From a candidate division LCP-89 bacterium B3_LCP (lineage in GTDB: Bacteria > Electryoneota > B3-LCP): a stretch of 64,000 nucleotides of DNA. The translations under genes were made by a program, and so were the position numbers. The notes below the pieces were generated by a model. It did not search any database, had not been told where the DNA came from, and was given only the letters and a program-made list of their open reading frames with translations. Of this stretch, positions 1 to 64,000 are shown piece by piece (position 1 is the stretch's first letter; each line of letters starts with the position of its first letter). The stretch lies in NCBI GenBank assembly GCA_005223185.1, contig NJBN01000001.1:373210-437209 (forward strand), read 5' to 3'.

Positions 1-976
1 TCCGGATTGGCTGGATGAGATGGTCGCGGCTGCTGAAAAGTACCAGAATGTGGGAGCGGTGGGTGCCAAACTGCTCTATCCTGATGAAACCATTCAGCAT
101 GCTGGAGTTGCATTTCACTATTTCACCAGCTTAAAACGGTATAAGCCCTACCATATTTTCAGGGATTTTCCCCGGGGAGCACCGGCGGTGAACAAGGAGC
201 TGGAATTCCAGGTTGTTACGGGAGCGTGCCTGTTGACTCCCAAATCAATCTTCCATGAAATGGGAGGCTTTGACGAGAGATTCATCAATGAATTTGAAGA
301 CGTGGATTACTGTCTGCGGCTGAGGGATAAAGGGTATAAAGTGATCTATACGCCCAAGGCGGAACTTATTCATTACGAGGGACAGACGCCCGGACGCCAC
401 GATCATCTGGATAAGAACGGTTTGCTGCTGCAGGAAAAATGGGGCTCCCGCTTCCGGTCGGACGACTTGCAGTATTTAGAACCAGAAGGATTTGCGATTA
501 TGGAAGAGGGAAATGGCGCTCTGTCCATATACCCGGGTGCCGAACTGCAGCAATGGTGGGATGAGATTCAGAAGTTTGTAAAGGCAAGCCTGTTCCGGGA
601 AGTAATAGCTGAGATAGAGGAGTTAGCTCAGATAATACCCTTTGATTATGAGATATTAGAACTTAAAGGGAATTGCCATTTGAATCTTGGCGAGATAAAG
701 GAAGCTCGCAGTGCTTTTGCCAATGCTCAGTCAATGGAACCGCATAGTCCGGGACCTAAATGGGGTTTGGCGCAGGTTGCCGCGGCTGACGGCAAAATGC
801 GTGAAGCTGGTATGCGTGTTCAGCGCCTAATCAGGGAATTCCCCCAAGACGAAAGGCGCGATGATTGGTTGAGTTTAGTGAAAGCAGTTGATGATAGTAC
901 TGTTGGCAGAAAGGGTGTTGATTATAGTTTTAAACCAAATAGCCTTACACCGCCCGGGAATGAATTCCCAGGCTAA
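1..976 (+). CDS. Family 2 glycosyltransferase, 5' end missing
   Basis: The reading frame is already open at the first bases of the window, so the N-terminal nucleotide-binding half lies outside. The visible part matches the second half of the GT-A fold: a GAVGAKLLYPD segment, a VTGACLLTP acceptor-loop motif and the GGFDERF...EDVDYCLRLR signature of the GT2 rhamnosyl/galactosyl-transferase group. After about residue 180 (counting from the first visible Met at 20) a helical TPR-like extension follows, with an LKGNCHLNLGEIKEARSAFANAQ helix pair. It is closely similar, segment by segment, to the complete gene at 1245, so the two are tandem paralogues. The likely role is adding sugars to a cell-surface glycan or glycoprotein; donor and acceptor cannot be read from the sequence. 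Confidence 0.85.
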   Translation, partial: PDWLDEMVAAAEKYQNVGAVGAKLLYPDETIQHAGVAFHYFTSLKRYKPYHIFRDFPRGAPAVNKELEFQVVTGACLLTPKSIFHEMGGFDERFINEFEDVDYCLRLRDKGYKVIYTPKAELIHYEGQTPGRHDHLDKNGLLLQEKWGSRFRSDDLQYLEPEGFAIMEEGNGALSIYPGAELQQWWDEIQKFVKASLFREVIAEIEELAQIIPFDYEILELKGNCHLNLGEIKEARSAFANAQSMEPHSPGPKWGLAQVAAADGKMREAGMRVQRLIREFPQDERRDDWLSLVKAVDDSTVGRKGVDYSFKPNSLTPPGNEFPG

Positions 977-1244
977 TTTTATGCTGTCCCGCTGAAGCGG
1001 GACGCTCTAAATGTTTTCGTCCCGCCAAGGCGGGACAGAAATTGAATACCTCGGGAATTCATTCCCGAGGTACTGCGTATGTTCTATATAATCGGATTAG
1101 CTTTAAATCAAAGATGTAGGGTAGGCTAAGTGTAGGCTTAGCCGGAACGCAGGCTACCGTAATAAAAAAAAGGTGGACTTCATCCGTCGGCTGACGGATT
1201 TAGGCCACCCTACAATTTCTTCAGCTTTTGGAACATAGCTCACC
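977..1244. repeat. Intergenic cluster of GC-rich hairpin repeats
   Basis: The gap between the two glycosyltransferases holds several near-perfect inverted repeats. GTCCCGC/GCGGGAC lies at 986-1003, GTCCCGCC/GGCGGGAC at 1019-1036 and CCTCGGGAAT/ATTCCCGAGG at 1049-1070. It also has a 'gtaggctaag...cttagcc' block near 1120-1145 and a 'cacc-ctac' block near 1205. The same motif vocabulary (gtaggg, gtcccgc, gcgaagcgaag) returns in other gaps of this window, so these are dispersed genomic repeats, some of which may act as terminators. No gene is visible. Confidence 0.7.
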
Positions 1245-2369
1245 ATGAAAATTACTGCAAGCATAATTATCCCCGTACGCAATAACCTGGAGTTCACCAG
1301 GAACTGTCTGAAATCCATCAGGGATACAGCAGAGGGGATAGACTATGAAATAATCGTGATCGATAACGCCTCCGATGATGGTTCCTCTGATATGTTAAAG
1401 GATGAAGCGGATAACGGCAAGTTAAAACATATTTACAATGAACAGCCACGGCATTTTGCCGCTTCCTGCAATCAGGGAGCGGAAACCGCATGCGGTGATT
1501 ACTTGGTCTTCCTCAATAATGATATTGTGGCAAAGGATGGCTGGCTGAGAGAGATGATGGTAGTTGCTGAAAAATCGCCAGACGTCGGCGCTGTAGGGGC
1601 AAAATTGCTCTATCCGGATGGTACCATTCAGCATGCAGGAGTAGCATTTCATTATTTCGAGTCTTTAGGGCAGTTCAGACCGTATCATCTCTTCCGCACC
1701 TTTCCTGCTGACTCGGAAACGGTAAATAAGGTGAGAGAATTTCAGGCTGTAACGGGTGCGTGTATGCTCACACCCGCCTCCGTTTTTCAAGAGATAGGCG
1801 GATTTGATGAAGGGTACGTAAACTGCTTCGAGGATATAGATTATTGTCTGCATTTAGGAGCTAAGGGTCTGAAAATCATCTATGCACCCCAAGCAGAACT
1901 GATTCACTATGAAGGACAGACGAAAGGGAGGAATGACAACGTTGATCATTCATGTTCATTGCTGATGAGTAAGTGGAGCGGCAAGGTTTATTGTGATGAT
2001 TATGATATCGTTCAGGGAGAAGGATATTTACTCAGGGTGACAGACGATTTCAATCTTTGTATTCATCCCGGTGATGAAATAAGGGATTGGCACCAGGCAA
2101 TTCTGCAGTTAGTGGAACTGAAACAGTTTCGGATGGCGCTTGATGAAATTGACAAAATCGGTAGAGTCATCGGAGGCAGCAAAGTCTCTTTGCATAAGCT
2201 GAAAGGGAAATGCCATCTCGAACTGGGTGAGTCGGAAGAAGCCAAACTTGCTTTTGCTCGAGCGATGGCTGTTGATCCTGAAGATACTGAAGCGAGATGG
2301 GGACTCGAACAGGTGGGATTGAAAGAAGAGGATCGAGGGGTTGCCTTAAAATCCGGCCTGTCATTCTGA
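1245..2369 (+). CDS. Family 2 glycosyltransferase with C-terminal helical-repeat extension
   Basis: Complete 374-residue protein. Residues 1-110 form the GT-A nucleotide-sugar half (SIIIPVRNNLEFTRNCLKSI; EIIVIDNASDDGS; YLVFLNNDIV, where NND sits at the usual metal-binding DxD position). Residues 110-230 carry the GAVGAKLLYPDG, AVTGACMLTP and GGFDEGYVNCFEDIDYCL motifs of GT2 enzymes that act on surface polysaccharides. Residues 280-365 resemble TPR helices (LHKLKGKCHLELGESEEAKLAFARAMAVDP). It has no signal peptide or membrane helix, so it is probably cytosolic or peripheral. It is a tandem duplicate of the gene cut by the left edge. The ATG at 1245 has only a weak ribosome site (GGAAC). The sugar and acceptor are unknown. 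Confidence 0.9.
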   Translation: MKITASIIIPVRNNLEFTRNCLKSIRDTAEGIDYEIIVIDNASDDGSSDMLKDEADNGKLKHIYNEQPRHFAASCNQGAETACGDYLVFLNNDIVAKDGWLREMMVVAEKSPDVGAVGAKLLYPDGTIQHAGVAFHYFESLGQFRPYHLFRTFPADSETVNKVREFQAVTGACMLTPASVFQEIGGFDEGYVNCFEDIDYCLHLGAKGLKIIYAPQAELIHYEGQTKGRNDNVDHSCSLLMSKWSGKVYCDDYDIVQGEGYLLRVTDDFNLCIHPGDEIRDWHQAILQLVELKQFRMALDEIDKIGRVIGGSKVSLHKLKGKCHLELGESEEAKLAFARAMAVDPEDTEARWGLEQVGLKEEDRGVALKSGLSF

Positions 2370-2548
2370 GCCCGCCGAAGGCGAGACGAAGAATCTCTTT
2401 TTATCCTGTATCCCGTAGCCGGGGTCGCCTGCGGCTATGGTGTCCCTGACCCCGATATGAGACTCTTCGCTTCGCTCTCCGTAGGAGTCCTTCGCTCAGA
2501 GTGACCCTTCTGAGACAGCCCCTTTGTCCATGTGGGCTTGAATGCTGT
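2370..2548. repeat. Convergent intergenic repeat (gagactcttcgc family)
   Basis: This gap lies between convergent genes and contains 'cccgccgaaggcgagac', 'tagccggggtcgcctgcggcta' and 'gagactcttcgcttcgctctcc...cttcgctcagagtgaccc'. The same 'cactctgagcgaagcgaagagtctc' string appears inverted at 13363-13388, and a 'cttcgctccgccttcggcgggctcagaatgac' type copy lies at 17926-17954. It is a dispersed hairpin repeat of the kind common in FCB genomes and may also serve as a bidirectional terminator. No gene is seen. Confidence 0.65.
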
Positions 2549-4231
2549 TTATTTGATCAGCAGAAGCCGTTCCACCTGGTGAAGTTGACCGGATTCCAGC
2601 AAAGCTAAGTAGATACCTGATGCCAGATGACTGCCATCAAATGACATTCGGTGTGAGCCACCTTCAATCTCTCTATTGAGCAGCGTGGTAATTACCTGTC
2701 CTGCGAGATTGTAAATTGTCAGCTTTGTGTGCCCAGCGACAGGGATAGTGAAGCTCAACGAAGTCACTGGATTGAAGGGATTCGGGGAGCTGCTTAGATA
2801 CAGGCTATTTTCAATATCAACTCCGTTAGGTTTCGCAGATGGCAACTCTATCCTCTCCGTCTGGTCCCATCCACTTATAAGCGCGTAGGCATCCTGATCT
2901 GCCGAAAGTGAACCTGATGGAGCTTCTTTTTCTACTATGAAGTAGGCTGATGTGTAGATAGAGTCGGGATAATCACCGGCGTACCACCAGTATTCGTATG
3001 TACCCGGCATGGCGAAGGGTGAGACGTACACATCAAGTTCGCGGGAGAGTGAATCGCCAGCACTTATTAAATTCCCTTCTCGCAGGAACTTGGGACCCAC
3101 CGATTGACCGTTAGGCAGGATTATTTCCGCCCAGACATCGAATACGGCGTAATTAGTTAGATCACAGGTTACTGCAGCCACAAAATCAAATGATCCACCT
3201 TCCGGAGGAATAACGACGGGTGGATTTAGCGGTTCCGCGTACATGGTCAGGTTGCCCGGAACAAAACCCGGTTGATCGAAGTAGTAAGCTCCCATATCAG
3301 CTATAGTGCCGTCCGGGTCAGCCGGAGATCCGGGGTTGCCCGCATCGATGCAGGGTGAATTGGCTAACAAGTGAAAATCATCATTGTCAGGATCGACGAA
3401 CTGCGGATCTTCATTGATATTGCCTATTCCGGGCCAACCACCACCGATATCGCTGTAGGTGGCTGAGTAAACACTTCCCATCGTGTTGTCCCAGAAGATA
3501 CAGTTGACGAAGGAACTGGTACTTCCGTTTGAAGAGAGCACCGCAGGTGAGCTGTTTTGTACTACGGTGCAATTCAGTACCTGACAATGGTCATCCCAGA
3601 AGTAAATTGCTCCACCATTTAACCCTGACGAGTTATCGTGGAATACACAATATTCTACAACGCTATTCTCGTCATTGCCGAAGTTGATTGCACCTCCGCC
3701 AATATCCACCTGATTATCCCAGCAAACATTATAGCGGAACTGAACATGTCCCCACAAGGAGTACATAGCCGCTCCTCTATTGGCTTCATTATGCTGGAAG
3801 GTAGAATGTTCGACAATTGCGTTGGATTGATAGAGATAGAATACTCCACCATATCCGCTCGGAGATGTATCAGCATTCTCAAAGAGGCAGTAGGTGAAGC
3901 TGGAAGTATCCGCATTGTCCTGGTAAATAAATCCACCCCAGGTAATGCCAGGATCAGTGGTGAAATAGATGGAATCCTCTTCAGCGCCTATCGCTTCGAC
4001 AATCCCGTTCACTTCAAATTCATAGTTATCTTCGAAAATAACAGTCACGCCTGGTTCAATTATGAGAACACTGTCTGCGGGAACAAAAAGATCACCTTGC
4101 ACTATATAAGGTGAACCAGCTGCATCCCACAAACCTGATACTGTGCCACTTACATTTGTATCAGCAAAAGCTGACGATGTAAGCACAAATCCAAGAAGTC
4201 CCACAATGAATAAAGTCATAGTAACCTTCAT
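2549..4231 (-). CDS. Secreted parallel beta-helix protein with type IX-like C-terminal sorting domain
   Basis: A 560-residue secreted protein. The ATG at 4231 is preceded five bases upstream by GAGGAGG. It starts a clean signal peptide (MKVTMTLFIVGLLGFVLTSSAFA), whereas the longer frame from 4276 would begin inside the promoter. Residues 35-300 are right-handed beta-helix repeats of the 'probable pectate lyase/choice-of-anchor' style (FRYNVCWDNQ, VEYCVFHDNSSGLNGGAIYF, VLNCTVVQNSS). The helix ends with the typical DPQFVDPDNDDFHLLANSPCIDAGNP stretch. A beta-sandwich linker follows, and the last 80 residues are the sorting domain (SSPNPFNPVTSLSFTIP ... SGIYLALLESG ... LLIK). It is probably exported by a type IX-like system to the surface or medium. 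No catalytic residues are recognisable, so an adhesive or glycan-binding role is as likely as an enzymatic one. Confidence 0.88.
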   Translation of the reverse strand: MKVTMTLFIVGLLGFVLTSSAFADTNVSGTVSGLWDAAGSPYIVQGDLFVPADSVLIIEPGVTVIFEDNYEFEVNGIVEAIGAEEDSIYFTTDPGITWGGFIYQDNADTSSFTYCLFENADTSPSGYGGVFYLYQSNAIVEHSTFQHNEANRGAAMYSLWGHVQFRYNVCWDNQVDIGGGAINFGNDENSVVEYCVFHDNSSGLNGGAIYFWDDHCQVLNCTVVQNSSPAVLSSNGSTSSFVNCIFWDNTMGSVYSATYSDIGGGWPGIGNINEDPQFVDPDNDDFHLLANSPCIDAGNPGSPADPDGTIADMGAYYFDQPGFVPGNLTMYAEPLNPPVVIPPEGGSFDFVAAVTCDLTNYAVFDVWAEIILPNGQSVGPKFLREGNLISAGDSLSRELDVYVSPFAMPGTYEYWWYAGDYPDSIYTSAYFIVEKEAPSGSLSADQDAYALISGWDQTERIELPSAKPNGVDIENSLYLSSSPNPFNPVTSLSFTIPVAGHTKLTIYNLAGQVITTLLNREIEGGSHRMSFDGSHLASGIYLALLESGQLHQVERLLLIK

Positions 4232-4264
4232 TATAACCTCCTCGCTTAAAGTTAGTTGTCTTTC

Positions 4265-4293
4265 AATATAATACATCTATCTCGAGTTGTCAA
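4265..4293 (-). promoter_or_regulatory. Sigma-70-type promoter of the beta-helix gene
   Basis: On the minus strand TTGACA (4288-4293) and TATATT (4265-4270) are separated by exactly 17 bases, 34 bases upstream of the ATG at 4231. The -35 box overlaps the TGA stop codon of the upstream methyltransferase gene. The beta-helix gene can therefore be transcribed separately from the genes before it. Confidence 0.75.
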
Positions 4294-5030
4294 GTACTTT
4301 TTTTCGCACTGGCAAAAATAGTTGATGATAGAAATGGAATTGTGGTTGTATCACCTCTAAATATCGTTTTTCTAAGTAATTGCTGTAACCTCTCATTTTT
4401 AACTACATCCATCGGTGCAGTCAGCAATTTTGCCTGAACCTCCTTGAATCCACTTTCACCGATGATCTTTCTGATTTCGCTTTCTGTGTAGATTCTGGCT
4501 CTTGCCCAAGCATCGTGTATCTTTTTTGGCAACCAGGAGAAGAATGGTACGCGGTTCCAGGGTAGTAAGGGGAGATCCGCTCCGTGAGTTTCGAATATCC
4601 ACCAGCGGTGAGGAACCGATAGGATTATCCTTCCTTCTGGCTTAAGCACTCTATGAATTTCGTTTAATACTTTAGCCTGATCAGGTACGTGTTCCAGCAT
4701 CTCAAAGCAGGTTATACAATCAAACGTTTCATCTCGAAAGGGCAGTCTCTGGGCACTACCTCCTATTAGTGTGATATTCTCCGCATTGCTACGATCTAAT
4801 TCATCATGGAACTCCGCCAATCTGTGATGTTGAAGATCAATACCAATGGCATAATCGACATGTTGAGCGAAGAATTCCGTCTGACTGGCATTACCACAAC
4901 CAATATCCAGCAAACTTCCGCCACCTTGAAGGTTATCAGTCATGGCAAGCGCCACGCGATAACGTCTCTGGTGAAAGAAGCTTCCCCGGGGAATCGGTTC
5001 ACCGGGGAGAATGTACTGCAGTTGCTTCAT
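4290..5030 (-). CDS. Class I SAM-dependent methyltransferase
   Basis: A 246-residue protein of the Methyltransf_11/UbiE-like group. Motif I is LLDIGCGNASQTEFFA (about residues 41-56), followed by an acidic post-I residue in AIGIDLQ. Motif II is DCITCFEMLEHVPD and motif III is VLKPEGRIILSVPHR, all in the expected order. The C-terminal half (WWIFETHGADLPLLPWNRVPF) is typical of methyltransferases found in lipid, quinone or polysaccharide clusters. The start codon overlaps the stop of the upstream HpnE-like gene as ATGA, so the two are translationally coupled and probably modify the same lipid or isoprenoid product. The substrate cannot be deduced. Confidence 0.85.
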   Translation of the reverse strand: MKQLQYILPGEPIPRGSFFHQRRYRVALAMTDNLQGGGSLLDIGCGNASQTEFFAQHVDYAIGIDLQHHRLAEFHDELDRSNAENITLIGGSAQRLPFRDETFDCITCFEMLEHVPDQAKVLNEIHRVLKPEGRIILSVPHRWWIFETHGADLPLLPWNRVPFFSWLPKKIHDAWARARIYTESEIRKIIGESGFKEVQAKLLTAPMDVVKNERLQQLLRKTIFRGDTTTIPFLSSTIFASAKKST

Positions 5031-6385
5031 TTCTTCTTGAGTACCCCCCCGGCTGCGCGTTCCCCCGACCTCACCGCCGCTTCAACAGTGGGCGGCAAGT
5101 GGTTCAACCAGTCGCCTGCTAAGAACATGTTATTTAATGGGGTTGTCTGCGGAAGAGCTTTGCCCCAGAGTTCTGATGGTCGCAATGGCGTGGCGCGATT
5201 TTCGGTGATGAATTGTCTGTGCTTCCACCTAACTGTTTTTAGTTCAGGGAAAAGGCGGGTGCATTCTGCTATGATTCTTTCTATCTGGTTATTTTTCTCG
5301 TCAAGTTTTAGATGATCCTCCGGGATGTTGCCTAAGAGCAGGCAGATGGGTGCCTGCCGGTTCCCCCAGATACGGGCGAAATCAAAAAGCCACTCGGCAG
5401 TTTGACCGGGCAAGCAAGTGAAGGCGTCGAATATAGGACGCTTATCAGACCAGAGGTACAGCGAACTGATGGGATTCGGTTGCCATTTGTCCAGCTTATA
5501 TTCCGATTTCAAGGTGTTATAAGAAGGAAGTGAGGTTTGTAAGAAACCCAACGACCAGGGAGGAACGGCGATTACGGCGGCATTACATTCCAGGTGTTGC
5601 CCATCTTTTAAGATAACACCAGTTATCCTATTGTTCAGCGTTGTTATACCCGTAACTTTTGCGTTCGTAATAACCTTAATACCAGCATCTTCCAGAGTAA
5701 TTCCTACCTCTGTGTTGAATACAGTTCCTAAGGGCTCCTGTGCGTATCCCAATCGCCCACCTAATAAACCTTTGCAGAATCCTTCTTTTATCACGGTCTG
5801 CAAATCACGTATAGAGACATTCCTGGCAGAAGTATTCAGGGTTGCGTGTATCAAAGGATCCCAGAAAATGCGGCGTTCTTCATTTTGCCAGAATGAGTCC
5901 AACCATTTTTCCGCACTAAGCGATGGATTGATCGCTTCTGAAAGGAGCTTATGAGCAGTCAATACCGTTCTGCGGCGTGCTTCCCCGGAGAGCAGCGGAA
6001 ATGTCAACAATCCCGCCGCTAAGTTCCAGGGCGCTGGCATTGGTCTAAAGTGCAGCCTGATTTTCTTACTGGATGAGTCTCTAAAAGGGATGGAATTTAG
6101 CCAGGGGAAGGTGAATGATTCAGCGATTCCCATATCCTTTAATAGAGCTCTTGTTGCTCGGTAGGAACTTAAGAATAGATGGGGACCGTTATCGAATGGC
6201 GTGCCGGTTGCTCGATCTGCATAACTGCAGAGTCTTCCGCCTAAAAAGCTCCGCGCTTCTATAATGGTTACATCACAGCCGCTGTTTCGCAAGCGCCATG
6301 CTGCTGATATTCCGGCTATCCCGCCGCCGATGATGAGGATGTGCAAGTGGATTCTTAATTTTAATGGTAAATTCAAGTACAACAC
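5027..6385 (-). CDS. HpnE-like FAD-dependent oxidoreductase (squalene/phytoene desaturase family)
   Basis: A 452-residue flavoprotein. The N-terminal dinucleotide-binding motif is ILIIGGGIAGISAAWRLRNSG, then an acidic ribose-binding residue (IIEA) and the GGR motif (FLGGRLCS). DNGPHLFLSSYRATRALLKDMG matches the 'DNGQH' substrate region of hydroxysqualene dehydroxylases (HpnE). The C-terminal AGDW...PTVEAAVRSGERAAGGVL closes the FAD site. HpnE normally acts after HpnC/HpnD in squalene synthesis for hopanoids or related isoprenoids, but neither partner is in this window. A carotenoid-type desaturase or an amine oxidase is the alternative. The frame opens with GTG at 6385, which has no good ribosome site; an internal TTG about 36 bases downstream is possible. 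It is coupled to the methyltransferase downstream. Confidence 0.75.
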   Translation of the reverse strand: MLYLNLPLKLRIHLHILIIGGGIAGISAAWRLRNSGCDVTIIEARSFLGGRLCSYADRATGTPFDNGPHLFLSSYRATRALLKDMGIAESFTFPWLNSIPFRDSSSKKIRLHFRPMPAPWNLAAGLLTFPLLSGEARRRTVLTAHKLLSEAINPSLSAEKWLDSFWQNEERRIFWDPLIHATLNTSARNVSIRDLQTVIKEGFCKGLLGGRLGYAQEPLGTVFNTEVGITLEDAGIKVITNAKVTGITTLNNRITGVILKDGQHLECNAAVIAVPPWSLGFLQTSLPSYNTLKSEYKLDKWQPNPISSLYLWSDKRPIFDAFTCLPGQTAEWLFDFARIWGNRQAPICLLLGNIPEDHLKLDEKNNQIERIIAECTRLFPELKTVRWKHRQFITENRATPLRPSELWGKALPQTTPLNNMFLAGDWLNHLPPTVEAAVRSGERAAGGVLKKK

Positions 6386-6498
6386 ATAATATATCTGTAC
6401 ACAACCTCTTTTTCAAGCATATCCGCACTTGATATTTATAAAACCACTTAAATGCTTGAGTGCTGTCGATATCTCTGCAACCTCAACCGTAAATTCTC

Positions 6499-6527
6499 TT
6501 GATTTTGATTTCTGATTTCATTAAATT
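6499..6527 (+). promoter_or_regulatory. Probable sigma-70-type promoter of the partner-switching operon
   Basis: TTGATT (6499-6504) and TAAATT (6522-6527) are spaced by 17 bases and lie about 38 bases before the STAS gene start at 6565. They are in the gap between divergent genes. The boxes are imperfect matches, so this is a moderate prediction. Confidence 0.45.
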
Positions 6528-6564
6528 ATGCGCAAGAGGAATTAACCCCTTACAAGGAGGGCAT

Positions 6565-6903
6565 ATGAAGTTGAAAAGCCGCGTAACCGATGGCGTTCTT
6601 GTTCTTGAAGTAAAAGGCAAGGTTATGGGCGGACCGGATGCCGCCGCTTTCCAGGATGTGGTAAAATCCGAAATTGGCAATGGGCATAAGCAGTTTGTCT
6701 TCGATCTGGGTGGAGTTGACTGGATGAATTCATCCGGGTTGGGGATCTTAATTGGCGGTCTCACTACCATTAAGAACGCGGGCGGGCAGTTGAAATTAGC
6801 CAATGTCACCGAAAAAATCCAGAGCCTCTTCATGATCACCAAACTGGTGACCATATTCGATTCACATAAGACCGTGGAAGATGCTCTGAAGGCTTATCAG
6901 TAA
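6565..6903 (+). CDS. Anti-sigma factor antagonist (STAS domain)
   Basis: A 112-residue single STAS domain. The ATG at 6565 follows AAGGAGGG with good spacing, which excludes the longer frame that begins inside the promoter. The protein reads MKLKSRVTDGVLVLEVKGKV, then FVFDLGGVDWMNSSGLGILI. The Ser pair in MNSSGLG is the conserved phosphorylation site of SpoIIAA/RsbV proteins. It is the switch component of a partner-switching module: a serine kinase phosphorylates it and a PP2C phosphatase restores it. Both partners are encoded immediately downstream (8356 and 6911). The regulated sigma factor or other target is not in the window. Confidence 0.92.
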   Translation: MKLKSRVTDGVLVLEVKGKVMGGPDAAAFQDVVKSEIGNGHKQFVFDLGGVDWMNSSGLGILIGGLTTIKNAGGQLKLANVTEKIQSLFMITKLVTIFDSHKTVEDALKAYQ

Positions 6904-6910
6904 TCCTTTC

Positions 6911-8365
6911 GTGGAATCTTCTGATAAAGAAATCAGTGCTGTGGCGAAAACAGCAACTTCTGCGAATGAAGGTTGGGCTGAGAGACGGGTATTCGAGGAA
7001 CTTGTCCAGCTTCTCCATGAGACTAAACGCGAGATCTCTGAGCGATCACCCGGCGTCATACCAACAGAACGGATGGGTGAATTCCTGGAGCAGTTGAGCC
7101 GTCTGGAACACCTTCTGGAACATATTGGGGAAGTGCAGCAATCCCGCCTGGAAATTCATCTGATAACTCAGATTGCGCTTTCCTTAGCCAGCGCTTTAGA
7201 CCTGAATGACGTTCTCAGTCTCATCTTAGATTCATTAAAGCAGGTTGTGGATTATGATGCCGCGGGAATCTTCGTGTTGAGTAAAGATGGAAATGAAATG
7301 GAGGGAGAGATTTTAAGAGGGTACAGGAGTTCCAAGCGCGGCGCTGTCAGGCAGAAGTTCGGGCAGGGTCTGATGGGATGGGCGATGGAAAATATGGCGC
7401 CTTTGGTCGTTTCCGACGTCTCCCGGGATCCGCGCTATATCGATGCGCGTTCGAGAACTCGTTCGGAATTGGTCGTGCCCATGTTTACTGCTGGCAGGGT
7501 GATAGGAGCATTCAACCTGGAAAGCGACCGCCTGGGCGCTTTCAGTGAGCGTGATGCCAACCATCTCATGACATTTGCGTCACACGCTTCGGTAGCAATT
7601 GAGCGCGCCCGCTTGCATAGGGAGATCCTGGAGAAGAATAAAATAGATGAAGAATTAAGTTTAGCCCGCAGGATGCAGAAGGATCTTCTCCCGGATGAAG
7701 CTCCAGAGTATGAGCGCTTCAAGATTGCGGGTATAAACCGTCCGTCTGAAATGGTGGGAGGGGATTATTACGATTATATTCCCTTGACGCACAAGGATCT
7801 GGGATTGGTCATAGGTGACGTCGTGGGCAAAGGAATACCAGCAGCTTTCACCATGGCTTCATTCAGAGCAGCGCTGCGTATAGAAGCATCCAGTCATTAT
7901 GCCATTTCGACCATATTAGCCAGAGTGAATGATTTCCTGAATGATTCCACCAAACCTGAGATTTTTGTCACAGCTTTTTACGGTGTTCTGGATACCCAGA
8001 CGGGTGATCTGACTTATGCCAATGGCGGCCATAATCCCCCACTCCTGTTTAGAAAAGATGGACAAGTGCAGGAGTTGAGCGAAGGCGGGATGTTACTGGG
8101 TGCTTTTCCGGCTGCCTTATACCATGAGCACAGAGTTACTCTTAATTCCGGAGACGTGCTCCTGTTTTATACTGATGGAGCCACCGAAGCTGAAAACGAT
8201 TCTGAGCAGCAATTCGGAGTTGAACGTTTGAAAGAAGCCGTATCGGTGCTTGTACTTGAAAGTCCCAGCCACATAATAAGCGAACTGCTGAAAGAGATCA
8301 GTGGGTTCTGCGGCGAATCCGGATTGCAGGACGACATTACACTTATGGTAGTGCAATGCCTTTGA
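6911..8365 (+). CDS. GAF-domain SpoIIE-type serine phosphatase
   Basis: A 484-residue protein starting with GTG, seven bases after the STAS gene. Residues 1-75 are helical (EELVQLLHETKREISERSPG). Residues 80-235 are a GAF sensor domain (LNDVLSLILDSLKQVVDYDAAGIFVL ... GQGLMGWAMENMAPLVVSDVSRDPRY). Residues 245-484 are the PP2C SpoIIE/RsbU phosphatase, opening with LARRMQKDLLPDEAPEYERF. The metal-binding motifs are present: GGDYYDYI, IGDVVGKGIPAAF, YANGGHNPPLL, LLFYTDGATEA and a final DDITLMVV. It should dephosphorylate the neighbouring STAS protein in response to whatever the GAF domain binds. Its end overlaps the kinase gene by ten bases, so the three genes are co-expressed. Confidence 0.93.
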   Translation: MESSDKEISAVAKTATSANEGWAERRVFEELVQLLHETKREISERSPGVIPTERMGEFLEQLSRLEHLLEHIGEVQQSRLEIHLITQIALSLASALDLNDVLSLILDSLKQVVDYDAAGIFVLSKDGNEMEGEILRGYRSSKRGAVRQKFGQGLMGWAMENMAPLVVSDVSRDPRYIDARSRTRSELVVPMFTAGRVIGAFNLESDRLGAFSERDANHLMTFASHASVAIERARLHREILEKNKIDEELSLARRMQKDLLPDEAPEYERFKIAGINRPSEMVGGDYYDYIPLTHKDLGLVIGDVVGKGIPAAFTMASFRAALRIEASSHYAISTILARVNDFLNDSTKPEIFVTAFYGVLDTQTGDLTYANGGHNPPLLFRKDGQVQELSEGGMLLGAFPAALYHEHRVTLNSGDVLLFYTDGATEAENDSEQQFGVERLKEAVSVLVLESPSHIISELLKEISGFCGESGLQDDITLMVVQCL

Positions 8366-8778
8366 GAAAGATCGGTGAACTGACAGTACCCAGCGATCCG
8401 GCTTACCTTGAAAAAGTGGATCAATATTCAGATAGGTTGTTCAAGAAGCTCCCTTTGGGCAAAAACGATCTGGATGATATCGCTATAGCGATTTCCGAGG
8501 CTGTAAACAATGCCATGGTACACGGCAACGGACTGGATGCGGACAGGAACGTTCACATCAGCTATTATCTCAGTGCCAGGTATTTGCGAATTGCAGTTAG
8601 GGATGAAGGTGAAGGATTTATTCCCGACAACGTGCCTGATCCCACTGAATCGGAAAATCTTTTAAAGGTTTCCGGAAGAGGTCTGCTTATTATTCGCCAC
8701 TTGATGGATCGCATCGAATGTACCATATTGAAGAATGGAATGAAGATGACTCTGGATAAATTCTTTACAGAAGGGTGA
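8356..8778 (+). CDS. RsbW/SpoIIAB-like serine kinase, anti-sigma type
   Basis: A 140-residue GHKL ATPase. The N box is ISEAVNNAMVHGNG (about residues 47-60), the G1 box is RDEGEGF and the G2 box is SGRGLLIIRHLMD. This is the HATPase_c_2 form seen in anti-sigma kinases. Its role is to phosphorylate the STAS antagonist encoded at 6565 and, when free, to hold its own target. It overlaps the phosphatase gene and is followed four bases later by coaD. The family is sometimes recruited to control processes other than transcription, and no sigma factor gene is adjacent. Confidence 0.9.
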   Translation: MPLRKIGELTVPSDPAYLEKVDQYSDRLFKKLPLGKNDLDDIAIAISEAVNNAMVHGNGLDADRNVHISYYLSARYLRIAVRDEGEGFIPDNVPDPTESENLLKVSGRGLLIIRHLMDRIECTILKNGMKMTLDKFFTEG

Positions 8779-8782
8779 AAAA

Positions 8783-9298
8783 GTGAAAAAAGCGCGTGAA
8801 GATACATTAAAAATAGCGATTTACCCGGGATCATTTGATCCAATTACTTACGGTCATCTTGACGTTTTAGAACGTGCCGCCACGCTGTTCGACAGGGTTA
8901 TCGTTGCCATGGCTGCAAATAGTGGAAAAGAGCCTTCCCTGTTCACACTGAAGGAACGGCATGAGATGATTCTCGAGGCGATTTCCAACTTGCATAACGT
9001 GGAAGTGATGGATGCTATGGGCTTAATGGTCGATTTTGCCAAAGAACATGACGCCATTGCACTGATCCGAGGTCTGCGCGCTATTTCGGACTTTGAATAT
9101 GAATTCCAGATGGCTTTGATGAACCGGAAGCTGCATCCGCGCGTAATAACGGTTTTTCTCATGCCCCATGACAGTTACACTTATTTGAACTCCACTATTG
9201 TCCGGGAAGTCGCCAGTTTTGGCGGTGACATCTCTCAGTTTGTGCCACCTGGCGTCGCCGTTCGCCTCACGGAAAAATTCTCAAAGTCAAAGGGATGA
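8783..9298 (+). CDS. coaD: Phosphopantetheine adenylyltransferase
   Basis: A 171-residue enzyme of coenzyme A synthesis that transfers AMP from ATP to 4'-phosphopantetheine. The nucleotidyltransferase signature IAIYPGSFDPITYGHLDVLERA contains the T/HxGH motif (TYGH). RGLRAISDFEYEFQMALMNRKL and LNSTIVREVASFGGDISQFVP are hallmark CoaD segments. A short extension of about ten residues (KKAREDTLK) precedes the usual start at IAIYPGSF. Translation from GTG at 8783 is probable, but a start nearer the core cannot be excluded. The gene ends in an ATGA overlap with ftsE. Co-location with signalling and ftsEX genes looks like an operon of convenience. Confidence 0.95.
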   Translation: MKKAREDTLKIAIYPGSFDPITYGHLDVLERAATLFDRVIVAMAANSGKEPSLFTLKERHEMILEAISNLHNVEVMDAMGLMVDFAKEHDAIALIRGLRAISDFEYEFQMALMNRKLHPRVITVFLMPHDSYTYLNSTIVREVASFGGDISQFVPPGVAVRLTEKFSKSKG

Positions 9299-9951
9299 TT
9301 CGATTTGTAAACGTGTCCCTGGAACACCAGCCTGATCGGGGGATTTCAGGCATATCCTTTGTCGTTAAAAGGGGTGAATTTGTTCTTTTGAACGGTCCCA
9401 CTGGCGCAGGGAAGACCACTATCTTAAGAACGATATATCGCGAAATTCACCCGGACTCCGGTCAGGTTATCATCGATGGGCAGTTCCAACCCAATTGTAG
9501 CGGTCACGACCTTTCCCTGTTGCGGCGGAAGATGGGTATCGTCTTCCCTGAACCTCACTTACTCACCGATAGGAACCTCTTCGAAAATGTAGCTTTTCCT
9601 CTGCGTATAGAAGGGCAACCCCGCCGTAAGGTTCGCCTTCAGGTGAACCGCATGCTGTTTCGCTTTGGTTTGCAAGCTAGATCGAAGTCTTTCCCTGCGG
9701 AGCTCTCATCCGGAGAGCAGAAGAAAGGCGCCATCGCCAGAGCGCTGATTGGCAGACCATTTATATTACTCGCAGATGAACCTCTGGCGAACATCGATCA
9801 TGATGCCAGCCTGGAGATACTGGATATATTGCGCCAGATAAACGAAGAAGGCATGACGATCTTAGCTGCCACCCATATACCGGAACCTTTCAAGGGAATT
9901 GCGCACCGTACTTTGCACCTTAAGGATGGGAGGTTAAGTCATGGGAGCTAA
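9295..9951 (+). CDS. ftsE: Cell-division ABC transporter ATP-binding protein FtsE
   Basis: A 218-residue ABC ATPase. Walker A is NGPTGAGKTT (about residues 34-43), the signature is LSSGEQKKGAIARAL and Walker B is FILLADEPLANID, followed by the switch His in ATHIPE. With FtsX it forms the membrane complex that activates cell-wall hydrolases at the septum rather than transporting a solute. It overlaps coaD by four bases and ftsX by eleven. A periplasmic M23 endopeptidase of the type FtsEX can regulate is encoded elsewhere in the window (35120). Confidence 0.92.
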   Translation: MIRFVNVSLEHQPDRGISGISFVVKRGEFVLLNGPTGAGKTTILRTIYREIHPDSGQVIIDGQFQPNCSGHDLSLLRRKMGIVFPEPHLLTDRNLFENVAFPLRIEGQPRRKVRLQVNRMLFRFGLQARSKSFPAELSSGEQKKGAIARALIGRPFILLADEPLANIDHDASLEILDILRQINEEGMTILAATHIPEPFKGIAHRTLHLKDGRLSHGS

Positions 9952-10801
9952 TCTTCTTTTTGTAGTTAGTGAAGCTTTAGGTGGTGTGAAGCGCGGAATT
10001 TTTCATTCCTTTATAGCAATAATGGCGATAACGCTCGCTATAACGGTATTAGGAATCTTTTTCTATGGCTTAGTCAATCTGAATAATGCTGCTGGGAATA
10101 TCCTGGGAAATTTGCAGGCGGAGGCGTTTATATCCTTAGTTCTACCTGATGAGCAGCACCCGCAATTGCAGGAGAACGTCGAGGCGTTAGATGAGCGACT
10201 CCTGGTAGTGTATGTATCACGCGGACAGGCTGCTTCCCGGTTCGCTGATGAATTTGATCCCGATCTTTTTAACATACTTAAGGATAATCCGCTTCCTGCC
10301 TCATTTCAGATAAATCTGCCGAAAGAGCTTCTTAATCCGGATTCAGCCGCGGCGGTTATCCGGAAAATCAGTTCTGTAGAAGGTATCGATGAGGTGATCT
10401 ATGACCGCGATCTTCTTAAACTCCTGCATAGCGGCAGAAAGAAACTGACCGGATGGGGTCTCATAACAGGGTTGATAGCAGTTTTACTGGCTATAGGGTT
10501 GACCTTTAATGCTGCTCGCATAAAGATTTCAGCCCAATCGGAAACGGTTCAATTGATGTCCCTGCTGGGTGCCACGCCGCGGACAATACGGGCAATCTTC
10601 TGGCTGCAAGGAGGAATGATCGGTATTATAGGTGGAATTATCAGTATTATTCTGATTGCATCTATAACTTATTTAGTTCAGTTGCGACTGACGTCCGGTA
10701 TAGAGATTGTTATGCCGTATTTTTACTTGCCTTTGGTAGGGGCGGTCCTATTGGGGATATTTGGTGTTGCCATAGCAGTGGGGAAGTATTTGGAAATATG
10801 A
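9941..10801 (+). CDS. ftsX: Cell-division permease-like protein FtsX
   Basis: A 286-residue membrane protein with the FtsX architecture: one N-terminal helix (about residues 22-45), a periplasmic domain of roughly 120 residues and three C-terminal helices (about 170-190, 215-240 and 260-282). The motif VQLMSLLGATPRTIRAIFWLQGG is the characteristic cytoplasmic turn before the third helix. It overlaps the end of ftsE, as expected for a stoichiometric pair. The periplasmic domain is the presumed contact for a peptidoglycan hydrolase or its activator. Confidence 0.9.
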   Translation: MGANLLFVVSEALGGVKRGIFHSFIAIMAITLAITVLGIFFYGLVNLNNAAGNILGNLQAEAFISLVLPDEQHPQLQENVEALDERLLVVYVSRGQAASRFADEFDPDLFNILKDNPLPASFQINLPKELLNPDSAAAVIRKISSVEGIDEVIYDRDLLKLLHSGRKKLTGWGLITGLIAVLLAIGLTFNAARIKISAQSETVQLMSLLGATPRTIRAIFWLQGGMIGIIGGIISIILIASITYLVQLRLTSGIEIVMPYFYLPLVGAVLLGIFGVAIAVGKYLEI

Positions 10802-10929
10802 AGTGCTCAACTACAGGGAAATCTCTTCATGCGTGATCTAAATGAGTTTCCCACTTACTGATTAGATACTGGGAACCGATATCCTTTAGAAAACATTCAA
10901 GTAAAAAGAAGAAAATTTAGGCTTTACTC

Positions 10930-11937
10930 ATGAACATCCTTATCACTGGTGGAGCTGGTTTTATCGGTTCAAATTTCGTCCACTTTGTTTTAAAGGCGCA
11001 TAGTGACGTCAGTCTGGTCAATGTAGATGCACTAACCTACTGCGGCAACTTAGAGAATCTCTCCGTTATCGAAGATGATCCACGCTACAAGTTCGTCAAG
11101 GCTGACATTGCTGACAGCGAAGCGATGGAAGAGGTTTTCAAAGAAAACAAGTTCGATGCAGTTATTAATTTTGCCGCGGAAACTCACGTTGATAGATCTA
11201 TAACCGGGCCTGCCATATTTCTGCACACGAATGTCTTCGGTACTCAGGTGTTGCTGGACATGGCTATGAAGTACGGCCTCAAACGGTTCGTACAGATTTC
11301 CACCGATGAAGTGTATGGATCACTGCCCGAAACCGGTGTATTTACTGAAGAAACTCCTTTAGCGCCCAACAGTCCCTATTCCGCATCCAAAGCATCAGCG
11401 GACATGCTGGTTCGCGCCTATGTCCATACCTATGGCTTAAATGCAGTGGTAACTCGCTGTTCGAATAATTACGGTCCTTATCAATTTCCTGAGAAATTAA
11501 TCCCCCTGATGATCACAAATGCTTTAGAGGACCAACCATTACCCGTGTATGGAGACGGTATGAACGTGCGTGACTGGTTGCACGTTGAGGATCACTGCCG
11601 GGCGGTTTGGCTGGCTTTAAATAAGGGACGAAGCGGGGAAATTTACAATATAGGCGGTTCCAACGAATGGCATAATTTAGCATTGGTCAAGGAGCTGTTG
11701 AACATCTTAGGGAAACCGGAATCTCTCATAACCTTCGTCAAGGATCGTCCCGGCCATGACAGACGTTATGCTATTGATTCATCGAAAATCCGCAACGAGT
11801 TGGCTTGGAAGCCGACGTTTAATTTCGCTGATGGCTTACGCCAGACAGTAGAGTGGACTATCACCAATGAGAACTGGTGGCGCAGGGTGAAGAGCGGTGA
11901 GTACCAGTCTTATTATAAAGAACAATACGAACTGTGA
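10930..11937 (+). CDS. rfbB: dTDP-glucose 4,6-dehydratase
   Basis: A 335-residue short-chain dehydrogenase of the extended type that converts dTDP-glucose to dTDP-4-keto-6-deoxyglucose, the first committed step to dTDP-rhamnose and related sugars. It shows the NAD motif GGAGFIGSNF at residues 7-16, INFAAETHVDRSI, the catalytic STDEVYGSL and YSASKAS (YxxxK), and NNYGPYQFPEKLIPLMI with GDGMNVRDWLHVEDH. All are diagnostic for RmlB/RfbB. rmlA, rmlC and rmlD are not in this window. Its stop overlaps the following glycosylphosphotransferase start as GTGA, which ties it to surface-polysaccharide synthesis. Confidence 0.95.
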   Translation: MNILITGGAGFIGSNFVHFVLKAHSDVSLVNVDALTYCGNLENLSVIEDDPRYKFVKADIADSEAMEEVFKENKFDAVINFAAETHVDRSITGPAIFLHTNVFGTQVLLDMAMKYGLKRFVQISTDEVYGSLPETGVFTEETPLAPNSPYSASKASADMLVRAYVHTYGLNAVVTRCSNNYGPYQFPEKLIPLMITNALEDQPLPVYGDGMNVRDWLHVEDHCRAVWLALNKGRSGEIYNIGGSNEWHNLALVKELLNILGKPESLITFVKDRPGHDRRYAIDSSKIRNELAWKPTFNFADGLRQTVEWTITNENWWRRVKSGEYQSYYKEQYEL

Positions 11938-13322
11938 AGATATCAAGGGAAAAAATAACGCTTACAACGGTAGATTTCATCGCTTTGAATCTGGCTTACC
12001 TGGCATCGTACATTTTCCGCTACAAGACTGGCCTCTTTTCACAGGTTATAGCTCCAGAATTTCGGCAGTTATTCATCCCATCACTGATAGTATCCATCGG
12101 ATGGATGATAGTTCTGCTTTTACGCGGGAATTATCGGAGTTTGTATGGTCAGAGTACTGTTGACGTATTTTTAAGCGTCGCTAAGGCTTCACTTGTGGGC
12201 ATTTTTATCATCTTTCTGGTTACGATTGATCTACATAAGCCGCTTTCCCCCAGCCGGGTTGTGTTGATGTCATATTGGGGATTCCTGATCTTATTCACAG
12301 GTGGTGGCCGAGCGATTATCAGGATGGTGCAGAGGCGACTACTTGCCAGAGGGATCGGTTTGCGCAATGCCTTAATTATCGGATTTAATGAGAGAGCGAA
12401 AGCGTTCTTGCGACAAACACAGCGCGTTCCCGATATTGGTTATAATATTCGTGGTTTCTTAAATGGCACTTTGGAAGAGGAGTACTTGGGCGTCAAGGTC
12501 ATCTCCGATTACGATCATTTAGAGGACACTGTTAGAAATAACCACGTGCATGAAGTAATCTTAGTACCGGCGCCGGACGAACGGGAATTAATTCCCGGGA
12601 TTATATCGCGGCTCGCTAACCTGCATGTGGGAATTAAAATGCTACCGGATTTAACCGAGACCCTCTATGGGCATGTACGTACAGCTCATATCCGCAGTGT
12701 GCCCTTGATACAGGTCTTCCCGGACTTACTTTCACCCTGGCAGCGTTGGCTGAAACGAATTTCGGACACTATTGTCTCAGCATCAGTGCTGACGTTCGGC
12801 TCACCGTTATACTTATTGATCGGATTAGCGATAAAAATTAATTCAAAAGGCCCGGTTCTCTATCGACAACAACGTGTAGGCAGGGGCGGGAAAGAGTTTA
12901 TTTTATATAAATTTCGATCCATGAGGCAGGATGCGGAAGCGAGGACAGGTCCGGTATGGGCGGGAAAAGACGACCCGAGAATTACTTCGATGGGTCGAAT
13001 AATGCGCAAACTTCACATAGATGAATTTCCTCAGTTTATCAACGTTCTTAAAGGCGATATGGCGTTGGTGGGACCTCGTCCGGAAAGACCGAAGTTTGTG
13101 AACGACTTTAAATCCAAAATACCGCTCTACGAAAGACGCATGAATATCAAGCCCGGCATAACCGGATGGGCGCAGGTCAAGCATAAATACGATGAATCTT
13201 TAACCGATGTGAAGGATAAACTGCAGTATGATCTCTTCTATTTGGAGAATATGTCTCTGGCTCTGGACCTTAAGATCATCCTTTCAACGTTGGGGATAAT
13301 GTTTCAGTACAAAGGAAGGTAG
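11934..13322 (+). CDS. Polyprenyl-phosphate sugar-1-phosphate transferase (WcaJ/WbaP type)
   Basis: A 462-residue membrane enzyme that loads the first sugar phosphate onto undecaprenyl phosphate to start an exopolysaccharide or O-antigen unit. Residues 10-125 contain four predicted helices, 140-250 a Rossmann-like CoA_binding_3 domain (ALIIGFNERAKAFL), and 270-462 the bacterial sugar transferase domain. The catalytic domain shows ISDTIVSASVLTFGSPLYLL, the YRQQRVGRGGKEFILYKFRSM motif, IDEFPQFINVLKGDMALVGPRPERP and GITGWAQV. It starts with GTG overlapping the rfbB stop. The sugar specificity is unknown; the neighbouring rfbB suggests a 6-deoxyhexose-containing glycan. Confidence 0.92.
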   Translation: MKISREKITLTTVDFIALNLAYLASYIFRYKTGLFSQVIAPEFRQLFIPSLIVSIGWMIVLLLRGNYRSLYGQSTVDVFLSVAKASLVGIFIIFLVTIDLHKPLSPSRVVLMSYWGFLILFTGGGRAIIRMVQRRLLARGIGLRNALIIGFNERAKAFLRQTQRVPDIGYNIRGFLNGTLEEEYLGVKVISDYDHLEDTVRNNHVHEVILVPAPDERELIPGIISRLANLHVGIKMLPDLTETLYGHVRTAHIRSVPLIQVFPDLLSPWQRWLKRISDTIVSASVLTFGSPLYLLIGLAIKINSKGPVLYRQQRVGRGGKEFILYKFRSMRQDAEARTGPVWAGKDDPRITSMGRIMRKLHIDEFPQFINVLKGDMALVGPRPERPKFVNDFKSKIPLYERRMNIKPGITGWAQVKHKYDESLTDVKDKLQYDLFYLENMSLALDLKIILSTLGIMFQYKGR

Positions 13323-13354
13323 ATTAATTCGCTTTAGTGTAAAAAACGCTGTCC

Positions 13355-13438
13355 CAAAGGGTCACTCTGAGCGAAGCGAAGAGTCTCATTCGATAAGCGT
13401 CAGGTCACACTTCCCTAAAGGGAACCAAGACCTGACGC
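13355..13438. repeat. Dispersed hairpin repeat; possible terminator
   Basis: It contains a 'cactctgagcgaagcgaaga' segment, shared in inverted orientation with the gap near 2460-2505. A perfect 10-bp inverted repeat GCGTCAGGTC/GACCTGACGC follows (13397-13438), enclosing a second hairpin, TTCCCT/AGGGAA. The 'gacctgacgcc' half recurs at 61865-61875. It lies between convergent genes and may stop transcription from both sides. Confidence 0.6.
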
Positions 13439-13480
13439 AACGCATGGTTTGTCTAATTAAGCCTGTGTATTGTGGAAAGC

Positions 13481-13855
13481 TTAATTCGTCAGATTGGTTT
13501 CGGTAGTATCGCGCCTGAAATATCCCACAAAGGGTGCAATAAGTGCGAAGATCAAAAGCATCCAGAAAGTGAGCTCTAATGCCTGTGAATAGTCTCTAAC
13601 TTTTTCCCCTAAGTATAGCATGTACTGAATATAATCTGGTGGTGGCATCGACGGCTTAAAATCTGTGGGGATTATTATTAATTCCCTCAAGGCCTCGTTT
13701 TGTGCAATCAAATGGTATAATGCTCCACATACCAGTATTAGTACACCTGAGGTTAACGCCATAATTAAGGACTTCAGCACCCTGCTCTTAAGTGAATAGA
13801 TCCCAATCAAGGATACAATAACTAGAAAAATAATGCCGATCTGGTAGATTATCAT
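13481..13855 (-). CDS. Small three-helix membrane protein of the radical SAM operon
   Basis: A 124-residue hydrophobic protein with no family I recognise. Predicted membrane helices lie at about residues 2-23, 30-52 and 92-113. A soluble loop of about 40 residues (IPTDFKPSMPPPDYIQYML...) sits between the second and third, and the hydrophilic tail is RRDTTETNLTN. Its ATG overlaps the stop of the candidate precursor-peptide gene as ATGA, so the two are translationally coupled. In peptide-maturation operons a small membrane protein in this position could serve export, immunity or anchoring of the modified peptide, but nothing in the sequence decides which. It is the last gene of the operon, and a repeat-rich convergent gap follows. 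Confidence 0.7.
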   Translation of the reverse strand: MIIYQIGIIFLVIVSLIGIYSLKSRVLKSLIMALTSGVLILVCGALYHLIAQNEALRELIIIPTDFKPSMPPPDYIQYMLYLGEKVRDYSQALELTFWMLLIFALIAPFVGYFRRDTTETNLTN

Positions 13856-14109
13856 TCTGCTCCACCATAAAAAGCATCAATATTTCTCCGTGTGCATTCA
13901 TCCATTTCACCAGTACCCGAGCCATATGGTAGTCCACCGGCAGCACTGACACCAAAAGACGGACGGCAAGCGCAGGCAATTTCTAGTAAGTGACCCGGAT
14001 TTGGTAAATCACCAAAGTTAATGATTTGTGTCAGATTGACAACCCGTAAATCCGGGACTACCGTTGGAAATACTTGGTGCAATTCCGGGAATTCTTGGTT
14101 GGTTTCCAT
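13852..14109 (-). CDS. Candidate precursor peptide of the radical SAM/SPASM system
   Basis: An 85-residue protein with no recognisable family. The ATG at 14109 has a strong ribosome site (AAAGGAG, seven bases before), which supports real translation even though the gene begins inside the 3' end of the radical SAM gene (92-base overlap). The N-terminal half (METNQEFPELHQVFPTVVPD...) is hydrophobic/acidic and leader-like. The C-terminal half has Cys46 and Cys48 (IACACRP), a Gly-rich run (VSAAGGLPYGSGTGEMD), Cys72, and the end NIDAFYGGAE. Small size, a leader plus a Cys/Gly-rich tail, and position directly behind a SPASM enzyme are the usual marks of a RiPP precursor. The family is unknown, and a role as a small partner protein cannot be excluded. 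Confidence 0.6.
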   Translation of the reverse strand: METNQEFPELHQVFPTVVPDLRVVNLTQIINFGDLPNPGHLLEIACACRPSFGVSAAGGLPYGSGTGEMDECTRRNIDAFYGGAE

Positions 14110-15493
14110 GGTTCCACTCCTTTACTAATTTGCCTTTTATAAAGTTAAATACAATGTCTGCTTTAGCTTTCATATGTTCGCAGTAAACCGTATCTTTTTG
14201 CAATCTCCCACGTTTCAGGAACATAGCAATACAGGGATTGCATAATCGGATCATGTAACAATTACTGCACAAAGTGTCCACTATCTCGTAATAGCTCTCA
14301 ATGATTTCTCTCGCTATATCAAAATCGTAACCGGAGTAAATGTCACCAATTACGAAGTCGTTAACACTCCGTCCACAGATTTTAAAATCGCCATTTGCTG
14401 TTACAAAAATTTCGGATAAACTTGGGAAACACATTCCTGGTAATAATATTTTCTCCTCAAGTTCACCCTGCTTAAAAACCAGCTTCTGCAACATATCCAT
14501 CATTCCCTGATCCAATTGGCTCACACCAACACTTTTTTCAAACCTTTTAGGAAATTTATTCATTAAGCACCAATAATTTTCATAGCACTTCATACGTTGG
14601 TCGCTATTCGAAGGTGCGAACGTATTCTCAATCTTCGTTAAATAACGGACATTAATGCCTTTGAACACTTCGGATTTTTCAAATGATTCATAATATTTAT
14701 CTAGAGGTTGACAAAGATCTATTACACATAAGACAGCAATGCAATTACGATAAAAATCAGGGAAACTAGACCTTAAATCTTTCATGTTCTTCTCAATACC
14801 CATGAACGTAGGCATTCCATCAACTGTTCTTCTGTGGGTATCATTAAGCTCTTCACTACCATCTATGCTGACGTATAGTTGCACGTTATGATCCTTTACA
14901 CGGCTCACAAATTCAATATCTAAAAGATATCCATTGGTATTTATAATGTAATAGAAATTTAAATCCTTATGTTCGGTTTGGCAGTAATCGAGAATGTTAT
15001 AGATTAATTCTTTTCTTAGCAGAGGTTCACCTCCGTACAAAGCGATGATGTATTGATCTAAATCCGGGAATTTATCGCAGAAGTAGTCTATAGAACGACT
15101 AGCAATATCGAAGGACATATCAAAGCGTGCTGGTTTTTCGTCGTAATAAAATCTCTGTTCACAGTACGTACATTTGAAATTGCAATGTTGTGTCAGTTCC
15201 AACCGTAAACATGTGTGTTTCTCCTTGTCGATATGCAACTTCCAATCTTGGGATAACCTCACATAAGCTTCCTGTGGTGAACAGAGAGTTACATTGTTAA
15301 AAAATGGTGTATCTCTGTATTTCTCTTTCAATATCTCAAATAAGTCTCTCTCCGAGAAATTCCCGTTATTACAATTTAGCCTCCCCATGCTGCTCAATAT
15401 AGATTTATCGGTTACGAAAAGGAATCTATTACTTGATGAATCATATACTAAAAGATAGTCTTTTGCATGATCCACCAGTTTAATAGGAGGCAT
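14018..15493 (-). CDS. Radical SAM/SPASM domain protein, putative peptide-modifying enzyme
   Basis: A 491-residue enzyme. An N-terminal region of about 100 residues may bind a leader peptide. The radical SAM core begins at LELTQHCNFKCTYCEQRF, with the CxxxCxxC cluster motif, then YGGEPLLRKELIYNIL (the GGEP motif) and YVSIDGSEELNDTHRR. The SPASM region has PGMCFPS, NGDFKICGR, then CSNCYMIRLCNPC and a last Cys in VYCEHMK, enough to bind auxiliary 4Fe-4S clusters. This layout is that of peptide maturases (anSME/PqqE/SCIFF-type families). A SAM-radical reaction on the peptide encoded next is the natural inference. The last 31 residues, rich in Pro, Gly, Ser and Asn, are read through the start of the precursor gene. 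The start is eight bases after the 169-residue protein's stop. Confidence 0.85.
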   Translation of the reverse strand: MPPIKLVDHAKDYLLVYDSSSNRFLFVTDKSILSSMGRLNCNNGNFSERDLFEILKEKYRDTPFFNNVTLCSPQEAYVRLSQDWKLHIDKEKHTCLRLELTQHCNFKCTYCEQRFYYDEKPARFDMSFDIASRSIDYFCDKFPDLDQYIIALYGGEPLLRKELIYNILDYCQTEHKDLNFYYIINTNGYLLDIEFVSRVKDHNVQLYVSIDGSEELNDTHRRTVDGMPTFMGIEKNMKDLRSSFPDFYRNCIAVLCVIDLCQPLDKYYESFEKSEVFKGINVRYLTKIENTFAPSNSDQRMKCYENYWCLMNKFPKRFEKSVGVSQLDQGMMDMLQKLVFKQGELEEKILLPGMCFPSLSEIFVTANGDFKICGRSVNDFVIGDIYSGYDFDIAREIIESYYEIVDTLCSNCYMIRLCNPCIAMFLKRGRLQKDTVYCEHMKAKADIVFNFIKGKLVKEWNHGNQPRIPGIAPSISNGSPGFTGCQSDTNH

Positions 15494-15501
15494 AATAAAT
15501 C

Positions 15502-16011
15502 CTATCGATCAGAATCAAATAGCAGGCCTATCGGTAACGCCGTAAACGGTCTCAATTCACTTTTTTCTGTAGTGAACTTGATTTGAAACTTGGAGCTTTT
15601 TGAACACACAACAAAATCGCCACCGTTAACAATATCGTTTGCGGAGACCGAAGTTGAAGAGCCATCTGAATAGGCAGTCGCCTTGGTGTGACCAAAGTTA
15701 GCATTCTTTACTGCGAGTTTTTTAACCGTACCAGTAACTGAAGTAACCTTAACTTCGCTATAACCTACAGGAATGTGTAATCCCTGTCCATCACTTCCCG
15801 AGTTGTCAGCTTCAAATTCAAATTCAACATAACTATCATTTGTAATAACGACCCAATTCAAATCAGAATTCGTGAAGCTTTCTTCATCATCTAAGGTAGA
15901 GCTGTTTGAGTCAAAATACATAGCGCTGGCGCCCATGACGAGTCTCACATTAGTGGATGTGATTTTTTTTGGTGAATCGTCGAAATCTTTTACTTTCACA
16001 GTGTAAGCCAT
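15502..16011 (-). CDS. Beta-rich 169-residue protein of unknown function, first gene of the radical SAM operon
   Basis: No family recognised. It has no signal peptide or membrane segment, is rich in Ser, Thr, Asp and Val, and alternates in short beta-strand-like stretches (WVVITNDSYVEFEFEADNSG, YSEVKVTSVTGTVKKLAVK, KFQIKFTTEKSE). There is a single Cys in FVVCSKSS. It looks like an all-beta jelly-roll or immunoglobulin-like fold, as in structural or virion-like proteins. The ATG is eight bases after AAAGGA. It leads the operon and lies eight bases from the radical SAM gene, so it may be the modified substrate, a scaffold or a partner. The choice is open. Confidence 0.75.
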   Translation of the reverse strand: MAYTVKVKDFDDSPKKITSTNVRLVMGASAMYFDSNSSTLDDEESFTNSDLNWVVITNDSYVEFEFEADNSGSDGQGLHIPVGYSEVKVTSVTGTVKKLAVKNANFGHTKATAYSDGSSTSVSANDIVNGGDFVVCSKSSKFQIKFTTEKSELRPFTALPIGLLFDSDR

Positions 16012-16380
16012 GGTACAATTCCTTTTGTTAAACCTTGGTTTTGATTTAGTAATTATAAATAATTAATGGCTGACTTTGCAGGAAAGAAATACAACGTAAA
16101 TAATTAGAAAAAGTCAACACTTTAACTCTTACAACCACCGAATCTCTCACTTAGTTTTTCAGGAAAAATGTCCAAACAAATTAAGCAACATACAATATAA
16201 AGTCTAAATTTCTTTAAAAGTCAAGCGTTTTTTATGCTAATTCTCGAAAGGCGTGTAGGGTGGACTAAAGAGCAGCGCAGTAGAGTAGGGTAGACTAAGT
16301 CCGTTCCTTGAGGGACGAGCGCAGTCTACCATTCCACCGGCACCCCACCTCTCTGGGGTGGGATAGGTTGCTGTTTTAAT
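16012..16380. other. Intergenic region, promoter side AT-rich, distal side with hairpin repeats
   Basis: The first 220 bases next to the operon are AT-rich and hold the possible promoter. From about 16250 the base composition changes to repeat DNA: 'gtagggtggactaa' and 'gtagggtagactaagtcc' blocks, then 'accccacctctctggggtgggat' (a hairpin). These lead straight into the 119-bp direct repeat at 16381. No gene is seen. Confidence 0.6.
16089..16117 (-). promoter_or_regulatory. Possible promoter of the radical SAM operon
   Basis: On the minus strand TTGACT (16112-16117) and TTGTAT (16089-16094) are spaced by 17 bases in an AT-rich gap, about 78 bases upstream of the ATG at 16011. The -35 is good and the -10 is weak. 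The pattern also vaguely resembles the TTTG/TAnnTTTG form used in Bacteroidetes. Confidence 0.35.
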
Positions 16381-16499
16381 CCCCCCGTCCGTCAGATGAC
16401 GGACTCCCCCCTTTGGGAAAGGGGGGGATAGTGGGAATGCAGGGAAGGATGCAGTTTCCCCCTTTGGAAAAAGGGGGACTAAGGGGGATTTGAAACCTT
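16381..16499 (+). repeat. Left 119-bp direct repeat flanking the DUF559 gene
   Basis: This copy is nearly identical, and in the same orientation, to 16890-17007. Internally it is a string of hairpins: GTCCGTCA/TGACGGAC, CCCCCTTT/AAAGGGGG and a second CCCCTTT/AAAAGGGG, and it ends in 'gggggatttgaaacctt'. It stops 11 bases before the ATG of the DUF559 gene. Confidence 0.85.
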
Positions 16500-16510
16500 C
16501 ATGATAAAGC

Positions 16511-16858
16511 ATGATCTATTATAATCCCAAATTGAAGCTTCTTGCCAGAGAGTTAAGAATTAATGCCACTGACGCAGAGAAACGGCTCTGGAACAGAATA
16601 CGACGCAAACAACTAAAAGATACCCAATTTTACCGTCAAAGAGTAATCGGAAATTACATTGTTGATTTTTATTGTCCTAAAGCGAAAATAATTATTGAAT
16701 TAGATGGTGAACAACATTTTACACCTCAGGGTAAGATCAAAGACCTTAAACGAGATTCATATCTGAATGAATTAGGATTTCAAGTGTTGCGATTCAGCAA
16801 CCTGGAGGTCATGAATAATATTGATGGGGTGCTGCAGGTGATTTGGAATCATCTGTAG
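16511..16858 (+). CDS. DUF559 domain protein, Vsr/PD-(D/E)XK-type endonuclease-like
   Basis: A 115-residue protein of the DUF559 family, whose fold is that of very-short-patch repair and other PD-(D/E)XK nucleases. Recognisable segments are LARELRINATDAEKRLWNRI, the catalytic-site region YRQRVIGNYIVDFYCPKAKIIIELDGEQH (Asp, then ExD with H), and LGFQVLRFSNLEVMNNIDGVL. It is complete and has no fused domain. It sits alone between two direct repeats with no ribosome site that I can see. In many genomes such genes are found inside similar repeats, which suggests the gene travels with the repeat. The substrate is unknown. Confidence 0.9.
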   Translation: MIYYNPKLKLLARELRINATDAEKRLWNRIRRKQLKDTQFYRQRVIGNYIVDFYCPKAKIIIELDGEQHFTPQGKIKDLKRDSYLNELGFQVLRFSNLEVMNNIDGVLQVIWNHL

Positions 16859-16889
16859 TCTCCCGTCAGAAATCCCCCCGTCCCGAAAT

Positions 16890-17007
16890 CCCCCCGCCCG
16901 TCTGACGACGGACTCCCTCCTTTGGGAAAGGGGGGGATAGTGGGAATGCAGGGAAGGATGCAGTTTCCCCCTTTGGAAAAGGGGGACCAAGGGGGATTTG
17001 AAACCTT
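16890..17007 (+). repeat. Right direct repeat flanking the DUF559 gene
   Basis: The second copy of the 16381-16499 element, in direct orientation, with only a few substitutions and one base shorter. It is preceded by a partial duplication, 'cccccgtcccgaaatccccccgcccgtc'. It starts 32 bases after the DUF559 stop codon. Confidence 0.85.
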
Positions 17008-17387
17008 AAAAAAACCACCACCCACACCAAATCCATCCCAAAACCTCTTGCATTTCCCGCAGATATGTTGTATATTATATATAAGTGTTCGCCATAATAC
17101 TTTGCCCATACACAACAATCTCCCCTCAGAACGCGGCTCTGCAAAGAACATGGAAACTATTCAACCCATCCAAAACCACGCCACATCTGTCATTCAAGCA
17201 GCCAACCTTAAACTTAATACAAACGACATAACTGACGGACAACAGCCATTGGCGGACAAATTTGTACATATAATTGAAATAAAAAAAGCGGGAGAAGCTC
17301 CATTGGAGTCCTTACGGACACCCCCGCTCTACGGGTATGACGGGATCTGTCGGGTGCGGAAACCCGACGGCAGTGAAATAATGTGAT
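17008..17387. other. Intergenic region with no convincing gene
   Basis: A frame of 78 codons (ATG 17150 to the stop ending at 17386, plus strand) exists, but it has no ribosome site. Its second half overlaps hairpin-like DNA ('gcgggagaagctcc', 'gtcgggtgcggaaacccgacgg'). It is most likely non-coding repeat DNA at the 3' end of the convergent peroxiredoxin gene. A TATATTATATATAAG stretch near 17070-17085 could be a promoter -10 region but has no clear target. Confidence 0.5.
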
Positions 17388-17834
17388 CTACCGGTCTCTT
17401 AACACTTCCAGCAATTCTTCATGCGGTGGTTTACCGCGTTTAGCGTACCGTATTATCCCCTCTCGATCCACGATATATACAGTCCTTATAGTTCCCCCGC
17501 TCTTCGGATGCCGCGCTTTGTAAGCTCCGGTGACGTCCCCACCCTCGTCTGATAGAAGAGGAACTACGAACTCATTTCTATCACTAAAATTTTTATGCGA
17601 TTCCAAACTTCCGGAATTCACGCCGAGTACCTCAGCGTCCAACCTTCTAAAAGCGTCTATATCTTCGCTGAAGGCTGATAGCTGCTTCTTTCAACCAGAT
17701 GTGTTGTCCTTGGGATAAAAAACCAACACAACTGATTTCTTTGATCTGAAATCAGTGAGTTTATGCGCTTTGTCGTCCGTGCCTGGAAGTTCGAATTTTG
17801 GCGCTATCGACCCTACTTTCAACATGTTTGACAT
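17388..17834 (-). CDS. Peroxiredoxin (BCP/PrxQ type), probable selenoprotein with in-frame UGA at residue 48
   Basis: Read as one frame with UGA as selenocysteine, this is a full-length 148-residue AhpC/TSA-family peroxiredoxin. The ATG at 17834 follows AAGGAGG eight bases upstream and begins [18 protein letters not shown]. Then come [15 protein letters not shown], the UGA codon (17691-17693) and [14 protein letters not shown]. In standard PrxQ proteins the motif is FYPKDNTPGC, so the UGA replaces exactly the peroxidatic Cys. After it the frame stays intact: [52 protein letters not shown]. There is no Cys elsewhere, so it would be a one-Sec enzyme. It should reduce peroxides with thiol donors in the cytosol. 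The alternative is a nonsense mutation or sequencing error, but no other defect is present. Confidence 0.75.
17639..17678 (-). promoter_or_regulatory. Candidate bacterial SECIS hairpin
   Basis: Twelve bases after the UGA codon the mRNA can form a hairpin. A 9-bp lower stem (TCAGCCTTC with GAAGGTTGG, one or two G-U pairs) is followed by a 4-bp upper stem AGCG/CGCT with a TTTA bulge on its 3' side and a ten-base apical loop. The position and size fit a bacterial SECIS read by SelB. The structure was drawn by eye and not computed. Confidence 0.45.
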
Positions 17835-17988
17835 GATTATTCCTCCTTACGGGAAGAGTGAAGTTGGTGGACTGCGCCCTGAAGGGCTTAGTCCACCCTA
17901 CTCAACTTAATAACGAGAGATTCTTCGCTCCGCCTTCGGCGGGCTCAGAATGACAAATCTAAGAATCTACTCAATCTATAAAATACCA
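17835..17988. repeat. Intergenic hairpin repeats
   Basis: It contains 'ggtggactgcgccctgaagggcttagtccacc' (an inverted repeat around 17871-17902) and 'agattcttcgctccgccttcggcgggctcagaatgac' (17922-17954). Both belong to the dispersed families seen near 1200, 2400 and 13370. It separates nfo from the peroxiredoxin gene. Confidence 0.6.
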
Positions 17989-18822
17989 CTACAATGATCG
18001 TAACAGCTTCAAATTGCGGATAAAGTCCTCTTCGTCGCCGGGTGTCTCCAGCAGTCCGGGAAGGTCTTCAAACCGGGGATCCGCCATGAGTTTCTTGAAC
18101 GGTTCGATTCCCAGATGTCCCTGTCCGATATGTTCATGGCGATCCACGCGGCTACTTAGGGGTTTCTTGGAATCATTCAGGTGGAAGCATTTGAGGTTTT
18201 CAATTCCAACTATGTCATCAAAACGGTTCCAGGTGTCGGAATATCCCTGATCGGTTTTAAGATCGTATCCCGCTGCAAACATATGACAGGTATCAGCACA
18301 AACTCCGATTCTATCCTTCTGTACTACCATCTCCCTGATAGATGCTAAGTGTTCGAATCGATATCCTAAGTTCGTACCCTGACCGGCAGTAGTTTCCAGA
18401 AGGGTTATGACCTGGTAGTCGGGTGTCCGTTCGTGGATGTAATTCAAACTCTCGGCGATTTTTACCAATCCCCATTCCTCGCCATTCTGCAGATGTGAAC
18501 CAGGATGCATTACCAGGTAGGGTACTTTGAGGGTTTGGGCGCGCTTAAGTTCATCAAGGTAAGCGTTTATGGATTTTTCCAGTTTGACTTTATCGGATGT
18601 GCAGAGATTTATCAGGTAAGAATCATGGATTATTACCGGATTGATACCCGTTGTTTTCAGGTTCTCCTTAAAACCTTCGATATTCTCATCTGTATAGGGT
18701 TTGGCTTGCCATTGCGTCTGGTTCTTGGCGAATATCTGTATGGCGTCACAGCCGATTTTCCTGCCATTTAGCGGAGCGTTCTGGATTCCTCCGGCGATGG
18801 ATACGTGCGCACCAAGAATCAT
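17989..18822 (-). CDS. nfo: Deoxyribonuclease IV (AP endonuclease, EndoIV family)
   Basis: A 277-residue TIM-barrel DNA repair enzyme that nicks 5' of abasic sites. The usual N-terminus MILGAHVSIAGG begins at 18822 with AAGGA upstream, so the 20 extra residues of the longer frame are discarded. Zinc-binding and signature segments are visible: LVMHPGSHL, TLLETTAGQGTNLGYRFEHL, IGVCADTCHMFAAGYDL, FHLNDSKKPLSSRVDRHEHIGQGHLG and a final LPGLLETPG. It lies 16 bases after nuoI and is probably the last gene of the long minus-strand transcript. Confidence 0.95.
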   Translation of the reverse strand: MILGAHVSIAGGIQNAPLNGRKIGCDAIQIFAKNQTQWQAKPYTDENIEGFKENLKTTGINPVIIHDSYLINLCTSDKVKLEKSINAYLDELKRAQTLKVPYLVMHPGSHLQNGEEWGLVKIAESLNYIHERTPDYQVITLLETTAGQGTNLGYRFEHLASIREMVVQKDRIGVCADTCHMFAAGYDLKTDQGYSDTWNRFDDIVGIENLKCFHLNDSKKPLSSRVDRHEHIGQGHLGIEPFKKLMADPRFEDLPGLLETPGDEEDFIRNLKLLRSL

Positions 18823-18838
18823 ATTATTCCTTATACTT

Positions 18839-19435
18839 CTATTGCAGCCACCAAAGGGGAGGATCGTTTTCCGGTGGTGCACCGGGACCTGTAATATCCG
18901 TCATGAGGTACTCCTTATCGTAAACCATGCGGGTACGGTCCCAATTGGCGATCTCCACCTTCTGCGTATCCATGCGGATAGCATCGCAGGGGCAGGCTTC
19001 TACACAGTAACCGCAAAAACAGCAGCGGAGGATATCGATCTCGTAACTGGCAGGATGTTTTTCAACTGCAGGATCAGGATGTTCTTGAGGGATGATGCTG
19101 ATGCATTGGGTTGGACAGATGGTCTCGCAGAGCATGCAGGCGGTGCAGCGTTCGGAGCCATCCGGTTTTTTCATTAAGCGGTGTCGTCCGCGGTAGCGAC
19201 GGTGTATAGGACGCCTCTCCTCCGGGTACTGATAGGTTACCGCACCGCGCTTATTTCTTGCTAATCCGAAAACGTGGGCTATGTGAACCGTCATATTGCG
19301 CACGAAATGACCGGTAGTGAGCAGTAGTCCCCGGATGACTTCCGGATAGTAGATCTTCTCCCACAGACCCATTTCTACCTTCTGCACCGAGGTCTCATAA
19401 TTGGTCTTAAGATTATTGTAGTCGATATTTGCCAT
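18839..19435 (-). CDS. nuoI: NADH-quinone oxidoreductase subunit I
   Basis: A 198-residue ferredoxin-like subunit of the complex I peripheral arm that carries clusters N6a and N6b. Two 4Fe-4S motifs are intact: CTACMLCETICPTQC and CCFCGYCVEACPCDAIRM. The N-terminal amphipathic part (IRGLLLTTGHFVRNM) is normal for the family. It is separated from nuoH by an SGNH hydrolase gene, which is unusual because H and I are normally adjacent. The next gene is nfo, not nuoJ. Confidence 0.95.
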   Translation of the reverse strand: MANIDYNNLKTNYETSVQKVEMGLWEKIYYPEVIRGLLLTTGHFVRNMTVHIAHVFGLARNKRGAVTYQYPEERRPIHRRYRGRHRLMKKPDGSERCTACMLCETICPTQCISIIPQEHPDPAVEKHPASYEIDILRCCFCGYCVEACPCDAIRMDTQKVEIANWDRTRMVYDKEYLMTDITGPGAPPENDPPLWWLQ

Positions 19436-19475
19436 CGTTTTTTTCCGTTTGCGTGCTTAATCTAAGGTGGTACTA

Positions 19476-20600
19476 TTATTGAAAATTCCCTAAAAGGTGA
19501 TAAATTGCCTCAGCAGCTATGCGGTTGCCGCGTTCATTCCAGTGCATTTTATCGGGAAGATACAATTTTTCACCGTATTCGTTGAAATTTTGGTAAAATA
19601 CCGGGAACAGATCTACAGCTTCTATGTTCAGTTCCTCACACCAATTCAACACCCGCCCAATTTCTTCGGGTGTTTCATTTCTGGTAGCAGTCCAGTGCTG
19701 ATTGCTGGGAGCGGTGAAGAGAATAAAACGGGCTCCCAGCCTATCCGTTTCCGCCTTCACCTCCTTCAACAGGTGATAGGTCAGATCGCTGGTTTTTTTC
19801 TCCGATGAAAAAAGCAGCAACGAATCTAAGTCCGCCTTGCCCCTTTCCCCTCTTTCTAAACCCAGGTCGCCTGCGGTGTGGCGCTGTCTCTTAAGTTTAT
19901 TCTGGAAAGATAACTGTGCCGTTATCTTCGAAGTAATCTGCACCAGCGCACTGTTATTTTGCAGCCACATCAGCACGGGATTCTTATTAATTAAATTGGG
20001 AACGGGTACGTTGCCAAGATTCAATGAGCCGTCAGCATTCAACCTGAAATGCGGTTTAGGTATCTTATGACCGAAATCGCTGTCGTTGTAGATCAGGTCA
20101 TTGGCGCAGAAGAAGAGAAAAATATCATCAGGCTGCACCTGCGGTCCGTATTTCTTCAGCACCAGCAGCTCTTGATCGGTGCTGTATCCCATTATGCCGA
20201 AGTTATAAGCTATAATAGATGAATCTTGAGCTTCTAATTGTTGTGATACACGTGCTTCTTCGGCAATGCCAGTTCCCATTACGAACGAATCACCTAAGAT
20301 CAATAAGCGGTGTTTGCCTGACGTTTTATCGATTGGATAGGATCGATAATCTCTAAAGCCCCAGTTGTTGATTCTGCAGGGGACTTTAATTCCTCCTTCG
20401 GATAGTAGGGTTTCAGAATTTATCTTACCAACCCAACCCAGCGTATCATCATAGCTCAACGTTTGAGTGCTGCGATGTGGTCGAAATCCTTTCCAGGTAA
20501 ACCGCAGGACGACTTCGGCTGCTATTAAACAGATGAACAGAACTACAGCTAAGAGTAGAAGATTGGCTCCCAATCCCTTTTTTTTATCTCTGCCTGTCAT
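19476..20600 (-). CDS. Membrane-anchored SGNH/GDSL-like hydrolase
   Basis: A 374-residue protein. After a short basic start, one membrane helix spans about residues 11-33 (LLLLAVVLFICLIAAEVVL). The block I motif LLILGDSFVMGTGIAEE provides the nucleophile Ser. An Asn-containing block (DDIFLFFCANDLIYNDSD) follows, and the C-terminal YLPDKMHWNERGNRIAAEAI carries the Asp-His pair. This is the layout of SGNH esterases or O-acetyltransferase-associated hydrolases facing the periplasm. It is placed between nuoH and nuoI (nine bases after nuoH's neighbour boundary and 40 bases before nuoI). It has no known function in complex I, so it was probably inserted into the operon. Confidence 0.8.
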   Translation of the reverse strand: MTGRDKKKGLGANLLLLAVVLFICLIAAEVVLRFTWKGFRPHRSTQTLSYDDTLGWVGKINSETLLSEGGIKVPCRINNWGFRDYRSYPIDKTSGKHRLLILGDSFVMGTGIAEEARVSQQLEAQDSSIIAYNFGIMGYSTDQELLVLKKYGPQVQPDDIFLFFCANDLIYNDSDFGHKIPKPHFRLNADGSLNLGNVPVPNLINKNPVLMWLQNNSALVQITSKITAQLSFQNKLKRQRHTAGDLGLERGERGKADLDSLLLFSSEKKTSDLTYHLLKEVKAETDRLGARFILFTAPSNQHWTATRNETPEEIGRVLNWCEELNIEAVDLFPVFYQNFNEYGEKLYLPDKMHWNERGNRIAAEAIYHLLGNFQ

Positions 20601-20609
20601 CCGGTTTAG

Positions 20610-21689
20610 TTAATTAAGTATCATAAGAACTAACCCCGTCAAGACGATATTCAGAACCGCTAACGGGAGAATGTTCACCCAGCAAAGGCGCATCAGTTGA
20701 TCGTAGCGAAAGCGGGGTAGCGTCCAGCGGATCAGAACCTGCAGCCAGCAGAAGAAGGCTATCTTAGCGAAGAAAGAGCCAATCTGTAGTATTACTACCA
20801 GCAAGTGAGGCAAATTCCATTCCCAGCCCCAGGGGAACTGGAACCCTTCAGCATACAACCAGGGTATCTGATAACCACCGAAGAACAGCGTGGCCATTAT
20901 GGCTGATAGCACGATGATTTCGATAAATTCCGCAAAGTAGAAAAGTCCGAAGCGCATGCCGGAATATTCGGTGTAATAACCTATTATCTCCGATTCGCCT
21001 TCGGGAAGATCGAAGGGAACGCGTTTGGTTTCGGCTATGGCAGAAGGCAAAAACAGCAGGAAACCCAGGGGCTGCAGGAAGATTCCCCACGCCGGCAGAA
21101 ACCCGAAGAGCAGTTCTCCCTGTTTTTTAACCATAATGTCTAATTGCAGTGTACCGAAGACCATTATCAGCCCTACCAGGGAGAGTCCCAGTACTACTTC
21201 GTAGGAGATCATCTGGGCACCTGCACGTAAGCCACCCAAAAGAGAGTACTTATTATTGGATGACCAGCCCGCCAGTACAGTGCCGTATATGGTCAAGCCC
21301 CCGAATGCCAGTATGAATAGGTAGCCGATGTTCAGATTGGCGATCTGCAGGGGGATTTCTAACGTACCTATGCGCAGAACGTCTCCGAAGGGGATGACAG
21401 CGAAGGTTAGCAATGCCGGAAAGAAGGCGATCATCGGCGCTAAAGTGTGCAGGAATTTATCCCCGCGGGCTGGCACGAAATCTTCCTTGAAGAACATCTT
21501 TAAGCCGTCAGCCATGGGCTGGAACAGACCGATGATGCGCAAGCCTAAGACGTCAGCGCGGTTGGCGCCCAGCCGGTCCTGCATTACCGCGGACTGCTTT
21601 CTTTCCACCCAGGTCATGATGGCGGCTAAGGATACGAGAGTCAGCAGGACTCCCCAGATTTTTGCTAAGATTATGGCGGTTTGGAGCAT
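20610..21689 (-). CDS. nuoH: NADH-quinone oxidoreductase subunit H
   Basis: A 359-residue membrane subunit that links the hydrophilic arm of complex I to the proton-pumping arm and lines the quinone chamber. Typical segments are WVERKQSAVMQDRLGANRADVLG, LFQPMADGLKMFFKEDFVP, YGTVLAGWSSNNKYSLLGGLRAGAQMISYEV and AETKRVPFDLPEGESEIIGYYTEYSGM, the conserved cytoplasmic loop with acidic residues. It has about eight or nine membrane helices. Its upstream neighbours are a DUF1848/methyltransferase pair instead of nuoG. Confidence 0.96.
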   Translation of the reverse strand: MLQTAIILAKIWGVLLTLVSLAAIMTWVERKQSAVMQDRLGANRADVLGLRIIGLFQPMADGLKMFFKEDFVPARGDKFLHTLAPMIAFFPALLTFAVIPFGDVLRIGTLEIPLQIANLNIGYLFILAFGGLTIYGTVLAGWSSNNKYSLLGGLRAGAQMISYEVVLGLSLVGLIMVFGTLQLDIMVKKQGELLFGFLPAWGIFLQPLGFLLFLPSAIAETKRVPFDLPEGESEIIGYYTEYSGMRFGLFYFAEFIEIIVLSAIMATLFFGGYQIPWLYAEGFQFPWGWEWNLPHLLVVILQIGSFFAKIAFFCWLQVLIRWTLPRFRYDQLMRLCWVNILPLAVLNIVLTGLVLMILN

Positions 21690-21694
21690 TTTGT

Positions 21695-22624
21695 CTATAT
21701 GTTTAGTTCAACTTGACTTTTTTTAGTTTCTTCGATCCAGCCAGTTATCGAAGGTGCTAAAGGATCATGTGACTTGTAATTTTTTTCTAGTACCTTCTGA
21801 CTCTTCAAAGCATAACAATAAGGACATTGATTCATACAGGTATCGTACCCTCCGATATCCACACTTATTGCACACTTACATTCTTCACGTTGACCGGGAT
21901 CTTTTTTTGTGGTGAATTCTTTTTCGAAGACAGAATAGAGATACATCCCGTCAATACATGCACCCGGCAAAATACCTGTACCTGAAAGCTCAATTAATTC
22001 AGCACAACTGAAGATATCTAATTTGTAAAATTCAGCTATATCGGCTAACTTCCTACTCAGTGATTTTACTTTCATTTTGATAGTCAAGGGATCAAACAAT
22101 GATTCTCCCTCGGGAATTTGTCTCTTTAACCTCTTAAGCACAAAACTATAAAGATCAACAAAGCTTATGATTACTCGCTTAGTATAGTCAGATAATTCAC
22201 TGCAAAGTCGTTTGAAAGTTTCGAAATGAAAATCCGAGTTTAGTGAACTTGTTAGTATTATTGGATCATAACGCCAAATTACTTTTTTCGGCCCTAACTT
22301 GTCTGAAAGGTGTCGAAAATCATTTATTCTATCATCAATATTGGGGATGTTGGGCTCTAGCCACTCTGGGTAATCATTGCATGTATATAGAAAGATATAA
22401 TCAAAATTCATATCATCGATTTTACTTAACTTGCCAAACATCGGTCTTGGATTCTTAGTCCAAAAAATAAACGCATCAATGACATCTGGGGAAAGATCTA
22501 CCTTTCTTACTTGCTTCTTGTTGTAGGGATTTTGCAAAAGACAAAATCCTTCTCTTATTCGATTGATAAACCAATCAGAATAAAAAGCAGGTATATCAGT
22601 GCGTCTACTTGCGCTTATTATCAT
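21695..22624 (-). CDS. DUF1848 family protein
   Basis: A 309-residue protein that begins with the family's signature, MIISASRRTDIPAFYSDWF, followed by NPYNKKQVRKVDLSPDVIDAFIFWTKNP and WRYDPIIL. A C-terminal cysteine cluster, ISVDIGGYDTCMNQCPYCYA, has the CxxxCxxC spacing of a radical SAM 4Fe-4S site, with two more Cys in REECKCAIS. The family resembles spore photoproduct lyase/radical SAM proteins in its cluster region, but its function is unknown. It lies eight bases after the Rsm22-like gene. The two share clearly AT-richer DNA than the surrounding nuo genes, a sign of acquisition as a pair. Confidence 0.88.
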   Translation of the reverse strand: MIISASRRTDIPAFYSDWFINRIREGFCLLQNPYNKKQVRKVDLSPDVIDAFIFWTKNPRPMFGKLSKIDDMNFDYIFLYTCNDYPEWLEPNIPNIDDRINDFRHLSDKLGPKKVIWRYDPIILTSSLNSDFHFETFKRLCSELSDYTKRVIISFVDLYSFVLKRLKRQIPEGESLFDPLTIKMKVKSLSRKLADIAEFYKLDIFSCAELIELSGTGILPGACIDGMYLYSVFEKEFTTKKDPGQREECKCAISVDIGGYDTCMNQCPYCYALKSQKVLEKNYKSHDPLAPSITGWIEETKKSQVELNI

Positions 22625-22632
22625 AATCCAGC

Positions 22633-23742
22633 TTACACCTTGATTATTTCAACTTTCTCAAAATCGCGTGTTACGCCACACAGAGCTCCTCTGTTTATCG
22701 AGGTATTTTTCAACTTCATGCCTCTTCTATTAATTCCACAGAACTCTATATCCTTCTTTCCTCTTGAATATGGTGCACCTACCGTCCAGATCCTCTCAGG
22801 ATCTGATTTCATTAATTCATCAAATATAGTATGACCGGATTTATTTATTATGATGTTTGAAGTGTTGAATGGACCATTGTATGCCCTTATTATCCCTCCA
22901 TTTTTTCTGAAGTGCTTAGTCTTAATTTCATACTCATTCCACATCCAGCATTCTTTTTTTCTACATCTATAATCTGGTTTACACGGATAAAAAACATTTA
23001 AATCATGTGCTCTAGCAGCGGCAGAAGCGTTTACTATTACTTCTCTCCCCCTATTGATCGCGGGCTCGTATATAATTAGGCTGCCATTTTCACTAAGGCT
23101 ATCAATTGATGTGACTATCAAAAAATTGTAGTATTCAGGATCAAGTTCGTTGAATAAATTGGCTGAAAATATTAGATCCCATGAAAGTGAATATAGAATT
23201 TCTAAGATCTCTTTTTCCTCTTTAATATCTATCAACGCTTGCTGCCAATTGTGACTTGTTCTATTTTCTAAGAACTTACTTGCATTTATTAACTTGCCTT
23301 GCCTATTGAGTGCCTGCTCATTATGATCAACAGCAGTTAAGTTTATCGAAAAATCACTAAATTCAGGATTTTCAAACAAATCAAATAGCCCAATTGGAAT
23401 AGCTCCCGTACCTGTTCCTAGATCCAATACGTTCAGCGTGCTTGGAAAGTCAACAGCATCTTTGTTCCGTGAGAGTTTGCTTAAAGAAATTTTAGGGATA
23501 AATGAATTTCTTGGTAGATACCAGGTTGTGTAAGCATCTATTTTAGAGTTTGATGAGTAGTCGATTTCAGGTGGTCTGTTGTAATCGTTGTGATAAGATT
23601 CTCTAAATGTGTTTTGTTCATGTGTAATGTCGTCCGAATGCGATTCAAGACATCCAGATATAATTTGGTGGATCCTATTTGGTAGGACCAAATTTCCTCT
23701 ACTAAAAACTAAGTTATTAATCCTTTCAAATTCTGGAAACAT
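22633..23742 (-). CDS. Rsm22-like SAM-dependent methyltransferase
   Basis: A 369-residue protein. The SAM site is LNVLDLGTGTGAIPIGLFDLF with an acidic partner in LTAVDHNEQAL. Motif IV-like WDLIFSANLFNELDPEYYNF and LSENGSLIIYEPAINRGREVI follow. The NELxPE...EP arrangement and the Cys-rich segment FYPCKPDYRCRKKECWMW, plus CGVTRD near the end, resemble the ribosomal small-subunit Rsm22 family, which has conserved Fe-S-type cysteines. It forms an AT-rich pair with the DUF1848 gene. The substrate is not certain; a small-molecule or other RNA target remains possible. Confidence 0.6.
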   Translation of the reverse strand: MFPEFERINNLVFSRGNLVLPNRIHQIISGCLESHSDDITHEQNTFRESYHNDYNRPPEIDYSSNSKIDAYTTWYLPRNSFIPKISLSKLSRNKDAVDFPSTLNVLDLGTGTGAIPIGLFDLFENPEFSDFSINLTAVDHNEQALNRQGKLINASKFLENRTSHNWQQALIDIKEEKEILEILYSLSWDLIFSANLFNELDPEYYNFLIVTSIDSLSENGSLIIYEPAINRGREVIVNASAAARAHDLNVFYPCKPDYRCRKKECWMWNEYEIKTKHFRKNGGIIRAYNGPFNTSNIIINKSGHTIFDELMKSDPERIWTVGAPYSRGKKDIEFCGINRRGMKLKNTSINRGALCGVTRDFEKVEIIKV

Positions 23743-23786
23743 AATAAATCTCTTTTCTGTCTTTCTTCTTGCAGCAGAAGAGTTGG

Positions 23787-24014
23787 CTACGTTTCTTTCC
23801 CCTCCCCCTCATCATCCTCTTCCTTCTCTTCCTTCATGTGCGACACCTGTTCCATCGCCTTCACCTTGTGTGCATCCTGATAGTTCATCATGGTGGTTTC
23901 GGCGGTGAAATGAGCGTTGAAGAAGAGCCGGTTGCGTTTCTTGTAAACCCAAATGATGACGACAATTAGGAATACAACCAGAACTCCTAAGAATACTAAA
24001 TCAGATGATTCCAT
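23787..24014 (-). CDS. Small single-pass membrane protein
   Basis: A 75-residue protein with one N-terminal helix (LVFLGVLVVFLIVVIIWVY, about residues 6-24), then a basic KKRNR stop-transfer and a charged, Glu-rich tail (MKEEKEEDDEGEGKET). GAGAGG lies upstream of the ATG at 24014. It is ten bases after the ChaN-like lipoprotein gene. No family is recognised. The small size and place in a respiratory operon fit an accessory or assembly factor, but that is only a guess. Confidence 0.65.
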   Translation of the reverse strand: MESSDLVFLGVLVVFLIVVIIWVYKKRNRLFFNAHFTAETTMMNYQDAHKVKAMEQVSHMKEEKEEDDEGEGKET

Positions 24015-24024
24015 ATGCCTCTCT

Positions 24025-25200
24025 TTAGTAGCCCTTGAACCTTCTTTCCATATCCGCAGTTCTGGCCATTGACTTCATGAAATGTTCTGGATCTTTATCT
24101 CTATACTTAGGATTGGGAGCCTGTAATCGTGCAGTCTCTATATTGCCATCGTCGATGAAGCCATCAATGGGAGTAACGCCCTGGTATTGTGCAAAAGGTA
24201 CTTGGAATATATAGCCATCGCAGAACATCTCCAGAGTGAAATCATCATAGCCGTGATGATATAAACTGTTCTGCCCGGGTAGTTTTCCGAAAGGCGTTCC
24301 CCGCACGTCGAAACCCACTGGGTAATGTTCTTCACTGCTTTGCGCCATCACCGCATCTATGACACCATCTGCCGTATATACTGACTTCGCTCCATAACCA
24401 TCTGCTGATGGCCAGAGGGCATGGAGATAAATAGTTATCGCTCGCTTGCCGACCTCACTAAATACGTGGTTACCCATTCGCGTTACTTCGAAGCGGATGA
24501 ATTTGCCGTCACCCGAAACTATGGGCTGCTTGTATTCGGAAAAAGCGTGGTGAATGCCGCTGTACACCAGGGTTCTCTCACCATTGGCGATAACTTCATC
24601 TAAGATCACTTTCGCCCATAGATGTTCTCCGCCGCCCTGCCAGACCTTTTTCATAACCTCATGTTTGTCCCGGTCGCGTGGCGTTTTAACGTAACTCCAA
24701 TCCGGAGAGTCATTGACACCTAAAATGCGGAATTTCCTGCTCTCTTCGGGTAGGTTATGGTTCAGTTCCCAGGCTGATTTGTAGATATCGCAGTATTCTT
24801 GAAAACCCCAGAATACATACTGGTTAAAGGTAATTAAGCGCGCCAGCGCTTCATCATATTCAGGAGAGGTCAGAAGACTGTCGATTAAATGCTGATCTTC
24901 CCGTCTGGCGAATTCAGTGCATAGATAATAGATTCCATTCTGATGAAGGATGGGAATCAATCGGGAGATCAGTTCGACATTCTGTTTGATCCGGTGGTAT
25001 TCACCGATAAAGATGACGTCATGCTGTTCAAATTTGTTCAGTATGTACTCTTCAGGCGTCTGCTGCTGATCTTTGAGATACCCACTTAGGTTCGCCATAA
25101 GTTCAGGGGCAACCTCAGGTAGTTTTTCCCCTGTGGAACATCCCAGCAGTAGAATAGCTATGACAAAATAGCAGAACGAATGAAGTATAAGGTTTTTCAT
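24025..25200 (-). CDS. Lipoprotein of the ChaN-like/haem-uptake (Tiki/EreA-like) superfamily
   Basis: A 391-residue lipoprotein. The signal peptide ends in the lipobox LLLGC (Cys about residue 21). The core motif DVIFIGEYHRIKQNVELISRL, followed by YYLCTEFARREDQHLIDSLL and later TLVYSGIHHAFSEY, fits the GExH...E...H pattern of ChaN-like and erythromycin-esterase-like proteins. Several of these bind haem or act as metal-dependent hydrolases. It lies between nuoG and the small membrane protein. An iron or haem role near an Fe-S-rich complex would make sense but is not shown. Confidence 0.65.
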   Translation of the reverse strand: MKNLILHSFCYFVIAILLLGCSTGEKLPEVAPELMANLSGYLKDQQQTPEEYILNKFEQHDVIFIGEYHRIKQNVELISRLIPILHQNGIYYLCTEFARREDQHLIDSLLTSPEYDEALARLITFNQYVFWGFQEYCDIYKSAWELNHNLPEESRKFRILGVNDSPDWSYVKTPRDRDKHEVMKKVWQGGGEHLWAKVILDEVIANGERTLVYSGIHHAFSEYKQPIVSGDGKFIRFEVTRMGNHVFSEVGKRAITIYLHALWPSADGYGAKSVYTADGVIDAVMAQSSEEHYPVGFDVRGTPFGKLPGQNSLYHHGYDDFTLEMFCDGYIFQVPFAQYQGVTPIDGFIDDGNIETARLQAPNPKYRDKDPEHFMKSMARTADMERRFKGY

Positions 25201-25231
25201 GTTTACTGGTTTATTAAGAGTAGAACAGTTA

Positions 25232-26845
25232 TCACCAACTGTCCAGATACAATCCCTTATTTACACCGAAGGTTGCGAGCCAGTTGAGGGTGTCATATTC
25301 CGGTTTATCTTCTGCTAGAGATTTAAAGACAGTATGAGTCTCTTCAAATGACCACTTGGCGTTTAGTCTCTTGCCCAAACGCTGCAAGACTTCCCAGAGT
25401 GGCAGGGATTGCCCTGTTGGCTCGACAGCTTTTTCGAACTTCTGCACCAGTCCCTTGACGTTGGTGAAGGTTCCTTCCCGTTCTGCAGGGAGAGCCAGCG
25501 GCAAAGCTACGGAAGCCTTATCCATTAGTGAACTCTTGTGCGTATCTAAAACGATGAGCCAGTCGAGTTTGGCGATAAGATTATCTATCTGGTTTCCCAG
25601 CATGCCTTCAAGATTAGTACCACAGACCACCAGCCCTTTAATCTGTCCGGCGAAGATCGCTTCTATTATTTCAGCCGCTTCAGAGGTGTTGCTGATGGAA
25701 CCAAAACCCAGATCTTTAAATCCCCTGCGGTTGGGATAAGGATCGTCCGTTAACAGGATGTTATCTGCAGCCAGTTTCTCCATTGATGGTATATCGTAAC
25801 CTAAATTAGCGAATTTAACCGTATCGCGGAAGAGTCGCAATGCAAGATATACGTCCTCATTGGTTGCGTTAGGCGCCATCAGCAGAGCTAAGCCGTCCGG
25901 GCCCGGTTTTTTCAAGCTGGATCGAATTAGAGTTTCCGACTTAGTCAGCGCCTGTTCCCATCCGGTTTCGCCACCAGCAATAAGCGGCGTCAGGGCTCGA
26001 TTCGGGTTATCGATGGAGCTGTATCCGTACCTCCCTCGGTCGCAGATCCACCAGCGGTTGACGTCCACATTGTATCGCGGTTTCAGGCGCATGATGCGCT
26101 TGCCCGCACTCTTATAGTCGTGATCGGTGTCGAAGTGGATGTATGTATTACAGCCCCGGCTGCACGATGGACATATCGATTTCACCGATTTCAAATACCA
26201 GGATCTGCGCTGAAAATGGAAATCCCTGTCCAGTAGAGCGCCCACAGGGCAGAGATCCACGACGTTGCCACTGTAAGGATTATCCAGATCCTTGCCGGGG
26301 TAGTTCATCAACACTTCATCGGAACCGTGCCCGAAGATACCAAGCTGTTTTTCACCCCATATCTCATCACAGAAACGCACGCAACGGCCGCAGAGCACAC
26401 ACCTTTCTGCATCCAACATCACATTCGGTCCTGCCCGATGAACCTTCGGCTTGTGCCATTTGTCCACGTTCAACCGGTTGTCGTACAGCCCGTGCAGCAT
26501 GTAATAGTCCTGCAGTTTGCATTCACCGGCATCGTCGCATATAGGACAATCGGTCGGATGGTTCAACAGCAGGAATTCCAGCACCGCTTTGACGATTCCC
26601 TTCACTTCCGGGGAATCGGTCTTAACTGTCATCCCATCCTGAGCGGGATTGGTGCAGGCTAAGTCTATTCGTTTTCTGCCGTTCTGTTCAATTTCCACCT
26701 GGCACATTCTGCAGGAACCAGCCACACTCAAACCCGGATGATAGCAGAAATGCGGGATATCTATCCCTAATTTGCGCGCCGCCAGGATCAGATTAGTGCC
26801 CTCGGGGACTTCGATTTGTTGGTCGTTTATGATGATTTCTGGCAT
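25232..26845 (-). CDS. nuoG: NADH-quinone oxidoreductase subunit G, short form
   Basis: A 537-residue subunit of the electron-input arm. The 2Fe-2S domain is IPHFCYHPGLSVAGSCRMCQVE, the N5 site is HPTDCPICDDAGECKLQDYYM, and a further cluster is CVLCGRCVRFCDE with VVDLCPVGAL. The N7-like motif is CPSCSRGCNTYIHFD. The molybdopterin-oxidoreductase-like region that follows (about residues 220-520) is shorter than the several-hundred-residue domain of long NuoG proteins. The catalytic arm is still complete for electron transfer. It lies 57 bases after nuoF, and the following genes up to nuoH are not complex I subunits. Confidence 0.93.
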   Translation of the reverse strand: MPEIIINDQQIEVPEGTNLILAARKLGIDIPHFCYHPGLSVAGSCRMCQVEIEQNGRKRIDLACTNPAQDGMTVKTDSPEVKGIVKAVLEFLLLNHPTDCPICDDAGECKLQDYYMLHGLYDNRLNVDKWHKPKVHRAGPNVMLDAERCVLCGRCVRFCDEIWGEKQLGIFGHGSDEVLMNYPGKDLDNPYSGNVVDLCPVGALLDRDFHFQRRSWYLKSVKSICPSCSRGCNTYIHFDTDHDYKSAGKRIMRLKPRYNVDVNRWWICDRGRYGYSSIDNPNRALTPLIAGGETGWEQALTKSETLIRSSLKKPGPDGLALLMAPNATNEDVYLALRLFRDTVKFANLGYDIPSMEKLAADNILLTDDPYPNRRGFKDLGFGSISNTSEAAEIIEAIFAGQIKGLVVCGTNLEGMLGNQIDNLIAKLDWLIVLDTHKSSLMDKASVALPLALPAEREGTFTNVKGLVQKFEKAVEPTGQSLPLWEVLQRLGKRLNAKWSFEETHTVFKSLAEDKPEYDTLNWLATFGVNKGLYLDSW

Positions 26846-26902
26846 TGGTGGTGAAACCCTGAATATATATAACGACTATCCACTACCTCGAAAGTGGACG
26901 TA

Positions 26903-28156
26903 TTAGTTTTTCATTAACTTCAAAAATTCGTCTCTGAATTTTTCCACCATTGCAACTGCTGGCGCTGCTAAGGCAGCGCCCAGCGGACAGACCGTAGTTC
27001 CATTGAACATGGGCGCTATGTCCAGGATCAGATCCAAATCTGATGGTTGTCCGTTACCTTCGGCGATCTTCTTGGCGGTTTTGTAAACCCAGGTGCAGCC
27101 TTCGCGACAGGGAGTGCACTGCCCGCAGGATTCATGCGCGTAAAAACGCGACATGACCATAAAAACTTGTGGAATTGAGACAGTTTCATCCAGAACAACG
27201 GCAGCGCCGGAACCCAGCATGGTACCGGCATCCATCATGGCTTCGAATTCCAGAGGAATGTCAAGTTCGTCCGGTTTTAGTATCGGAGTGGAGGAGCCGC
27301 CCGGAATTACCGCTTTCAACCCTTTCCCATCGCGGACGCCGCCAGCGTGATCATATATGAGTTCTTTCAGAGACGTCCCCATAGGCAGTTCATACAGACC
27401 CGGTTTAGCAGCGTGCCCGCTGACACCGAACAGCTTGGTTCCACCATCCTTTTCCGTGCCTATTTTGGCGAATTCTTCACCGCCCATGCGCAGGATGTGA
27501 GGCACGCCTGATATGGTTTCGACATTGTTGATTACAGTGGGACAGTTGAAAGCACCTACCAAAGCCGGAAAAGGTGGTTTCAGCCTGGGCCAGCCTTTGC
27601 CGCCCTCTAAGGAATTTAAAAGAGCGGTCTCTTCACCGCAGATGTATGCACCAGCACCCATGTGGATGATGACTTCCAGATTGAACCCGCTGCCTGAGAT
27701 GTTTTCCCCCAGTAATCCTTCCTTTTTCGCCTGATCGATAGCATCCTGGACGATGCGCTGTGGTTCGTAAAACTCTCCGCGCATGTAGATGAAAGCCGTA
27801 TGGATACCGACGGCATAGCAGGTTATGGCGATCCCTTCTAACAACTGATGCGGATCTTTTTCCAGCAGAGCGCGATCTTTGAAAGTTCCGGGTTCGCCTT
27901 CATCGGCGTTGACGCAGAGATATTTGGGTTTGGGAGAATCCTTGGGAACGAATCCCCATTTGACTCCGGCGGGAAATCCAGCGCCGCCCTGCCCGCGCAA
28001 TTTCGCTGTTTTGACTTCTTCGATGATGTCTTCCGGAGGAATCTTTTCAGACAGCACGCGTTTCCACTGCTGGTAAGCGCCGCGGCTCATTGCTGACTTG
28101 ATGTCCGGTTGATCGTCGTATTCGAAGTTTTTGCTGACCAGTTTAAGTTCTGGCAT
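26903..28156 (-). CDS. nuoF: NADH-quinone oxidoreductase subunit F (NADH and FMN site)
   Basis: A 417-residue flavoprotein that oxidises NADH. It has the glycine-rich LRGQGGAGFPAGVKWGF, NADEGEPGTFKDR, and GAGAYICGEETALLNSLEG, which binds FMN/NADH. The N3 cluster motif is ESCGQCTPCREGCTW with a distal Cys in GTTVCPLGAA. Length and motif order are normal for the 51-kDa subunit. It sits between nuoE and nuoG with short gaps. Confidence 0.96.
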   Translation of the reverse strand: MPELKLVSKNFEYDDQPDIKSAMSRGAYQQWKRVLSEKIPPEDIIEEVKTAKLRGQGGAGFPAGVKWGFVPKDSPKPKYLCVNADEGEPGTFKDRALLEKDPHQLLEGIAITCYAVGIHTAFIYMRGEFYEPQRIVQDAIDQAKKEGLLGENISGSGFNLEVIIHMGAGAYICGEETALLNSLEGGKGWPRLKPPFPALVGAFNCPTVINNVETISGVPHILRMGGEEFAKIGTEKDGGTKLFGVSGHAAKPGLYELPMGTSLKELIYDHAGGVRDGKGLKAVIPGGSSTPILKPDELDIPLEFEAMMDAGTMLGSGAAVVLDETVSIPQVFMVMSRFYAHESCGQCTPCREGCTWVYKTAKKIAEGNGQPSDLDLILDIAPMFNGTTVCPLGAALAAPAVAMVEKFRDEFLKLMKN

Positions 28157-28174
28157 ATTCTATCTCGTTGGTGA

Positions 28175-28690
28175 TTATTCTTTATTACCCTCACTCTGCA
28201 TATGATCCAATTTCCGCTCAGGATCACTCTCTTTTATTATCCCATCTATCTTATCAGGAGTCAGGCCAGTATGCAGCTTATCGTTAACCAGCATAGCGGG
28301 ACCCCGGTCACAACAGGCGATGCACTCCACCCGTTCGACCGAAAACAGACCATCTTCGGTGCGCTCTTCAGCTTCGATTCCCAGCCGTCTTTTGATGTGA
28401 TCAAGAATAGTCTCCGCACCCATGATCGTGCAGGATATGTTCTGGCAGACCTGAAGATGGTATTTACCCACTGGGTGGTGATGATACATGAAATAGAACC
28501 GGGAGGTTTCCCGCACGGAAACAGGGGAAATGCCCATGACTTCTGCCACTACTTGTTCAGCTTCATCGTCAATCAGGCCGAATTCTTTTTGAGCTAAATG
28601 GAGAACTGGCAGCATTGCCGCTTCCTTAGTTGGGTACATTTCCATTAGCGCCTGAGCCTGCTGGCGGGTTGAATCAGAAAGAGTTCTCAT
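28175..28690 (-). CDS. nuoE: NADH-quinone oxidoreductase subunit E
   Basis: A 171-residue thioredoxin-like subunit with the N1a 2Fe-2S cluster: QVCQNISCTIMGAETI (CxxxxC) and VECIACCDRGPAMLVND (CxxxC). The helical N-terminus QALMEMYPTKEAAMLPVLHLAQKEFG is typical. It is followed 18 bases later by nuoF. Confidence 0.95.
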   Translation of the reverse strand: MRTLSDSTRQQAQALMEMYPTKEAAMLPVLHLAQKEFGLIDDEAEQVVAEVMGISPVSVRETSRFYFMYHHHPVGKYHLQVCQNISCTIMGAETILDHIKRRLGIEAEERTEDGLFSVERVECIACCDRGPAMLVNDKLHTGLTPDKIDGIIKESDPERKLDHMQSEGNKE

Positions 28691-28742
28691 TGTGCTATAT
28701 ATCGAAAATTTATGTTCATCTTTTTAAATTCTATGCAAAATA

Positions 28743-29972
28743 CTACCTATCCAATTCTCCACCTATCATATTGATGGAACCGAAGATGGGCACCACGTCT
28801 GCCACCATGTGATCTTTCAGCATGAAGGGAATAGCCTGCACCAGTGGAAAGCAGGGCGGTCGGCAGCGGCATTTGTAGGGCTTATCGGTGCCGTCGGAAA
28901 CCACGTAGAATCCCAATTCTCCGTTGCCCGCTTCAACCGGTTGGTAGAATTCACCCGGAGGTGGATTGATCCCGTGACCATCCATGACCAGCTTGAACTG
29001 GTTCATCAAGCCTTCGATGTTGTCGTACACGTCAGTTTTGTCCGGTTTGGTGACAGTTTTGTCTATGGCGTTTACAGGTCCGTCGGGGAGTTTGTCCAGA
29101 CATTGATACACGATCTTCATTGACTGGCGCATCTCTTCCATGCGCACTAAATAGCGGTCGAACACATCGCCGTTTGTTCCCACCGGCACTGCGAAATCGA
29201 AGGTCTCATAGATAGAATAAGGAAAAGCGCGGCGGACGTCATAAGCGACGCCTGAAGCTCTTAAGAGAGGACCGGTAAAGCCCAATTTTACTGCATCTTC
29301 TCCACTTACCGCACCTATGTTCTTGGTACGGTCTATAAATATGCGGTTGCGGGTCAGCAGTTTATCCAATTCGACAATGACGTCAGCCACCATAGGCATG
29401 TATTTGCGGCATTCGGATTCGAAACCTTCCGGTAGATCGGCGCATATACCTCCGACGCGAGCAAAGTTGGTGGTTATGCGGGCTCCGCAAGCTGATTCGA
29501 TCAGTTCGTAACAGTATTCTCGGGCTTTCATGGTGTACAGAAAAGCGGTGAAAGCGCCCAATTCCATGGCGGCAGCTCCGACAGCGGTAATGTGATCGGC
29601 GATGCGGGATATTTCCGATAACAGCACACGCACATACTCACCGCGCTCTGGGATGGTGATCCCCAACAGCTTCTCCACCGCCATACAATAACCGACATTA
29701 TTGATAATGGGGCTGACGTAATTCAGTCGATCAGTATAGATGGTGGCGCTGTTCCAGCTATTAGCTTCCACGGACTTCTCGAAAGCACGGTGGAGATAGC
29801 CTATTTCGACGTCAGACCAGACGATCCTTTCACCGGTTATGCGCACCATGATACGCACGATACCGTGCATGGAAGGGTGTGAAGGTCCCATATTGAGGAA
29901 CATCTCTTCAACGGGAATTTCCTCTTCCATTACTTCAGCGACGCCTACGAACTGTTTCTCTTTTGTGGTCAT
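28743..29972 (-). CDS. nuoD: NADH-quinone oxidoreductase subunit D
   Basis: A 409-residue 49-kDa-type subunit that helps form the quinone site. Diagnostic stretches are NMGPSHPSMHGIVRIMVRI, EIGYLHRAFEKSVE, YTDRLNYVSPIINNVGYCMAVEKLLGI, TGPLLRASGVAYDVRRAFPYSIY, and the C-terminal YKCRCRPPCFPLVQAIPFMLKDHMVADVVPIFGSINMIGGELDR. The last of these carries the family-typical GSINMIGGELDR end. It is not fused to nuoC. Confidence 0.96.
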   Translation of the reverse strand: MTTKEKQFVGVAEVMEEEIPVEEMFLNMGPSHPSMHGIVRIMVRITGERIVWSDVEIGYLHRAFEKSVEANSWNSATIYTDRLNYVSPIINNVGYCMAVEKLLGITIPERGEYVRVLLSEISRIADHITAVGAAAMELGAFTAFLYTMKAREYCYELIESACGARITTNFARVGGICADLPEGFESECRKYMPMVADVIVELDKLLTRNRIFIDRTKNIGAVSGEDAVKLGFTGPLLRASGVAYDVRRAFPYSIYETFDFAVPVGTNGDVFDRYLVRMEEMRQSMKIVYQCLDKLPDGPVNAIDKTVTKPDKTDVYDNIEGLMNQFKLVMDGHGINPPPGEFYQPVEAGNGELGFYVVSDGTDKPYKCRCRPPCFPLVQAIPFMLKDHMVADVVPIFGSINMIGGELDR

Positions 29973-29999
29973 TTTTATATTGCTGATAAATCCTAAAAA

Positions 30000-30524
30000 T
30001 TATCTGGGCGGTTCAACTGTTTCATCCGACCGGCGAACTTCGGGTTTGCGCAATTCCACTCGAGGCTGCCTCTTTCTTATGGGATAATCCTTGCGTAAGG
30101 GATAGCCTTCAAACTCATCGTAGAGCATGATGCGTTTCAGATTGGGATGCCCGGCAAAACGGATACCATAGAGATCATAGCATTCCCGTTCAAACCAGTC
30201 AGCTGCGGGGTATATTCCTGTGATAGTGGGCATCTCAGCGCTATCATCATCTATGTTGATCTTTATTCTGATCCGCTGTGATTTAGGTATCGATACCAGG
30301 TGAATCACCACCTGGAAGCGCGGCTGCTTACCTATATAATCCACAGCGGTCAGGTCCATGAAGTGATCGAAAAGCGCTTCATCGTCATCACGGAGAAACT
30401 GCAAAGCCTCCTGAATCTTGTCCCGGCTGACCGTAATCGTTAATTGATCGTGCGGATAATTGGTTTGCAAATTATCTGTCCCAATTTTTTCCTCTAAACG
30501 TTCAATGTATGCGGGGATGTCCAT
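30000..30524 (-). CDS. nuoC: NADH-quinone oxidoreductase subunit C
   Basis: A 174-residue 30-kDa-type subunit. The ATG at 30524 begins MDIPAYIERLEEKIG; the 19 extra residues of the upstream TTG frame are poorly placed and not family-like. Core motifs are FDHFMDLTAVDYIG, FQVVIHLVSIPKSQRIRIKI, and ITGIYPAADWFERECYDLYGIRFAGHPNLKRIMLYDEFEGYPLRKDYP, the strongly conserved C-terminal signature. It lies 27 bases before nuoD. Confidence 0.93.
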   Translation of the reverse strand: MDIPAYIERLEEKIGTDNLQTNYPHDQLTITVSRDKIQEALQFLRDDDEALFDHFMDLTAVDYIGKQPRFQVVIHLVSIPKSQRIRIKINIDDDSAEMPTITGIYPAADWFERECYDLYGIRFAGHPNLKRIMLYDEFEGYPLRKDYPIRKRQPRVELRKPEVRRSDETVEPPR

Positions 30525-30585
30525 GATATTATTCTTATATATTACTAAGCGTAGTAGTCTGTTTGGAGGTGTGACCAGCAATTCC

Positions 30586-31062
30586 TCACAACTCTATTTT
30601 CCTGGTCTGTATTTTCTGCTGTAATTTAATCAGTCCGTCAAGTACCGTCTCCGGTCTGGGAGGACAGCCGGGTATATATACGTCAACGGGGATGATAGTA
30701 TCAACTCCCTGTACCGTGGCATAATTGTCGTACGGTCCTCCAGCCGAAGCACAGGCGCCGAAGGCAACCACCCATTTCGGCTCAGTCATCTGTTCGTAAA
30801 CGATTTGAACTACCGGTGTGATCTTATGTGAGATTGTTCCCACGACAAAAAGCAGATCGGATTGACGGGGAGAGAATCTCGGCAGACCCGCTCCGAAGCG
30901 GTCTATATCGTAATGCGCGCAGGCAACTGACATGTATTCCATACCGCAGCAGGCTGTTACAAAGGGGTACAGGAAGAGGGAATATTTGCGTCCCCATCCC
31001 AGCGCCAGGTCAAGCTTGGATGTTAAAGCCACACCGGGAATGCCATCGGATCCTATTTCCAT
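30586..31062 (-). CDS. nuoB: NADH-quinone oxidoreductase subunit B
   Basis: A 158-residue subunit that holds cluster N2, the last electron carrier before quinone. The four ligand cysteines are visible: the vicinal pair in VTACCGMEYM, then FGACASAGGPYDN and IPGCPPRPET. The protein overlaps nuoA by ten bases. Confidence 0.96.
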   Translation of the reverse strand: MEIGSDGIPGVALTSKLDLALGWGRKYSLFLYPFVTACCGMEYMSVACAHYDIDRFGAGLPRFSPRQSDLLFVVGTISHKITPVVQIVYEQMTEPKWVVAFGACASAGGPYDNYATVQGVDTIIPVDVYIPGCPPRPETVLDGLIKLQQKIQTRKIEL

Positions 31063-31412
31063 TCCAGTACTCCTTTCTTAACTGCATACAGAAGCCCTGC
31101 CATCAAGACCGAAATGAAGATGATGATCGAGATGAAAGCGAAGATGGAGAGCTGTTTGAAGACCACCGCCCAGGGATAGAGGAAGATGATCTCTATGTCA
31201 AATATTATAAAGAGAATGGCGACCAGGTAAAATTTCACCGGGAAGCGAGTGTCGTTGGCATCGCCAGTGGGGATGATTCCGCATTCGAAAGGTTCATCTT
31301 TAATAGGCGAACTCTTCTTGGGTCCTAAAAAGATGGCGACAGCCATCATTATCGCCGTTAAAATTCCGGCGGACAGGAGTAACCAGACAATAGGTGTGAA
31401 ATCTCCTTGCAC
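31053..31412 (-). CDS. nuoA: NADH-quinone oxidoreductase subunit A
   Basis: A 119-residue membrane subunit with three helices and the loop motif KDEPFECGIIPTGDANDTRFPVKFYLVAILFIIFDIEIIFLYPW, whose Cys and acidic residues are conserved. The start is GTG at 31412, preceded by AAAGGAGAATAAAAC. The ribosome site overlaps the end of the DHH phosphoesterase gene, three bases upstream, so complex I begins within a longer transcript. Confidence 0.95.
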   Translation of the reverse strand: MQGDFTPIVWLLLSAGILTAIMMAVAIFLGPKKSSPIKDEPFECGIIPTGDANDTRFPVKFYLVAILFIIFDIEIIFLYPWAVVFKQLSIFAFISIIIFISVLMAGLLYAVKKGVLEWK

Positions 31413-31415
31413 GTT

Positions 31416-32573
31416 TTATTCTCCTTTATCGGATTGCAACTCGAGCAGTGGTTTTCCGTTTTTCAGTTTATCGCTGCCGATCAGTACTAAGAAGCGGTCG
31501 ATTAATGTTGTAAAGATTTCGTCAGCTTTTTTCAATTTCGATTTCTTCAGGATTATTCTTCCTCCAGCCATGAGATCATGCCCTCCGCCCGTACCTAAAT
31601 CTCTGGTGATGGTGGAGGCGATAACGCCTGCATCCAGATCACTGCCGGTGAAACGTATGGAGAAAACGATCTGGTCTTCGTATCTGCCCAGCACCAGGGA
31701 ACGGGAGACATTTTCATGACGCAGTAGAAAGTCTGCAATTTCGGCAACTGCATCGGGAACCGGTATTTCGCCTAAGTTGGTGACCAGTGCATTACCGTAC
31801 AGGGTCCCCCCTTTAATTCCTCTTAAGAACAGAGCGAAGTAGTCACCGGGTATTTTGGCTTTCAGTATGCGATGCAGTAATTCCCAATCAACCGATTCGA
31901 AGAGGGCGAAATAGGCTAATTGATCGACGTTGCATATACCGCGACCCAGATCGGCAGTTTCGCTTTTAATGGCGTAAAGCAGAGCCGTAGCCAATTTAGC
32001 ATCCCAGTTGACGCCCTGACCGCGCAGGTATTCAACTAATATAGTGCTGACTGCTCCATATTCAGGACGGATGTCCACGAAGGGCGCTTTCAGTGATTTA
32101 CGCTGAGGGTGATGATCTATCACCGCAGTTACGGGCACGTTAGCCGGCAGATGCGAGTTTCCTGATCCCGGCTGCGCGTCCACCATAACGATGGCTTCCC
32201 AGGGTTTATCTTCAAGGATGTCTATTGGGTAAAGATCGATTTCCAGTTCGATGGACATGGCGCGGTTTTCAGCTCGACCCAGAATACCGCCGATGGCGAT
32301 GCGCGGTTTGACCCCTTTTTTCGCTTCGATCAATTTCTGCAGAGCCATGCATGAAGCCAGGGCATCCGGATCGGGATTGTCATGCGAGGTCAGAAGGATA
32401 TTTCCCGAATCCGGCAGAGACTTTAAAAACCGTTCAGCCTGCCGGTCAGGATCCCAATCGCGATCAGCGAAAAGTTTGTCGCAGAGGAGACCGGTGCTTT
32501 CTTGGTCCTTTATTGGAGAAGCTGCATCGGTTTTTGCGTCTGGCAGAGGTGTTTTTTTTGCGTTGTCCCGCAT
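31416..32573 (-). CDS. DHH/DHHA1-family phosphoesterase (NrnA-like)
   Basis: A 385-residue protein. The DHH catalytic domain contains LLTSHDNPDPDALASCMAL, VMVDAQPGSGNSHL and AVIDHHPQRKS, all metal-binding Asp/His motifs. The DHHA1 domain ends with GTGGGHDLMAGGRI. Such enzymes degrade oligoribonucleotides (nanoRNA), pAp or cyclic dinucleotide products. About 45 N-terminal residues, rich in charged amino acids, precede the catalytic core, so it is a little longer than typical NrnA. The stop is three bases from nuoA, a co-transcribed arrangement without an obvious functional link. Confidence 0.88.
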   Translation of the reverse strand: MRDNAKKTPLPDAKTDAASPIKDQESTGLLCDKLFADRDWDPDRQAERFLKSLPDSGNILLTSHDNPDPDALASCMALQKLIEAKKGVKPRIAIGGILGRAENRAMSIELEIDLYPIDILEDKPWEAIVMVDAQPGSGNSHLPANVPVTAVIDHHPQRKSLKAPFVDIRPEYGAVSTILVEYLRGQGVNWDAKLATALLYAIKSETADLGRGICNVDQLAYFALFESVDWELLHRILKAKIPGDYFALFLRGIKGGTLYGNALVTNLGEIPVPDAVAEIADFLLRHENVSRSLVLGRYEDQIVFSIRFTGSDLDAGVIASTITRDLGTGGGHDLMAGGRIILKKSKLKKADEIFTTLIDRFLVLIGSDKLKNGKPLLELQSDKGE

Positions 32574-32797
32574 AATTGAATGTTGTGCTGGCCACAGGTT
32601 GTGATACTTAAATCGAGCCAGTTAAATTGCGATTATACTCCTGAATTATGAACCGATACTAAAACCTAAATATACGAAGCTTTTTCCCCAATTTCAACCA
32701 ATTTTACATCTGATCCATTTGAGGTCGTACCAAAATTCACGTGTGTCTTATGACCTTTATATGAGATGAACTGCGGTCATTCAGCATATTAGGAAAA

Positions 32798-33619
32798 TTA
32801 TTTCCCAATACCTGAACTCACCACTTCGCCGGTTTCGTAATCCAGTTCGGAGCCCATCATGCTGTGGGGGATGGAGAAGATCATCATCAGCAGAAGAGAG
32901 GCGCCCGCCACCCACAAGCGTGCCGGTCTGTCCTTAAATCCGGCGATGACGGCGATTATCCAGCCGATCATGGCTATTAAGGTCTTGTTATCGGTGAGAT
33001 CCCAGCCGAAAGGCACGCCCGTCCAGAATTCTCCAAAGGCAAACTTCTGCATGATGGGACCGAAGATCATGCCTCCTAAGAAGAGCAGTCCGGCAGCCCA
33101 GAGGGCGTAGTTGCGCGGTTTGCCATCTCTGGACAACGCCTCCAAACCGGCTCTGGTGGATACTAACATCGCGGTGAATATGAGTAATATATGCGGGAGT
33201 AGCGCCCATGCTGGGACGGCTCCTCTAAAACGGATTACCAGATGTTCATTATCAGGAACGGTCAAGATATGTCCATCGTATGTTAGCTTCAGGTAGTATT
33301 CCAACTTTCCGGCCGGAGGCTGGTGCGGCAGTTCTGCCGCAAGTTGTTCACCGGTTCGCTTTAGAGGGATTTCTGTCCATTCTTCATCTACATTATAGTG
33401 CTTGAAGACCAACACACCGCTGACGTTTTGATCAGAAATGGTTATGCTGATCGGTGCATCGGTCTCGCCTCCATGAGCTCTGATGAGATCGTATTTGTAT
33501 GTAGCACCAGCTACGGTGATTTTACCGCGGGCTTCGTGGGTGGGACCGGTCATTTTTTGATAGACTGCTGCTGCCAGCGTGATGATGACAGCTAATGTCC
33601 AGAGAATGAATTTGCGCAT
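32798..33619 (-). CDS. Membrane protein of unknown function
   Basis: A 273-residue protein starting at MRKFILWTLAVIITLAAAV (the longer frame begins in repeat DNA). An N-terminal anchor helix is followed by a roughly 110-residue extracytoplasmic beta-rich domain (ISITISDQNVSGVLVFKHYN, LEYYLKLTYDGHILTVPD). Four further helices follow, at about 133-152, 171-190, 212-228 and 235-252. Between helices two and three the motif FGPIMQKFAFGEFWTGVPFGWDLTDNKTLIAM is striking and probably conserved. No enzyme family is recognised. It could be a respiratory or cytochrome-associated membrane protein, but nothing proves it. Confidence 0.75.
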   Translation of the reverse strand: MRKFILWTLAVIITLAAAVYQKMTGPTHEARGKITVAGATYKYDLIRAHGGETDAPISITISDQNVSGVLVFKHYNVDEEWTEIPLKRTGEQLAAELPHQPPAGKLEYYLKLTYDGHILTVPDNEHLVIRFRGAVPAWALLPHILLIFTAMLVSTRAGLEALSRDGKPRNYALWAAGLLFLGGMIFGPIMQKFAFGEFWTGVPFGWDLTDNKTLIAMIGWIIAVIAGFKDRPARLWVAGASLLLMMIFSIPHSMMGSELDYETGEVVSSGIGK

Positions 33620-33673
33620 GATAAGTTTTTTTTGTGTAGGTTTAAAGTTTCCGTCAGAATTGCTGAATTTATT

Positions 33674-33829
33674 TGCGTCATCCACTAATCAGCAGTAATC
33701 TGTGATTCAGAAAATAAAAGTAACTAACTCAAGAACTTCTCTAAGATGTACACAAGATTTGGTGATGTTTTTATTTTGTCCTTATTGTCAGAATCACTGA
33801 TTTTCACAGATTATGGGATTTCACTGATA
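33674..33829 (-). repeat. Left repeat block flanking the GxxExxY gene
   Basis: A 49-base segment, 33674-33722, matches 34342-34390 in the same orientation with three mismatches. A second shared segment at 33786-33829 ('tgtcagaatcac...agattatgg..tttcactgat') matches 34303-34338. The words 'atctgtgattcag' and 'cacagattatgg' are the typical GxxExxY-associated repeat vocabulary. A related fragment lies near 41212-41240. Confidence 0.8.
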
Positions 33830-33893
33830 CAATTTGGTTTTCGCGATCTATTCAATCTTAGGTGGAAAAACAGGGTCCTATGACCTATATTTT

Positions 33894-34277
33894 TCATAGC
33901 GTTTTTATAAACCTTCTAAACTTCAGGCTCTTTTCACCAAAATTAATAAGTAATCCAACCTCAATTTTATACGCTTTTAAGTAGTTTATTATCTGTGATT
34001 CGTGGATTTTTCCCAACTCAGAAATAGCTTTGAGTTCCACTAAAACTTTATCCTCAACTAAAAAATCGGCTCTTCTTACTCCAACGTTACAATCTTCAAA
34101 GAAAACCGGTATTTCTAATTCACGGTGATATTTTAAACCAGCTTTGTTTAGTGCAATAGCCAAACTTCTCTGGTAAATCACTTCCTGAAAACCATTTCCC
34201 AAGGCATTGTGCACCTTAAGAGCGCAACCAATGATTTTCTCGGTAATATCGGAGTATTTGTAGGTGTCGTCAACCAT
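33894..34277 (-). CDS. GxxExxY family protein, PD-(D/E)XK nuclease-like
   Basis: A 127-residue complete member of the GxxExxY family: ITEKIIGCALKVHNALGNGFQEVIYQRSLAIAL contains the naming motif (GNGFQEVIY). It continues with EIPVFFEDCNVGVRRADFLVEDKVLVELKAI (the Asp and ExK pair of a PD-(D/E)XK active site) and IINYLKAYKIEVGLLINFGEKSLKFRRFI. It is flanked on both sides by copies of one direct repeat, the usual genomic setting of this family. The function is unknown. It has no partner gene and a weak ribosome site. Confidence 0.92.
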   Translation of the reverse strand: MVDDTYKYSDITEKIIGCALKVHNALGNGFQEVIYQRSLAIALNKAGLKYHRELEIPVFFEDCNVGVRRADFLVEDKVLVELKAISELGKIHESQIINYLKAYKIEVGLLINFGEKSLKFRRFIKTL

Positions 34278-34302
34278 GATTTTTAATAATATGAAACAAC
34301 TC

Positions 34303-34390
34303 TGTCAGAATCACAGATTATGGCGTTTCACTGATTTTATCTGCGTCATCCAATAATCAGCGGGAATCTGTGATTCAGAAAATAAAAGTA
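34303..34390 (-). repeat. Right repeat block flanking the GxxExxY gene
   Basis: This is the counterpart of 33674-33829: the 'tgtcagaatcacagattatgg' part at 34303-34338 followed by the 49-base part at 34342-34390. On this side the two parts are nearly contiguous, while on the left they are about 63 bases apart and in the opposite order relative to the gene. Confidence 0.8.
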
Positions 34391-34436
34391 CGTAATCGAA
34401 GAGGAAATATCAACAGCTTTTTCGTTGTACTCGGTG

Positions 34437-35123
34437 TCAGGATTCTGAGGTGCGCCATTTCAGGTTGGGGCGCATTCTGCGCATCAACCAAATACCGGCG
34501 ATGAAACCTCCGACATGTGCCATGTAGGCGACGTTGGTGCCGGTTCCGGTGGCTGGTTCTGTGGCGTAGTAGAGCTGTATTAAAAACCAGAATCCCAACA
34601 CCCATAAGGCGGAAATCCGCAGAGTAGTGATAAAAAACAGCAGAAAAACCAGCACTTTGATTCTGGTACTTGGGAATGTTATCAAGTAGGCACCCAGAAC
34701 GCCCGCGATAGCGCCGGAAGCGCCGACCATCGGCAGAGTGGAGTTGGGATTCAAGACGATGTGAGCTACGGAAGCTAAAACGCCGCATAGCAGGTAGAAA
34801 ATCACGAAGCGGATTTTGCCTAACACCGCTTCTATGCTCACGCCGAAAACCCAGAGATACAGCATGTTACCCAGCAGATGGAAAATACTCCCGTGAAGAA
34901 ATAGAGACGTAAGGAACGTCAAAGCCGGGTGAAAGCCACCTTCTGCACGATCGAGTAACCCAAGCAGAGTGGCTGGTGTCATGCCAAAGGAGGTCAGAAA
35001 TTCGTTTTGAACCTGCCAGGGCAAGGTCATTTGGTAGATGAAGATTCCTAAGTTGAGGGCGATGATTAGCAGAGTAACTAAGGGGAACTTTAGTGTCGCG
35101 TTCTCAGCTTTTATGGGGATCAT
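34437..35123 (-). CDS. Rhomboid family intramembrane serine protease
   Basis: A 228-residue protein with six predicted helices. The catalytic Ser lies in VGASGAIAGVLGAYL, the catalytic His in NVAYMAHVGGFIAG, and the L1 loop has the expected HGSIFHLLGNMLYLWVFG. It cleaves transmembrane segments of membrane proteins. Its start overlaps the stop of the M23 peptidase gene by four bases, so the two are coupled. Whether they act together is not known. Confidence 0.92.
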   Translation of the reverse strand: MIPIKAENATLKFPLVTLLIIALNLGIFIYQMTLPWQVQNEFLTSFGMTPATLLGLLDRAEGGFHPALTFLTSLFLHGSIFHLLGNMLYLWVFGVSIEAVLGKIRFVIFYLLCGVLASVAHIVLNPNSTLPMVGASGAIAGVLGAYLITFPSTRIKVLVFLLFFITTLRISALWVLGFWFLIQLYYATEPATGTGTNVAYMAHVGGFIAGIWLMRRMRPNLKWRTSES

Positions 35124-37222
35124 TTTGGTGAGACCGTGATTGTTGCAGACAATGTAGCTTCATTGCCACAATAATCTTTGACACTCACCTGGATATTGTG
35201 ATCACCGGGCGAGAGGGGATTCCTGGGCTTGCCAGTAATGGTGTGCGCTTCCGGGTCATATTCCATCAGAACCCAATTTCCATCTACGGTCAAGGAAACG
35301 GTGCGATCATCCACCAATGACAACTGATCCCGCACACGCAGCCGCAAGGTCGGGAGATGGGAGCGCGTCTTTTGCTTAAATGAAAGCCAGTGCAATTCAG
35401 GTGGGTCCAAATCCCTGATTAACACATAGCTTTCCATCTGTGGGGAAGCGCCGAAGATTGATCCGGGCGAAGTAATCCTATCATTATCTATGAATTTCCA
35501 TTCTCCCTTCTCTGAAAGTGTGTGTATCCCCAGCTTCTCCGGGTTTGCTTCATTCGCGGGGATTTTGATGGAAATTTCCGCATCTCCTCGTAGTGGCACA
35601 TCTCCCGCGTGCAGATGATAAATTTTGCTGGTGAAGTGATCTTCATCGGGAGGATCTTCAGAGAGAACTTGAATGTAAACAGTTTTGTATAATGCACTCG
35701 GTGCAAATTGCGCCTGGAAAAGTCCATCATCGGAAACTACCGTCCCGCCTTCAGGCGACAGAGATTGAAAGCAAAAGTTCAGCGTATCTCTTATGACAGA
35801 ACCTCCCGAATCGACCTGTCGGAGATCAACAGTCAGGTTAAAATCATCAAATAATGCCAGTGGTAATCTTCCCATGAGTTCGCCACCTTTGGCAACCAGA
35901 GGAATATTCTTAAATAATGTACTGGTAACAGCGAGATGGGAATAAGTATCGGAATTTCTATCAGGGATTCTGAAGATTAAGTAGTCATTATAAAGGTCTG
36001 CTTTGATGGTTCCGGGTGTTAGCGTGATTCCGGAAGTATCGGTATTTGATATGGTGGGGAGCTCTTGCGGCGCTATTGATTTGGATATGTTTCGTTTTTG
36101 AGGATATGTTGCATCTTCGAGGATTTGTATCTGACCGTGAATATACGCATAGTTACCGTTAAAATCATATATCCCTATTTCGAAATCGTGAACACCAATT
36201 TTATAGTCGTTTGTATTAATGATGCCGCCACCCTGCCCAAAGAAATCAGCCGTCATGTTGCGGTCCTTCCAGAGGTGGTGGCTGGTTTTGTTTTCATTCC
36301 GCTTCAGCCAGTAATCACGCTCCAGGTGAATCTGTTTGGTTTCGTAGAAGCCGATCTTATCATAATTGGCAGAGAAAATAACAGAATCATCCAGGCTCAA
36401 TTCAAGCCCGTAGAAACATACTGAATTAGGTGCTTCGTCAGCGCGGTCATCAGCGCTGATGCCCAGTCCTATATCACCATACACAGCAGGGATAGCGGTC
36501 ATTTTGTAATGATTGTTACCCTTCTCATATGCAGGTTCTATTGGGAATGAGACGGGATAAAAACTCCCATCAATTCCTGCATTGACTCTCAGTGGGAAGA
36601 TTGTTACTTCATCAGGTTTGGGAGAACGCGTGTCCTTCACCGTGAATCCGAAATTCATGGGATTAAGATACCCCTCTTCATTACGGATTTCAAAATGGAG
36701 GTGAGGGTATCCGACGCCGGTGGAGCCGGTGTAAGCTAAGACGTCACCCTGCTGGAAATGCAGTTCGCCAGGTTCAAAAAATATCTGACAGCGAAAGCTC
36801 TTCTTTTTATACTGTTTGGCGGTAACCAACTCTGCGACCTTTGGCCCAAACCGCTGCAGGTGAGCGTAAACTGCGGTTTTACCGTCAGCCATTTTTAAGT
36901 ACAGGACTTTACCATAACCGTATGGTGAGACGCGAATTCGCACGACGTCGCCATCAGCCACAGCATAACAAGAGTAGCCTTCGCTATGATTGGTGCGGAC
37001 GTCAATGCCGAAATGATAGTGGGTGTCTCGCGTTTCGGCGAAGGTGCTGGATAGAGTTCTCCCTGCGTTGGTGGGCCATATATATCCGGGATCTGCTTTC
37101 GCATGATCATTATCGGCACTAAATACAGCAGGGAAACTCAGAAACAGTGCCAGCCATGCGTAAATGATAAGAAAAAAGAAACGTCCGGAGACGTTTCTCG
37201 TGAAGATTGATTCTAAGATCAT
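35120..37222 (-). CDS. Secreted M23 (LytM-type) peptidase with beta-sandwich extensions
   Basis: A 700-residue protein with an N-terminal signal peptide (FFFLIIYAWLALFLSFPAVFS). The M23 domain occupies about residues 55-200. The zinc ligands are in THYHFGIDVRTN (HxxxD) and GYPHLHFEIRNEEGY (HxH), and the core TGSTGVG loop is present. The remaining 500 residues are beta-rich, with Ig-like stretches near the end (LRVRDQLSLVDDRTVSLTVDG, GDHNIQVSVKDYCGNEATLS). It should cut peptidoglycan peptides in the periplasm or act on external cell walls. It is followed by the rhomboid gene and preceded, nine bases away, by a YbgF-like lipoprotein gene. Confidence 0.9.
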   Translation of the reverse strand: MILESIFTRNVSGRFFFLIIYAWLALFLSFPAVFSADNDHAKADPGYIWPTNAGRTLSSTFAETRDTHYHFGIDVRTNHSEGYSCYAVADGDVVRIRVSPYGYGKVLYLKMADGKTAVYAHLQRFGPKVAELVTAKQYKKKSFRCQIFFEPGELHFQQGDVLAYTGSTGVGYPHLHFEIRNEEGYLNPMNFGFTVKDTRSPKPDEVTIFPLRVNAGIDGSFYPVSFPIEPAYEKGNNHYKMTAIPAVYGDIGLGISADDRADEAPNSVCFYGLELSLDDSVIFSANYDKIGFYETKQIHLERDYWLKRNENKTSHHLWKDRNMTADFFGQGGGIINTNDYKIGVHDFEIGIYDFNGNYAYIHGQIQILEDATYPQKRNISKSIAPQELPTISNTDTSGITLTPGTIKADLYNDYLIFRIPDRNSDTYSHLAVTSTLFKNIPLVAKGGELMGRLPLALFDDFNLTVDLRQVDSGGSVIRDTLNFCFQSLSPEGGTVVSDDGLFQAQFAPSALYKTVYIQVLSEDPPDEDHFTSKIYHLHAGDVPLRGDAEISIKIPANEANPEKLGIHTLSEKGEWKFIDNDRITSPGSIFGASPQMESYVLIRDLDPPELHWLSFKQKTRSHLPTLRLRVRDQLSLVDDRTVSLTVDGNWVLMEYDPEAHTITGKPRNPLSPGDHNIQVSVKDYCGNEATLSATITVSPK

Positions 37223-37231
37223 CGGAGTTAA

Positions 37232-37948
37232 TCAGGGAATTTGATCCAAAATATCTCTGGCTCTGGAAACGTATTCACTGTCAGGATATGAAGACAGGAG
37301 ACGAATTAATTGTTCCCTGGCTTCGGGATACTTACCCAACTGTTTCCAGCATAGCCCGATTTTCAACTGCGCAACGTCCGCTTTATTGCTGCCCGGGAAA
37401 GTGAATACCTTCTCAAATTCAGCTAAAGCGTTTTCATATTGCTTCATGGCATAGTAGCATTCTCCCAGCCAGTACTGGCTATTGTCAGCTAACTGGTGGT
37501 TGGGATTCTGGCGCAGCAGTTGCTTAAAAATAGCAGCCGCTTCCATGTACCACTTCTCCCTGAATTTCTGCAAACCTCTGTCATAATCGTTCTGGAAGTT
37601 CCCTGAAAGAGTCTCCCGCTTCGGTGAAGGTTTGGCTGCCTTTTGGGCTGTTATTGCCTCTTCTTTGGCGGCTTTCAGTTCCAGGTTCTGAAACCTTAAA
37701 TCACTGATTACTTCTTCCTGTTCAGCGATAGCCTGCTCTTTGGCTTTCACCTCTTCAAGAAGCGTCTGATTTATGCTCTCCGCCCGATTTAAATCAGATT
37801 TCACGGTCTCGATTTCAGCGTGCAAGCTGGCGTTCCTGGCATTTTCCACTGCCACCTGTTCTTCCAGGGTAGTGATCTTCTTACCGGAACAGCCCAGTAG
37901 AAACAGGATAAAACTCAAACTTGCAGCGGTGAATAATAATTTCCTCAA
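37232..37948 (-). CDS. YbgF/CpoB-like lipoprotein with coiled coil and TPR
   Basis: A 238-residue lipoprotein, taking the TTG at 37948 (GAGG upstream) as start. This gives a compact signal peptide, LRKLLFTAASLSFILFLLGC, with lipobox LLGC. A longer in-frame start at 38014 would add an unlikely 22 residues. A coiled coil spans about residues 30-100 (EEQVAVENARNASLHAEIETVKSDLNRAE). TPR repeats follow, of the form YDRGLQKFREKWYMEAAAIFKQLLRQNPNHQLADNSQYWLGECYYAMKQYENALAEFEKVF. The layout is that of CpoB/YbgF, which links the Tol-Pal system to peptidoglycan synthesis. This fits the adjacent M23 endopeptidase. Confidence 0.75.
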   Translation of the reverse strand: MRKLLFTAASLSFILFLLGCSGKKITTLEEQVAVENARNASLHAEIETVKSDLNRAESINQTLLEEVKAKEQAIAEQEEVISDLRFQNLELKAAKEEAITAQKAAKPSPKRETLSGNFQNDYDRGLQKFREKWYMEAAAIFKQLLRQNPNHQLADNSQYWLGECYYAMKQYENALAEFEKVFTFPGSNKADVAQLKIGLCWKQLGKYPEAREQLIRLLSSYPDSEYVSRARDILDQIP

Positions 37949-38175
37949 GGTAAACCTCAAGTTTAACAGCGAATCATCAAAGAATAAGGTAAAATGTTTA
38001 AAGGAAAAAGTCAAGTAATTTCAACATTAGTTGATAGGTTTGGATTTGTAGGGATAGGTGTGATGGTTTGGGTACGAAGCACCAGGTTACTCTTGCTGCC
38101 CGGGCAGGAATTAAGCTTGATTCTTCTGATAGCGAAGAACAAACCCAATAATTTTTCCTGCAATTATAAAATCAG

Positions 38176-38204
38176 TTGACTATCTGAAAAAAATATATTA
38201 TATT
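38176..38204 (+). promoter_or_regulatory. Sigma-70-type promoter upstream of the broken secreted-protein gene
   Basis: TTGACT (38176-38181) and TATATT (38199-38204) are spaced by 17 bases in an AT-rich stretch about 30 bases before the signal-peptide coding region. The promoter appears intact although the gene is not. Confidence 0.55.
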
Positions 38205-38234
38205 ATAAAGGTAGATCTTTCTTAAAGGTTAACC

Positions 38235-38912
38235 ATACGCACTTTCACTCATATTCTCACCTTAACTATTCTACTGCTGGCTTTGCCTCTCTCCGCCCAC
38301 GCCCAGTGGTCAATTTCTCACTTCGATGCCCTAGAACCCTTCACGGTGGAACTGGTGGTACTTGACAAGAAACTTTCTGTAGTGAAAACTGCTTGATAAA
38401 GGGAGGATGATATCGCTACACCTGATGAATTGGATGGGTATGAGGATGACAATCCCATGATCTTCATCTGGTATGATGCCTCAGAGAATGCGGAAATTGA
38501 ATTCGTTTTGCCACCGACCATTGCCTCAAAGGAAGATGACCGTATAGCTCCCACTCATTCCGGTTTCGGATATGGTCTATATGCAGTAAGAACCTTCATG
38601 GATGGTATATCGTCCGTGAATCAGTTACCGCAAGAATACAAGATATGTCAGAATTACCCCAACCCCTTCAACGCCCAAACCGTGATTCCTCTGGAACTGC
38701 CGCAGAGATCGCAGGTGAAGATCGAATTGTTTAATGTAGCTGGTAGGAACTTAGGAACCATCTACGAAGGTATAAAAGAAGCAGGTTGGCCCAAGGTACA
38801 CTACAATGCTGCTCATTTGGCGTCCGGTCTCTACTTCTATAAAGTGATAGTAGAAGGGCTTGAGCAAGGTGGTAATTTTGTGGATACAGGTAAGATGCTA
38901 CTACTCAAGTAG
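38235..38912 (+). pseudogene. Remnant of a secreted protein with type IX-like sorting domain
   Basis: One frame reads IRTFTHILTLTILLLALPLSAHAQW, a signal peptide whose first codon is ATA where an ATG is expected. It runs to VVKTA and then hits two consecutive stops, TGA TAA (38394-38399). The same frame continues with REDDIATPDELDGYEDDNPMIFIWYDASENAEIEFVLP and a complete sorting domain (QNYPNPFNAQTVIPLELP ... SGLYFYKVIVEG ... MLLLK). Compared with the window's other secreted proteins, most of the central part is missing. A lost start, tandem stops and an internal deletion make this a decayed gene. A short product starting from TTG 38430 would lack a signal peptide. Confidence 0.75.
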
Positions 38913-38923
38913 AATGTAATTGT

Positions 38924-38949
38924 AGGGGCGCACCTAGGTGTGCGCCCCT
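38924..38949. repeat. Perfect hairpin after the pseudogene; possible terminator
   Basis: AGGGGCGCAC and GTGCGCCCCT form a 10-bp stem with a six-base loop. It closely resembles the hairpin at 61819-61840, which also follows a sorting-domain gene. Both derive from a 'gtaggggcg-ac...gt-cgccc' repeat. Confidence 0.65.
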
Positions 38950-38957
38950 CTTAACAA

Positions 38958-41015
38958 ATGGAATACCTTATGAAATATACACTATTCCTACTCCTTCTCC
39001 CCGCGATCCTACTTGCCCAGGACTTTGAGTTCCAACAGGAATACGATACGATTCCGGTGGAAATTGATGGGTGGATGCCACATCAGCCCTGGGTTGGGGG
39101 AACAAGTTGGTCCAATCCAGTTTTGAGTGATATCGATGCTGATGGTGACTCTGACATGTTTATTGGATCATACGGTTCAATATGGATTACCTACTATGAA
39201 AATGTAGGATCCATGCAAATTCCCGAATTTACATGGATTAATAATCAATGGGATTCGCTATTTACAATAAATTCTTGGAGTAGAACAAGCCCTGATTTCT
39301 GGGACATGGATGATGATGGCGATCTTGATGCTGTAATTGGTAGTGGATACGTTACATATGTAGAGAACCTAGGAACGCCAGAAGCTCCGAGTTTCACTTC
39401 TAGTCCGGATACGATGCATTCTATTGATTTTTACGTAGTTGGGACTAATATTTCCGTGATCGATATTGATGCCGATGATGATGCTGATCTGATTTGTGGC
39501 GAATACCAGGGTCATCTACAGTTTTATCTTAATATAGGGACTCCAGACAGTTTTGCTTACAACCTTGAAGATGATAGCTGGTTAGGTACTAATGTGGGTG
39601 GATACGCAGATCCCACATTTTGCGATGTTGACTCTGACAATGATCCTGACCTCTTTATCGGTGAGGAAGATGGTAAAATCTGGTACTACCGTAACGACGG
39701 TGATTCTGTCAATTATGATTTTAACTATGTAACAGACAATTTTGCCGGCATAGACGCTGGAGACTACTCTTCTCCTGAATTTGCAGACGTTGACGGCGAT
39801 GGTGATTACGATCTGTTTGTAGGTAGAGAACCTGACTGGGGGGCACAGACGCCGGGAGATGTGTTCTTCTATGAAAACATAGGTACACCGCAGCAGGCTG
39901 ACTTTCAGTTGGTAACTGCGAATTACCTGAGCATCGATGAAGGATACTTAACGAAGATGGACTGGATAGACATCGATGCTGATGGCGATGAGGATATGTT
40001 CACAGCTTGCGGCGTTGAATTGCAGTTTTACCGCAATGTGGGGACTAATGAGTCGCCAAGCTTAATTCGGGAAACCTCCAGTTATCAGAATATAGATGTT
40101 GATGGTATTTCACCCTTCTTCTGTGACATAGATGCCGATGGGGACTACGATCTCTTTTCTGGAGAAGGAGTCCTGGGCGGACCTTCACCCGGATTGCACC
40201 TGTTCATAAATCGAGGTACACCCCAAGTGGCGGACTTCATTCTCTATTCCAGCAATTACGTTCCTGGAACTTACGAGGTAATCATCTATCCGACCTTAGC
40301 CGACATCGATGCAGACGAAGATCTGGATCTATTTCTCTGCGATCATGATTGTTACTTCTACTTTGAAAACACCGGGACTATCTATGAGCCAAACTTCGTC
40401 TGGCGCAGTAATAACTGGCAGGGGATCAATCCTTCACAACTCCAACGTTGGAGTCGTTTCTGGGATATCGATGAAGATGGTGATTTAGACCTTTTCTTTA
40501 ACTGGATGGAGAACGTAGCATTTTACCGGAATGTGGGAACTCCTGACAGTGCAGTCATGGTGCTCGAAACCGAGTATGGTATCACAGGACTGGACTACTA
40601 TGTAACAACAAGCGTCTGGGGATTTGACATTGTGGATATCGACTCAGACGGAGATGGTGATTTCTTCGGGGGCAACACTAACGGAGGAGCTCTCTTCTTC
40701 CGCAACATCACCGGTCAGAATGAGGTGGGTCCCAAGAGACCGGATGTGCCATTCCCCAAGTTAGACTTCAGCATCGGTCCCAATCCCGCTAATCCCGTTA
40801 CCTGGATCAGCTTCACCCTCCCTTCTCCGCAAGAAGCTACCCTTGCCGTTTACAACATCTTAGGCGCTAAAGTTACCACCCTCACATCCGGCATCCAGCC
40901 CCCCGGCACCCACACCCACATCTGGGATGCAGCGGAGTATTCCAGTGGGGTGTATATAATTCGGTTGGATGCGGGGGAGCAGGCTTTTACAGAAAAGATG
41001 GTGGTGGTCAAGTAA
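38958..41015 (+). CDS. Secreted VCBS/FG-GAP-like repeat protein with type IX-like sorting domain
   Basis: A 685-residue protein with a signal peptide (MKYTLFLLLLPAILLAQ, start probably at the second ATG, 38970). About ten beta-propeller-type repeats carry the calcium-binding pattern DIDADGDxDMFIG...YYENVG (for example ADVDGDGDYDLFVG, CDIDADGDYDLFSG and DIDEDGDLDLFF). The sorting domain at the C-terminus reads GPNPANPVTWISFTLPS, LAVYNILGAKVTTL, SGVYIIRLDAG, KMVVVK. The repeats match the FG-GAP/VCBS style of extracellular propellers that bind ligands or glycans. It is likely exposed on the surface or released. The aspartate-rich loops should need calcium for folding. Confidence 0.88.
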   Translation: MEYLMKYTLFLLLLPAILLAQDFEFQQEYDTIPVEIDGWMPHQPWVGGTSWSNPVLSDIDADGDSDMFIGSYGSIWITYYENVGSMQIPEFTWINNQWDSLFTINSWSRTSPDFWDMDDDGDLDAVIGSGYVTYVENLGTPEAPSFTSSPDTMHSIDFYVVGTNISVIDIDADDDADLICGEYQGHLQFYLNIGTPDSFAYNLEDDSWLGTNVGGYADPTFCDVDSDNDPDLFIGEEDGKIWYYRNDGDSVNYDFNYVTDNFAGIDAGDYSSPEFADVDGDGDYDLFVGREPDWGAQTPGDVFFYENIGTPQQADFQLVTANYLSIDEGYLTKMDWIDIDADGDEDMFTACGVELQFYRNVGTNESPSLIRETSSYQNIDVDGISPFFCDIDADGDYDLFSGEGVLGGPSPGLHLFINRGTPQVADFILYSSNYVPGTYEVIIYPTLADIDADEDLDLFLCDHDCYFYFENTGTIYEPNFVWRSNNWQGINPSQLQRWSRFWDIDEDGDLDLFFNWMENVAFYRNVGTPDSAVMVLETEYGITGLDYYVTTSVWGFDIVDIDSDGDGDFFGGNTNGGALFFRNITGQNEVGPKRPDVPFPKLDFSIGPNPANPVTWISFTLPSPQEATLAVYNILGAKVTTLTSGIQPPGTHTHIWDAAEYSSGVYIIRLDAGEQAFTEKMVVVK

Positions 41016-41314
41016 AAGCGGGGGCACCATAGGCATGGCTTCGCCACAAGCCCCCCTGCTACCCAAGAAACATCCTGCGTTGTCATTCCTGCCTGCCCCT
41101 ACGGGGCGGACGCAGGAATCCAGAGAACTTGAAATGTAAAGTCATGTCATTACTATGAATCCGCATTTCGTTTATATACTGGCAAGCCATAGAAACGGCA
41201 CGTTTTATATCAGTGAAATCCTTTAATCCGCGTGAATCTGCGATGCAGACAACAAGAAAAAGATTATAATAAAACATCTAACAATATCTCTGCTGTTTTC
41301 CCTGCCAGACGCAC
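41016..41314. other. Convergent intergenic region with repeats
   Basis: It holds a 'cctgcccctacggggcggacgcagg' hairpin (about 41094-41117) and a fragment of the GxxExxY-type repeat ('cagtgaaatcctttaatccgcgtgaatctgcgatgcag', about 41211-41248). The second may be a relic of a nuclease-repeat cassette that has lost its gene. No coding region is convincing. Confidence 0.5.
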
Positions 41315-41352
41315 CAAATAAAAAAGAGGCTGCCCATCGTGGACAGCCTCTT
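41315..41352 (-). terminator. Rho-independent terminator of the OmpP1-like gene
   Basis: On the minus strand AGAGGCTG/CAGCCTCT forms an 8-bp stem (41325-41332 with 41344-41351). It is followed by a run of U (TTTTTTATTT), 22 bases after the stop codon at 41373. Confidence 0.85.
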
Positions 41353-41372
41353 CTGCCTTATTTTCGATATTG

Positions 41373-42662
41373 TCAGAACTTGTACGTAACTGCGATGCTG
41401 GGCGCGAGAATGTTAGTTCCATGTGTTCCAGGCATTCCCACTCCTGGCATAGAAGCACCCGGGCTGATATTTCTTTCAGTCCCTTTTAGATACTCAAAGG
41501 TCGCATCAAAGGTAAGCTTATTGATGTTGTATCCAAATCCAAAGGTATATCCAACGAAATTAGCATTGGGGATGAGAATTTGTTGCGTGCGGTTTGAACC
41601 TGGTGCCGGATCAATATAGAAACCGGCGCGTAGAGCTAATTCGTCTGTCGCCATATATTCACCACCAAAGCGGATCTGTACGGCATCTTTCCAGAGTAAT
41701 GTCATAGAATCTATACCGACAGTTTCATAATCTGCCTCAAGATAGTCCACCGTTGACCACTGAGTCCACTGTGCTTCAGAAGAGATGATTAATTTTTCGC
41801 TGGCATTAAAGGCAAAACCTACACCAATCCATAGAGGCCAGGTGATATCTCTATTAAAGCCATGTTCTGTCGTCCCAAACTTTGCATCTCCAGAAAATCC
41901 TACTGTCATACGGGTTCGCATGGCGGCTCCGAAAGTGACATTGTCACCAGGCATGTATTGCAAACCAAAGCCAGCTCCGAAACCGGTACCTGAGGATTCT
42001 TCAGAGTACTGTGTATCTAACACTCCATCTTCGCCTGGTGTAGGAGTCGGGGCAGCGTTTTGAAGCATATCTGCGCCACGTTTCATTTCCATGGTTCCAT
42101 AGACGAAATGAAATGCGCCGCCAATGTTGAGATTATCGCCCAACTTATAGGCTGCTGAGAGTGAAAAGTTCATTATACCGATTTTACTCTCCCAATCGAA
42201 GGTAGTACCAACGTATTGATTTAAGATGGTTTGCCCAGGATCGAAATATTGAGGCCCGGACAAAGCGACCAGATCATTACCATCCCATTCTACACCAAGA
42301 CCAGCGGGCACAATCGCAGAAAGGCCCATGCGAAGCTTATCATTCAGTTTGCAATTCCATAAAAAGGCGGCGTTGGGCGCTGTGTAATGGTTAATTTTTG
42401 ATTTGGCATCTATGCCGAAAGTATCAAATTTATATGTCACTACCGGTATTACATCTGTGAGGAAGAACGATACCTGCATCCCCTCACTGTTCTGCAACCC
42501 CGCAGGATTCCAATACGGTGCGCTGTAATCGTCAGCAATGGATATAAACGCACCTCCCATTGCTAATGCTTTCGTACCCGGGCTATTCAGCGCAATTCCA
42601 TTTCCGTATGCCGTCGCCGCGATGATTAAAATCGCTAAAACAGACATGATTTTTTTCATCAT
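41373..42662 (-). CDS. OmpP1/FadL/TodX-family outer membrane protein
   Basis: A 429-residue beta-barrel with signal peptide MMKKIMSVLAILIIAATAYG. The mature start NGIALNSPGTKALAMGGAFISIADDYSAPYWNPAGL is the family's plug signature. Barrel strands alternate through to a terminal aromatic/hydrophobic strand ending ILAPSIAVTYKF. Such proteins take up hydrophobic compounds (fatty acids, hydrocarbons) across the outer membrane, and homologues in FCB bacteria are often PorV-like. It has its own terminator and lies in a single-gene unit. A PorV (type IX shuttle) role is possible given the many sorting-domain proteins nearby, but cannot be told apart by eye. Confidence 0.88.
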   Translation of the reverse strand: MMKKIMSVLAILIIAATAYGNGIALNSPGTKALAMGGAFISIADDYSAPYWNPAGLQNSEGMQVSFFLTDVIPVVTYKFDTFGIDAKSKINHYTAPNAAFLWNCKLNDKLRMGLSAIVPAGLGVEWDGNDLVALSGPQYFDPGQTILNQYVGTTFDWESKIGIMNFSLSAAYKLGDNLNIGGAFHFVYGTMEMKRGADMLQNAAPTPTPGEDGVLDTQYSEESSGTGFGAGFGLQYMPGDNVTFGAAMRTRMTVGFSGDAKFGTTEHGFNRDITWPLWIGVGFAFNASEKLIISSEAQWTQWSTVDYLEADYETVGIDSMTLLWKDAVQIRFGGEYMATDELALRAGFYIDPAPGSNRTQQILIPNANFVGYTFGFGYNINKLTFDATFEYLKGTERNISPGASMPGVGMPGTHGTNILAPSIAVTYKF

Positions 42663-42824
42663 TTTCTCCCTTCAGATGGTATAAGTATATTTTTTCACTT
42701 TTTTGCAATGCTACAAAATAGCAAAGTACTTGAGATTTGCAAGCGTTTTCTTCAAGAATTGGTTATTTAGGAAAAGCGACAACTTGCGCTGTAAAACACA
42801 ACTCAGACCATCAATTTCACCATA

Positions 42825-42858
42825 ATAAAAAAGGCGTCCAAGCATTCGGGACGCCCTT
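42825..42858 (-). terminator. Rho-independent terminator of the first C25 peptidase gene
   Basis: GGCGTCC/GGACGCC (42833-42839 with 42849-42855) is followed on the minus strand by TTTTTTATTA. It lies 25-30 bases beyond the stop codon. Confidence 0.8.
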
Positions 42859-42883
42859 ACTTTTTCCTTTGAATCTTTCCTTT

Positions 42884-45800
42884 TTACTTGAGAAGCACCA
42901 TCTTCCCACTCGCTGAGAACTCACCTGCTTCAATCCTGTACAAATATATCCCCGAAGCCAGATCAGAAGCGTCGAAAGTTACTTCATGCACACCCGCATC
43001 CCGCCAACCGTTGATTAATTCCGCAACGAGACGACCGGAAATGTCATAGACCGCCAGATTAACCGGACTAACATCTGGCAATTGGAATCTGAGAACTGTA
43101 CTGGGGTTGAAGGGATTGGGATAGGTTCCCAGCACTTCAAACTGATCGGGAATCGCATCTTTAGTTGTCGTTTCGATCACTTCAGCGAAGGGATCGGGAT
43201 AGCTGCAGGTCGGCAGATTAGCGGCAAAGTCGAAGCCCAGATCCGTCGTGCCGTCCTTGAACCATGGGAAGCTGTCCTGGTACCAGACAGTTAGCGTTGG
43301 ATAATTGCCGGAATGGATAACAAGATCATAATTACCCCCGGGCCAGCTTTCCGGCACCGGATAAAATACGTCAGGGCGGTTGATCTGCCAGCCGGGCTGG
43401 TAGTTGACCATGGACCGCAGGATGATCAGTGTAGTATCCTGGTTTTCGTAAACCATGTCAATCCAGCCATACCAGTTCAAGGGAACGGAACCCTGGTTTT
43501 CACCCCAGATACCATAGAACAGGTCACCACCTGTCGCTGGTATGGGTGATCCCAATACGTAGTTGACTTCGACTACCATCTGGGGAATGCTCATCGGAGT
43601 TGTGTAAAGGATCGCTGATTCGTTTACTATTGAAGATGCATGTTCATCATAGCTTCCATCGAAGAAATACTGGATTCCATCCGTCTGATCGTGATTCTCA
43701 ATGCCTACAGTGCCTTCCCCTGTCGAAGAGTTGGACATATCCTTGTATTGAACCTTGATTCGACCGTCTCCGGTGAATGTCGGATAGTGTGAAGGATCGT
43801 ACAAGACCGTCTGGAAGGTCTCAAAATTCCCTTCAGGTGCATATTGTTCTATGTGGTTGTATTCGATGATCAGAAGGTTTTCCGCATCATCATACCAGGT
43901 CCATACTCCGCCGGAATTGTTCCTCTGGGGTGATAAGTCCTCCCAGTAAGATGCAATCATGCAACGGGGACCATCCGCATTGGGGATGCCGCTGTTGGAA
44001 TAATCATCAGGACCTACAACTCCCATTCCTACCCATCCATTCGCAGCCACGGTGAAGGAATCGTATTGTGCACCGTAATACCCGAAGGTGAAGGGAAGCT
44101 CAAAGTGAAAGACCTGTTCGTCACTGATGAAGGGAACCAACGTTCCCGGACCTCCTGAATCCGGGCATATTTCCACCCAGTTGTATTCGGGGAATTCCGG
44201 AGCGTCATTGTGGTCATAGGCCATGTAACCGTAATTATCAGGACCTGTGGGCATATAAGTAATATCGCCGACGATTGTGGAAAATCCTGTAGTGTTGGCA
44301 TATCCCAACGCACCAGTAACGGCAACGTCGAAATCCACCTGGTGTTCCTGCGGGCAGGACGGAGAAACCGTAACGTTGAAATCTGCCTGAGCCTCTGCAC
44401 CTGCTGCCATCGATCCAACTGTGAAAACAGCAGAATTAATCACCATGTACGGATCAGCGCAGGATAGGCTTGATTCCACATCATCGACGTTCGATGATCC
44501 GTCATTGACGATAGTAACCTGCAGATCAGCGGTTTCGCCCGGATCCAAGTTGCCGTTGCCGTTACCACCTGCAGCGTCATCTATTTCAAGCTGTGAAAAG
44601 ATAACGTCCGGAGCATGTGCATTCACGGTGAAGAATGATTCCCAACTGTTTACGCCGTCATCTGCGGTGAGCATGAACGCTATGGGATGACCATCAGTTA
44701 CTTCCGGCGCTACAGCGAATTCAAAAGCCCGGTCAATCGTGGAAGTTCCTCCTTCCGGTATATTCCCAAAATTCGCTGTGCTTTGATTGACGGTTACCAG
44801 AACGTCATCCGTAGAAATTGTGCCGGTGACATTGGTCGCTTCGGCCACACCCACATTTTCCACCGTCATCTGTAACTCGACAGTTTCGGCGTAATCTAAC
44901 TGTCCGTTGTTGTTACCGGTCAAGTCATCTTGAACGACATGGTCATTATAGATGACGTAAGCCCCACTGGGTACGATAATATAGACATCAGTTATGTAAG
45001 GAACTGAATTGGAAGTCGTTACGGTCAGCGTCAGCGTACCCGGCTGGGTTGGCGGCGGATCAAAGGCTAGATTCACCTGTCCCGAACTATTGGTATATCC
45101 GGTTGCATATATTTCTTCATTCATAGCACAAACCAGCGCCTCTTCCAGCGGACCTCCGGGACCGTTAACGGTTACGGAGTATGACGAAGTGCCCAGTGGA
45201 ATCGTCGGATTGCTGGATACAGTCAGGTCATAAGGAGTCATGCTCCGCAGAGCGAAGGATGGATCACCGAAAATCGTCCAGTTGCGGAATTCGTTCTCCC
45301 CGCCGGCTCCGTGTAAGTCCATCATCAGCATAGAACCGTTAAAACACATGCCGCCGAATGTCAACATCGAATCTGCGCAGATTAAGTCCACGCCCTCATC
45401 CTGCATATCATAAGGTGGAAACCAGGACTGGCTGATCTTGGAGAGATAACAGCCTATAGCTCCCGTCGGTTCACCGCTGGTATTGTTAGTTGCGCGCAGG
45501 AGAACTTCCGCTATGCAGGTGGTATTTAAAAAATTTCCTGACTCGCAGGCAACCGCCACAAAATGGAAGAGTTTATTATCGTTTACCAACTGATCGGCAT
45601 TACTGCTGTAGAAATTGACCGGGCCGACCATGTTGGTCCACCCATGACCGGCATAATTGAAGATGCTGACCCCTGCATCCATGAAGTCCATGATCATCTG
45701 GGTGGTTCCACCGAAAGTGGTATAGACGGAATCCACCTGGGTGTAGTTCCACCTCACCAAATCCAGAGCGATATTGGTGATATGCTGAAAATCATACGGC

Positions 45801-46942
45801 TCAGGATTACAAGGACCGCTCTCATCTGCATCCCCCAATCCCCGGGAATACCAATCGCCGGTCGGATCGGGATACTTCTCGTAGGTGATTGTTCTGGTTA
45901 CTTGCGTCACCACCTGGTCTCGTGTCTCCGCGGAAAATCTTCCTACGAAGATTTCAGGATAATTGTCACCTCCGCTTAAGAGTCCGTAAACTGGATCAGA
46001 ACCACTGGAAAATGTGGGAATTTGTGCGTGATCTCCCACCAGGAGCAGATAAACCAGATCACTCTGGTTGTAATAATCCCTGACGTAGTTCTGTATTTCC
46101 GTAGGATTGCTGCCCACCTGAGAGATCGGCACCATTTCCGTATATAACCCCTTCTGGTTCTTCCATTCCACGAAAGGTTCCATCAAGTCTAAGAAAGTAT
46201 CGTGACATATTACCAGGAGACTGCCTGATTCCAGCAGAGGAACGTAATCCAATTCATCATAATTCACGAAGTGCCGCTGATATACTTTGTGGAACTGCCT
46301 GTCTATTGCGGTTCGGGGAAGGTTTTGGTGAATTTCATTGACACCACCCGACGCAACTCTGCTAACTTCAATCGTAACGTTCGTATATATCCTAAGTACG
46401 CGCTTCACCGGATTGTATCGGAAAACATTCAATTCAACAACCAAGCCGCGATAATCCCGTACAATGTGGGGATCGCGCAAGCTGACTATTTCTTCAGGAA
46501 AAAAGGCATCCCGGTTGTAGATTTCCGCAAATGAATGAGGAACTTGATCCAAATCCACCGTGCGAGGCAGGTGCCCTTTGGAAGGAGCTATGTTGATGTT
46601 ATCAATCTCGATATAGTCAGCAGAGATCACCTGCCAGCCCATCACGCCTTCATCCGGGATGAGGATAGCTCTGTTAATCTGAGGCAGCCTGGGATATCCC
46701 GCTTCCTCGATCATCCCTTCCTTGGGAAGCTTTAGAAATTCTGTATATCCCTGCCCGTTAATCTTGATATCTTTGAGGTCATAGGCATTGACGGTGTATT
46801 TCAGAACGGTGCGAATGCCGTCCCTATCCAGTACTTCGGCACTGAACGGTTCTTCCGCAGGGTTGATCTGGACTCTCATTCCAGCTCCGATTACGGACGT
46901 CAGTGCTATGACGGCGATCAGTAAAATGATTAACTTACGCAT
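42884..46942 (-). CDS. Gingipain-like C25 cysteine peptidase with type IX-like sorting domain
   Basis: A 1352-residue secreted protease. The ATG at 46942 follows GAGGGAGA, and a signal peptide is followed by a pro-region of about 200 residues. The C25 domain holds the catalytic His433 in FNYAGHGWTNMVGP and Cys466 in FVAVACESGNFLN, a spacing of 33. About 600 residues of repeated beta-sandwich domains follow (DDLTGNNNGQLDYAETVELQMTVENVG; DDAAGGNGNGNLDPGETADLQVTIVNDG). A beta-rich domain containing FHFELPFTFGYYGAQYDSFTVAANGWVGMG comes next. The sorting domain closes with YPNPFNPSTVLRFQLP, DAGVHEVTFDAS, SGIYLYRIEAG and KMVLLK. It probably digests extracellular protein after release by a type IX-like system. 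A paralogue lies at 58079. Confidence 0.93.
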   Translation of the reverse strand: MRKLIILLIAVIALTSVIGAGMRVQINPAEEPFSAEVLDRDGIRTVLKYTVNAYDLKDIKINGQGYTEFLKLPKEGMIEEAGYPRLPQINRAILIPDEGVMGWQVISADYIEIDNINIAPSKGHLPRTVDLDQVPHSFAEIYNRDAFFPEEIVSLRDPHIVRDYRGLVVELNVFRYNPVKRVLRIYTNVTIEVSRVASGGVNEIHQNLPRTAIDRQFHKVYQRHFVNYDELDYVPLLESGSLLVICHDTFLDLMEPFVEWKNQKGLYTEMVPISQVGSNPTEIQNYVRDYYNQSDLVYLLLVGDHAQIPTFSSGSDPVYGLLSGGDNYPEIFVGRFSAETRDQVVTQVTRTITYEKYPDPTGDWYSRGLGDADESGPCNPEPYDFQHITNIALDLVRWNYTQVDSVYTTFGGTTQMIMDFMDAGVSIFNYAGHGWTNMVGPVNFYSSNADQLVNDNKLFHFVAVACESGNFLNTTCIAEVLLRATNNTSGEPTGAIGCYLSKISQSWFPPYDMQDEGVDLICADSMLTFGGMCFNGSMLMMDLHGAGGENEFRNWTIFGDPSFALRSMTPYDLTVSSNPTIPLGTSSYSVTVNGPGGPLEEALVCAMNEEIYATGYTNSSGQVNLAFDPPPTQPGTLTLTVTTSNSVPYITDVYIIVPSGAYVIYNDHVVQDDLTGNNNGQLDYAETVELQMTVENVGVAEATNVTGTISTDDVLVTVNQSTANFGNIPEGGTSTIDRAFEFAVAPEVTDGHPIAFMLTADDGVNSWESFFTVNAHAPDVIFSQLEIDDAAGGNGNGNLDPGETADLQVTIVNDGSSNVDDVESSLSCADPYMVINSAVFTVGSMAAGAEAQADFNVTVSPSCPQEHQVDFDVAVTGALGYANTTGFSTIVGDITYMPTGPDNYGYMAYDHNDAPEFPEYNWVEICPDSGGPGTLVPFISDEQVFHFELPFTFGYYGAQYDSFTVAANGWVGMGVVGPDDYSNSGIPNADGPRCMIASYWEDLSPQRNNSGGVWTWYDDAENLLIIEYNHIEQYAPEGNFETFQTVLYDPSHYPTFTGDGRIKVQYKDMSNSSTGEGTVGIENHDQTDGIQYFFDGSYDEHASSIVNESAILYTTPMSIPQMVVEVNYVLGSPIPATGGDLFYGIWGENQGSVPLNWYGWIDMVYENQDTTLIILRSMVNYQPGWQINRPDVFYPVPESWPGGNYDLVIHSGNYPTLTVWYQDSFPWFKDGTTDLGFDFAANLPTCSYPDPFAEVIETTTKDAIPDQFEVLGTYPNPFNPSTVLRFQLPDVSPVNLAVYDISGRLVAELINGWRDAGVHEVTFDASDLASGIYLYRIEAGEFSASGKMVLLK

Positions 46943-47353
46943 AATTATGTCTCCCTCATGTTTGTTGTGCAGTTCATTTTTTCTATTACGCGTGAATTTA
47001 CTATTATAAACGGTTTTTGCAGGCGTCTATGTTTTGCTGATTATACAATTTAATAAATTCCTAGCGCTTTGTCAAGGACTTTTATTGATCTGGACAAAAT
47101 AATCCTTCCAGTTGGCAGTTTGAACTGTGTGAAAACCTGAAAATTTACTGGTCACTTTTTTTATACACTCATTTAACTAAAGACCCCATAGCCCCTAAGG
47201 AAATTAATATTTTCTTGCATCTTAGATTTAACAAAGTTATATTCCTTCGATAAGTTTGGGGTTAGAGTGATTGTTGCAGATATTTTATAGCTCACCTTGC
47301 ATAGGCCTGCCGACATTATCTCTATGTAGTCAAGTCCTTAAAGGGGAGACAAT
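46943..47353. other. Divergent regulatory region between the C25 peptidase and histidine kinase genes
   Basis: A 411-bp AT-rich gap. It has no open frame of note. The end next to the kinase gene has AAAGGGGAGA just before the ATG at 47354. Both divergent promoters must lie here. Runs such as 'tttttttatacactcat' are candidates, but no spaced pair is good enough to call. No tRNA or riboswitch fold is recognised. Confidence 0.5.
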
Positions 47354-49630
47354 ATGGTTAACCTCTCCGTCTCTGATCTGCAGAAACAGATCGCCCGGAA
47401 AGACAGGGAAATAGAAAAGTTAAAAGGACTCGAACAAAAATTCCGTTTATTCTATCAGAATTCACCTTTAGGATTCCAATCCTTAGACGAAAAGGGCAAT
47501 TTCCTTGACGTAAATCCTGCTTGGTTGGAAATGATGGGATATGAAAGAGATGAAGTCATTGGGAAATATTTCGCAGAATTCTTAGCCAGGGGGTTCAAAG
47601 AAGATTTCAATACCAATTTCTCTAAATTCAAAAAAGCGGGTGATATTTCCTACGTTGAATTTGCTATGAAGCGTAAAGACGGCTCGCTTGTGGATGTTTC
47701 TTTCAGCGGCAGGATTGGAAAAAAACCGGACGGAAGTTTCGATAGGACTCACTGTATCATAACGGACATTACCCAACGCAAACGGGCGGAAGAGGCGCTG
47801 CAAGCTAGTGAGAAAAAACATAAATCCCTCTATTCTATGATGCGCCTGATGTGTGATAACGTTCCAGATATGATCTGGGCAAAGGACCTGGAAAAAAAAT
47901 ATATCTTCGCCAATAAGGCAATTTGCGAAAATCTGCTCAATGCAAATGATACTCATGAACCTTCTGGGAAGACAGACATATTTTTCGCAAACAGGGAAAG
48001 AGATTCACATCCAGACGTGCAGGATTATCATACTTTTGGAGAAATTTGTGCTGATTCCGATGAAGTTGTTCTGCAAAGCAAGAAGCCACATCGATTTGAC
48101 GAATTCGGCAACATTAAAGGGGAATTCCTCAGATTGGATGTTTATAAAGCTCCTTTCTGGGATGAAAATGGCCAAATGATCGGAACGGTGGGTTGCGGAC
48201 GTGACGTCACAGCCGAAAAGCGGGCCGAAGAAGCACTACGGGAGAGTGAGGGAAAATATCAGCTTATTGTAGAAAACACCGACACCGGATTTGTGGCAAT
48301 TGATGAAACCGGCGAAGTTATTGACGCGAATGAACCTTATATGCGCCTGATAGGCGTTGATCACTTAGAGAAAATTATCGGTCATTCAGTCCTTGAATGG
48401 ACGGCGCCGGAAGAACGTGAAAACAACGCCACAGCGGTTGCGTTGTGCACAGAACAGGGCTATATTCAGGATTTTGAGACAATTTATCTTAATCGTGATG
48501 GAATTCGAAAAAACATCCTGATCAATGCTATTGTAACTACCACACCGGAGGGTAAGCATCTCCACTCCTTATGCCGCGATATCACCGAGCGCAAGCAGGC
48601 AGATGAGGAGCTTCGGGAAAGTGAGATTAAATACCGTTCAGTTGTGCAGACCGCAGGTGATGCTATTATTATACTGGATGAGGATAAAACCATTCTCTCA
48701 TGGAATCGTGGAGCTGAGCAAGTGTTTGGTTTCCTGGAAAAAGAGGTTATTGGAAAATCCATTGTGATGATGCTGCCGGAAAACCAGATAGATGAGTATA
48801 AATCCGGTATTGAGGGGGTCGAAACCACTGGAGAATCAAAACTTCTTAGTACTGGCATGGAGATGATGGGGGTCCGCAAGAACGGTGTTGAATTCCCCAT
48901 TGACCTTTCGCTTTCAGCCTGGAAAGTAGGTGATAAGGCACATCTGACCATGATCGTCCGTGATATTTCCGAACGAAAGAAAACCGAAGCAGATATAAGA
49001 TCTTCTTTAAAAGAAAAGGATGTGTTATTAGAAGAGGTGCATCACAGGGTGAAAAACAACCTGCAGGTCATTTCTAGCCTGCTAAACCTGCAGGCAAAAC
49101 GCACAGACGACGGTCTTTCCAGCGAGGTAATCCGGCAGAGTCAGGATCGAATCAAGACTATCGCTTTAGTTCATGAAAAATTGTATCAATCAAAGGATTT
49201 CACCCAGATTAACTGGAGCGACTATATAAACACGCTGGTTCGCAATTTGAGGTATTCTTACCGCGAAAACCCGGAGGATATCACACTGCAATTGGAGGTA
49301 CAAGATTTTTCCGGTGATATAGACACCGCCATCCCTTGCGCTTTAATAGTCAACGAATTGGTAACTAATTCTTTAAAACACGGCTTCGCTGAAGGTGAGA
49401 AAGGAATAATACACGTCAGCTTGCGAGTGGCAGATCAAGGTGTGATCTCCTTAGTAGTAGGCGACAATGGTGGGGGACTTCCTGAGGGTTTTGATATAAC
49501 TAAATCTCAATCCCTGGGATTGCAGTTGGTGCAGACTCTAATTGAACAGATGGATGGAACTTTAAAACTTTACAGAGAGCATGGTACGGAATTTAATATT
49601 GAATTTGAACCTGCATTAATCGAGGGGTAA
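47354..49630 (+). CDS. Multi-PAS sensor histidine kinase, HisKA_2 type
   Basis: A 758-residue soluble kinase without membrane helices. After a short coiled coil come four PAS domains, at about 25-145, 150-290, 290-410 and 415-540. Each ends in a DITQRK/DVTAEKR/DITERK/DISERK boundary. The dimerisation domain is HisKA_2: LLEEVHHRVKNNLQVISSLLNLQAKR, with the phospho-acceptor His at 563/564. The ATPase has NELVTNSLKHGF (N box), VGDNGGGLP (G1) and SLGLQLVQTLIEQMDG (G2). It is likely a cytosolic redox or ligand sensor. It is seven bases from the next gene, a receiver-PAS protein, and is the probable phosphodonor for it. Confidence 0.93.
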   Translation: MVNLSVSDLQKQIARKDREIEKLKGLEQKFRLFYQNSPLGFQSLDEKGNFLDVNPAWLEMMGYERDEVIGKYFAEFLARGFKEDFNTNFSKFKKAGDISYVEFAMKRKDGSLVDVSFSGRIGKKPDGSFDRTHCIITDITQRKRAEEALQASEKKHKSLYSMMRLMCDNVPDMIWAKDLEKKYIFANKAICENLLNANDTHEPSGKTDIFFANRERDSHPDVQDYHTFGEICADSDEVVLQSKKPHRFDEFGNIKGEFLRLDVYKAPFWDENGQMIGTVGCGRDVTAEKRAEEALRESEGKYQLIVENTDTGFVAIDETGEVIDANEPYMRLIGVDHLEKIIGHSVLEWTAPEERENNATAVALCTEQGYIQDFETIYLNRDGIRKNILINAIVTTTPEGKHLHSLCRDITERKQADEELRESEIKYRSVVQTAGDAIIILDEDKTILSWNRGAEQVFGFLEKEVIGKSIVMMLPENQIDEYKSGIEGVETTGESKLLSTGMEMMGVRKNGVEFPIDLSLSAWKVGDKAHLTMIVRDISERKKTEADIRSSLKEKDVLLEEVHHRVKNNLQVISSLLNLQAKRTDDGLSSEVIRQSQDRIKTIALVHEKLYQSKDFTQINWSDYINTLVRNLRYSYRENPEDITLQLEVQDFSGDIDTAIPCALIVNELVTNSLKHGFAEGEKGIIHVSLRVADQGVISLVVGDNGGGLPEGFDITKSQSLGLQLVQTLIEQMDGTLKLYREHGTEFNIEFEPALIEG

Positions 49631-49636
49631 CTCGGA

Positions 49637-51202
49637 ATGAGAAGCCGCAGGATTTTGGTTGCCGAAGACGAAAGGATTGTTGTCGAGGACATAAAAGAAT
49701 GTTTGATCGGTTTGGGTTACGATGTTACCGGGATAGTTTCAAGAGGTAATGAAGCCATCGACACAGCCACCTCAACCTATCCTGATGCAGTCCTGATGGA
49801 CATCAGGTTGAAAGGTGATATGGATGGGATTGAGGCTGCTGAAATTATCCAGTCAAAATTGAGTATCCCTGTGATTTATCTCACAGCCCATGCGGACGAT
49901 AGTACTCTGGAAAGAGCTAAAAAATCCGAACCCTACGGGTACATCCTCAAACCCTTCGAAAGCAAGGAACTGCATACAACCATAGAGATCGCACTGCTGA
50001 GACATCGTCAGGAAGTAAAACTTAAGAAAAGCGAACACTGGCTGGCAACGACGCTGAAGTCCATAAGTGAAGCTTTAGTTGTAACAGATCCTCAAGGGAA
50101 TATAATTTATCAGAATCCTAAAGCGCAAAAACTTACCTGTTGTTCAGACGAACAGATGGGTGGCAGACAATTAAATGAGATCATCCTTATTCCGGAAGAA
50201 GTCAATGATAATGACCGTAACCCCGCTTTAACCGTAATGCGAACGGGTACACCCATATCCCTTGAGAACCTGGTTATTAAAAATGAAAGTGGTGACGTTC
50301 GCATTATCGATACCAGCATCGCGCCCATCAAAGACGAAACTGGCATCGCCATCGGAGCCGTTGCTGTTCTGCGCGAGAAACCCACTGTGAATAGCAGTGA
50401 ATTCCCGCAAGTAACGCCCGGTGTTTTTGAAGCGGAAAGCCATCTCTTATTTGATAATGAGGCTTCGAACCTGGCTTCAGATGCAGCGAAGATTGCCTCT
50501 TTAGGCATAATGACTACTGGAATCACGCATGAAATCAGCCATCCCTTGCATGCCATTCTGATTCATGCCAATAGCGCATTGTACTGGCACGAACGCAACA
50601 AAGGCGTCATCCCCGAAGTCTTCATGAAAAAGCTGAATAACATTGCCGATTGCGCCGAAAGAATAAACGACGTCGTCCGGCACATGCAGTCTTTCTGGGA
50701 TGAGAGTGCGCACATAAATGCAGATCAACTGGTCAACAACACCGATCTGAATATATCTGTTGCGGATGCTATGCGTTTGATGGCAAGCAATACAAAATCG
50801 CATGGGATCAAGCCTGAGATTGTGATCTCCGATGAGGTAATACCCGTGCAAGCGAAGCCGTATCAGGTAGAACAGATTGCCGTGAATCTGATCACCGACG
50901 CAATTACCGCATTAGATGAATCCAAATCGGATGAAAAATGGATGAGGATATCAACCAGACGGGATGGAATTCATGCGATCATGGAAATCTCTGATGGCTG
51001 CGAATCAAATTCCATAAAGAGAGCCAAATCGCAATCCCATAATGCGAATGAAAACAAAAAATTTCATCATAGAATTGCTGTAGCTAAATCCTTCATGAAA
51101 AAATTAGATGGCACGATTGAGGGTCAGCACAACATTTATGGTGGCATTGATGTAACAGTCAAACTTCCCCTGGACAATACTTCGTCTGGAGATCGTCGAT
51201 GA
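49637..51202 (+). CDS. Receiver-PAS protein with degenerate histidine kinase domain
   Basis: A 521-residue protein. Residues 5-120 form a receiver with Glu10/Asp11, the acceptor Asp55 in VLMDIRLKG, and YILKPF. A PAS domain follows at about 130-260 (ATTLKSISEALVVTDPQGNIIYQNPKA). The HisKA-like helix retains GIMTTGITHEISHPLHAIL with His298. The ATPase region does not look functional: the N box reads EQIAVNLITDAITALDES with Asp at the usual Asn, the G1 box is only ISDGCESN, and no G2 GTGLGL motif is seen before KSFMKKLDGTIEG. It may be a phosphotransfer or scaffolding pseudokinase. It is coupled by ATGA to the NtrC-type regulator. Confidence 0.85.
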   Translation: MRSRRILVAEDERIVVEDIKECLIGLGYDVTGIVSRGNEAIDTATSTYPDAVLMDIRLKGDMDGIEAAEIIQSKLSIPVIYLTAHADDSTLERAKKSEPYGYILKPFESKELHTTIEIALLRHRQEVKLKKSEHWLATTLKSISEALVVTDPQGNIIYQNPKAQKLTCCSDEQMGGRQLNEIILIPEEVNDNDRNPALTVMRTGTPISLENLVIKNESGDVRIIDTSIAPIKDETGIAIGAVAVLREKPTVNSSEFPQVTPGVFEAESHLLFDNEASNLASDAAKIASLGIMTTGITHEISHPLHAILIHANSALYWHERNKGVIPEVFMKKLNNIADCAERINDVVRHMQSFWDESAHINADQLVNNTDLNISVADAMRLMASNTKSHGIKPEIVISDEVIPVQAKPYQVEQIAVNLITDAITALDESKSDEKWMRISTRRDGIHAIMEISDGCESNSIKRAKSQSHNANENKKFHHRIAVAKSFMKKLDGTIEGQHNIYGGIDVTVKLPLDNTSSGDRR

Positions 51203-52641
51203 GAATTCTTTTAGTCGATGATGAAACTTTAAGCCGCCAACCAATCGCTGATTTTTTAGAAGAACAGCTTCACCATCAGGTTACTCAGTGCGGTGATGGT
51301 AAAGAGGCCCTGAAAATCTTTACCGCTGAACCATTTCCGATTGTGCTGACCGATGTGCGCATGCCCGGTATCAGTGGTTTAGATCTGCTCATGAGAATCA
51401 GAAGCGTGCCGGAAGGACGCCGGACTTCTGTCATATTATTCACCGGATACGCCGACGTCGATACCGCCATCGGGGCTCTGCGCCAGGGCGCTGGTGATCT
51501 GCTGCGAAAACCGCTTAACTTAGAAGAGTTAGCCCAAGTCGTAACCAGAATGGTTGATCGGCAGAATTTTATGACTGGGCATGCTGATCAAGACCAATTG
51601 CCTGAAGCGGATACCGAACTTCTAACAACAGATATCGAAGATGACTATACGTTCATTAAAGATTCACAGATAGAAGTCCCTGATGCAGGCAGAGTAGGGA
51701 TCTATTCTGATGATCTGCGAGCAGTAATGACCATGGCTTTTCGCCTGCATGAAGACAGAAACATACCGGTATTGATCGAAGGTGAAACCGGTACCGGGAA
51801 AGAGATCTTAGCACGAATGGTGCATTACGGCAGAGAAGGAGACGATAAACCTTTTATATCCATTAACTGTTCAGCAATTTCTCCGGGCCTGTTTGAAAGC
51901 GAATTGTTCGGTTATGAAGGCGGCGCCTTCACCGGAGCTAAGAGATCGGGCATTATCGGCAAACTTGAACTGGCGCAGGGTGGAACGCTCTTCTTAGATG
52001 AAATTGGTGATATGCCCATAGATCTTCAACCTAAGTTGCTTCGTGCTTTGCAGGAAAAGGAGATCTATCGCGTGGGCGGACTAAAGCGAATTCCGCTGGA
52101 CGTGCGCATTATAGCTGCCAGTAATCGCAACCTGAAAACCTTGGCAGAAAAAGGGGATTTCCGCCAGGATCTGTACTACCGCTTGAATATAGGCTGGATG
52201 CAGCTATCACCTTTACGAAACCAGAAAGATTCCATTGCCGCCCTGGCACAGATGTTCTTAGTCCAATTTGCGCAACAGAAAAAGAGGCGGTTCCGCTTCC
52301 TTCACCGAGATGCTATATCTATACTTGAAACATACTCCTGGCCTGGAAACGTGCGCGAGCTGAAGAGCACTATCGAAAGGGTCACCCTTCTATACGATGA
52401 CATTGAACTGAAACCGGATCATTTAGCTTTCTTAAGTCAGGGCTCTGAATATACACCAAAACCGCTTCATCACCCGATACAGTTAGGCTCCCTAACCATC
52501 CCAGATGATGAGCTGGATATTTTGTCGCTGGAATCAGAAATCGTGCGAAAAGCGCTCGCCAAATGTGATGGTAATAAATCACAAACTGCCCGTTACCTGA
52601 AATTATCGCGCAGCGCCCTGCGAAGCAGATTGAAAGAGTAG
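51199..52641 (+). CDS. Sigma-54-dependent response regulator (NtrC family)
   Basis: A 480-residue regulator. The receiver has Asp7/Asp8, phospho-acceptor Asp52 (IVLTDVRMPG) and a conserved LLRKPLN lysine. The AAA+ domain at about 175-400 has Walker A GETGTGKE, the sigma-54 contact loop GYEGGAFTGAKRSG (GAFTGA), Walker B GGTLFLDEIGDMP and YRLNI. The Fis-type helix-turn-helix ends the protein (ALAKCDGNKSQTARYLKLSRSALRSRLKE). It activates sigma-54 promoters on phosphorylation by the kinases upstream. A candidate -24/-12 element lies 165 bases after its stop (52805). Confidence 0.95.
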   Translation: MRILLVDDETLSRQPIADFLEEQLHHQVTQCGDGKEALKIFTAEPFPIVLTDVRMPGISGLDLLMRIRSVPEGRRTSVILFTGYADVDTAIGALRQGAGDLLRKPLNLEELAQVVTRMVDRQNFMTGHADQDQLPEADTELLTTDIEDDYTFIKDSQIEVPDAGRVGIYSDDLRAVMTMAFRLHEDRNIPVLIEGETGTGKEILARMVHYGREGDDKPFISINCSAISPGLFESELFGYEGGAFTGAKRSGIIGKLELAQGGTLFLDEIGDMPIDLQPKLLRALQEKEIYRVGGLKRIPLDVRIIAASNRNLKTLAEKGDFRQDLYYRLNIGWMQLSPLRNQKDSIAALAQMFLVQFAQQKKRRFRFLHRDAISILETYSWPGNVRELKSTIERVTLLYDDIELKPDHLAFLSQGSEYTPKPLHHPIQLGSLTIPDDELDILSLESEIVRKALAKCDGNKSQTARYLKLSRSALRSRLKE

Positions 52642-52804
52642 CCATAATAAACGAAATTCCCCTGAACGAAAACGACCAATTTGTCAGTTTTGAACGTTCA
52701 GTTTCGCACACCTGATCATTTTCAACCATTGCTGCCTCAGTGCCCCTGATTATTAACTTTCTGTAATTTCAATAATAAAGAAAAACCACCTGAGGATTAT
52801 CACT

Positions 52805-52827
52805 TTGGCCCGATCTCTGCTTATAAT
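52805..52827 (+). promoter_or_regulatory. Overlapping sigma-54-like and sigma-70-like promoter elements
   Basis: TTGGCCCGATCTCTGC has GG at 52807-52808 and GC at 52819-52820 with the ten-base interval needed for a -24/-12 sigma-54 promoter. It overlaps a perfect TATAAT (52822-52827), which could be a sigma-70 -10 box with a poor -35 (TTATCA, 52797-52802, spacing 19). Both predict a start near 52831-52834. The element is the first one downstream of the gene for a sigma-54 activator. Confidence 0.5.
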
Positions 52828-52830
52828 GTA

Positions 52831-52889
52831 GGAGTGCTATTGATTTTGCTTAAATCCCAATACTCCCCAGAGAGTATCTGTTTTTTTTT
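52831..52889 (+). ncRNA. Candidate small RNA, about 59 nt
   Basis: It begins at the predicted transcription start (GGAGTGC...). It ends in a clear rho-independent terminator: ATACTC/GAGTAT (52860-52865 with 52872-52877) plus two more pairs around a bulge, then nine T (52881-52889). The span holds no start codon with a ribosome site. GGAGT at its 5' end can also pair with ACTCC in the terminator stem, so two folds are possible. Promoter plus terminator with no gene between them is the basis for the call. Confidence 0.45.
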
Positions 52890-53422
52890 GTAGAGTCATA
52901 TTAGGAAGCCGGTGTCAGATAGAGCATATTCGGTTATGATGAGTTGAAATAATAGTAGCGGGAAGCATGAGCCTTTTGCTCATATAATGCGAATCAGGTT
53001 TGGATGCAGCACTGACACTTTGAAAAGCAACGGTTACGGCATCGGTTCTAATACCGACTCTCAACAATGGGACGATGACGGTGCGAGAATTGCAACTCGC
53101 TTATTTGCCCACCCCACACTGTTAATCTATCTGGGCGCACCGTTATCGTCCCGTCCATTTAATGTAATTGCCTTCTTTCAAATCATTGATAATTGCTATT
53201 GGTAAGTTGCTGAACAGACTAATACGCAAGCGGGCGCCTGGGTCGAAATAATGCCATTTAGTATTGCTTTCCAGGCGTTTTTTTTTAAATATTTATAAGT
53301 TGATGTATCATGAGTTTCATATACTTTATGCCATCTTTCCATGGTGAAATCCAGCATCTTGACAGATGTATGTTTCGACCGATGATCGATTACAAAGTAA
53401 TTGTAAAAGCTTGAGAATTACT
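52890..53422. other. Intergenic region with no confident gene
   Basis: About 530 bases before the hybrid kinase. It contains short internal repeats ('cggttacggcatcggttctaataccgac') and an inverted 'gcgagaattgcaactcgc' (about 53083-53100). A 72-codon frame at 52987-53205 lacks a ribosome site and any familiar motif and is rejected. No tRNA or known riboswitch is seen. Confidence 0.5.
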
Positions 53423-56053
53423 ATGAGCACAACGAAAAAACCTTTTCGGGAACCTGACCACTTCGAGGGGACCGCCAGCGTTTTAAACTCGTTGTCAATA
53501 CCCGTCTTCATTAGCGATTTGAATGGTACCATTCAACTTGCCAACAAAGCGGCTTGTGAATGCTCAATTTCACTGGATACAACCGAATGTATCGGTGAAA
53601 AGTGTTATGAAGTATTGAGACTAAAAGAATGTCCTCATAAGAAGTGCGCCGTAAAAGGGCGACGAAAAGTTAAAAAAACAGGTAGCATAGAAACAGAAGC
53701 AATTGAAGAGTGTAACAACCTTAATTTAAGCTGGGATTGCACACCCCTGACCAACGCTGATGGAAGTGTCTGGGGAATGATGACCCAGGGGATAGTTCCT
53801 GCAGGTGATGGGCAGGAAATTAAAAAATATGAAAACATCTCCCGGCGGCAAGCTGATGAGTTTGAAAAATTATCCCAGCAGCTATCCGGTATTCTTAAGA
53901 AAGTCGAAGGCAAGATTCCTGCTGATGACACAAAAATCATAATAGAGGATCCATCCGATTTAGATCTGGAAATAATCCCTACCGAGCCTGAGGACATACC
54001 TGACTATGAAGTATCTACAATAAACCAGCAGCTTGAAGATACCATACGGTACGCTCGGGAAATGACTATTCAAGCTGAAATGTCCAACTCAATGAAGAGC
54101 GAATTTCTGGCTAATATGAGTCATGAAATCAGAACCCCGCTTAACGGTATCTTAGGATTTGCCCAGCTTCTTTTGGGAGATGAGGATTTAAACGGTGAAC
54201 AGCGTGACTACGTAGAGACAATCTACACCAGCGGTAATTCGCTATTAAGCGTCATCAACGATATTCTGGACTTCTCCAAGATTGAAGCGGGGAAACTGGA
54301 TCTGGAAATCATTGATTTTGATCTAAGTGTAACCATTAAAGATATCTCTGATCTGTTGTCAAGAAAAGCTAATGAAAAGCACATCGAACTGATCAGCTTT
54401 ATTCATCCTGACGTTCCCATACTGCTGCAGGGCGATCCTGGAAGACTCCGCCAGGTTCTCACAAACATCTTAGACAATGCTGTCAAATTCACCGAAAAAG
54501 GTGAAGTAACCCTGCAGGTTGATCTAGCGGAAAGAGAACATAATGACGTTATCTTACGTTTTGAAGTTAAAGATACAGGCATAGGCATTCCTGCAGATCA
54601 ACTGGCATTTATCTTCGATAGCTTCACGCAGGCGGACGGCGCCAGCACCAGGAAATATGGCGGTACCGGTCTGGGATTGACAATTTGTCGTAAATTGGCG
54701 GAATTGATGGGGGGAGAAATTAGCGCGGACAGTGAGCCCGGCAAAGGCAGTGTTTTCAGCTTTACGGTACAGTTACACATGCAGGATTCATCTGATCAAC
54801 TGATGGATCTACCTTCACTTCCCCAACTGCACGACCTGCCGGTTCTCATCGTTGATGACAATGAAACCAACCGCAAGTTTTTTGGAAAAATGTTTTCTAA
54901 TTGGCGCATGAAGCCCACTCTCGCAGAAAGCGGGGAAAAAGCTTTGGAATTGATGCAATTGTCAGCAGACGCACAACCCTCTTATTCCCTGATAATAATT
55001 GACGCTCACATGCCTGTCATGGATGGGTTTGAATTGACCAGGCAAATCAGGCAACGTAAAGAGTGGTCTGATGTACCTGTTATCATGCTCACTTCTGCGG
55101 GTGTGCGCGGAGATGCAGCTCTTTGTAAAGAACTGGGTGTTAGCGGTTATCTACCGAAACCGGTCAAACAGTCCGACCTTTTAGACGCCGTTATGATGGC
55201 ACTGGATAAGCCGTTGAAAGGAGGAGACAAGCACGAACTGGTTACAACCTACACACTCCAGGAACGAAGAAGAAGGCTTCAGATTCTAGTGGCGGAGGAC
55301 AATAAAGTCAACCAGCGTCTGGCTTCACAGTTTCTTGCGAAACTCGGTCATTCGCCGATAATCGCCAATAACGGCAGGGAAGCCCTGGAGATGTTTGAAA
55401 GGGCTGGAAAAGATCAATTTGACCTTATATTCATGGATGTGCAGATGCCTGAGATGAATGGCTTCGAGGCAACCGCAGCCATCAGGCAGATATTGCAGAA
55501 ATGGGATAGGCACGTTCCCATCGTGGCGATGACGGCTCATGCTATGAAGGGGGATCGCGAACGCTGCCTCGAAGCCGGAATGGATACTTATTTATCTAAA
55601 CCGATACAGCTACAGGAACTGAATAAAATAATTGAGGAAACGATGATATTAGCACCAGCTGACAATGATCTGAATGCCTCCTCTAAAGGACCCGAGGAGA
55701 AAGACATGAGCATGTCATTTGACCTGAATGTCGCGCTCACGCAGGTGGAAGGCGACCGGGAACTTTTAGAGGAGTTGATTGACATTTTCAAATCCGATTC
55801 GGAAGAATTGTTGGATAATATCAGGCAAGCCGTAGATAACGAAGATGCGGATGCATTAACGCAATCCGCGCATTCCCTGAAGGGTTCAGTTAGTAACTTC
55901 GGAGCGAAGCCCGCCCAGGAAGCTGCCCTGAAACTGGAAACTATGGGGCGTACCGACGACCTGACTGGTGCCGAGGAAGCCTTTGACGAACTGGAGCAGA
56001 AGATAGGGCAGTTATGCCAGGAATTTGATAAGTTGCAGCAACCGGTCGGATAA
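53423..56053 (+). CDS. Hybrid sensor histidine kinase with PAS, two receivers and HPt (BarA-like)
   Basis: An 876-residue soluble kinase. I start at ATG 53423 ([16 protein letters not shown]); an ATG at 53366 would add 19 residues. Residues 25-125 are a PAS domain with a distinctive Cys set ([21 protein letters not shown]). HisKA has His234 in [17 protein letters not shown]. The ATPase motifs are [24 protein letters not shown] and [14 protein letters not shown]. Receiver 1 is [14 protein letters not shown] with [13 protein letters not shown], and receiver 2 is [13 protein letters not shown] with [13 protein letters not shown]. The C-terminal HPt has [15 protein letters not shown]. It is a complete phosphorelay in one protein. 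Its output regulator is not adjacent. Confidence 0.93.
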
Positions 56054-56077
56054 TCACTTGCCCTTTCCTATCTAAAA

Positions 56078-57847
56078 ATGAATCCCAGCAAGAAATTAGT
56101 TAATAAAAGCTCCAAACCAGGCGGAGATATAAGCATCTCACCCAAGGGTGAGAACGATTGGGAAGTGTGTATTCTCTTCTCCTCTGTTGAGGCGTCCGAA
56201 CAGAGGATGTTGGAACGCCTGCGTGAAGCTAAAGACCTGATCGTAAGGGATTACAATGTCTCTGTAGAGCGTTTAGAGCTTTTAGAAGTTTTAAATAGGT
56301 CTCAGACCACTGAAGGTTTTGAAGTTACCATCTCGATAGGAAAGATAGACCTACCACAAGGCAAACCTGAAATCCTCGTTAAATCGCGCCGATCGCCCGC
56401 TGGGCAGCTCCTTAAGAACATGGCAGTCGAATTGAACCTGTTCCATCTGGATGAATCTGGCAAGCCTGTTACCGTTAAGCAAGTAATCAGTCAACTTGAG
56501 AGCAAGGAAATAGATTTACAGGTTTGCGATCTGGGAATCGTTCAGAATGCAGTAAATGAAGTTAATAAATATAGGAATTCAATACAAAAACTGCAGATTG
56601 CCTCAGGAGTTTTCCCGGATGAAGGCACTAATGCGGAAATGAAACTGGGCTTTGCTGCTGCACAAGAAGAAACTGATGATCTGTCCGGTCATTTTGAAAG
56701 CCGCAAAGTCAAGAAAGGCGATCTGATATGCCAGAAAATCCCACCCGGTTCTGGACATAAACCCGGTAAGGATGTCTTCGGCAACCGCATAGAACCTCTT
56801 GAGGGATTCGATTTCAATTTACTCGGAGGCGTGGGGACTAAACTTTCTGGTGATAGGTTAGAATTATTTGCGGATACTGACGGAGTTGCACGAGTATCTC
56901 AGATAACCGCTAAGGTAAAAACAACCGATGGAGAAAGGCAGATTCCCCAGAGTGTTTCAGTCAGTGTTAAGCAGGTAGTTAACGTAAAGGCAGAGTCGGT
57001 CAGCAACTTGGTCTTAGAAGATTCGGTAGAGATAGACGGGTCTATCGGCAGAGGCGTTGCTGTCACAACTCAGGGTGAAGTACTGCTGAAGGGGAACATG
57101 GGTAGTGGCGCGGTCGTCCGTGCCATTGAAGACGTTGTCATTACCGGTGAAGTGGATGGCGGTGAAATATCATCCGATAGTTCGATCTACAGCAATCATA
57201 ACGTAAGAGATACCAGAATCACCGCAGGCTTTGATGTTAACCTTAGCGGTGTTGTGGAAGGTTCCCGGATCACCGGGGAAGCCGTTAAATTGATCGAATC
57301 TCGCGGCGCTCATATCATCGCGGGCAGCAGAGTTGAGATCATGCGTGTCCGCAATGACTCCAAAGGTCAGCAAACTCGGATTCAGGTGGGGAATAAGCGT
57401 TTCTGTACCAATAAGCTTAACGAGAGTAAAAAAGCCGTCGCGGAACTGAGTGGATCATTGATGAAGATCTGCGACTTATTTGGTACCGATACCATTCTGC
57501 GACTTGACAGAACAAACGCTCAGTATATTTTTCTACAGTATCTTAAAAAAATTAGACTGGAAGGGAAATCGGTGTCAAAGAAAGCCGTGAACTCTATGCG
57601 GTCTCTTCTGGATGGTGTTAAACCACTAAAAACCATTATTGCTAAACGGTCAGAAGAGATCGAAAAATATAAAAAGAAGGCGGCAGAAGTAAGCGACACC
57701 CGGCCTCAAATCGCGATCACAGAACAGGCTTACGATCCTATCGAAATCATCGTTAATGAGAAGGCAGCCACTATCAAACCGTTTTCACGCCCGGTAATCA
57801 TCACTACTACAGACGACGGTGATATAAAGGCATCTCCATTTCGCTAA
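56078..57847 (+). CDS. FapA/DUF342 family protein
   Basis: A 589-residue protein. The DUF342 core begins around residue 165 (FAAAQEETDDLSGHFESRKVKKGDLICQKIPPGSGHKPGKDVFG). It continues into a right-handed beta-helix with polymer-like repeats (VEIDGSIGRGVAVTTQGEVLLKGNMGSGAVVRAIEDVVITGEVDGGEISSDSSIYSNHNVRDTRI). A coiled-coil/helical tail (KKAVAELSGSLMKICDLF ... KKKAAEVSDTRP) ends the protein. FapA-type proteins are polymerising cytosolic proteins linked to flagella, polarity and envelope processes. No flagellar gene is near. It follows the hybrid kinase by 24 bases, so the two are probably co-transcribed. Confidence 0.88.
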   Translation: MNPSKKLVNKSSKPGGDISISPKGENDWEVCILFSSVEASEQRMLERLREAKDLIVRDYNVSVERLELLEVLNRSQTTEGFEVTISIGKIDLPQGKPEILVKSRRSPAGQLLKNMAVELNLFHLDESGKPVTVKQVISQLESKEIDLQVCDLGIVQNAVNEVNKYRNSIQKLQIASGVFPDEGTNAEMKLGFAAAQEETDDLSGHFESRKVKKGDLICQKIPPGSGHKPGKDVFGNRIEPLEGFDFNLLGGVGTKLSGDRLELFADTDGVARVSQITAKVKTTDGERQIPQSVSVSVKQVVNVKAESVSNLVLEDSVEIDGSIGRGVAVTTQGEVLLKGNMGSGAVVRAIEDVVITGEVDGGEISSDSSIYSNHNVRDTRITAGFDVNLSGVVEGSRITGEAVKLIESRGAHIIAGSRVEIMRVRNDSKGQQTRIQVGNKRFCTNKLNESKKAVAELSGSLMKICDLFGTDTILRLDRTNAQYIFLQYLKKIRLEGKSVSKKAVNSMRSLLDGVKPLKTIIAKRSEEIEKYKKKAAEVSDTRPQIAITEQAYDPIEIIVNEKAATIKPFSRPVIITTTDDGDIKASPFR

Positions 57848-58078
57848 TCTGGCTTTCACTAACTATCACTCCTCACGGCGCATCTCACAATAAACAGTCA
57901 AACCGGTTCATTCTGTCTTTTACAAGTTCGCAGGCAATATCTCAATACGCAAGGATTTGCGCTTGCAAAAGTGGGAAAAATTTTGTATATTTAATGATGC
58001 GAAATTTCCCGCAGTAAAATGAACAACTGTAAGATCAGTTTACCCGCAAATAGAACCCGTTCAATCCGGAGAGGAACC

Positions 58079-61000
58079 ATGAATCGCACCATCTTATCAC
58101 TGTCCCTGATAATAGTATTAAGTTTGACGGCGGCAACTGCGTCTGCCAGTCGCACAACACAAATATACTATTTCGAAGAGCCGGAAGTCGTTACAGTAAA
58201 TGGACAGACCACCGTAATTATGGCTAATACCACCAATTGGGGCGACATCGGAGACCCACTGCTCCCTCAGGCGCCGGTGCAGCTTCTGCTGCCTCCGGGT
58301 GAAGAAGCGGCAAAAATCACTGTGAAAACGGCTCAAGCAGTCATCATCGGTGATGGTTACCGCATTCCCCATCGTCAGCAGCCTTACCGCCTATCTGAGG
58401 GACCAACAGATGGACTAACTCCGCGGAACGAGGGCGTCTATTCCACCAATAATCCTTTTCCGGTTGAGCGAAGCGGTAGATTACAGACGCAGTTCCTGTC
58501 CGGGCATAGTATTGCTTTCGCGGCGATTTTCCCGGTCAGTTACAGGCCGGTTTCAGGGGAACTTTCCTATTATCCTTGGATCGAAGTAACAGCGGAAAGC
58601 CAGCCGACTCGGAAAGCCCAGACGTCACATACCCAGCTCTTAAAGAGAACCAGATCTGTACAGGAGAGAGTGGCGGATCTCGTTCACAATCCTCACGCGG
58701 TTCCTGTATATGGACCTCAAGCACCGATGGATCCCGAAGGCTGGGATATGCTGCTAATTACCATCGAAGATTACGTCGATGATTACCAGGAATACGTCGA
58801 TTTCAAGAACAGTTGCGGTATCCTCACCACCGTTGTAACTGCCGAAGACATATACACCAGCTATCCCGGCGTCGATACTGCGGAGATGATTCGCAATTGT
58901 ATCATCGAATATTATACCACGTACGGAATTTCCTACGTATTCCTGTGTGGTGACGTTGACTGGGTATCGCACCGGGGATTATGGTGCATGGACGATCATA
59001 TCCCTGCCGACCTGTACTACGCCGGTCTGGATGGGAATTGGAACAATGACGGCGATGAGTATTGGGGCGAACCGGGAGAAGAAGACCTGACTGCGGAAGT
59101 ATTCGTTGGTAGATGCTGTGCAGATGCTGAGTTCATGATCGATAATGTTATCAACAAGCATCTGATGTATCAGACTGAGCCGGTTATTGGTGAAATTGAA
59201 ACCGGTCTGACTGTCGGAGAGGACCTGGGTTGGAATTCCTGGGGCTGGCAGTACCAGGAAGAGATACGCTTGGGAACCTCTAACTGGTATTATACAACTG
59301 TTGGATTTCCTAATCCTGCCTTGATAGACACCCTCTACGACCGTCCCGACTATTCATGGTCAGCGTATTATGATCTCATTCCCAAACTGAACACAGGACC
59401 GGCTTTAGTCAGTCATCTGGGTCACTGCAGTGAATACTACCTCATGAAGTTGAATTTAGGTATGATCAACGATTACAACTTCACTAACGATGGAATAAAT
59501 CATAATTTCTGGATTGGATATTCGCAAGGGTGTTATCCTGCTGCTTTCGACTATAATTATCCTGATTGCCTGGTGGAACAGTTCGTGGCGCTTCAACATG
59601 GTCCCATTGCTTATGTGGCAAACAGCCGTTATGGTTATGGGGATTACAACACCACTAATGGACCTTCACAGCATTTCAACAGGCAGTACATCGATGCCAT
59701 ATTCGCTGAAGACATCTCTCTGATAGGAATTACCAGTCAGGATTCTAAAGAGGACAACATCTGGATGGTGGGAGACAGTTTCATACGCTGGTGCTACTAT
59801 GAGCTAAACCTGTTCGGAGATCCCACTTTAGACTTCTGGACTTCCGAACCGGGAACGTTCTTACCCAACTATAGCTCCGTAGCTATAGTGGGTTCTCAGG
59901 TATTCGAAGTGAATGGCATTTCCGTTGAAGGCGCTTTGGTGACAATCTCACAGGATGGTGTTGTTCTGGGTATGGCAGAAACAAATGCTTCCGGCATTGC
60001 CACGGTAAACTTCTCAGCTCCCTTGATCGGTCAGGGTTTTATTGACCTGGTTATAACCGCTCATGATATGATACCCTACATGGATGTAGTCGAAATAATT
60101 GCTTCGGAGTATCCTTATATCATATATGCCTCCTGTGACATAGAGGACGAGATTATTGGCAACGGCAACGGACAGTTGGATTACAGTGAATCCGTCGAAT
60201 TGACGATGACCGTTGAAAATGTGGGCACCAACAGAGCTGGCAGTGTGGATCTCACTATCAGTTGTGAAGACCCGCTGATGTCCATCACCGATTCCACCGC
60301 TAATCTTCCAGGAATAGAAGGTGGAGCTTTGGGTACTGTGAACAATGCCTTCGCTCTGGAGATAGGACCGGACATTGAAGATGGTCATGCTTTTGCCTTC
60401 ACTTTAACAGCCACCGATGGCGATTCAGTCTGGACATCGCCCTTCTCAATCATAGGTCACGCGCCGGAAGTAGAATACGACCAGTTGGTGATTGAAGATC
60501 CGACGGGGAACTATGATAACCATCTGGATCCCGGCGAAACCGCTGATTTTCATATAGACGTTACCAATGAAGGTTCGGCGGACGCGCCCGAATTGGGAGC
60601 TGTTCTTAGCTGCGACGAACCGCTCATATCTATACCACAGAATACAGCCAACTTAGCAATACTGGAAGCAGGAGCGCAGACAACCCTGATTTTCGCTGAT
60701 TTATTAGCAGATGCGGAAGTCGGGCAGGGTGATACCGTTAATTTCCTGCTGGAAATATCAGCGCAGGGCGGATATACCTGTTCACATGAATTCTACATCG
60801 TGGTGGGCGACATCCGTTATGCGCCCGTAGGTCCAGATGCTTACGGCTATTATGCTTACGATAGCTACGATGGCACTGAAGCCCCCGTTTTCGACTGGGT
60901 GGAAATTGCGCCGGGCGCGGGTGGCGTCGGCATTGACCTGGAAATGGGTGAGTACCAGTTGGTCAGCCTGGAATTACCCTTCACGTTCAGCTATTATGGC

Positions 61001-61789
61001 GTGGATTATGATACTGTCAACGTTAGTTCAGATGGTTGGCTGTCCTTGGGAACACCATCGGTATTTCCACCTGCGAACTTTGCTATTCCGCACTTCACGC
61101 CACCCAATAACTTAGTGGCGGCTTTCTGGGATGCGACCCTGGATCCATCTTCCAGTGGGCAGGTATGTTGCTTCTATGATGAAGAGAATCATCGCTATAT
61201 AGCCGAATGGTGGGAAATACCACATTCCAGTTCACCATCCGATGCCGAAACGTTCCAGATCATCCTCTTCGATCCGGAATATTACCCAACCATCACCGGT
61301 GACGGAGAAATTCAGGTCAACTATCAGTCTTTAAGCTCTATGATTAGTAACTGCACAGTGGGCATCGAAAACAGCGATGGCACCGACGGCATTCAGTTCC
61401 TATACAATACCGTTTACAATCAGACGGCGATGCCTCTGGAAAATTCGTTTGCGTTAAAGTACACGACAGGCAGTGAAAATCAGACAACTGTCAATCCGGA
61501 AAGTAACGTTACGAAGTACATCCCCGCAGATTTCGGTTTGGGACAGAATCACCCCAACCCCTTCAACCCGTCAACTAATATAAGTTTCGCTCTACCGGAA
61601 GCCTCGCCGGTAACGCTGACTGTATTTAACCTGCAGGGCAGCGTTGTCACGGAACTCGTCAACGGCTGGCGGGACGCGGGTGTACACGAAGTTACCTTCG
61701 ATGCATCAAACCTGGCGTCCGGTCTCTACTTCTACCGCATCCAGGCTGGCAATTTCACCGGTGTGAAGAAAATGATGCTGGTGAAGTAG
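58079..61789 (+). CDS. Second gingipain-like C25 peptidase with type IX-like sorting domain
   Basis: A 1236-residue secreted protease. I use ATG 58079, which follows AGAGG and opens a signal peptide (MNRTILSLSLIIVLSLTAATASA); an ATG 60 bases earlier adds residues without signal-peptide character. The C25 catalytic His449 lies in LVSHLGHCSEY and Cys485 in WIGYSQGCYPAAFD. Beta-sandwich modules follow (IIGNGNGQLDYSESVELTMTVENVG; NYDNHLDPGETADFHIDVTNEG), then VSLELPFTFSYYGVDYDTVNVSSDGWLSLG. The sorting domain is HPNPFNPSTNISFALP ... DAGVHEVTFDAS ... SGLYFYRIQAG ... MMLVK. It is a clear paralogue of 42884. The GHG motif reads GHC here, a notable substitution next to the catalytic His. Confidence 0.9.
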   Translation: MNRTILSLSLIIVLSLTAATASASRTTQIYYFEEPEVVTVNGQTTVIMANTTNWGDIGDPLLPQAPVQLLLPPGEEAAKITVKTAQAVIIGDGYRIPHRQQPYRLSEGPTDGLTPRNEGVYSTNNPFPVERSGRLQTQFLSGHSIAFAAIFPVSYRPVSGELSYYPWIEVTAESQPTRKAQTSHTQLLKRTRSVQERVADLVHNPHAVPVYGPQAPMDPEGWDMLLITIEDYVDDYQEYVDFKNSCGILTTVVTAEDIYTSYPGVDTAEMIRNCIIEYYTTYGISYVFLCGDVDWVSHRGLWCMDDHIPADLYYAGLDGNWNNDGDEYWGEPGEEDLTAEVFVGRCCADAEFMIDNVINKHLMYQTEPVIGEIETGLTVGEDLGWNSWGWQYQEEIRLGTSNWYYTTVGFPNPALIDTLYDRPDYSWSAYYDLIPKLNTGPALVSHLGHCSEYYLMKLNLGMINDYNFTNDGINHNFWIGYSQGCYPAAFDYNYPDCLVEQFVALQHGPIAYVANSRYGYGDYNTTNGPSQHFNRQYIDAIFAEDISLIGITSQDSKEDNIWMVGDSFIRWCYYELNLFGDPTLDFWTSEPGTFLPNYSSVAIVGSQVFEVNGISVEGALVTISQDGVVLGMAETNASGIATVNFSAPLIGQGFIDLVITAHDMIPYMDVVEIIASEYPYIIYASCDIEDEIIGNGNGQLDYSESVELTMTVENVGTNRAGSVDLTISCEDPLMSITDSTANLPGIEGGALGTVNNAFALEIGPDIEDGHAFAFTLTATDGDSVWTSPFSIIGHAPEVEYDQLVIEDPTGNYDNHLDPGETADFHIDVTNEGSADAPELGAVLSCDEPLISIPQNTANLAILEAGAQTTLIFADLLADAEVGQGDTVNFLLEISAQGGYTCSHEFYIVVGDIRYAPVGPDAYGYYAYDSYDGTEAPVFDWVEIAPGAGGVGIDLEMGEYQLVSLELPFTFSYYGVDYDTVNVSSDGWLSLGTPSVFPPANFAIPHFTPPNNLVAAFWDATLDPSSSGQVCCFYDEENHRYIAEWWEIPHSSSPSDAETFQIILFDPEYYPTITGDGEIQVNYQSLSSMISNCTVGIENSDGTDGIQFLYNTVYNQTAMPLENSFALKYTTGSENQTTVNPESNVTKYIPADFGLGQNHPNPFNPSTNISFALPEASPVTLTVFNLQGSVVTELVNGWRDAGVHEVTFDASNLASGLYFYRIQAGNFTGVKKMMLVK

Positions 61790-61818
61790 CTACAAGCTGT
61801 AAGTAATATATTGTAGGG

Positions 61819-61844
61819 GCGGACCTGTGTGTCCGCCCTTTTCT
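61819..61844 (+). terminator. Hairpin terminator after the second C25 peptidase gene
   Basis: GGGCGGAC/GTCCGCCC (61819-61826 with 61833-61840), a six-base loop and then TTTT, 30 bases after the stop codon. The same repeat-type hairpin occurs at 38924. A second hairpin 'gtcccgcttgggcgggat' follows immediately. Confidence 0.65.
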
Positions 61845-61991
61845 CTTGTCCCGCTTGGGCGGGATGACCTGACGCCTTTTTTTACGCTTTTTTGAAAAAA
61901 TCACCTCGTTTTTATTTTTTGCTTGCTTTTGGCTTTTTTTATTCGTATATTATAGTATGTACAGACAATGGTAAAACAGACCGGAGTCATC

Positions 61992-64000
61992 ATGAGATAC
62001 TTATCACTACTATTCACCGCCCTTTTTCTGTTTGTCGCATTAATGAGTACTATCACATCTGCACAACCTCCAGAATTGCTATGGAATTACATTTATGGTG
62101 GATCCGGTGATGACCGGAGTTATTGTGTTCAACAAACTACAGATGGTGGTTTCATTTTGACTGGTCTCACCGACATGGGTCCTTTCGGCTTAATTGACGC
62201 TTATCTACTGAAAACCGACGAAAATGGCGATTCACTCTGGATGCAGTTCTATGGAAATTCAGACTGGGATGAAAGCAACTGGGTAGAAGAGACATCAGGT
62301 GGTGGATTTATTCTTGCGGGTAGCGTTCAGGGTTCAGGGTCATATTTTGATCTTTGGATAATCAGAACTGATTCGAACGGTGATACACTCTGGACGAGAA
62401 CGTTCGGAGAATCAAGTTATGAAGATAGAGGCATATGTGTGAAAGAAACTACGGACGGTGGATTCATTATCGTTGGGAGCACAGCTTCTTATAGTTATGG
62501 TAGTGATGATATTTATTTAGTAAAATTGGATTCAGATGGTGATTCTTTATGGACACGCCACTACGGTGGTGAGAATTGGGATCAAGGTTTGAGTGTTGTA
62601 GAAGCTCCGGATGGTGGATATGTAATAACCGGTGCAACTATGTCTTTCGGTGCTGGGGAAGAGGATATCTTTCTGCTAAAGACGGACGCAAACGGTGATT
62701 CCTCGTGGATGAATACTTATGGTGGTACTGATGAGGAAGTCGGTTATGCAGTGATTTTAGCCAATGATGGTGACGGTTTTGTAATAACGGGCTGCTATGA
62801 ATCCGGAGGCTCAGGAGGTGAAGATGGGTTTTTAATGGAAACCGATCTGAATGGTGATTCACACTGGATGATTCAGTCGGGGGGCGAATCCGACGACAGA
62901 TTTACTGAAGTGACTCCCACATCTGATAATGGGTATCTTTTAAGTGGATTCTACCATTCGACAGGAAGTGCTGGTGAAGGTGATTTCTGGCTGACAAAAA
63001 TCGATTCTGAAGGAAATCTAATCTGGGAAACAGTTTGGGGTGATGTTGAGGCTGATCGGCTTTTTGCTGCGTATGAACTATCGCAAGGAGGATTTATTGT
63101 CTGCGGTCACACGCGATCGTATGGTGCCGCCTATAGAGATATATATTTAGCTCGATTTCTACCCGTTCCTCAACCTGAAATTATGCTTTCCGACAGTACC
63201 CTAGACTACGGAACTGTTAACGTGGGAAGTCAGGTTGAGCTACCCCTAACGATCTACAGCCAGGGCGACACGACGCTTATCCTATATGATATATTCAGCA
63301 GTGATTCATCCGTCTTCTTCACTGATTTCGATCCAGCTGATAGTTTAATAAATCCCGGGGACAGTTTAGTAGTCATGGTAACTTTTACACCACAGGAAGC
63401 CATATCCTACCAGGAGCTATTAACGGTGGATAATAACGCCTCATTGGAGGAGGTGCTCCTCACCGGCACCGGATATGTACCTCAACCCGGTATTTCGATT
63501 TCCGACAGCACATTGGATTACGGGACTGTCACCGCAGGAAGTCAGGTTGAGCTACCCCTAACGATCTACAGCCAGGGCGACACGACGCTTATCCTATATG
63601 ATATATTCAGCAGTGATTCATCCGTGTTCTACACTGATTTCAATCCTGCTGATAGTCTGCTTGCTCCCGGGGATAGTTTGACAATAATAGTAACTTTTGC
63701 ACCACTGGAAGCCATATCCTACCAAGAGCTAATAACGGTGGATAATAACGCCTCATTGGAGGAGGTGCTCCTCACCGGCACCGGATATGTACCTCAGGCA
63801 GGCATCTCGGTTTCCCAAAATGAACTTAACTTCGGCGCTGTAACTGGCGGCACTCAATCCGATCTACCCCTGACTATCTACAGTACAGGCGATACTACGC
63901 TTATCATAAACAACATATTCAGCGGTGATACCACTATTTTCTTCACAGACTTTGATCCTGCTGATAGCTTGCTTGTGCCCGGAGACAGCATAGTGGTCAC
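61992..64000 (+). CDS. Large secreted repeat protein, 3' end beyond the window
   Basis: The frame opens at ATG 61992 with a signal peptide (MRYLSLLFTALFLFVALMS...AQPP) and is still open at the last base. At least 669 residues are visible. Residues 25-385 are repeats of about 60 residues with the pattern YGGSGDD..., TTDGGFILTG, LLKTDENGDSLW, a beta-propeller-like secreted module common in FCB bacteria. From about residue 390 (PQPEIMLSDSTLDYGTVNVG) come choice-of-anchor D/ASH-type Ig domains of 104 residues (LPLTIYSQGDTTLILYDIF ... NNASLEEVLLTGTGYVP). A C-terminal sorting domain is expected after the window edge but cannot be seen. Confidence 0.85.
   Translation, partial: MRYLSLLFTALFLFVALMSTITSAQPPELLWNYIYGGSGDDRSYCVQQTTDGGFILTGLTDMGPFGLIDAYLLKTDENGDSLWMQFYGNSDWDESNWVEETSGGGFILAGSVQGSGSYFDLWIIRTDSNGDTLWTRTFGESSYEDRGICVKETTDGGFIIVGSTASYSYGSDDIYLVKLDSDGDSLWTRHYGGENWDQGLSVVEAPDGGYVITGATMSFGAGEEDIFLLKTDANGDSSWMNTYGGTDEEVGYAVILANDGDGFVITGCYESGGSGGEDGFLMETDLNGDSHWMIQSGGESDDRFTEVTPTSDNGYLLSGFYHSTGSAGEGDFWLTKIDSEGNLIWETVWGDVEADRLFAAYELSQGGFIVCGHTRSYGAAYRDIYLARFLPVPQPEIMLSDSTLDYGTVNVGSQVELPLTIYSQGDTTLILYDIFSSDSSVFFTDFDPADSLINPGDSLVVMVTFTPQEAISYQELLTVDNNASLEEVLLTGTGYVPQPGISISDSTLDYGTVTAGSQVELPLTIYSQGDTTLILYDIFSSDSSVFYTDFNPADSLLAPGDSLTIIVTFAPLEAISYQELITVDNNASLEEVLLTGTGYVPQAGISVSQNELNFGAVTGGTQSDLPLTIYSTGDTTLIINNIFSGDTTIFFTDFDPADSLLVPGDSIVV
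63225..63796 (+). repeat. In-gene tandem repeat of 312 bp (104 codons)
   Basis: Two consecutive Ig-domain units are almost identical at the DNA level. An 89-bp block is identical at 63225-63313 and 63537-63625, and the block 'gtggataataacgcctcatt...' is identical around 63427-63484 and 63739-63796. A third, more diverged unit begins at about 63797. The offset is exactly 312 bp, so the frame is kept. Confidence 0.9.

Follow-up and report, generated by a model that had tools for sequence, protein, structure and literature searches.

Studies of radical SAM peptide maturation have usually approached it as a route to secreted antimicrobial peptides. SacP23 of Paenibacillus polymyxa has been reported with a maturase of the CcpM family (TIGR04068) and a CLI_3235-type precursor (PMC10731318). 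Cys thioether chemistry has been described for the PapB-type ranthipeptide maturases (NF047865; PMC9413430), and the annotated cluster of the lachnocin maturase (NF038170) includes an ABC transporter and an S8 protease. For quinohemoprotein amine dehydrogenase (PeaB/QhpC), the annotated peaA-peaB-qhpC region consists of a structural gene, a SPASM enzyme gene and an overlapping small gene.

The locus considered here lies within a stretch of 64,000 nucleotides of contig NJBN01000001.1 from candidate division LCP-89 bacterium B3_LCP (hereinafter referred to as the window). It resembles CcpM clusters in having a small peptide with closely spaced Cys residues beside a maturase whose best curated family is CcpM. 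Unlike those clusters, it has no ABC transporter, TIGR04066/04069 partner or protease, and contains a beta-rich protein instead. The ABC transporter and S8 protease of the lachnocin cluster are likewise missing. Gene order is similar to that of PeaB/QhpC, but the window cluster has no haem or dehydrogenase subunit. The features of the cluster were as follows.

15502..16011, minus strand: beta-rich protein, 169 aa (homologues in the phylum genomes G019 and G038)
14018..15493, minus strand: radical SAM/SPASM enzyme, 491 aa (Pfam Radical_SAM, TIGR04068, Cys positions, tree)
14117..14123, minus strand: AAAGGAG ribosome-binding site of the peptide gene (read from the sequence)
13852..14109, minus strand: candidate precursor peptide, 85 aa (coding bias, ribosome site, ATGA coupling)
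13481..13855, minus strand: membrane protein, 124 aa (hydropathy, three hydrophobic segments)

Layout and the radical SAM/SPASM enzyme

The first-pass annotation had described four tightly packed minus-strand genes, and their places and sizes were all as given there. The 8-base gap between the beta-rich and enzyme genes, the ATGA overlap coupling the peptide and membrane genes, and the strong ribosome site (AAAGGAG, 7 nt upstream of the peptide ATG) were also seen in the sequence. The overlap noted between the enzyme and peptide genes was present, but its size had been understated, as the two reading frames share 92 nt. Inside this overlap, codon bias favoured the peptide frame (0.09 vs. -0.15 for the enzyme frame), which suggests that the final ~30 residues of the enzyme are probably run-on into the peptide gene. 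Codon bias, trained on long ORFs from the rest of the window, preferred the annotated frame in all four genes. The cluster had been called AT-richer than its neighbours; this held for the genes of the beta-rich protein (40% GC), the enzyme (36%) and the membrane protein (40%), but not for the peptide gene, which at 46% equals the window mean. Promoter and terminator scans gave counts not above those of shuffled sequences, and an Rfam search returned no match. The three membrane segments proposed earlier were recovered as three hydrophobic stretches by hydropathy; the 124-aa protein had no homologue and no family in the libraries. Immediately upstream of the cluster, a DUF559 endonuclease-like ORF (16511-16858) is flanked by a pair of 109-nt direct repeats with 92% identity (16378-16995).

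The enzyme contains the radical SAM core motif CxxxCxxC (C104, C108, C111; Pfam Radical_SAM, 6e-15) and a seven-Cys SPASM pattern, tested as C-x(9-15)-G-x4-C ... CxxCx5CxxC ... C, at Cys 355, 373, 409, 412, 418, 421 and 438, in accordance with its first identification as a radical SAM/SPASM protein. The Pfam SPASM model scored 13.1 bits, below its cut-off of 21.5. In a profile alignment, the solved SCIFF maturase 5wgg was matched over 2-446, N-terminal domain included. This match, which begins at residue 2, bears on a possible leader-binding (RRE-like) domain. The best curated family was CcpM TIGR04068 (7.4e-55, 187 bits), and the nearest families (CcpM, GG-samocin, PapB, RumMC and lachnocin maturases) all scored far under their cut-offs, PapB NF047865 ranking third with 121 bits against 340. 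PeaB was also among the matches. The enzymes of G019 and G038 that are encoded beside beta-rich genes likewise matched CcpM best, followed by PapB and RumMC; their CcpM scores of 193 and 241 bits place the three beta-linked enzymes at 187-241 bits vs. a cut-off of 500.

A 24-enzyme tree grouped the three beta-linked enzymes and a related enzyme of G029 with CcpM and the lachnocin maturases (80/88) and set PeaB and the SCIFF group apart from them. Support for this clade is modest and its branches are long, so that the placement, weakly supported, reads as neighbourhood and not as membership. The test neither established nor excluded a single origin of the three beta-linked enzymes (AU p 0.257). 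With the enzyme placed in the broad CcpM/lachnocin group, the modification chemistry, earlier thought new, is not clearly so; it probably belongs to an established type, in which a Cys-containing peptide is cross-linked by thioether bonds.

Of the 39 phylum genomes, five encode a CcpM-like enzyme at E <= 1e-30 (that of the window, G014, G019, G029 and G038), and no close relatives of the enzyme were found in five genomes of the same family. Genome-wide pattern scans with the enzyme or the peptide, and viral scans with the enzyme and the beta-rich protein, returned no relatives, the method reaching close relatives only. A further weak match within the window's genome proved to be an unrelated radical SAM protein, and PADLOC viperin matches were attributed to generic radical SAM similarity.

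Recurrence of the cluster and the beta-rich family

The operon recurs in G019 and G038, two genomes of this phylum that fall outside the family of the window's genome and belong to other families. In each of them, one or two beta-rich genes (~170 aa) sit just upstream of the enzyme gene, and a Cys-containing ORF of 85-91 aa is present. In G038, two beta-rich copies precede one enzyme and a 91-aa Cys-rich ORF follows it, with no membrane gene; the coding bias of this ORF was ambiguous (-0.18 vs. -0.10). In G019, the 85-aa ORF, which has no CxC, lies before and not after the enzyme, which is followed by a 106-aa membrane protein not similar to that of the window. In G029, no beta-rich gene was found in the stretch preceding the related enzyme, where the contig begins. 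Only three beta-linked enzyme loci are known.

Aligned over 156 residues, the beta-rich protein of the window was 38% identical to its G019 counterpart (E 1e-31); its identity to a G038 copy was 25% (E 8e-19). Pairwise identities of the beta-linked enzymes were 17-24%; in a direct comparison with one relative, the beta-rich proteins were 38% and the enzymes about 20% identical. Judged by these alignments, what is conserved in the arrangement is the beta-rich protein, more so than the enzyme; the small peptide had earlier been proposed as the defining partner.

A profile search detected the beta-rich family in 8 of 39 phylum genomes and in none of ~347 outside, an absence that is provisional since the search was loose in a first look. 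No family match was obtained in Pfam, NCBIfam or PHROG, nothing was found among phages and plasmids, and the family profile had no significant match among solved structures. The companions had not been recognised as known RiPP components, and the family libraries agreed. The 169-aa protein may provisionally be regarded as the founding member of a previously unnamed family, restricted to the phylum in the genomes searched. A single-sequence fold of the protein was all-beta, with a pLDDT of 48.5 too poor for use, and a fold search with this model (no match at E <= 0.001) was disregarded.

In five of the eight genomes (G022, G025, G027, G031 and G033), no radical SAM gene lies beside the beta-rich gene. 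The G027 copy contains a TAA in frame close to its start and lies near a contig end, so that loss of an enzyme partner is possible. The beta-rich tree joined the window protein to the G019 protein and the orphan of G027 (99/99) and rejected a single clade of all enzyme-linked copies (AU p 0.004), which indicates that the linkage between beta-rich protein and enzyme was gained or lost more than once. Co-occurrence of the two across the 39 genomes was marginal (Fisher p 0.049). Cys residues are few in the family and are not conserved. Three orphan proteins (L020 7376-7948, L021 6430-7062 and L028 7845-8477) have a common C-terminal PGLEEGxNExNxF, which is missing from the enzyme-linked copies. 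At L019 6313-7444, a tandem pair of diverged beta-rich genes with no adjacent enzyme is followed by a 120-aa ORF that opens with CxxC.

Low GC of the enzyme gene in all three genomes (window, G019 and G038) and the absence of the cluster from five same-family genomes suggest horizontal transfer. To this extent the transfer proposed by the first-pass annotation found some support, but no empty site was found: the same-family genomes have the dTDP-sugar dehydratase and sugar transferase genes in common, what lies downstream differs from genome to genome, and in no case did it match the other flank of the window.

Candidate precursor peptide

As is general for RiPP loci, a short gene adjoins the modifying enzyme, here the 85-aa ORF with coding bias and a ribosome site. 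It encodes Cys46-Ala-Cys48, a Gly-rich stretch and Cys72, the Cys positions being those reported earlier. The CAC motif is weak evidence alone, as CxC arose in 7% of shuffles given the Cys count (p 0.07); for CACTC in the G038 ORF, CxCxC arose in 0.8% (p 0.008). These motifs were noticed only after inspection and are thus suggestive only. In addition, CcpM-like enzymes of other phyla are neighboured by unannotated Cys-rich peptide ORFs with a CxC(xC) core, which the CAC of the window peptide resembles: ACPCYACTC (L033), CRCACSC (L034), CQCSC (L054) and CNCPC (L043). The L033 ORF matched the CLI_3235 precursor family above cut-off and the L054 ORF matched CA_C0660 below cut-off.

Unlike known CcpM precursors, the window peptide had no match to any precursor family in NCBIfam. 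On conservation of its frame, which the first-pass annotation had put forward as a test, the answer was only partial: all three loci of the phylum have a Cys-containing ORF of 85-91 aa, yet these sequences could not be aligned to one another. Lack of alignment between RiPP precursors is common. No Asp or Glu occurs within six residues after Cys46 or Cys48, so the PapB motif Cys-X(0-6)-Asp/Glu is missing there and a PapB-type Cys-Asp/Glu link from these residues is unlikely.

Proposed function and alternatives

We consider it reasonably probable that the cluster is a RiPP-type maturation system, in which the enzyme introduces thioether bridges into the 85-aa peptide, the beta-rich protein is its carrier or partner, and the membrane protein serves location or self-protection. 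The gene arrangement, the enzyme class and the recurrence with the beta-rich protein are observed. We infer that the small ORF is the substrate, and likewise the type of bond and what the beta-rich and membrane proteins do. The enzyme would bind the peptide, probably through its N-terminal domain; its core cluster would cleave SAM, a hydrogen would be taken from the peptide, and a Cys sulfur would be joined at that position, a Cys-thioether mechanism reported for related maturases (PMC9413430, PMC8172795). One or more bridges may run from Cys46 and/or Cys48, perhaps also Cys72, to nearby residues in the Gly-rich C-terminal half. The beta-rich protein would then associate with the finished peptide, most likely in the role of soluble carrier or assembly subunit, with location or self-protection possibly left to the small membrane protein. 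Related clusters contain ABC transporters; none is adjacent in the window or in G038, and the transporter-like genes of G019 are on the opposite strand about 1.4 kb off. No exporter or protease gene adjoins the window cluster. Because a transporter is not adjacent here, unlike in related clusters, the partner or carrier role is favoured.

The beta-rich protein might itself be the substrate, modified at a non-Cys residue, with the small ORFs being unrelated regulators, immunity proteins or chance frames. It is the sole companion conserved at all three loci, more so than the enzyme, two copies precede one enzyme in G038, and the small ORFs do not align. We nevertheless regard this as unlikely, since the beta-rich gene lacks an adjacent enzyme in five genomes, including G027, whose copy is a close relative of that in the window (99/99), and with its few Cys residues not conserved, the kind of Cys chemistry that relatives of the enzyme perform would have no bearing on it.

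We are slightly more doubtful of maturation of an enzyme subunit, as in quinohemoprotein amine dehydrogenase, where the peptide would be cross-linked in the cell and remain, unsecreted, as a permanent subunit with the beta-rich protein. The like order of the peaA-peaB-qhpC region, the PeaB match of the enzyme and the lack of a nearby exporter or protease, where relatives have ABC transporters, would fit. Against this, PeaB falls outside the CcpM/lachnocin group in the tree, the beta-rich protein has no haem or catalytic domain, and the small ORFs vary completely among loci, unlike a structural subunit. Finally, an unrelated passenger brought into this neighbourhood by AT-rich insertion hot spots, for which the five solitary occurrences and the marginal co-occurrence across 39 genomes might speak, is highly improbable, since all beta-linked enzymes, in three genomes each from a different family, are encoded immediately downstream of a same-strand beta-rich gene, and threefold chance adjacency among thousands of genes is very unlikely.

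Overall, the locus is best described as a divergent RiPP-type cluster with a phylum-specific companion, whose function, like the product, we infer. On this maturation reading, a conserved soluble-looking partner where an exporter and a protease would be expected would point to a further use for this type of chemistry, and the beta-rich protein would serve as a specific marker in searches for similar clusters across an uncultured phylum. Should the partner prove unrelated, the locus is just another divergent peptide cluster. A bolder extension, which we think improbable, is that the beta-rich family has repeatedly joined divergent thioether-forming radical SAM enzymes, carrying or displaying variable cross-linked peptides in non-secreted complexes; such use of RiPP chemistry, if true, has not been described before.

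Elsewhere in the window, a DUF1848 gene and an Rsm22-like methyltransferase gene (21695-23742, 35-38% GC) appear as if inserted into a complex I-like operon, flanked by genes resembling complex I subunits by eye (20610-21689 and 25232-26845). Further, a 300-nt sequence is repeated in tandem at 63165-63776 with 87% identity.
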